Assembly: GCA_025929595.1 (NCBI GenBank)
Contig: JAICQA010000002.1
Span: 1-33,914 of the forward strand
Direction: 5' to 3'
Origin: Xanthobacteraceae bacterium
Lineage (GTDB): Bacteria; Pseudomonadota; Alphaproteobacteria; Rhizobiales; Xanthobacteraceae
Length of the DNA: 33,914 bases
The position numbers were made by a program, and so were the translations under genes. The notes below the pieces were generated by a model. That model was not told the origin of the DNA and ran no database searches. It saw nothing but the letters and a program-made list of their open reading frames with translations. Positions 1 to 33,914 of this stretch are shown here, one piece after another; positions within the stretch are counted from its first letter, which is position 1; each line of letters starts with the position of its first letter.

Positions 1-121
1 AAATTCCAATCGTCTGACGGCCCAGCCGTCCGCCCGGGTGGCGTCGCGTCAAGCGTGTGCTTGCGAGGGCCTGCCTTTGTCCCGACCGCGCCTAGCAGTT
101 TGAAGGGAAGGCCGAAGGACC

Positions 122-667
122 ATGCACAATTCGACTGCGGCACCAGCCGACGCCAGTGCCCGGAATCCTGCCGATTGGAGTTCGACCAAGGCCGCTTCCG
201 GTGCAGCCGAACTGACGCAATTCATCAGCTTTGCCATCGGCGACGACCAGTACGGCGTCGACATCATGGCCGTGCGTGAGATCAAGGGCTGGTCAGAAGT
301 ATCAAACCTCCCCAAGCAGCCGGATTATGTGCGCGGCGTCCTGAATCTGCGCGGCGTCATCGTTCCGATCATCGACCTGCGCCGCCGTTTCGGCCAGGGC
401 GCGACGGAAGCAACCGCCAGCCACATCGTCATCATCGTTCAGATCGGTCCGCGCCTGATCGGCATGCTGGCCGACCGCGTGCTCGACATCGTCTCGCTCG
501 ACGCCACGACCATCCAGCCGGTCCCGCGCATCTCGCAGTCGGCGCGCGTGGACTTCCTGTCCGGTCTCGTCACCGTCGACGGCGCGCTGATCGCCCTCAT
601 CGATCTGCCAAACATGCTCGCCCTGCCGGGCGACGGCGGCGATACGCCCGCGCAGATCGGCCATTAG
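122..667 (+). CDS. cheW: Chemotaxis scaffold protein CheW
   Basis: 181-aa ORF; QFISFAIGDDQYGVDIMAVREIKGW and YVRGVLNLRGVIVPIIDLRRRF are characteristic of CheW; purine-rich RBS upstream of ATG; heads a che cluster. Confidence 0.95.
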   Translation: MHNSTAAPADASARNPADWSSTKAASGAAELTQFISFAIGDDQYGVDIMAVREIKGWSEVSNLPKQPDYVRGVLNLRGVIVPIIDLRRRFGQGATEATASHIVIIVQIGPRLIGMLADRVLDIVSLDATTIQPVPRISQSARVDFLSGLVTVDGALIALIDLPNMLALPGDGGDTPAQIGH

Positions 668-861
668 ACCGAAGCGATGCATCACATGTCGTCGCTCGGA
701 CAAGAGATCGACGGTCTGGCCCAAGGGCCCGGCCGTTCGCCAAGGGGTGCGGGCATCGCTCCGCGCCGACATTCCACCAATAACGCTGAAAAACAACGAG
801 GCCACCGCAGCCCGCAGCGCGCGAGCGTTCCGCAGGCTGCATTCACACCGGGAGAGTACGC

Positions 862-2028
862 ATGAAGTTCAGGTTTTTGACAGTTGCCGCTTGCGCGCTG
901 GCCGTTTCGGTCCCCGCCCTGGCGGAAGACGGCGTCACCGCCGACACCATCGTTTTCGGGCAGGCCGCGGTTCTTGAAGGTCCCGCGTCCGCGCTCGGCA
1001 CCGGCATGAAGGCCGGTCTGACGGCGGCGTTCGAGGAAGCCAACAAGAAGGGCGGCGTTCACGGCCGCAAGCTGAAGCTGAACAGCGTCGACGACGGCTA
1101 CGAGCCGGCCAAGTCGATCGCTGCGACCAAGAAGCTGATCGAAGAGGACAAGGTGTTCTCGCTGATCGGCCCGGTCGGCACGCCGACTTCGGCTGCGACG
1201 CAGCCCATCGCGATGGCGGCGGGCGTGCCCTTCATCGGCCCGTTCACCGGCGCCGGTTTCCTGCGCAACCCGAAGCTTGAGAACGTGATCAACGTTCGCG
1301 GCAGCTACGATGCCGAGACCGAAGCGTGGGTCAAGCACCTCACCGAAGACCTGAAGATCAAGAAGATCGCGATCTTCTATCAGGACGACGCTTACGGCCG
1401 TGCCGGCCTGTCGGGCTTCAAGAAGGCGATGGACAAGCGCAGCCTGGAGATCGCCGCCGAAGGCACCTACGAGCGCAACACCGTTGCGGTGAAGTCGGCG
1501 CTGCTTGCGCTGCGCCGTGCGGAGCCGGAAGCGGTCGTGATGGTCGGCGCTTACAAGCCGTCCGCGGAGTTCATCAAGCTCTCGCGTCAGGTCGGCTTCA
1601 ATCCGGTCTTTGTCAACATTTCCTTCGTCGGCGCTTCGGCGCTCGCCAAGGAGCTCGGCAAGGACGGCGAAGGCGTGATCGTCAGCCAGGTCGTTCCGTT
1701 CCCGTGGGATGTCTCGATCAAGGCGATCGCCGACTATCAGGCGGCGATGAAGGCGGTCGACGCGAAAGCCGAACCCGACTTCGTTTCGCTCGAAGGCTAT
1801 CTCGTTGGCCGTCTCACCGTTGCCGCGCTTGAAAAGGCCGGCAAGGACGTGACGCGCGCGGGTCTGCTGAAGGCGATCAAGGACACCGGCAACTGGGACA
1901 TCGGCGGCGTCAAGCTGACCTACGGCCCGGCCGACAATGAAGGCTTCGACAAGGTCTTCATGACGGTCGTGCAGAAGGACGGAACCTTCAAGGCAGTCGA
2001 CAAGCTGATGAAGGTTTCTTCGAACTAA
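862..2028 (+). CDS. Periplasmic substrate-binding protein, branched-chain amino acid (Leu/Ile/Val-binding, PBP type 1) family
   Basis: Signal peptide MKFRFLTVAACALAVSVPALA; GVHGRKLKLNSVDDGYEPAKSIAATKKLI and GPVGTPTSAATQPIA typical of LivJ/LivK-like SBPs; no permease or ATPase genes adjacent. Confidence 0.9.
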   Translation: MKFRFLTVAACALAVSVPALAEDGVTADTIVFGQAAVLEGPASALGTGMKAGLTAAFEEANKKGGVHGRKLKLNSVDDGYEPAKSIAATKKLIEEDKVFSLIGPVGTPTSAATQPIAMAAGVPFIGPFTGAGFLRNPKLENVINVRGSYDAETEAWVKHLTEDLKIKKIAIFYQDDAYGRAGLSGFKKAMDKRSLEIAAEGTYERNTVAVKSALLALRRAEPEAVVMVGAYKPSAEFIKLSRQVGFNPVFVNISFVGASALAKELGKDGEGVIVSQVVPFPWDVSIKAIADYQAAMKAVDAKAEPDFVSLEGYLVGRLTVAALEKAGKDVTRAGLLKAIKDTGNWDIGGVKLTYGPADNEGFDKVFMTVVQKDGTFKAVDKLMKVSSN

Positions 2029-2036
2029 GTCTGAAG

Positions 2037-2064
2037 GCGGCGGCTCCGCAAACGGAGCCGCCGC
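2037..2064 (+). terminator. Strong GC-rich hairpin downstream of the SBP gene (terminator/attenuator-like)
   Basis: Perfect 12-bp stem GCGGCGGCTCCG-CAAA-CGGAGCCGCCGC; only a weak T run follows (AATTCT). Confidence 0.6.
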
Positions 2065-2112
2065 AATTCTAAGCGCCGGCGGGGGATTTGGCCGGCGCCC
2101 GGGGGGTAGGGG

Positions 2113-4929
2113 ATGAAAGTATTTCGTAGCGTCCTGAATCTTGTTTCACGGCTCAATCCGCTGAACCTGTTCGCGCGCTTCGGCGTCAAGGTGAAGCTGC
2201 AAGCGGCCTTTGCGGCGGCGGCCCTCATGACCGTCGTGGCCTCCGCGGTCGCGATCGTTTCGTTTCAGCATGTCGAAACCGACGTCGAGCGCGTGGCAAA
2301 GCACGAAGTGCCGCTGATGACGGACGCGCTCCGCCTCTCGGTGATCGCCGGAGAAATTTCCACCTCCGCCGCCCGCTTTGTCGGCGCCCGTACCGTTGCG
2401 GAGCAAAAAGAGCTGACCACCCAGATCTCGGAGCGCACGGAATCTCTGCGCCGCACCATCGAACGGCTGCGCCCGAAGGCCGACGCTTCATACTTTGCCG
2501 GTGTTGAAGCCGCTTCGGCGGACCTCAACAAGAACCTGGCCGAGCTCGACAAGGTGATCGTGCAAAGAACCAGTATGCGGGCCGCGGTTGAGCAGCAACT
2601 GGATGCCATTCACAAGATTCATACGCAGATTGGCGACAAGCTGACACCGATCGTCGACGATTCCTATTTCGACGTCGTGATGACGGCGGAAAGCGTCGGC
2701 AAGTCCGGCGACAAGCTGATCCGCGGACTGGTCAACGAAAATCTGATGAGAATGCAGACCATGGTCCAGCTTGGTTCTGAAACCAATCTGGTCACCGGCC
2801 TGCTGACGGCCGGCGCGCTGACCTCGTCGCCGGCCATCCTTGCAATGATTGAAGACCGCTTCACGGCGTCGGTTCGCCGCGCGCAACGCGAACTCGCGCG
2901 GCTGCCGGACGATCCGAAATATGCGGCACTTCGTCAGCGCACCGACCAGCTCATCAAGCAGGCGAATTTCAAAGGTCCGCGCGGCGGTGACGGCGAACTA
3001 TCGCGGCTTCAGAACGTCTTCCGCGCTCATGAAGGGCTCGCGGCGATTCTGATTACGCTGATCGATGATCTCAATTTCTCGACGGTGCTGGATAGCGAGC
3101 AGGCCGCCAAGCGCACCAGCCAGGTGATCAAGGAGCTGGTCAGCAACCAGATTTCCGGTCTGCGCAACGCCCTGGAAATCGCGGTCCAGACTCATCTCGT
3201 CGCCAGCCTGATGAGCGAAGTAGCGGTCGCGCGCGAATCGGCTTCGCTTGTGCCGCTTCAGGATCGCTTCCGCGCCTCCGCCGCCCTGCTCAATAAATCC
3301 GTCGCCGTTCTCAAGGACGACACCGTCAGGAAAAGCGTCGAGCAGTTGCTGGCCTTCGGAGCCGGTAACAACAGCGTCTTTGAGACGCGCAAGCAGGAGC
3401 TGCTGGCAACCGCCGCGGCGGACAAGACCGTCGAGGCAAATTTGCGCATCCAGCGCGATCTGGAAGCCGCGGTCGGCCTGCTGGTGTCGAACTCGGAGTC
3501 CTCGATGATCCTGGGTACGACCAACCTGCTCGAAGACCTCGCGCAGAATCGTACCCTTCTGATCGTCGTCGCGCTGGCGAGCCTCCTGGCCGCCGCGCTC
3601 ATCGCCTACTTTTATGTTCAGCGCAGCCTCATCCGGCGCCTGACCACGCTCGGCACCACCATGGAGCGCCTGTCGTCGGGCGACAATCAGGTGGATGTCG
3701 CCGCGGCCGAAGACCGCGACGAGGTCGGCAAGATGGCGCGGGCGGTGGTCGTGTTCCGCGATGCCGCAGTCGAGAAGCTCCGGCTTGAAGGCGAAGCCGA
3801 AGCGCAGCGCAAAGGCGCCGAAGACGAACGCAAGCGCAATGAGGCTATTCAGGCCCGCCACGCCGAGGAACAGGCACAGGCGATCCACTCGCTCGCCGAG
3901 GGTCTGCGGCAATTGTCGGACGGGGACCTCGCCTTCCGCCTCACCGACGGCTTCACGGACGAATACATCCGTATCAAGGAAGACTTCAACGCCGCGATGG
4001 AACGCCTGCAGGAGACCATGGGCGCGATCGTCGCTTCCATGCGCGAGGTCTCGAACGCGGCGGTGGAAATTTCCGCCAGCACGACCGACCTTTCACAGCG
4101 CACCGAGGAGCAGGCGGCGAGCCTCGAGGAAACCTCCGCCTCGATGGAAGAGATCGCGGCGACGGTAAAAAAGAACGCCGAGAATGCACTGCACGCCAGC
4201 CAATTTGCGAACGATACCCGCAAGGTTGCCGATCGCGGCGGGGAGGTGGCGGGAGCGGCCGTGTCCTCGATGGCGCGTATCGAAGACTCGTCCGAGAAGA
4301 TTTCCGACATCATCGGCGTCATCGACGAGATCGCGTTCCAGACCAATCTCCTGGCGCTGAACGCCGCGGTCGAGGCCGCGCGCGCCGGCGAAGCGGGCCG
4401 CGGGTTCGCGGTCGTCGCGGCGGAAGTCCGCAGCCTCGCGCAGCGTTCGTCGCAGGCCGCGAAGGACATCAAGGACTTGATCCACAAGAGCTCCGACCAG
4501 GTTCAGGAAGGCGTCGAGCTGGTCAACCAGGCCGGCACGGCGCTGACCGAGATCGTCACGTCGATCAAGAAGGTCGCGGAAATCGTCGGCGAAATCGCAT
4601 CCGCGAGTTCCGAGCAATCGACCGGCATCGACCAGATCAGCACCGCGCTCTCGCAGATGGACGAGATCACGCAGCAGAACTCGGCCCTGGTTGAGGAAAA
4701 CGCGGCCTCGGTCAAGACGCTCGAACAGCAGTCACAGGCGATGGACGAGCAGATTTCGATCTTCAAGCTCGGCACGCTCGCGGAGGCCGCAGAAGCGATG
4801 CGACGTGCGGCGCCTGAGGCTCCGAAGCAACCGGCCCGTCATGTTGCGCGCCGCGCGAACGGCAAAGGCTCAACGCATGGCGCGCTCGCTGTTGCTCAGG
4901 AAGAAGATGCCGACTGGAAAGAATTCTAA
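2113..4929 (+). CDS. Methyl-accepting chemotaxis protein with long helical (TorS/HBM-like) periplasmic sensor, HAMP and MCP signalling domain
   Basis: 938 aa; N-terminal TM, TM near [25 protein letters not shown]-like linker, signalling tip [48 protein letters not shown]-terminal DWKEF. Confidence 0.95.
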
Positions 4930-4995
4930 CAAGGCGGCAAACGCCGCACTCGCACCCCACGAGCGGGCGGGAAAGCAAGGTCAGAACGGACGATC

Positions 4996-6984
4996 ATGAG
5001 CAAGCTTCCGCAATTTTCCATCTCGACAAAACTCTATGCACTATTTGCGTTGCTTGCCGGTCTGACCGTCGCACTTGCGATGTACGCCGTTTACAGTTCC
5101 CGGGATCACGCTGCGCTCTCGGCCGAATTGCAGTCGGCCTCGCTTGGCGCGCGCAACGTCGAGCGCGTCAATAGCCTGATCTACGCCGTGGTCATGGAAT
5201 CGCGCGGCATCTATATGTCGCCCGACGTCGCGGCTGCGAAGCGCTTCGGGACCAACCTCCTCAAATTCAATGAAGAGATCGCGGCGACCGTCGCCGCCTG
5301 GCAGAAGATCGTCCAGGCCGACGACGCGGCACAGTTTGAGGAATTCTCCAAGCGCATCAAGCAGTTCATCGACTTCCGCCGCGAGCTCGTGCGGCTCGGT
5401 ACCGAGGTCAATCCGGCTGCCGGCCGTGAATGGGGCGACAACGAAGCCAATCGCAGCGTCCGCACCGCGCTGAACAAGGATGTCGACGCGCTCGCAAAGC
5501 TCTACGCAGCGCGTGCCGAGCGCATCACGGCCCGCATCGACCGCGGCATCAGCACGACCGGCGCCGTGATGGGCGTGCTCGGCTTTGTTGCGATTCTGGT
5601 CGCTGCCTTCGGCATGGCGCTCATCTGGCGCGGCGTCATCCGGCCGCTGGCGCGCCTCGTCGACACGATGGGCGAACTCGCCCAGCACAACAATGACGTC
5701 GCTGTGCCCGGCACGGAACGCGGCGATGAAGTAGGACAGATGGCTCGTGCCGTGCTCGTGCTGCGCGACGCCTCGATCGAGAAGGTTCGGCTCGAAGGCG
5801 AAACCGCCGACCAGCGCCGCACCAGCGAAGCGGAGCGGCGCAAGAACGCCGAAATTCAGGCCAAGGCGGCGGAAGAACAGGCCGACGCCATGCGCGCGCT
5901 CGCCGAGGGTTTGAGCCGGATGGCGCAGGGCGATCTCACCTTCCGCCTGAGCGAAGGCTTCACCGGCGACTACGAGCAGATCCGGGACGATTTCAACGCC
6001 ACCATCGGTCACATGCAGGAGACGATGACGGCGATCGTCGTGGCCACGCGCGAGGTCGCCAACACCGCCGCCGAGATTTCGGCGAGCACGACCGATCTCT
6101 CGCAGCGCACCGAGGAGCAGGCGGCGAGCCTCGAGCAGACCTCGGCCTCGATGGAGCAGATCTCCTCGACCGTGAAGAAGAACGCGGAAAACGCGCAGCA
6201 GGCCAATCAGTTCGCGATCGGCACTCGTCAGGTCGCCGGCCAGGGCGGCCAGATTGTCAGCGAGGCCGTCTCCTCCATGGCGCGCATCGAGGAGTCGTCG
6301 AAAAAGATTTCCGACATCATCGGTGTCATCGACGAGATCGCCTTCCAGACCAATCTGCTGGCGCTCAATGCCGCGGTTGAAGCCGCACGAGCCGGCGAAG
6401 CGGGCCGCGGCTTTGCCGTGGTCGCGCAGGAAGTCCGCAGCCTCGCCCAGCGTTCGTCCCAGGCGGCGAAGGATATCAAGGAGCTCATCAACAAGAGCTC
6501 CGGTCAGGTCGAGGAAGGCGTCGAGCTGGTCAACCGCGCCGGCACGGCGCTCACCGAGATCGTCGAGTCGATCAAGAAGGTTGCCGACATCGTGTCGGGC
6601 ATCGCGGTCGCGAGCACCGAGCAGGCGACCGGCATCGACCAGATCAACACCGCGCTCTCGCAGATGGACGAGGTCACACAGCAAAATTCCGCGCTCGTCG
6701 AACAGAACGCAGCCTCCGCAAAGTCCCTCGAAGAGCAGGCCGCCGCCATGGACGATCAGGTCGGCCGCTTCCAGATCGGCGACGCGGGTCTGCCGCAAAC
6801 GGCGCCAGCGCCAGTGGCCGCGCCGAAGCGTCCCGAACGCGTGCGCGTTGCCGCTCCGGCCGCCGCTATGCCGGTCCGCAAGCGCGCGGTCGCGGCAAGA
6901 GCCAATGGCCGCGGTCCAGTCGCCCGCATGCAGGCGGCCGTTGCCACGGCTTTTGAAGACGACGCCGCGTGGAAAGAGTTTTGA
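4996..6984 (+). CDS. Methyl-accepting chemotaxis protein (short 4-helix-bundle-like periplasmic sensor)
   Basis: 662 aa; two TMs flanking about 150 aa of helical sensor; HAMP; conserved MCP tip; C-terminal AWKEF. Confidence 0.95.
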
Positions 6985-7026
6985 CGAACACAGCCGCCAG
7001 GACGGCGGCAGAAGTGAGCAGAAGCA

Positions 7027-9093
7027 ATGCCAAGTTTTTTCCGCGGCCGGTCGAAGGCCGGCGTCCCGAGCAAGCGAAGCCTTAGCTGGCGGCTGTTGCT
7101 GCCTCTTCCGATCGCACTGGCCGTCGCGATCCTCGCCGTCTGGTTTGTTGTGCCGGGTGTCGTCCGTGACAACGCGACCGGCGAAGCCATTCTTGCGGGC
7201 CAGCAGACGGCGGAGCAATTCAAGCAGATCCGCGCCTATTACACCGAGAATGTAGTGGGCAAGGTCACGAAGGACGGTGCACTCAAAGCCTCCTCCGACC
7301 ACCGCGCCGACCCGAAGGCGGTGCCGCTGCCCGCCACCATGATTCACGATCTCAGCACGCTGCTCGCCAAACAGGACACGACGGTCAATCTCTACAGCGC
7401 CTACCCCTTCCCGAACCGCGCCTCCCGCAAGCTCGACGACTTTCAGCAGGCGGCTTGGGCGGCGCTCGTGAAAGATCCGACGCAGCCCTTCTCACGCAAC
7501 GAAATCCGCGACGGACGCCATGTCGTGCGTGTAGCCGTCGCCGACACGATGGCGGCCCAGGCCTGCGTCACGTGTCACAATTCCGCATCCGCCTCGCCCA
7601 AAAAGGACTGGAAGCTTGGCGACGTGCGCGGCGTGCTGGAAGTCGCTTCGGTGATCGATTCACAGCTCGCCGCCGGCGCCACGCTCAGCAACTGGATCGT
7701 CGCCGGCGCGGTTGCGATCGGTCTGGTTCTGCTCGGCATCACCTTCGTCACGGCGCGCAGCGTGACCAATCCCATTCGCGCGCTCTCGAACAGCATGTTG
7801 CAGCTCGCCGACCGCAGGAACGACATCGAAATCACCGGCGCCGAACGCGGCGACGAAATCGGGGAAATGTCACGCGCCGTCCTCGTATTCCGCGATGCCG
7901 CCGTCGAAAAGCAACGGCTCGAAGCGGAATCGGAGCAGCAGCGCGAGGCGACCGACCACGAACGCAGACGCAATGCCGATACGGCGGCACGCGCCGCCGG
8001 CGAGCAGTCGCAGGCGGTACGCGCACTGGCCGACGGGCTGCGCAAGGTATCGGAGGGCGACCTCACGGTCCGTTTGTCGGACGGCTTCACCGGTGACTAT
8101 CAGCAGATCAAGGACGACTTCAACGCGACCGTCGAGGCGCTGCAGGAAACGATCGGCTCGATTGTGCTCGCGACTCGCGAGGTGACGAACACCGCGTCGG
8201 AGATTTCATCGAGCACCACCGACCTCTCGCAGCGAACCGAGGAACAGGCCGCCAGCCTCGAGGAGACGTCCGCTTCGATGGAACAGATGGCGGCGACGGT
8301 GAAGAGGAACGCCGAGAACGCCCAGCAGGCCAACCAGTTCGCGGTCGACACGCGCCGCGTGGCCGATCAGGGCGGCGAGATCGTCGGCGAGGCCGTCGCG
8401 TCCATGGCCCGCATCGAGGAATCGTCCAAGAAGATCGCCGACATCATCGGCGTCATCGACGAGATTGCCTTCCAGACCAATTTGCTCGCGCTCAACGCCG
8501 CGGTCGAAGCGGCCCGGGCCGGCGAGGCCGGGCGCGGCTTTGCGGTGGTCGCGGCCGAAGTCCGCAGCCTGGCGCAGCGTTCTTCGCAGGCGGCGAAGGA
8601 CATCAAGGACCTGATCAACAGCAGTTCCGGGCAGGTGCAGGAGGGCGTTGAGCTCGTGAACCGCGCCGGCACGGCGCTCACCGACATCGTCCGCTCGATC
8701 GAAAAGGTCGCGGGCATCGTCACCGAAATCGCGTCCGCGAGCGCCGAGCAGTCGACCGGCATCGACCAGATCAACACCGCACTCACGCAAATGGACGAGG
8801 TCACGCAGCAGAACTCCGCGCTCGTGGAGGAGAATGCCGCGTCGGCCAAGTCGCTCGAGGAGCAGGCCGCGTCGATGGACGGGCAGGTGAGCCGCTTCAA
8901 GGTTGGCGCGGCTTCGCATCCCGAGCCTGCCCAAGCCGCAAGAAGCGCAACAGCGACCTCCGCAATCAAAATCAAGGCGGCCGAGGCGCCGCGCCGTCCG
9001 GTCGCCAAAGCTATCAGCCGCGGGCCTGTCGCGCGCATGCAGGCGGCCGTTGCGACTGCGTTCAAGGACGATCCGGAGTGGAAAGAATTCTGA
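7027..9093 (+). CDS. Methyl-accepting chemotaxis protein with putative c-type heme sensor (DUF3365/Tll0287-like)
   Basis: 688 aa; TM; sensor region with [31 protein letters not shown] (CxxCH); TM; HAMP; conserved MCP tip; C-terminal EWKEF. Confidence 0.93.
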
Positions 9094-9094
9094 G

Positions 9095-9976
9095 ATGTCG
9101 CCCCGCTCCGACTCCGCCATAGCGATTGCCGAGATCGACCCGAAACGGGAATTCCCGTTCTCGGACGCCGATTTCCGTAACCTCGCGGAGTATGCCTATC
9201 AGCACACGGGCATTGCGCTCTCAGAGAGCAAGCGCGATCTCGTTTACAACCGTTTGTCGCGCCGCTTGCGCGCGCTCGGCCTGCGCACCTTTCGCGAATA
9301 TCACGAGTTTCTGGAAGGCCCGCAGGGCGGCGGCGAAAAAGAGCGCTTCATCAATTCCGTGTCGACCAATCACACGCGCTTCTTCCGCGAAGCGCATCAC
9401 TTCACGCATTTCCGCACGAGCGTCGCTGCGAATTTCGCGCGCGCGCACGGCGCAAGCGGCCGCGGGCGCATGCGTGTCTGGTCCGCCGGCTGCTCGACCG
9501 GCGAAGAACCCTACACGATCGCGATGGTGCTCAAGAAGGAAATTCCCGGCATCGCGCGCCACGACGTGCGTATGCTTGCGACCGACATCGACACGGAAGT
9601 ATTGAGCAAGGGCGCGCGCGGCGAGTATTCGGCGAGCGCGTTGCAGGAAATCCCCGCTGAGTTTCACGCCGACATCGAGCGCAAGGGCGACCGCCAGTTG
9701 GGCAAGCTCCAGATGGGCGAAGCGCTGCGCTCGCTCATCACCTTTCGCCAGCTCAACCTGATGCAAAGCTGGCCGGTGAAAGGGCCGTTCGACGCGATCT
9801 TCTGCCGCAACGTCATGATCTATTTCGACGCCCCGACCAAAAAGTCGCTGGTCGAGCGCTTCACAAAGCTCATCCGTCCGGGCGGCTGGCTCTATATCGG
9901 CCACTCCGAATCGCTGATCGGCGCCCACCCCGGTCTCGAACTGGTCGGCCGCACGATCTACCGGAGGGAGCCGTGA
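9095..9976 (+). CDS. cheR: Chemotaxis protein methyltransferase CheR
   Basis: RVWSAGCSTGEEPYTIAMVL, FDAIFCRNVMIYFD and LYIGHSESL motifs; ATG at 9095 just after the MCP stop. Confidence 0.95.
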   Translation: MSPRSDSAIAIAEIDPKREFPFSDADFRNLAEYAYQHTGIALSESKRDLVYNRLSRRLRALGLRTFREYHEFLEGPQGGGEKERFINSVSTNHTRFFREAHHFTHFRTSVAANFARAHGASGRGRMRVWSAGCSTGEEPYTIAMVLKKEIPGIARHDVRMLATDIDTEVLSKGARGEYSASALQEIPAEFHADIERKGDRQLGKLQMGEALRSLITFRQLNLMQSWPVKGPFDAIFCRNVMIYFDAPTKKSLVERFTKLIRPGGWLYIGHSESLIGAHPGLELVGRTIYRREP

Positions 9977-10629
9977 CCTCCGCAACCGCCGCACAACCGC
10001 GCACGGCGCCCGCCGGCGCCGGTGACAGTCTGTTTACGGGCCGCCGCCGCTTTTTCGATGCGGTCAGCGGCGCCTGGGTCGTCAAGGTTCTGCCCGGCGA
10101 GTGCTACGTCACGCCGAGCAACGAAGAGCTCCTCGTCACCGTCCTCGGCTCCTGCGTCTCGGCCTGCATCCGCGATCCGCGCACCGGCATCGGCGGCATG
10201 AATCATTTCATGCTCCCGACCGGCAAGGCGGGCGGCTGGGGCGACGAGTTGCACTCGATGCGCTACGGCAACTTCGCCATGGAGAAGCTCATCAACGAGC
10301 TTCTGAAACGCGGCTGCTCGCGCGACGTCATGGAGATCAAGGTTTTCGGCGGCGGCAACGTCATCGACAGCAACAGCGCCATCGGCTCGAAGAACGCCGA
10401 ATTCGTCATGAGCTTTCTCAAGAACGAAGGCCTGTACTGCGCGGCCAACGATCTCGGCGGCCAGTATCCGCGCCGCATCCAGTATTCGCCGGCCAGCGGC
10501 CGTGTCACGCGCAAATTTCTCGGCGGCGGCGATCGCGACATCATCGCCCGCAACGAGCTCGAGTTTGCCGACAGCCTCGGGAAGAAGCAGACGGCGGGCG
10601 ACATCCAGTTGTTCGGGGACAACAAATGA
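9973..10629 (+). CDS. cheD: Chemoreceptor glutamine deamidase CheD
   Basis: TVLGSCVSACIRDPRTGIGGMNHFMLP, KVFGGGNV; GTG start overlapping cheR stop (GTGA). Confidence 0.95.
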   Translation: MTSATAAQPRTAPAGAGDSLFTGRRRFFDAVSGAWVVKVLPGECYVTPSNEELLVTVLGSCVSACIRDPRTGIGGMNHFMLPTGKAGGWGDELHSMRYGNFAMEKLINELLKRGCSRDVMEIKVFGGGNVIDSNSAIGSKNAEFVMSFLKNEGLYCAANDLGGQYPRRIQYSPASGRVTRKFLGGGDRDIIARNELEFADSLGKKQTAGDIQLFGDNK

Positions 10630-11693
10630 CCCACGCAAAGCCGGTCAGGGTTCTCATCGTCGACGACTCCGCGCTCATGCGGAAGCTGCTGGCGGCGGTG
10701 CTTTCCGACGACCGCGAGATCGAGGTGGTCGGCACGGCATCCGATCCGTTCGACGCGCGCGACAAAATAAAGGCGCTCAATCCGGACGTGATCACGCTCG
10801 ACGTCGAAATGCCGCGCATGGACGGCGTGACCTTTCTGCGCAAGATCATGTCGCTGCGGCCGACGCCGGTGGTCATGGTCTCCTCGCTCACGCAGGCGGG
10901 CGCCGACATCACGCTCGAAGCGCTCGAGATCGGCGCGGTCGATTTCGTGGCCAAGCCCGTGGCGGACATCACCCACGCGATGGAAGCGCTCTCCGCCGAG
11001 ATCTGCGCCAAGGTCAAGATCGCCGCGCGTACGCGCGTAAAGGCGATTCGTCCGGCGCCCGAGCGACGGCAGCCGGCACGCAATCGTGTCGTCGACCCGT
11101 CCGCCAAGCTCGTCGTCATCGGCGCCTCGACCGGCGGCGTGGAGGCGTTGAAGGCGCTCCTGATGGATTTCATCGCCGATGGCCCGCCGGTCCTGATTAC
11201 GCAGCATATGCCGGAGCGCTTTACGGCGGCCTTCGCCCGCCGTCTCGACCGCGAATGCCCGATGCGGGTTTTCGAGGCCGCGCATGGCCAGCGGATCGAG
11301 CCGGGCGCCGCCTATATCGCGCCGGGTCAGCGGCATCTTGAACTCGTACGCGACGGGACGCATTTCGCCTGCCGCCTCACGGACGATCCGCCGGTGTCGG
11401 GCCATCGTCCGTCCGTCGACGTGTTGTTCCGTTCGGCCGCGCGTCTCGCCGGCCCGCGCACCATTGGCGTGATCCTGACAGGCATGGGCAAGGACGGCGC
11501 CGAAGGAATGCTCGAGCTGCGCAACGCGCAGGCGATCACGCTCGGCCAGGACGAAGCGACGTCGCTCGTTTACGGCATGCCGCGCGTCGCCTTCGAACGC
11601 GGCGCCGTGATGCGCCAGTTTCCGTTGAATGAAATGGCCGACGCCATCCTCGATGCCTGTGGCATCGATGCCAAGGCGACGGCGCACGCATGA
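10626..11693 (+). CDS. cheB: Chemotaxis response regulator protein-glutamate methylesterase CheB
   Basis: MTHAKPVRVLIVDDSALMRKLL receiver; LVVIGASTGGVEALK, ITQHMPERFTAAFARRLD, GVILTGMGKDGAEGM; ATGA overlap with cheD stop. Confidence 0.96.
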   Translation: MTHAKPVRVLIVDDSALMRKLLAAVLSDDREIEVVGTASDPFDARDKIKALNPDVITLDVEMPRMDGVTFLRKIMSLRPTPVVMVSSLTQAGADITLEALEIGAVDFVAKPVADITHAMEALSAEICAKVKIAARTRVKAIRPAPERRQPARNRVVDPSAKLVVIGASTGGVEALKALLMDFIADGPPVLITQHMPERFTAAFARRLDRECPMRVFEAAHGQRIEPGAAYIAPGQRHLELVRDGTHFACRLTDDPPVSGHRPSVDVLFRSAARLAGPRTIGVILTGMGKDGAEGMLELRNAQAITLGQDEATSLVYGMPRVAFERGAVMRQFPLNEMADAILDACGIDAKATAHA

Positions 11694-11703
11694 GGGGGAT
11701 GAA

Positions 11704-12477
11704 ATGACGACAGGGGGAACGGGAGCGGCCATCGTGCTGCCGGCCATGCTCGATCTATCGGCGGCCGAGGGCTTTCTCGCCACCATGTTGCAGGCGAGCG
11801 AATCGGAAGAGCCGGTTTGCCTCGATGCCTCGGCGGTCGAGACGCTCACGCTGCCATGCGTACAGATCATTCTGGCCGCGAAGCGCGCCGATAGCAGATT
11901 GACCGTCGCCGGCCCGACACCGGCGTTCCTGAGCGCCTTCGCCGACCTGGGGCTCTCCTGGGAAGACGGCGCCGGCCTGAACGCGCCGCACCCGCCGCCC
12001 GTGAAAACGCCTGAAGAACCGACTGTAGAAGCCGCCGCGGAAGAACCGATTTCAGAAACCGTCAGCGAAAGCGCAGCCGAAGCGCCTCTAACCGAGATGG
12101 ATACCACGGACATGGCAAAGCGAATTCTCACCATCGACGATTCGAAGACCATGCGTGACATGCTCATGCTGACCCTGAGCGACGCCGGCTACGACGTGCT
12201 GCAGGCGGTCGACGGGGAGGACGGCATTGAAGTTCTGGGCGACCGCAAGGTCGACGTCGTCATCACCGACATCAACATGCCGAAGATGGACGGCTACGGC
12301 GTGATCCGGAACCTGCGCGCCAATCCGGTGCACAAGGGCACGCCGATTCTCGTGCTCACCACCGAAAGTGACACCGAGAAGCGCAACTTGGCGCGCGACG
12401 CCGGCGCCACGGGCTGGATGGTCAAGCCGTTCGACCCCGACCAACTCGTCGCCACGATCCGCAAGGTCTGTCCGTAA
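11704..12477 (+). CDS. STAS domain-CheY receiver fusion protein
   Basis: In-frame ORF: N-terminal STAS-like region (VCLDASAVETLTLPCVQIILAAKRADSRLTVAGPTPAFLSAFADLGL), acidic/Pro/Ala linker, then complete CheY (MAKRILTIDDSKTMRDMLMLTLSDAGYDV...VITDINMPKMDGYGVI...MVKPFDPDQL). Confidence 0.88.
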   Translation: MTTGGTGAAIVLPAMLDLSAAEGFLATMLQASESEEPVCLDASAVETLTLPCVQIILAAKRADSRLTVAGPTPAFLSAFADLGLSWEDGAGLNAPHPPPVKTPEEPTVEAAAEEPISETVSESAAEAPLTEMDTTDMAKRILTIDDSKTMRDMLMLTLSDAGYDVLQAVDGEDGIEVLGDRKVDVVITDINMPKMDGYGVIRNLRANPVHKGTPILVLTTESDTEKRNLARDAGATGWMVKPFDPDQLVATIRKVCP

Positions 12478-12501
12478 CGCCGTCGAACCAAAGTTGTTGT
12501 T

Positions 12502-14667
12502 ATGTCGAAAATTGACGAACTGAAGAACACCTTCTTCGACGAATGCGGCGAATTGCTGCAGGAGATCGAGAACGGTCTGACCGAAATGCGCGAAGGCCGC
12601 GGCACCGAGGATACGGTGCACGCGGTTTTCCGCGCGGCCCATTCGGTGAAAGGCGGCGCCGGAATCTTCGGCTTCGAGCGTCTGGTCGGTTTCGCGCATG
12701 TGTTCGAGACCGTGCTCGATGACGTGCGGCACGAGAAGCTCGCCACCAGCGACGAAGTGATGTCCGTCCTGCTGCACGCGGGCGACATCCTTGCCGATCT
12801 CGTCGGCATGGCGCGTGCGGGCGAGGAAGTGCCGCCCGGGTTCGAGGACGAGTGCCGCCAGGCGCTCGACAAGCTGGCTGGGATCGAGGAGGGCGGCGGC
12901 GGTGCCGCCGGCGACTTCGACGGCATCGACTTCATGCCGGTCGCCGCAGGCGACGATTTTGTGCCGGTAGCTGCCGATGGCTTCGACGACATGGGCGACC
13001 TGGGCGCCGCGCCCGGCGAGCGCACCTTCCGTATTTCATTCAGGCCGACCGCCGAACTGCTCAAGAAGGCGAACGAGCCGCTCTATATCCTGCGCGAGCT
13101 CGGCAAGCTCGGGCGGCTCGAACTGACGGCCGACACGTCGGCGCTGCCGCCGCTCGCCCAGATCCAGCCCGACAACGCCTATGTGAGCTGGACGGCGGTC
13201 CTTCATACCGCCCATGGTCGCCAGGAGATTGATCAGGTCTTTGAGTTCGTCGTCGCCGACTGCGAATTGAAGATCGTCGAAGACCAGCCGGTTGACACGG
13301 CGATGGAGATTTCGCCGATCGAGCTTCCCATTGCTGCCGCGCCCGAGTTGGCGCCGCAGATGGCGGCGCCCGCACCGATGCCCATGCCGGCGCGCGCGCC
13401 GGAAGCGGCCGAATCCAGGGAAGCGGGCAAGCCCGCCGCCAAGTCCACCGCCGGCATGACGACGCGCGTCGACCTCGAAAAGATCGACCGGGTCGTCAAC
13501 ATGGTCGGCGAGCTGGTGATCGCGCAGGCCATGCTCGGCCAGGTAGTGCGCGACCTGCCGGAAGACGTGGCCGGGCGCATCTCGCAGTCGCTCGAGGAGG
13601 TCATCCATCACACCCGTGAGCTCAAGGACAGCGTCATGTCCATGCGCGCGCAGCCGGTGAAGACCGTGTTCCAGCGCATGCCGCGCCTCGTGCGCGAGCT
13701 GTCCACGAAGACCGGCAAAAACGTGCGTCTCGAAATGTCGGGCGAGAACACCGAGATCGACAAGACGATCATAGAGCGCCTGAGCGATCCGCTCACCCAT
13801 GTCATCCGCAATTCCGTCGATCACGGCATCGAATCGCCGGCCGACCGCGTCGCGGCGGGAAAAAGCGAAACCGGCACGATCCGTCTTTCCGCGAGCCATC
13901 GCGGCGGCCGCATTGTAATCGAAGTGAAGGACGACGGTGCCGGCATCAACAACGAGCGCGTGCTGAAAAAGGCGCGCGAACGCGGCCTGATCGATCCGAG
14001 TGCCTCGCTGTCCGAGGACGAGATCAGCAACCTGATCTTCATGCCGGGCTTCTCCACCGCCGAAGCGATCTCCGATATTTCGGGCCGCGGCGTCGGCATG
14101 GACGTGGTCCGCCGCAACATCCTCGACATCGGCGGGCGCATCTCGCTCAAATCCGAGCCCGGCCGCGGCCTCACCATGCAGCTCTCGCTGCCGCTGACGC
14201 TCGCTGTCATGGACGGCATGGTCGTCGAGATTGGCCGCGACAACTATGTGATTCCGATCTCTGCCATCGTCGAATGTCTGCGCCCGTCGCGTTCCGACGT
14301 GCGCAGCCTGCTCGGCACGCTCGGCACGTTGCAGCTTCGCGGCGCCATCGTACCGTTGCTGCATATGGGCGATCTGTTTGGCGTCGGCGGAGCGCGTAAG
14401 GAAATTTCCGACAGCGTCGTCGTCATCGTCGAAGCGAGCGAAGGCGCGCGCCTCGGCGTCGTCGTGGACGAGTTGCGCGGCCATCAGCAGGTCGTGATCA
14501 AGAGCATCGAGGAGAATTACGGGATTGTCCCCGGCATTGCCGGAGCGACCATCCTCGGCAATGGCCGCGTCGCCTTCATCGTCGACGTGGACAAGCTCGC
14601 GAATATGGCGGGCGATGGCCGGGACGCGCCCGCGCCCCGCCCGGAGGCAAAAATGGTCGCGGCGTAA
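12502..14667 (+). CDS. cheA: Chemotaxis histidine kinase CheA
   Basis: Hpt box VFRAAHSVKGGAGIFGF; dimerization/ATPase region HVIRNSVDHGIE, ISGRGVGMDVVRRNI; C-terminal CheW-like regulatory domain. Confidence 0.97.
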   Translation: MSKIDELKNTFFDECGELLQEIENGLTEMREGRGTEDTVHAVFRAAHSVKGGAGIFGFERLVGFAHVFETVLDDVRHEKLATSDEVMSVLLHAGDILADLVGMARAGEEVPPGFEDECRQALDKLAGIEEGGGGAAGDFDGIDFMPVAAGDDFVPVAADGFDDMGDLGAAPGERTFRISFRPTAELLKKANEPLYILRELGKLGRLELTADTSALPPLAQIQPDNAYVSWTAVLHTAHGRQEIDQVFEFVVADCELKIVEDQPVDTAMEISPIELPIAAAPELAPQMAAPAPMPMPARAPEAAESREAGKPAAKSTAGMTTRVDLEKIDRVVNMVGELVIAQAMLGQVVRDLPEDVAGRISQSLEEVIHHTRELKDSVMSMRAQPVKTVFQRMPRLVRELSTKTGKNVRLEMSGENTEIDKTIIERLSDPLTHVIRNSVDHGIESPADRVAAGKSETGTIRLSASHRGGRIVIEVKDDGAGINNERVLKKARERGLIDPSASLSEDEISNLIFMPGFSTAEAISDISGRGVGMDVVRRNILDIGGRISLKSEPGRGLTMQLSLPLTLAVMDGMVVEIGRDNYVIPISAIVECLRPSRSDVRSLLGTLGTLQLRGAIVPLLHMGDLFGVGGARKEISDSVVVIVEASEGARLGVVVDELRGHQQVVIKSIEENYGIVPGIAGATILGNGRVAFIVDVDKLANMAGDGRDAPAPRPEAKMVAA

Positions 14668-14731
14668 GCACGGACATGGCGCCACTCCGGCGCGAAACGT
14701 GAAGAACGGCAGTTAGAAGGAGGTATGGGAA

Positions 14732-15121
14732 ATGCCCCATGCAGCAGCACTCAAGGTCCTGGTCGTCGACGATCAAAACAGCGTCAGGCAGGTGATCCGC
14801 CTGGCGCTGGAAGAGATCGGCGTCCGGCACATTCTGGAATCGGAGAACGGCAAGGACGCGTTTGAAAAGGCGACGACCCAGCCGGTCAACCTGATCATCT
14901 CGGATTACAACATGCCGGAGATGGACGGCCTTGCCCTGCTTCGTGCGGTGCGCGGTCATCAGACCGTGCGCAAACTTCCGTTTATCCTTCTTACTGGCCG
15001 CGGCGATCGTGACCTTGTGGTTAAGGCCGCGCAGACAGGTGTAAACAATTACGTGGTCAAACCTTTCACGAATGCCGTGCTAAGGGAAAAAATCGAACAG
15101 GTCATGGGGAAGCTTGCGTGA
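14732..15121 (+). CDS. cheY: Single-domain response regulator CheY
   Basis: 129-aa REC: VLVVDDQNSVRQ, LIISDYNMPEMDGL, ILLTGRG, YVVKPF; AAGGAGGT RBS. Confidence 0.93.
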   Translation: MPHAAALKVLVVDDQNSVRQVIRLALEEIGVRHILESENGKDAFEKATTQPVNLIISDYNMPEMDGLALLRAVRGHQTVRKLPFILLTGRGDRDLVVKAAQTGVNNYVVKPFTNAVLREKIEQVMGKLA

Positions 15122-15564
15122 CGAGTACGAGTGCCGCGTCGAGATTGCCTGAGGAAGAATCCGCAAGCCTGCAGCCCGCCTTCTCCAGCGAAGGCAATCC
15201 CGGCGTCTTCATCGCCGGCGTGGCCGGGCTTCTGCGCGAGACCGTGCAGCGCTTCGAGGCGATCAGCAGCGGCGTATCCGATGCGGTGATGTCGCGCGCC
15301 GACCTGGCCGACCGCGAGCTCATCGTCACGTTGCAGGCCTTCGACCGGTTGCAGCAGGAATTCGTGGCCGTCGCCGACGTTCTGTCCCGTTACTCGGGCG
15401 CGCTCGGCGACCCCCTGGCCGACGGCAGCGGCCACGCGCGCGGCGAGGCCGAGGCGATCGCCACCATCGCCGTCTCCGACCTCAAGCAGCGGCTGCTCAA
15501 TCATTTGCAGCGCGATCGCAGCAACGAGATCGATCCCGCGCCCGGCGGCGAAGCGGAGTTCTAG
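15118..15564 (+). CDS. Small helical protein coupled to cheY; candidate CheZ/CheT-like phosphatase
   Basis: 148 aa; GTG start overlaps cheY stop (GTGA); predicted helical region TLQAFDRLQQEFVAVADVL contains DxxxQ. Confidence 0.6.
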   Translation: MTSTSAASRLPEEESASLQPAFSSEGNPGVFIAGVAGLLRETVQRFEAISSGVSDAVMSRADLADRELIVTLQAFDRLQQEFVAVADVLSRYSGALGDPLADGSGHARGEAEAIATIAVSDLKQRLLNHLQRDRSNEIDPAPGGEAEF

Positions 15565-16004
15565 GTTCGCCGCGCGTCGGTCAGCGACGCGCGCGCGACT
15601 TCCTTCCGCGCCAGCAAAAGCGCGTTGACCTGGTTTTCGATCGCGTCGAACGGGCAATCGACGCCGGCCTGCACGATGTCGATGATGTCGCAGAGATTGT
15701 TGGCCGCGAAGGTCAGCAGCTCAAAGCCCATGGTCGCGCCGACGTCGCGCATCGCGCGGCAGTGAACATGCGCCGCCGCGAGCCACTTGTCTTCGCTGGT
15801 TGCTTCCGTCTGTCCGGACGGAATCGCCGAGATCAGCAGTTCAAGCTGGCGGTCGAGCCAGTCGGCGAATTGCGGCTGCATCGTGCCGAGATGCGCTTCC
15901 GCCGATTGGATGGCCTGTTCGCGGGAAACGCCGCCGGGCCGCGTCACCAGCGAATGAAAACGGGTCGAGACGGGAATAATGGTGCCGTCACCGGCATTCG
16001 TCAT
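15561..16004 (-). CDS. Conserved-looking hypothetical helical protein, possible chemotaxis accessory
   Basis: 147-aa ORF; start lies 2 nt after the upstream REC gene stop; contains AAAHVHCRAMRDVGATMGFELLTFAANNLCDIID. Confidence 0.65.
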   Translation of the reverse strand: MTNAGDGTIIPVSTRFHSLVTRPGGVSREQAIQSAEAHLGTMQPQFADWLDRQLELLISAIPSGQTEATSEDKWLAAAHVHCRAMRDVGATMGFELLTFAANNLCDIIDIVQAGVDCPFDAIENQVNALLLARKEVARASLTDARRT

Positions 16005-16006
16005 GA

Positions 16007-16639
16007 CTAGCCCTTGCGCGCGAGATTGAGGAGCGAGTCGATGTCGTCCTGGCCCATGGCCTGGCCGCCCTCTTCAACGACGCTCTCATCGTTGTCCCCT
16101 TTGCGCCTGCCGACGCCGGTCGGATAGCCCTCGATCTTGAAGCGCCGGTCAGGCCCGAAGTAAGTCGGCGCATCGACGAAGCTGCGCGGATGGAAGGCCA
16201 CCCAGGCAAGCCGGTTATAGAGACTCGACACCGAGACGGGCTTCGCCACCACCATGTTCGCGCCCGCGTCCCGCGCGGCGTTGATCGTGTTGATGCGTGT
16301 GTCGCTCGTGAGGATGAGGATCGGGATGGTGCGGTACTCGCTGCTCACGCTCCCGCGGATTTCGTGCGTCAGCCTCAGCCCGCCCTCAGGCGGCAGGTTG
16401 GAGTCGCACAGCAGGAAGTCGATACGCTGCTCCACCAGCGTACGGTTCACGTCCATCGCACTGCGTGCTTCATAGATCTTCGTCGCGCCGAAGCTGCGCA
16501 GGATGCTCTGGCAGATCATGCAGAAATAGGAATTCGAGTCCGCGATCAGGAAATTCAGGCCGTGAAGATTGAGATGCTCTCTCGGCATTGCCGTATCGGC
16601 GACCCTGTCCTCGAATACCGTCACGGACAGGAGAATCAC
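16007..16639 (-). CDS. Response regulator receiver protein with C-terminal FliM-like peptide
   Basis: REC core FLLCDSNLPPEGG, ILILTSD, VVAKPVS; C-terminus GGQAMGQDDIDSLLNLARKG; true start may be the internal Met of MPREHLN. Confidence 0.82.
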   Translation of the reverse strand: MILLSVTVFEDRVADTAMPREHLNLHGLNFLIADSNSYFCMICQSILRSFGATKIYEARSAMDVNRTLVEQRIDFLLCDSNLPPEGGLRLTHEIRGSVSSEYRTIPILILTSDTRINTINAARDAGANMVVAKPVSVSSLYNRLAWVAFHPRSFVDAPTYFGPDRRFKIEGYPTGVGRRKGDNDESVVEEGGQAMGQDDIDSLLNLARKG

Positions 16640-16705
16640 AAAATTTGATTCGCGGAAACCGGCCGGCAGGGACCCGCGGCCCGAATGTTCGCCGGAAGGA
16701 CGGAA

Positions 16706-18244
16706 CTAGGCCGCCGCGGCCATGCGGTCGTTGAGCGCCCGGTAGGCGAGCGCCTCGGCCAGATGCGGCCGGCCGATGGTCTCGGCGCCGTCGAGGTCGG
16801 CGATGGTGCGCGCCACCTTCAGCACGCGATGGTAGCCGCGGGCGGAGAGGCGCATGGCGTCGGCGGCGTCGCGCAGGAGCTTGAGCCCGGCCGCGTCGGG
16901 GGTCGCGATCTCCTCAATGAGCTTCCCCTGCGCCTCGGCGTTGACCCGGAGCTTCGCTTCGCCGAACGCCTCGAAGCGCGCGGCCTGCACCTCGCGTGCC
17001 GCCTTGATGCGCGCGGCGACCTCGCGGCTCCCCTCCGACGGCGGCGGCAGCACGAGATCGGCCGCCGATACCGCCGCCACCTCGATATGCAGGTCGATGC
17101 GGTCGAGCAACGGGCCCGAAAGCCGTGCCTGGTAGTCCGCCGCGCAGCGCAGATTCGGCCCGCGTTTGCAGGCGAAGCCGGGATCGTAGGCGCGCCCGCA
17201 GCGGCACGGGTTCATGGCCGCGATCAGCTGAAAACGCGCCGGATAGGTGATGCGGTGGTTGGCGCGCGCGATCGCCACTTCGCCGGCCTCGATCGGCTGC
17301 CGCAGCGAATCGAGCACCTGCGGCTGGAATTCGGGAAACTCGTCGAGGAAGAGGACCCCCAGATGCGCCAGCGAAACTTCGCCCGGCCTGGCGCGCAGTC
17401 CGCCGCCGACCATGGCCGCCATGCTCGCCGAGTGATGCGGCTGGCGGAACGGCCGCCGCGCGGTGAGTGCGCCGCCTTCGATCGCGCCCGCGACCGAGGC
17501 GATCATGGAGACTTCAAGCAACTCCGCGGGCGAAAGCGGCGGCAGGATCGAGGGCAGGCGCGCGGCGAGCATCGACTTGCCAGCACCCGGCGGCCCCACG
17601 AGCAGGAGGTTATGCCCGCCGGCCGCCGCGATCTCGAGCGCGCGCTTGGCCGATTCTTGTCCTTTGATGTCGGAGAGGTCGAGCGTGTTGTCGGCAAGTG
17701 TCTGGATCTTCGGCTCCGGCCGCGACAGCACCTGCACGCCGCGCAGGTGATTGGCGAGCTGGATGAGCGAACCGGGCGCGAGAATCTCCATGTCCGGACT
17801 TGCCCAGGCTGCTTCCGCGCCGCAGGCTTTGGGACAGACCAGGCCGTGCCCGAGCGCGTTCGCGGCGACCGCCGCCGGCAGGACGCCCGCGACCGGCGCG
17901 AGCGATCCGTCAAGCCCGAGCTCGCCCACCACCGTGAAGCCCGCCAGGGCATCGGCGGGGATCGCGCCGATCGCCGCCATGAGACCGAGCGCGATCGGAA
18001 GGTCATAGTGGCTGCCCTCCTTGGGAAGGTCCGCCGGCGCGAGATTGATGGTGATGCGCTTGGCAGGGAGGGCCAGACCCGAGGCGATCAGTGCCGCACG
18101 TACGCGGTCGCGCGCCTCCGAGACCGCCTTGTCGGCGAGACCGACGAGATTGAAGGCGGGAAGGCCCGGCGCGATCTGCACCTGCACGTCCACGGGCCGC
18201 GCCTCTACCCCCTCGAATGCAACGGTGGCGACGTGCTGGACCAT
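16706..18244 (-). CDS. comM: YifB/ComM family Mg-chelatase-like AAA+ ATPase
   Basis: PAFNLVGLADKAVSEARDRVRAAL, NLLLVGPPGAGKSMLAARLPSILPPL, FRQPHHSAS, LFLDEFPEF, AAMNPCRCG; start MVQHVATVAFEGVEA. Confidence 0.93.
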   Translation of the reverse strand: MVQHVATVAFEGVEARPVDVQVQIAPGLPAFNLVGLADKAVSEARDRVRAALIASGLALPAKRITINLAPADLPKEGSHYDLPIALGLMAAIGAIPADALAGFTVVGELGLDGSLAPVAGVLPAAVAANALGHGLVCPKACGAEAAWASPDMEILAPGSLIQLANHLRGVQVLSRPEPKIQTLADNTLDLSDIKGQESAKRALEIAAAGGHNLLLVGPPGAGKSMLAARLPSILPPLSPAELLEVSMIASVAGAIEGGALTARRPFRQPHHSASMAAMVGGGLRARPGEVSLAHLGVLFLDEFPEFQPQVLDSLRQPIEAGEVAIARANHRITYPARFQLIAAMNPCRCGRAYDPGFACKRGPNLRCAADYQARLSGPLLDRIDLHIEVAAVSAADLVLPPPSEGSREVAARIKAAREVQAARFEAFGEAKLRVNAEAQGKLIEEIATPDAAGLKLLRDAADAMRLSARGYHRVLKVARTIADLDGAETIGRPHLAEALAYRALNDRMAAAA

Positions 18245-18321
18245 GCGTTTTTCCCCGGGGCGCAAACTTAGCCGAGCCGGTTCCAATCATCAAGAACAAT
18301 AAGAGAACAAAGCGGGGACTT

Positions 18322-19260
18322 TTAGTTATCCGGGATACCAAGCTCGGCGAGCAGCCGCCGCAGGCTTCCCGCAAATGCCGCGAGTTCGAAATTCTGCGGG
18401 TCGTCGTGCTTGTTCCGGATGCCCTCGTCGATGACCGAATGGAAGGCGGGGATCAGCCATGCGCCCGCGCGCACGCTCGCCACCGTAAAGGCGACCGCGA
18501 GCGCGTCATATTGTGCGCCGCTGAAGCCCGGCTCCGGCGCGAGAAAATCGTTGCCGCGACCGAATTTCGGATCGCGCCGGCGTGGCTGCACCAGCTCGAC
18601 ATGCAGGAACAGTCCCTTCAAGGCGCCGTCGAAATTCGTCGCCATCTCGAATTTGGTCGCGCGCCACGGCACCGAGAAATCGTGCGCGAGCAGCATCGCG
18701 CCGCCGCGGTTGATGAAGACATGCGCGCGCTCGATCTCGTTCGAGCAGCGGTAGCGGTTGAGATTGTTGACCTTGGCGTCGTTATCGATGTTCTTCGGCC
18801 ATGGCAGGCTGCCGTAGTTCGGGGTGCTCGTGTCGTGGATGACGAAGTATGTCGCAGGTCGCGATTTGCGATCGTTGTCGCGCGCAAACGAGACCGGATG
18901 CGCGAGCGACGAACCAAGCGAGTCGCCCAGTCCGCGCGCAGTCAGCCACGCTTGCAGCGTCGCGCGATCGGGCAGGCCGGTCGTGCGTCCTGCCCGCTCC
19001 GCGAGCACGCGCGGCAACTCGCCAAGCGGCGCCCCTAGCCGCCCGACCGGCCGCACCGGGTTGAGCAGGCAGCGTGCCTGCTCGGCCCCGGCGCCGGCGT
19101 AGCTCAACGTCGCGAGATCGAATCGACACAGGCCAAACCGGTCGCCCGCAGGCAACGTCGTCGGCGGCGACGGCTTGAACCTGCATTCGCCGAGCGCAAG
19201 CGCCTGTTGTGACGTGAGAGTAAGGCTGAGAACGGCGAAAGCGACGGCGCGGATGTTCAT
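18322..19260 (-). CDS. Extensin-like C-terminal domain family exported protein
   Basis: Signal peptide MNIRAVAFAVLSLTLTSQQALA; CRFKPSPPTTLP and repeated Cys in an extensin-like arrangement. Confidence 0.6.
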   Translation of the reverse strand: MNIRAVAFAVLSLTLTSQQALALGECRFKPSPPTTLPAGDRFGLCRFDLATLSYAGAGAEQARCLLNPVRPVGRLGAPLGELPRVLAERAGRTTGLPDRATLQAWLTARGLGDSLGSSLAHPVSFARDNDRKSRPATYFVIHDTSTPNYGSLPWPKNIDNDAKVNNLNRYRCSNEIERAHVFINRGGAMLLAHDFSVPWRATKFEMATNFDGALKGLFLHVELVQPRRRDPKFGRGNDFLAPEPGFSGAQYDALAVAFTVASVRAGAWLIPAFHSVIDEGIRNKHDDPQNFELAAFAGSLRRLLAELGIPDN

Positions 19261-19301
19261 GGCGCGACCATAGCGCCTCGCCGCAGCGCCACAAGCACAC
19301 G

Positions 19302-20612
19302 TCAGGCGATACCCGGAACGGAGCGCGTGCTCTGCGCCGTGGTGTCGCCGCTTTGTGCGCCCCTGCGTCCAACCACCCGGTTTCGGCCGGCGAATTTCGC
19401 GTCATAGAGCCGCGTATCGGCGCTCGCGAACAGTGACGACAGGTTTTCGCCGTCATAGGGGCAGGTGGCGACTCCGGCGCTGATGGTCACCGGAAGTTTT
19501 TCCGCCGCCGAATGCGATTCGATCGCGCGCCGGAGCCGCTCCGCGACCGCGAGCGCCGTGTCGTGATTCATGCCGTCGGCAAGGATGACGAACTCGTCGC
19601 CGCCATAGCGGTAGATATTGTCGGAACTGCGCATGGTCTCGGTGAGCTTCTGGCCGACGAGTTTCAGCACCTGGTCGCCGGTCGAATGGCCGTGACGGTC
19701 GTTCGTGGCCTTGAAGCCGTCGATGTCCACAAGGATCAGGCTGATCGAGCGTCCCGCCGCGATCATGTCGGCGACGCGCATCGGCCCCTGCCGCTCCAGC
19801 CGCCCGCGGTCGTAAAGCCCGGTGAGGCCATCACGACCGGTCTGTTCGAGCAATTCCTGATAGCGCTCGCGGTAGGTGAGGGCGTCGAACACGTCGGCGA
19901 GCCGCGGACGGATTTCGAGCTTGCCGCCTTCGGCCTCGAACCAGCGCAGATACGCCCCGGTCATGCCGGCGAACACCGCTGCCGCCACCATTTTGCCGAT
20001 CCATCCGCCATACAGCACGGCGACCGGGACGTCGGCGAAGTAGTAAAGCGCGAGGAAGAATCCGACCTGGTCGAAGCTCAGCACCACGGCGGCGCTCAGC
20101 GCGATGCGCGCCGTCACGTTGCGCCCAAGCCACGAGGCCGATCGCTCGTACAGAAGAATGAGCAGGATGCTGTCCACGAACAGCAGCAGCGTGCCGAAGA
20201 TCATCAGCCCGCCCATTTGGTCGAGGAACGGGAAATCGGGTATCTGCTCCGGCGCCGGCGACACGATGTCGTGGTGGCGCATGACCCAGATCAGCGCGAC
20301 GATCAGGAAATTGCCGAACAGGAGTCCGTAGATCGGCTGCCGCACCGCCTCCGCGTCCTCGCGGATATAGAGCAGCAGCAGCATCACGAGCTTGCCCGAG
20401 AACAGGACGATCGAGCCGGGCGAGAGCGCCGTGCCGAACGGCGCCTGCATGTAGAATATGGCGGCCAGATAGGTCTCGAGGAAATGCAGGCTGCCGAGCG
20501 CGCAGACGAAGACGCCGAGCCCGAACTGGCGCCGCAGGCGGAACAGACCCGCCATCACGCAAAAATAAAGCGCTGCTTCCCCAAGCAGCAGGATCACATT
20601 GCCGTACGCCAC
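19302..20612 (-). CDS. Multi-TM GGDEF diguanylate cyclase
   Basis: Several N-terminal hydrophobic segments; DGLTGLYDRGRLERQ, SDNIYRYGGDEFVILADG; RSSD I-site-like motif 5 aa before GGDEF; GTG start. Confidence 0.92.
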   Translation of the reverse strand: MAYGNVILLLGEAALYFCVMAGLFRLRRQFGLGVFVCALGSLHFLETYLAAIFYMQAPFGTALSPGSIVLFSGKLVMLLLLYIREDAEAVRQPIYGLLFGNFLIVALIWVMRHHDIVSPAPEQIPDFPFLDQMGGLMIFGTLLLFVDSILLILLYERSASWLGRNVTARIALSAAVVLSFDQVGFFLALYYFADVPVAVLYGGWIGKMVAAAVFAGMTGAYLRWFEAEGGKLEIRPRLADVFDALTYRERYQELLEQTGRDGLTGLYDRGRLERQGPMRVADMIAAGRSISLILVDIDGFKATNDRHGHSTGDQVLKLVGQKLTETMRSSDNIYRYGGDEFVILADGMNHDTALAVAERLRRAIESHSAAEKLPVTISAGVATCPYDGENLSSLFASADTRLYDAKFAGRNRVVGRRGAQSGDTTAQSTRSVPGIA

Positions 20613-20657
20613 GCCCCTGTCCCCCTCCGGTTCGAACCGGACCCCCGGGCGACTATA

Positions 20658-21263
20658 ATGGCTTCGCCGTTGAAAAGCGGATTACCGATGCGCAATTTTT
20701 CGCCCGCCATGCACAGGCGCGTTCTCATGGCCCGTCGGTCCGTCCCCGCGCTCATCCTGCTGCTGTGCGGTTGTTTTGGGGCCGCCGCGGGTTCCATCGA
20801 AAGCGCTTATAGCCGGCATGACTACGAGCGTTGCCACAAACTGAGTGACGACGATCCGATCATGGAGCGCCGCTGCGAGGGCCATACCGGCATCCCGGTG
20901 ACTTGGGTCAACGAGCCGGACAGTTCGTCGGTGAGCTTCGGAACCGAGGGCGCGGTCGGCGGCGAATTCGACAAGCGCTTTACCTTCGCGGTGGCCGGCA
21001 ATGTCATCGAATGGCGCGGGCCGGCGGAGAATGGCCGGGTCGTACCCTATGCCGCCATCATCCGTTACCAGCTTTGCGGCGGGGTCGGCGGCCCCTGCGC
21101 GCCGGAGCTCGTCATCTACCGGCTGAACGGGAAGCGCTCGTCCTGCATTGCCGCGACCGTCAACGGCCGGCGGACGGACGCAAATGTTCGCGCCCGCGAG
21201 ATGGCCGACACGTTTGCGCACGGCTTCGATTGCGAGAAAGACAAGGTGCGGGTTGTGGAGTGA
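20658..21263 (+). CDS. Exported hypothetical protein
   Basis: N-terminal hydrophobic segment (VPALILLLCGCFGAAAGS) and Cys-rich mature part; alternative ATG at 20688; the ORF-track extension upstream to 19512 is antisense to the GGDEF gene. Confidence 0.65.
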   Translation: MASPLKSGLPMRNFSPAMHRRVLMARRSVPALILLLCGCFGAAAGSIESAYSRHDYERCHKLSDDDPIMERRCEGHTGIPVTWVNEPDSSSVSFGTEGAVGGEFDKRFTFAVAGNVIEWRGPAENGRVVPYAAIIRYQLCGGVGGPCAPELVIYRLNGKRSSCIAATVNGRRTDANVRAREMADTFAHGFDCEKDKVRVVE

Positions 21264-21281
21264 CGGGTTGATAAGCCGCTC

Positions 21282-21355
21282 GTCCCCGCGAAGGCGGGGA
21301 CCCAGAGCAACAAGCGAGGCGTCCTAAGGTTCTGGATTCCCGCTTGCGCGGGAAT
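21282..21355. repeat. Pair of short palindromes (REP/BIME-like intergenic element)
   Basis: GTCCCCGC-GAAG-GCGGGGAC (21282-21301) and ATTCCCGC-TTGC-GCGGGAAT (21336-21355), in mirrored context CCCAG...CTGG. Confidence 0.75.
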
Positions 21356-21367
21356 GAGCGGAAATAC

Positions 21368-22309
21368 TTAGCGCCGCTTCGCCTCGATTGCGTCCCAGAT
21401 CATCGCCGCTACATCCGGCCCGCCGACATTCCGGATCGCGCGCACGCCGGTGGGCGACGTCACGTTGATCTCGGTGAGGAAGCCGTCGATCACGTCGATG
21501 CCGACGAACAAGAGTCCGCGTTCCCGGAGCGCCGGACCGATGCGTTTGCAGATTTCCTGTTCGCGCTTCGAGAGGTCGGTCGCCTTGGGCGAGCCGCCCC
21601 GCACCATGTTCGAGCGCAAATCCCCTTCCGCCGGCACGCGGTTGACCGCGCCCGCGAATTCGCCCTCGACGAGAATGATGCGCTTGTCGCCCTGCTTCAC
21701 CTCGGGCAGGAATTTCTGGATCACCCATTGCTCGCGGAACAGCGACGTGAAGAGATCGAACAGCGATCCGAAATTGAGATCGTCCTTGCGCAGCAAAAAG
21801 ACGCCTTCGCCGCCCTTGCCGTAGAGCGGCTTCATCACGATGTCGCCGTGCCTGGCGCGGAAGGCCTTGATTGCGTCGAGGTCACGCGACAGCAATGTCG
21901 GCGGCATCAGGTCGACGAATTCCGTCACGAACATTTTTTCCGGCGCATTCCGCACCGAGGCCGGGTCGTTCACCACCATCGTCTTCGGATGCACGCGCTC
22001 GAGCAAATGCGTCGTCGTGATGTAGGCGAGATCGAACGGCGGGTCCTGGCGCAGCAGCACCACGTCGAAGCTCGACACTTCGGTGTTTTTCAGTTCGCCG
22101 AGCGTGAAATGTTCGCCTTGGCTATCTTTCACCGAAAGCGTCTGCGCGTTCGCGACGACCTTGCCGTCGAGCATCGAGAGCCGGTCGGGCGTGAAATAAG
22201 AGAGCTTGTGCCCGCGCGCCTGCGCTTCCAGGAGCACCGCGAAGGTCGAGTCGCCCGCGATCTTGATGCGCTCGATCGGGTCCATCTGCACGGCGACATT
22301 CAGGGCCAA
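21368..22309 (-). CDS. gshB: Glutathione synthetase
   Basis: [63 protein letters not shown] start 5 nt after AGGAGG. Confidence 0.93.
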
Positions 22310-22319
22310 GCGATCCTCC

Positions 22320-22688
22320 TCAGCTTTCGGACTCGAACGCCGCTTCAATGTGTTGCGGCAGCCGCCGCGGCGCAATCAGCACCGCGTCGAAACGGATGTC
22401 ATATCCCGCATGTTCGGGGTGCGCCGCAAGCCACGCTTCCGCGGCACCCGCAATGCGCCTTTGCTGACGCGGCAGCACGGCAAAGGCCGCGTCGTCGAGC
22501 CGTGCGCGCGCCTTCACCTCGACGAACACGATGGTCTTACCCCGCCGCATGACGAGATCGACCTCGCCGAGCGGGCTTTTCCAGCGCCGCGCCAACTCCC
22601 GGTAGCCTTTCGCGTTGAGGAGAAGGGCTGCGCGTCCCTCGGCCGAGACGCCGAGCCTGAAGGCGGCACTCCGGCGCGGATCGCTCAC
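22320..22688 (-). CDS. yraN: YraN/UPF0102 family endonuclease-like protein
   Basis: 122 aa; [44 protein letters not shown]. Confidence 0.93.
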
Positions 22689-23602
22689 TTCCTCTTCCCC
22701 TGTTGGCCGGCGAGGTCGAGCGCGCGTTGATAGACGGCGCGGCGCTTCACTCCGGTGGCGGTGGCGACAGCGTCGGCTGCATCCTTCACCGACATGCTCC
22801 GGAGGGCGGCCTTGAGCTGGCCGTCGAGCGCGTCGGCGCTGATCGCTGCGTCCGTCTCATTCGGCGGTGCGATCACAACGACGATCTCGCCCTTCGGCTC
22901 GCCTGCCATTGCATAATGCCCGGCGAGCGCCACGAGCGTGCCGCGCCGCACTTCCTCGAATGCTTTGGTCAGTTCGCGGCAGACGGCGCCCGCGCGGCCG
23001 CCAAGTCCGTCCGCGAGATCGGCAAGACTCGCGCTAAGACGAGGGCCGGTCTCATAGAGCACGAGCGTCGCCGGGATCGCCGCGAGTTCGCCGATGCGCG
23101 TTTTCCGCTGTCCGCTTTTCGCGGGGAGAAAACCTTCGAAGAAAAAACGATCGGTGGGAAGCCCGGCGGCAACGAGTGCCGCGAGCGCCGCAGATGCGCC
23201 CGGCACCGGAAAAACTTTGTGCCCCGCTGCAAGCGCGGCCTCGACGAGTTTGTAGCCGGGGTCCGAGACGAGCGGCGTGCCTGCGTCCGAGACGAGCGCG
23301 ACCGTTGCGCCGTCGCCGAGCTTCGCGAGCACGCGCGGACGGACGTTTGCCGCATTGTGTTCGTGATAGGCGAGGAGCTGCGGCCGCAGGCCGTAGCGGT
23401 CGAGGAGCCGCCGCGTGACCCGCGTGTCCTCGCACAGCACCAGATCGGCGCTCGCGAGCACCGAGAGCGCGCGCAGCGTCACGTCGGCAAGGTTCCCGAT
23501 CGGCGTCGCCGTTACATAGAGCCCGGGCGCGAGCTTCACAGGCTCGATCACGAGCGTCGGCGTCCGGCCCGTCCCTGCCGATGAATCGCGCCCTTGCTGC
23601 AT
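22685..23602 (-). CDS. rsmI: 16S rRNA (cytidine(1402)-2'-O)-methyltransferase
   Basis: LYVTATPIGNLADVTLRALSVLASADLVLCEDTRVTRRLLDRYG, ALVSDAGTPLVSDPGYKLV. Confidence 0.95.
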   Translation of the reverse strand: MQQGRDSSAGTGRTPTLVIEPVKLAPGLYVTATPIGNLADVTLRALSVLASADLVLCEDTRVTRRLLDRYGLRPQLLAYHEHNAANVRPRVLAKLGDGATVALVSDAGTPLVSDPGYKLVEAALAAGHKVFPVPGASAALAALVAAGLPTDRFFFEGFLPAKSGQRKTRIGELAAIPATLVLYETGPRLSASLADLADGLGGRAGAVCRELTKAFEEVRRGTLVALAGHYAMAGEPKGEIVVVIAPPNETDAAISADALDGQLKAALRSMSVKDAADAVATATGVKRRAVYQRALDLAGQQGKRK

Positions 23603-23848
23603 GAACGGTGGCCGCCCGGTGTGAATTGCGGGAGTCTAACGCTGCCAAGTGCCCGTGAATACAGGGAAAACAGCCCGAAAAACGCAGTAGTAACTTTGAC
23701 ATGGGCATGTTGCTGCCGCACAGTCCGGGCAGTGGGGTACCTGCTCGCCGCCGGACACGGTCCGGGACATGGGGATGTCTCGGCCCACCGCGTTCGAAGA
23801 TGGCCAAGGGCCAACAGGCTCGCGGCCGGGCCGGTTCGAGGGGATTGG

Positions 23849-25090
23849 ATGGTATCGGTTGCGTATTCGCCCGCAGGCGGGCTCGCTCGCGCTCGTGGCG
23901 CCCGCGCTGCAAGCATCGTTGCGTTCTGCGCGCTGCTGCTGGCGGGCTGCGCCGGCCAGTCGGGCGGGCCGCAGTTTGATTCCGTGTTCGGGGACGCGCC
24001 GCAGGACCCGATGCTGCACCAGCAGGCGCAGCAGCCCATGGGCAATCCGGCGGGCGTCCGTGTCGGTCTTATCCTGCCGCTGAGCGCATCGGGCAACGCG
24101 GGTGCGGCCGCGCAGTCCATGCGCAATGCCGCCGAGCTCGCGCTCGCCGAATTTGGCAATCCCAATATCCAGTTGATCGTCAAGGACGACGGCGGCAACG
24201 CGCATGGCGCCCAGATGTCGGCGGAGCAGGCGCTGACCGAAGGCGCCGAAATCGTGCTCGGACCGCTGTTCAGCCACGCCGTTGCCGCTGCGGGCCAGAC
24301 GACGCGCAATCGCGGCGTGCCGATGATCGCGTTCTCGACCGACGCCAATGTGGCGGCGCGCGGCGTCTATCTGCTGAGCTTCCTGCCCGAGACCGATGTG
24401 GAACGCGTCACGCGCCACGCGATCGCGAACAAGCGCCGCTCCTTCATCGCGCTCCTGCCTGACAATGCGTACGGAACCGTCGTCGAAGGAACGTTCAAGC
24501 AGGTCGTTGCCTCCGGCGGCGGCCGCATCGTCGCGCTCGAACATTATCCGAACGATCCGGCGCGCATCGCCGAAACGGTGAAGAAGGTCGCAGGCGCCGC
24601 ACGCATCGCAGATGCGGTCTTCATCGCCGATGCCGCCGACGTGACGCCGCAGATCGTGCAGGCGCTGGTTGCAAACGGCGTCTCGCCGCGCCGCCTGAAA
24701 TTCATGGGAACGGGACTCTGGGACGATCCGAAACTGTTTTCCGATCCGAACTTGCAGGGCGCCTGGTTCGCGGCGCCCGACGCAACGGGCTTCCGCAATT
24801 TCGCGACGCGCTACCGCGCGCGCTTCGGTGCCGAGCCCGCGCGCACGGCGAGCCTGGCCTACGATGCCGTCTCGCTGGTCGCTGCGCTCGTGAAGACGCA
24901 GGGACCGAACCGGTTCTCCGAAGAAATCCTCACCAATCCGTCCGGCTTCGCCGGCACCGACGGCGTCTTCCGCTTCAAGCGCGACGGCACGAGCGAGCGC
25001 GGACTCGCGATCATGGAAATCCACAGTGGCTCGGCGCGCGTCGTGAGCCCGGCACCGACGACATTCGCGACCAGCGCGCTGTCGAACTGA
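23849..25090 (+). CDS. LpoA/LppC-like penicillin-binding protein activator, lipoprotein with PBP type 1 fold
   Basis: Lipobox LLLAGCAGQSG; VGLILPLSASGNAGAAAQSMRNAAELALAEF; ALLPDNAYGTVVEGTF; adjacent to rsmI and yraN. Confidence 0.88.
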   Translation: MVSVAYSPAGGLARARGARAASIVAFCALLLAGCAGQSGGPQFDSVFGDAPQDPMLHQQAQQPMGNPAGVRVGLILPLSASGNAGAAAQSMRNAAELALAEFGNPNIQLIVKDDGGNAHGAQMSAEQALTEGAEIVLGPLFSHAVAAAGQTTRNRGVPMIAFSTDANVAARGVYLLSFLPETDVERVTRHAIANKRRSFIALLPDNAYGTVVEGTFKQVVASGGGRIVALEHYPNDPARIAETVKKVAGAARIADAVFIADAADVTPQIVQALVANGVSPRRLKFMGTGLWDDPKLFSDPNLQGAWFAAPDATGFRNFATRYRARFGAEPARTASLAYDAVSLVAALVKTQGPNRFSEEILTNPSGFAGTDGVFRFKRDGTSERGLAIMEIHSGSARVVSPAPTTFATSALSN

Positions 25091-25120
25091 GCGCGACTCG
25101 CGTTTACTCGCTGAAAACTT

Positions 25121-26275
25121 CTACGCCGCGAGATCCGCGACGATCGCGTCGAGCACGGGAAAGCCGGCGGCCGTCACGCGTAGCCGTCCTTCCGGCGTGC
25201 TTTCGATCAGCCCTTCCTCCGAAAGCGACGAAACACGCGCCGCGTCGAAGTCGCGGCCGGCGAGCAGCCGGAAGCGTTCGCGCTCAATGCCTTCGCGCAG
25301 CCGCAGGCCCATGACGAGGAATTCGTCGGCGCGCTCGATCGCGCCAAGCTGTTCGTCTTCCACGAGCCCGTGGCCTTCCGCCTCGACGCGCGCGAGCCAG
25401 CGCTCGGGATGACGTTCCGTGGCGGTCGCAAACCGGCCGCCGAATACGTTGAGCCGCCCGTGAGCGCCCGGCCCCGCGCCGGCATATTCGCCCGAGCGCC
25501 AGTAAACGAGATTGTGTCGGCTTTCCGCGCCCGGCCGCGCGTGATTGGAAATCTCATAGGCGGAAAAACCCGCCGCCTCGCAGGTCTCCTGCGTCACGTC
25601 CCACAGCGCGCGCGCCAGGTCGCTGTCCGGAATCTTCAGCTTGCCCGCGCGATAGAGATTGGCGAACGGCGTGCCGTCCTCGATGGTGAGCTGATAAAGC
25701 GAGTGATGCTCGATGCCTTCGGCGAGCGCGCAACTCAATTCCTCGCGCCACGCTTCCGGCGTCTGGCCGGGCCGTGCGTAAATGAGATCAAACGAAACGC
25801 GCGGAAAAGTCTGCTTCGCGATGCCGACGGCCTTGAGCGCTTCTTCCGCCGTGTGCATCCGCCCGAGTCCCTTGAGCGACACGTCGTCAAGCGCCTGCAC
25901 GCCGAGCGACACGCGGTTGACGCCCGCCGCGCGATAGCCGCGGAAACGTTCGGCCTCGACGCTGGTCGGATTTGCCTCGAGCGTGATCTCGGCGTCATTC
26001 TTGAGCGTCCAGAGCTTCGCGATGGTTTCGAGCACGGACGAGACCGTCTCCGGCTTCATGAGCGACGGCGTGCCGCCGCCGAAAAAAACGCTCACCGCGT
26101 CGCGCGGTCCCGTGCGCTCGGCGAAATGCGCGAGCTCGGTCGCAATCGCACGCGCGAAACGCGCCTCGTCCGGCGCCTCGTGCCGCACATGGCTGTTGAA
26201 GTCACAATAAGGGCATTTGGCCAGGCAGAAGGGCCAATGCACATAGACGCCGAAAGCGGAATCAGCCGCGCTCAT
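25121..26275 (-). CDS. hemW: Radical SAM heme chaperone HemW (coproporphyrinogen III oxidase-like)
   Basis: FGVYVHWPFCLAKCPYCDFNSHV, VFFGGGTPSLM, EITLEANPTSVE; start MSAADSAFG. Confidence 0.92.
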   Translation of the reverse strand: MSAADSAFGVYVHWPFCLAKCPYCDFNSHVRHEAPDEARFARAIATELAHFAERTGPRDAVSVFFGGGTPSLMKPETVSSVLETIAKLWTLKNDAEITLEANPTSVEAERFRGYRAAGVNRVSLGVQALDDVSLKGLGRMHTAEEALKAVGIAKQTFPRVSFDLIYARPGQTPEAWREELSCALAEGIEHHSLYQLTIEDGTPFANLYRAGKLKIPDSDLARALWDVTQETCEAAGFSAYEISNHARPGAESRHNLVYWRSGEYAGAGPGAHGRLNVFGGRFATATERHPERWLARVEAEGHGLVEDEQLGAIERADEFLVMGLRLREGIERERFRLLAGRDFDAARVSSLSEEGLIESTPEGRLRVTAAGFPVLDAIVADLAA

Positions 26276-26297
26276 GGGGCCGATATGGCACCGAACC

Positions 26298-26352
26298 GCC
26301 CGCATGGCGAGCGCGGCGAGCACCCATGCGGGCAAATAACAAGCCCGTATGG
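26298..26352 (-). promoter_or_regulatory. Overlapping, mutually exclusive hairpins between aldo/keto reductase and hemW
   Basis: GCCCGCATGG (26298-26307), its perfect inverse CCATGCGGGC (26324-26333) and a second copy GCCCGTATGG (26343-26352). Confidence 0.5.
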
Positions 26353-26371
26353 CGAGCGCCGTGACGTACGC

Positions 26372-27319
26372 TTAAACGCCCGATTTGGTCAGGGTTTCCA
26401 AGTCATTGGCCGAGAGCGATAGCCGGGCCCCGCGTCCGAGGCTCTCAACCTGTTGGACCGACGTCGCTGACGCGATCGGCGCGGTGACGTCGGGCTGTGC
26501 GGCGAGCCACGCCAGCGCGATTTCGGAGAGCGCGGCGCCGGTCCGCGCCGCCACATCATCCATGGCGGCGAGAATGCGTTTGCCCTTCGCGTCGAGATAT
26601 TTCATCGCGCCCTTGCCGCGCGCGCTTTTGCCCGCGTCGGCCCCGGACCGGTACTTGCCGGTGAGGAAGCCCGAAGCGAGGCCGTAATAGGGAATGCTGC
26701 CCAGTCCCTCGCGCAGCACGATGTCGCGCACCGCGCCCTCAAACTTGCTGCGGCTGTAAAGATTGTACTCGTTCTGGATGACTTCGTAGCGCGGCCAGCC
26801 GTTCGCGGTTGAAACCTTCAGCGCGTCGCTCAGCAATTTCTCGTCGTAGTTCGAGCAGCCGATCGCGCGCACCTTGCCCGCGGCGACGAGCTTTGAAAAT
26901 GCTTCGAGCGTCTCCTCCTGCGTCACCGTGTCGTCCGGCCAGTGCGCGAAATAGAGGTCGATGTAATCGGTTTGCAGCCGACGCAACGAAGCTTCGATCG
27001 CTTCCGCGATATGGCGTGCGCTCAGGTCCTTCTTGCCCTGCCCCATGTCGCTGCCGACTTTGGTGAAGACATGCAGCTTCGCGCGATTGCCGCGCGCCTT
27101 CATCCATTTGCCGATGATGTTCTCCGATTCGCCGCCCTGATGGCCCGGCACCCAGCGCGAATAGGCATTTGCCGTGTCGATGGCGGTGAAGCCCTCGGCC
27201 GCGAACGCGTCGAGAATGTAGAACGACGTTTTCTCGTCCGCCGTCCAGCCGAACACGTTGCCGCCCAGCACGAGCGGCGCGATCTCGATTCCCGAACGGC
27301 CAAGAGGTCGCGGTATCAT
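26372..27319 (-). CDS. Aldo/keto reductase
   Basis: RPLGRSGIEIAPLVLGGNVFGW, AIDTANAYS, YIDLYFAHWPDD, IGCSNYDEKLL; start MIPRPLG. Confidence 0.92.
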   Translation of the reverse strand: MIPRPLGRSGIEIAPLVLGGNVFGWTADEKTSFYILDAFAAEGFTAIDTANAYSRWVPGHQGGESENIIGKWMKARGNRAKLHVFTKVGSDMGQGKKDLSARHIAEAIEASLRRLQTDYIDLYFAHWPDDTVTQEETLEAFSKLVAAGKVRAIGCSNYDEKLLSDALKVSTANGWPRYEVIQNEYNLYSRSKFEGAVRDIVLREGLGSIPYYGLASGFLTGKYRSGADAGKSARGKGAMKYLDAKGKRILAAMDDVAARTGAALSEIALAWLAAQPDVTAPIASATSVQQVESLGRGARLSLSANDLETLTKSGV

Positions 27320-27349
27320 GTCAGGGATCTGCGGGCGGTGAGTATTGCA

Positions 27350-27377
27350 GCGATGCGGCCTCGGCAGGCCGCATCGC
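27350..27377 (-). terminator. Hairpin downstream of the Bug/TctC-type SBP gene
   Basis: 12-bp perfect stem GCGATGCGGCCT-CGGC-AGGCCGCATCGC 10 nt downstream of the stop; no strong U tract. Confidence 0.55.
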
Positions 27378-27387
27378 GTCTCGTCGG

Positions 27388-28377
27388 TTACATCTTGGGA
27401 ATGTTGGCGAGGCGCACAAGTTCTTCCCATTCGTCGACGGTTTCGACCAGCAGCTTGTGCGTGTCCTTCGGCGTCGAATGGAAGACATCGGCGCCGATCT
27501 TTTGATGGAACTCGACCACATCCTTTTGACTCAGCATTTTGGCGAACAGCTCATTCCATTTCTGAACGATCGGTTCGGGCGTTCCGCTTGCCACGAACGC
27601 GCCCCACCAGCCCATGTGACCCATATCGACGCCCTGTTCGCGCATGGTCGGGACGTCCGGCATGGCCTTCGTGCGCTCGCCGGAGCCGACCGCGAGAATC
27701 CGGATTCGCCCTTCGCGCGCCTGCGACGACCCAAAGGCCGCATCGAAGGAGGAGAAGTCGAGGCGGCCGCTGAGCAGATCGTTCATGGAATCAATACTGC
27801 TGCGGTAGGTCACTTGCATCGTCTGCAGGCCCATGCGCGCCTTGTAGATCTCGCCCATGATCTTCGCCGAGGTGGATCCGGCGCCATAATTTGCATCGGC
27901 GCCCTTCTTCTTGAGAATTTCCGTCAGTTCGCGGACGTTCTTCGCAGGATGGTTGGCGGCGACGACCAGCGTGAACGGCGCCCTGCTGATCGTCGAGACC
28001 GGTTGCAGCGCCTTCCGCACGTCGAACGGCGGGTTTTTGAGCAAATGCATGTTGCCCGCGGTCGCGCTGCCCGAATGGACATAAACGGTGTAACCGTCGC
28101 GCCGCGACTCGACGACATGGCGCGCGGCGATGTTGCCGGCGGCGCCGGGCTTGTTCTCGACGATGATGTTCTGGCCGACGATGGCGGACATCTTGTCCGC
28201 GAGATACCGGACCTGAATATCCGCGCCGCTTCCGGCCGGGAACGCGCACACAAAGCTGATCTGACCGCCGCGCGGGAAATCGTCCGCGTGACCTGGTCCG
28301 CTCATGGCCGGGAATAGCGCCGCAAGCGCCGCGGCGAACACGATTGCTCTCGTTGCGCGATCCATTTGCTCCTCCAT
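27388..28377 (-). CDS. Tripartite tricarboxylate transporter (Bug/TctC family) substrate-binding protein
   Basis: ISFVCAFPAGSGADIQVRYLADKMSAIVGQNIIVENKPGAAGNIAARHV; signal peptide. Confidence 0.92.
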   Translation of the reverse strand: MEEQMDRATRAIVFAAALAALFPAMSGPGHADDFPRGGQISFVCAFPAGSGADIQVRYLADKMSAIVGQNIIVENKPGAAGNIAARHVVESRRDGYTVYVHSGSATAGNMHLLKNPPFDVRKALQPVSTISRAPFTLVVAANHPAKNVRELTEILKKKGADANYGAGSTSAKIMGEIYKARMGLQTMQVTYRSSIDSMNDLLSGRLDFSSFDAAFGSSQAREGRIRILAVGSGERTKAMPDVPTMREQGVDMGHMGWWGAFVASGTPEPIVQKWNELFAKMLSQKDVVEFHQKIGADVFHSTPKDTHKLLVETVDEWEELVRLANIPKM

Positions 28378-28442
28378 CTTTTATTTTTGGCGGTGAACTG
28401 TAATGGCTGCGCGACGGCCGTGTCTACGTGCGGATGTTCGAG

Positions 28443-29078
28443 CTACGCACGCGAAAGGCATGCCGCGGCCAGCGCCATGAACGCGCGTGCCCGGTGCGAC
28501 AATCCTTGCCCACGCGGCGGCAGGCCGTGCTTTTCCCCGGCGGACATTTCGCCGAACGTACGGTCATGCCCGTTGGGCAGAAACATCGGATCGTAGCCGA
28601 AGCCGTTGGAACCACGCGGCGGCCAGACAAGCGTGCCGTCGATCCGGCCTATAAACCGCTCTTCATGCCCATCCGGCCAACTGACGGAGAGCGCCGACAC
28701 GAATGCCGCGCGTCGGCTGGAAGGCGTGGTCGCGCCCTTGAGTGCGAGCTTCTCCTCAATGACGCGCATGGCGCGCGCGAAATCCTTGTCGGGCGCGGCC
28801 CACCGCGCCGAATGAATGCCCGGATCGCCGCCGAGCGCCTCGACCGTCAGGCCGGAGTCGTCGGCAAAGGCCGGCAACTGCGTCGCGCGCGCGGCCGCTT
28901 CCGATTTGATGCGCGCATTCTCGGCGAAACTCGTGCCTGTTTCGTCGGGCTCCGGCAGTCCAAGCTCGCCGGCCGAAACGGCCTCGACGCCGTAAGGCGC
29001 GAGCAGTTCGCGCATTTCCCGGAGCTTGCCGGGGTTGTGGGTCGCGATCACCACGCGCCCTTCGAGCCCGCGGGCCAT
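28443..29078 (-). CDS. rdgB: Non-canonical purine NTP pyrophosphatase (XTP/dITP diphosphatase)
   Basis: [53 protein letters not shown]. Confidence 0.95.
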
Positions 29079-29080
29079 GA

Positions 29081-29794
29081 TCAGGTTACGGCGAGCTTCT
29101 GCAATTCAACGAGGCGCCCGATCCCCTTCTTGGCGAGCGCGATCAGCGCGGCGAGCTCGGCTTCGGAGAACGGCGTCTTCTCGGCCGTCCCCTGAATCTC
29201 GACGATGCCGCCCGAGCCGGTCATCACGAAATTGGCGTCGGTCTCGGCCTCCGAATCCTCCGCATAGTCGAGATCGAGCACCGGTTCGTTCTTGTGGATG
29301 CCGCAGGAGACGGCTGCGACATGATCCTTCAGCGGATCCTGCTTCAGCATGTTGCGCGCCTTCATCCAGGCGATGCAGTCGTAGAGCGCGAGCCACGCGC
29401 CGGTGATCGCGGCCGTGCGTGTGCCGCCGTCCGCTTGCAGCACGTCGCAGTCGAGCGTGATCTGCCGTTCACCGAGCGCGACCAGGTCCGTGACCGTGCG
29501 GAGCGATCGCCCGATCAGTCGTTGAATCTCAAGTGTGCGGCCCGACTGCTTCCCGGCCGACGCCTCGCGCCGCGTACGCTCGTTCGTGGCGCGCGGCAGC
29601 ATTCCGTATTCCGCCGTGACCCAGCCGCGTCCCTGGTTTTTGAGCCAGGGCGGCAGCTTTTCTTCGAGCGTCGCCGACACCAGCACATGCGTATCGCCGA
29701 ATTTGACGAGACAGGAGCCTTCCGCATGGCGCAGCAGTCCGCGCTCGAAACTGACCGCGCGCATCTCGTCATTCGCTCGCCGGCTGGGCCGCAT
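29081..29794 (-). CDS. rph: Ribonuclease PH
   Basis: [76 protein letters not shown]. Confidence 0.96.
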
Positions 29795-29929
29795 GAAATC
29801 TCCTGTTGCTGCGTCTCTTGTACGGGCGGGGTAGGGCAGCGGCAAGGCCGTTAGCCGTCTCGCAAGGCCGCCCTTGCTCATCACCGGAGCGAATGCACAT
29901 AGTAGCGACGGCAGTTTCCGGAGTTTGCC

Positions 29930-31009
29930 TTGTCCGTCGACGTTCCGATCGGCACCACGTCCGTCAGTCTCGCGCAACTGGACGAGCGCTCGCGCGAGAT
30001 TTTCCGCCGCATCGTCGAAAGCTATCTCGCCACCGGCGATCCGGTTGGCTCACGCAATGTCTCGCGCATTTTGCAGACCGCGCTTTCGCCGGCCTCCGTG
30101 CGCAACGTCATGGCCGACCTCGAAGCTCTCGGCCTTGTTTATGCGCCGCATACGAGCGCGGGGCGGCTGCCGACCGAGTATGGCCTGCGCTTTTACGTCG
30201 ATGCGCTCCTGGAGTTTGGCGATCTCTCCGGCGAAGAGCGCCGCAAGATCGAGGCGCAGGTTTCCGCGGCCCGCTCCGACAGTCTCGATAACGTTCTGAA
30301 CGAAGCCTCGGCCATGCTCTCCGGCCTCTCACGCGGAGCGGGTGTCGTCACCGCAAACAAGACCGATCCGCGCCTGCGGCACATCGAATTCGTCGGGCTT
30401 GATCCCGGCCGCGCGCTCATGGTGCTCGTGTCCGACGACGGTCAGGTCGAGAACCGGCTGGTAACGCTCGCGCCGGGCACCTCGCAGTCGCAGCTTGTCG
30501 AAGCGACGAATTTTCTCAATGCGCGCATACGCGGCAAGACGCTCGCCGAAGTGAAGGCGGATCTCGAAAGCGCCGCCGCCTCGGCGCGCGCCGAGCTTGA
30601 CGAGCTGACGCGCAAAGTGGTCGCCGCCGGCCTCGCGAGTTGGTCGGGCGGCGACACCGCCGAGCGCAAGCTGATCGTGCGCGGACAGGCCAAGCTCCTT
30701 GAAGACCTTAAGGCCATGCAGGACCTCGAGCGCGTCCGCCTTCTCTTTGACGACCTCGAAACCAAGCGCGAGGTGATCGATCTTCTTGGCAAGGCGGAGG
30801 AAGGCGAGGGGCTGCGCATCTTCATCGGCTCGGAGAACAAGCTCTTTTCGCTGTCGGGTTCCTCGACCATCGTTGCACCCTACCGGGACGGCGCGGGCCG
30901 CATTGTCGGCGTCCTTGGCGTCATCGGCCCGACCCGCATGAACTATGCGCGCGTGATCCCGATGGTCGATTACACTGCCCGGGTCGTCAGCAAGATCATC
31001 GGCGGCTGA
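29930..31009 (+). CDS. hrcA: Heat-inducible transcription repressor HrcA
   Basis: [74 protein letters not shown] start. Confidence 0.94.
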
Positions 31010-31071
31010 CCTCCCGTTAACCCGAATACGTCCGATTCCAGCCGTAACCGGCCGCTTTCCGTCGCCAATGC

Positions 31072-31103
31072 CTTGATTTTTGCGGGCGACAATCTGATAT
31101 CGG
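31072..31103 (+). promoter_or_regulatory. Candidate sigma32 promoter for grpE
   Basis: CTTG-N18-CTGATATCGG; one mismatch to the alphaproteobacterial consensus CTTG-N17/18-CYTATNTNNG. Confidence 0.6.
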
Positions 31104-31129
31104 GTGCGAAAACCGCATCCAGAGCCAGT

Positions 31130-31717
31130 ATGTCTAATACGAACGATAACCGCCCCGACGCCGAAAATGGCGCGTCCCCCGCCGAAACGCCGGAGGCCGC
31201 GCCCGCACCCGAAGAACAAGTGCGCGTCCTCGCCGCAGCCGTCGATGAGCTGCGCGACAAGTTCCTGCGCGCCGTTGCCGAAACGGATAATGTGCGCAAG
31301 CGCGCCGAGCGCGATGTTGCTGACGCACGCACCTATGGCATCGCGGGGTTCGCGCGCGACATTCTTTCCGTCGCCGACAATCTCGCGCGTGCACTGGGCG
31401 TCGTGACGCCCGAGCAGCGTGCCGGTGCCGATGAAACCTTGAAGGCCCTGCTCGACGGTGTCGATCTCACGCGCCGTGAGATGCACAACGCGCTGAAGAA
31501 GCACGGCGTGCGCGAGCTCGATCCCAAGGGCGAGAAGTTCGACCCGAACTTCCATCAGGCCATGTATGAAGTGCCCGATCCCGAAGTGCCGGCGGGTACG
31601 GTGGTGCAGGTCGTGCAGACCGGCTACGCCATCGGCGACCGCGTGTTGCGGCCCGCGATGGTCGCCGTCGCCAAGGGCGGCGCGAAGGCGAACGCGCCCG
31701 AACCTGCCGCAACCTGA
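31130..31717 (+). CDS. grpE: Nucleotide exchange factor GrpE
   Basis: [82 protein letters not shown]; start MSNTNDN. Confidence 0.96.
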
Positions 31718-31734
31718 TCCATCTGGGGGCCGAT

Positions 31735-32415
31735 GTGCCGCAGCTGGTCGAACTGAAAGCCGCGCGCCCGTTGGCCTCCGGCGCCTATCGCGATGTTTTT
31801 CAGCATCCCGGCGATGATGGGTTGCTCATCAAGGTCATCAGGCCGCTGTTCGTCGAGCGCGACGCGCGGCGCGCCAACTGGTTCGAGAAGTGGCAGGGCC
31901 TTGGGGCTTACAAGAGTCTCATGCGCGAAATCGAGAAGTATCTGGTTCTGCGCGAACGCGGACAGCACGATCTTCCCTTCATTCAGCATTTTGCCGGCAT
32001 TGTCGAAACCGATCTCGGCCTCGGCATGGTCGTGCGCAAAGTGCGGGCGCGCGATGGCGGGCTTGCGCCGACGCTCGCTGAGATCGTCCGTACGCGCGGA
32101 CTCGATCCGGATCTTGTCGCGCGCATTGACGCGCTGCGGGACGACGTGATCCGCCATCATGTTGTGTTCGGTGACATCAGCGCCAACAATATCGTCGAGG
32201 CGGCCGATGCGGAGCACGGCCACCGGCTGGTCATCATCGACGGACTGAACGACCGGCTGTGGCTGCCCGTCAATTCCCTGAGCGTGACGTTTTACCGGGC
32301 TTATTGCGACCGGCGCTTTGCGCGGATGATGGACATGTTGCGAACGGTCGACCTCTCTCGCGAGACGCCGATGGTGGTCCCGGCTAGCGGCCGGCAAGGC
32401 TTGCCGCAAGGTTAA
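31735..32415 (+). CDS. YrbL-like protein (kinase-like fold)
   Basis: VELKAARPLASGAYRDVFQHPGDDGLLIKVIRP, HHVVFGDISANNIV (catalytic-loop-like), LVIIDGL; GTG start. Confidence 0.8.
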   Translation: MPQLVELKAARPLASGAYRDVFQHPGDDGLLIKVIRPLFVERDARRANWFEKWQGLGAYKSLMREIEKYLVLRERGQHDLPFIQHFAGIVETDLGLGMVVRKVRARDGGLAPTLAEIVRTRGLDPDLVARIDALRDDVIRHHVVFGDISANNIVEAADAEHGHRLVIIDGLNDRLWLPVNSLSVTFYRAYCDRRFARMMDMLRTVDLSRETPMVVPASGRQGLPQG

Positions 32416-32468
32416 TGAGAAGGGGTCCTGGCGGGGGCCGGAAAGCCGCTCGGGAGAGGCGGTTCAGC

Positions 32469-32500
32469 CTTGCGGGTGTCTGGAGCCCCTCCTATATCAC
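32469..32500 (+). promoter_or_regulatory. Candidate sigma32 promoter for dnaK
   Basis: CTTG (32469-32472)-N18-CCTATATCAC (32491-32500); matches CTTG-N17/18-CYTATNTNNG except the last G. Confidence 0.65.
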
Positions 32501-32506
32501 CCGCGA

Positions 32507-32526
32507 ACGTCGCGAAGCCGCGACGT
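32507..32526 (+). promoter_or_regulatory. Perfect hairpin at the predicted 5' end of the dnaK leader
   Basis: ACGTCGCG-AAGC-CGCGACGT, 8-bp stem, 4-nt loop. Confidence 0.6.
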
Positions 32527-32639
32527 CATCCCCAATCGCGGGGGCCGTGCGGGGGGCGAGCGTGGCGAAAGGCCAGCCCGTCCTGCCGGGTGCTGTAAGT
32601 CAGACCTGGACGGCCTGCCGGAAAGAGTGAGGTAGAGAT

Positions 32640-33914
32640 ATGTCCAAGGTCATCGGTATCGACCTCGGTACGACCAATTCCTGCGTAGCGGTCATGGAGG
32701 GCAAATCGCCCAAGGTGATCGAGAACGCCGAGGGCATGCGCACCACGCCCTCCATCGTGGCCTTCACGGACGACGGCGAGCGGCTCGTCGGCCAGCCCGC
32801 CAAACGCCAGGCCGTCACCAATCCCGAAAAGACCTTCTTCGCGGTCAAGCGCCTGATCGGCCGCCGCTACGACGACCCCACAGTCGAGAAGGACAAGAAG
32901 CTCGTCCCCTATTCCATCGTGCGCGCCTCCAATGGCGACGCGTGGCTCTCGGACGGCAAGAACCAGTATTCCCCGTCGCAAGTCTCCGCGTTCATCCTTC
33001 AGAAAATGAAGGAAACGGCAGAAGCTCATCTCGGCGCCAAGGTCGAGAAGGCGGTCATTACCGTTCCCGCCTACTTCAACGACGCACAGCGCCAGGCGAC
33101 GAAAGACGCCGGCAAGATCGCGGGCCTTGAAGTCCTGCGCATCATCAACGAGCCGACCGCGGCCGCGCTCGCCTACGGTCTCGACAAGAAGGCCGCCGGC
33201 ACGATTGCGGTCTACGACCTTGGCGGCGGCACCTTCGATATCTCCATTCTTGAAATCGGCGACGGCGTCTTCGAGGTGAAGTCGACGAACGGCGATACGT
33301 TCCTCGGCGGCGAAGATTTCGACATGCGCCTCGTCGGCTATCTCGCCGACGAATTCCAGAAAGAGCAGGGCATCGATCTGCGCAAGGACAAGCTCGCGCT
33401 CCAGCGCCTCAAGGAGGCGGCCGAGAAGGCGAAGATCGAGCTCTCTTCCACCAGCCAGACCGAGATCAATCTGCCCTTCATCACGGCGGACGCGTCCGGC
33501 CCGAAGCACATGACCATGAAGCTGACGCGCGCCAAGTTCGAGGCGCTCGTCGACGACCTGATCCAGAAGACCATGGAGCCCTGCAAGAAGGCGTTGAAGG
33601 ACGCCGGGCTCTCGGCGGCCGAGATCAGTGAAGTCGTGCTCGTCGGCGGCATGACGCGCATGCCGAAGGTGCAGGAAGCGGTGAAGCAGCTCTTCGGCAA
33701 GGAGCCGCACAAGGGCGTCAATCCGGATGAAGTCGTTGCGATCGGTGCCGCCATTCAGGCGGGCGTGTTGCAGGGCGACGTCAAGGACGTGCTCCTGCTC
33801 GACGTGACCCCGCTCTCGCTCGGCATCGAGACCTTGGGCGGCGTGTTCACCCGGCTCATCGATCGCAACACGACGATCCCGACCAAGAAGAGCCAGGTCT
33901 TCTCCACCGCCGAG
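32640..33914 (+). CDS. dnaK: Chaperone DnaK (Hsp70), 3' end truncated by the window
   Basis: [74 protein letters not shown]. Confidence 0.98.

Follow-up and report, generated by a model that had tools for sequence, protein, structure and literature searches.

The N-terminal peptide of FliM (FliM-N) and the C-terminal peptide of CheZ (CheZ-C) are established CheY-docking peptides. The CheY-P-binding region at the CheZ C-terminus has been described (PMC7750401), as has the CheY-binding motif of FliM in the portions of PMC5677366 considered here. The same portions (Nesper et al. 2017) define the arginine-rich motif of Cle proteins, of the [YF]xGPDRR type, and report that Caulobacter CleA and CleD bind the N-terminal region of FliM, with a dependence on c-di-GMP, and that the isolated CleA ARR without the C-terminal region did not bind c-di-GMP. 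Cle proteins do not need phosphorylation. We analyzed a stretch of 33,914 nucleotides from a Xanthobacteraceae bacterium (hereafter, the window) and found that it encodes a Cle-like receiver protein which ends in a peptide resembling both docking classes.

The receiver gene occupies positions 16007–16639 on the minus strand and translates to 210 residues when counted from a mechanically assigned GTG; the true start is likely the ATG at 16588 because orthologs measure 193–196 residues. On the basis of Pfam, orthologs and AF2 models, the protein consists of a receiver (REC) domain, an arginine-rich region and a FliM-N/CheZ-C-like tail. Response_reg was its sole Pfam domain (residues 31–144, E = 4e-16), and this single CheY-like REC (16196–16558, minus strand) was well folded in the AF2 monomer model. 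It is followed by the arginine-rich region YFGPDRRFKIEGYPTGVGRRKGD (16094–16162, minus strand), located about 14 residues upstream of the tail peptide, by a variable linker of high entropy and pLDDT below 50 (16058–16093, minus strand), and by the tail motif MGQDDIDSLL (16028–16057, minus strand), predicted to be helical. The C-terminus encoded at 16010–16060 is AMGQDDIDSLLNLARKG, with translation through the stop codon ending in GGQAMGQDDIDSLLNLARKG. The sequence-only reading of this DNA had pointed to a FliM-N-like peptide at the end of a REC protein, and both the translation and the pattern shared with the FliM N-terminus bear this out.

With regard to phosphorylation chemistry, the receiver retains D12, D57 and K109 and has lost D13, the second acid of the pocket, which is S, P or A in all 21 tailed orthologs compared; an earlier remark that a single acid remains in the usual DD pocket, with the phospho-acceptor Asp and the Lys retained, was thus correct. 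Y106V is likewise present in 21 of 21, so that the residue set of a canonical CheY (acidic pair, phospho-Asp, Thr, Tyr106 and Lys109) is incomplete throughout. The loss of D13 and Tyr106 is consistent with phosphorylation being dispensable for Cle proteins. The face of the receiver differs from that of CheY by Y106V, A99R, V108A and K119R. The alpha4 Arg at CheY position 99 was found in 21/21 tailed proteins and also in 51/53 tail-less relatives, and is putatively equivalent to R113 of CleD. The arginine-rich region is near-invariant in the family. Its first repeat and terminal Asp were kept in every one of the 21 tailed orthologs; the second, sought as a tandem [YF]xGP[DE][RK]R, is degenerate (YPxGxGRR), and the affinity of the receiver for c-di-GMP is therefore uncertain. 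The best match to a profile of the arginine-rich region plus tail was the CleD ARR peptide (6sft, E = 0.0017; our E-values come from candidate-limited searches and hence are not global).

The comparison with Caulobacter, which draws on parts of the text of PMC5677366 and on this one peptide, shows a single REC, a C-terminal [YF]xGPDRR arginine-rich region, a terminal Asp and an alpha4 Arg in common. Phospho-chemistry is weakened in both, and CleA likewise lies inside a che operon. The window receiver differs from the Cle proteins in its degenerate second repeat, in having an Hpt-like gene next to it, and in its conserved FliM-N/CheZ-C-like end, whereas the corresponding passages of PMC5677366 call the Cle C-terminal region only variable. 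Placement in the Cle family, together with assignment of the tail to the CheY-docking peptide class, is well supported by sequence.

The tail is rare in the genome and conserved among orthologs. The pattern Q-[N/K/D/E]-[D/E]-I-D-x-[L/F]-[L/F] had exactly two occurrences in the assembly (2.92 Mb), at the C-terminus of the receiver and at the N-terminus of FliM (AERVLNQDEIDSLLGF, containing NQDEIDSLL). A looser version, Q-x-[D/E]-I-D-x-[L/F]-[L/F], gave 70 matches in 21 related genomes (~97 Mb) versus 3 with the reversed control. Read in frame, the matches that fell into known classes came from FliM-N, the tailed receivers and CheZ C-termini, and the others were internal or inside unsupported ORFs. 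Among plausible proteins of the sibling genomes, only these receivers and CheZ had the motif near the C-terminus (within about 20 residues). A lack of conservation among orthologs had been named as a result that would refute the docking idea, and the motif proved conserved: Q197, I200, D201 and L203 were invariant in 21/21 tailed orthologs, position 199 was always D or E, and position 204 always L or F. Besides, pN/pS was 0.24 in the peptide versus 0.56 in the preceding linker and 0.64 after the peptide, a pattern which indicates that the peptide is under purifying selection. The tail has the core of a CheY-docking peptide, Q-x-[DE]-[IV]-D-x-[LI]-[LF], with a predicted helix, although of low confidence in the AF2 monomer (pLDDT ~52). 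Searches of the PDB with short tail peptides gave zero matches.

Comparison with the two docking classes gave a mixed picture. The tail shares the Q-x-[DE]-I-D-x-L-L core with FliM-N (LSQxEIDxLL), including the FliM of the same genome, but it is located at the C-terminus of a receiver and lacks a FliM domain. With CheZ-C it shares the C-terminal site, a flexible linker ahead of the peptide and the common occurrence of F at the last core position; unlike CheZ, however, the receiver protein has neither the helical bundle nor the DXXXQ active site. CheZ C-termini in sibling genomes included GHTSQDDIDKLFH and GHVSQADIDELFSGNN (that of E. coli CheZ is ASQDQVDDLLDSLGF), and the sibling-genome docking peptide SQDDIDKLF matched the receiver tail. 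Small position matrices for FliM-N versus CheZ-C origin placed receiver orthologs on both sides, and the tails resemble the two classes about equally. The assignment as a CheY-docking peptide is independent of which class is nearer because both dock CheY.

Among 150 sampled genomes of the same family, a tailed ortholog was found in 19 besides that of the window; orthologs also included one Hyphomicrobiales MAG. The che synteny was retained in nearly all tailed loci where the contig permitted viewing. Across 385 genomes sampled from the whole class, the tail was present on Cle-like proteins of 17 genomes from 13 other alphaproteobacterial families (for example, LSQSEVESLLGG, LSQDEVNALLS and LSQDEIDALFK; 3 were degenerate). 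Most other Cle-like proteins were tail-less, and the tail therefore marks a subset, although the search profile included the tail and the numbers of tailed and tail-less proteins represent a biased frequency. The tree was poorly resolved and required about 9 tail changes, of which at least 2 were forced; it did not uphold the tail as a single clade, and the tail may have arisen once or several times. No further tailed relative was found in plasmid records, where the Niveispirillum sequence examined was tail-less. One family copy (L058, 7159–8357), which lacks both che neighbors and the tail, is a receiver and Hpt-like pair located by sox-looking (thiosulfate oxidation) genes; this tail loss is a single event. 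In two other loci (L131 and L144) the Cle-like proteins end in DDSAVQNLLNEL and DESSVEELLKEL, possibly a divergent docking tail. In two genomes (G014 and G092) the tailed receiver and FliG were present and the FliM search gave no match, owing either to a gap in the assembly or to true absence.

The gene directly downstream of the receiver (15561–16004, minus strand) encodes an Hpt-fold partner without the phospho-histidine (pseudo-Hpt), recognized by AF2, structure search and its conserved position. Its model is a four-helix bundle (mean pLDDT 84), to which the nearest natural structures were CheA P1/Hpt, with a weak match (E 0.08, TM ~0.6). Of the 16 tailed loci examined, 15 had a partner homolog as the gene directly after the receiver, as did all 9 tail-less paralogs of the family, and the two proteins were fused in L100, L101 and L104; the pairing is kept across Alphaproteobacteria. 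The presence of the partner at tail-less relatives led us to reject it as the reason for the tail. Unlike Hpt and CheA P1, which the partner resembles in fold and through distant partners matching Pfam PF01627 (one with E = 5e-9), the window lineage lacks the phospho-accepting histidine: this column holds R in the window and R, Q, A, C or Y in the family, with one match that is an apparent alignment coincidence. Distant partners retain the histidine (HDIKGQGGSFGY), and distant relatives of the receiver mostly keep the DD pocket. Hpt-like genes by Cle-like receivers, L219–L232 and L022–L030 included, have kept the histidine in some lineages and lost it elsewhere. It seems that the module descends from a receiver/Hpt pair whose phosphotransfer chemistry was lost in the window lineage. 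No Hpt-like partner is mentioned in the Cle-paper passages used here. This gene, the Cle-type arginine-rich region and the equal resemblance to the CheZ C-terminus were absent from the sequence-only reading.

The receiver and partner genes converge on an opposite-strand chemotaxis operon that encodes three MCPs, CheR, CheD, CheB, a STAS-REC protein, CheA (12502–14667, plus strand; Pfam, synteny), CheY and a small DXXXQ protein. The CheY (14732–15121, plus strand; Pfam 6e-27) is canonical, with Y106, K109, F111 and K119 kept and the FliM-binding face intact. The small protein (15118–15564, plus strand) has no CheY-docking tail and gave no match in the Pfam search; its FDRxxQEF motif was invariant in 18/18 orthologs, and it is a candidate CheZ/CheT-like CheY phosphatase. 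The STAS-REC protein, which joins a STAS domain to a CheY-like receiver, is encoded at 11629–12477 (plus strand) inside the operon. A VUPS-GGDEF protein whose GGDEF motif is intact is encoded on the strand of the receiver, a few genes upstream (19302–20612, minus strand), and is likely an active diguanylate cyclase.

We favor, with confidence somewhat above even, the reading that this protein is a Cle-type c-di-GMP effector with an added CheY-docking tail, whose binding of CheY-P in trans would be gated by c-di-GMP. The tail would bind the alpha4-beta5-alpha5 face of CheY-P, the first candidate being the CheY of the adjacent operon. Binding of c-di-GMP at the arginine-rich region may alter the exposure of the tail and the seating of the receiver on FliM, and the receiver may compete for, deliver or concentrate CheY-P at the switch, holding it either away from FliM or near it, with a possible effect on rotation. 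Action in trans is favored because the face of the adjacent CheY is intact, that of the receiver itself has diverged, and the copy without che neighbors has lost the tail. Points that weigh against this reading are the degenerate second arginine repeat, the two genomes that gave no FliM match and the fact that the tail loss in L058 is one event only. The idea in the sequence-only reading that the peptide is of the CheY-docking type is well supported by sequence, conservation and context, and its suggestion of a sink or competitor is plausible; its suggestion of a phosphorelay adaptor is not supported in view of the loss of the phosphorelay residues.

The main rival, a real contender to which we give about half that credence, is that the tail acts in cis as a pseudo-ligand that blocks its own receiver at the FliM-binding face until c-di-GMP at the arginine-rich region, or FliM, displaces it and frees the protein for motor binding. 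Since Cle receivers bind FliM-N (parts of PMC5677366), binding of a FliM-N mimic is possible in principle; the linker is long enough, and the tail directly follows the c-di-GMP region. However, the four substitutions listed above make the receiver face unlike that of CheY, the AF2 monomer showed no confident docking of the tail, and many Cle-like proteins have no tail at all. It is improbable that the tail instead has some other receiver or the Hpt-like protein as its ligand (the STAS-REC protein, the REC of CheB or a head-to-tail Cle copy) in a complex unrelated to FliM competition: the operon does hold further REC proteins and the Hpt-like gene nearly always comes next, but the partner also adjoins tail-less Cle-like genes and the sequence match is specific to CheY-docking peptides. 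Very unlikely is a phosphorelay adaptor in which phosphate passes from CheA/CheY via the Hpt-like protein to or from the receiver. An Hpt-fold gene does adjoin the receiver, and distant relatives keep the histidine and mostly the DD pocket; however, in this lineage both the Hpt histidine and the second acid (Mg pocket) of the receiver are gone, and the adaptor role is not supported. Chance resemblance or a decaying tail, conceivable for so short a motif, was rejected as having negligible probability in view of the ortholog conservation, the selection and the reversed-pattern control.

Two inputs, c-di-GMP and chemotaxis, share a single motor switch, and the way in which they do so is an open question. 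In the case of Cle proteins, binding to FliM has been shown and the differing C-terminal regions have been left unexplained; a docking peptide on a subset of them offers a testable idea of competition or self-gating. We found no description of a FliM-like tail on Cle proteins in the open-licence literature, and the conserved Hpt-like partner is an extra component outside the discussion in the portions of the Cle papers used. We tentatively propose a sub-class of Cle proteins across Alphaproteobacteria in which a docking tail by the c-di-GMP site serves as a gated CheY-P trap or a self-gated motor ligand, and which work together with an Hpt or pseudo-Hpt protein dedicated to them. If true, this would connect c-di-GMP directly with chemotaxis signaling, a link that appears not to have been described, in which the receiver may link the level of c-di-GMP to the CheY signal that reaches the motor.
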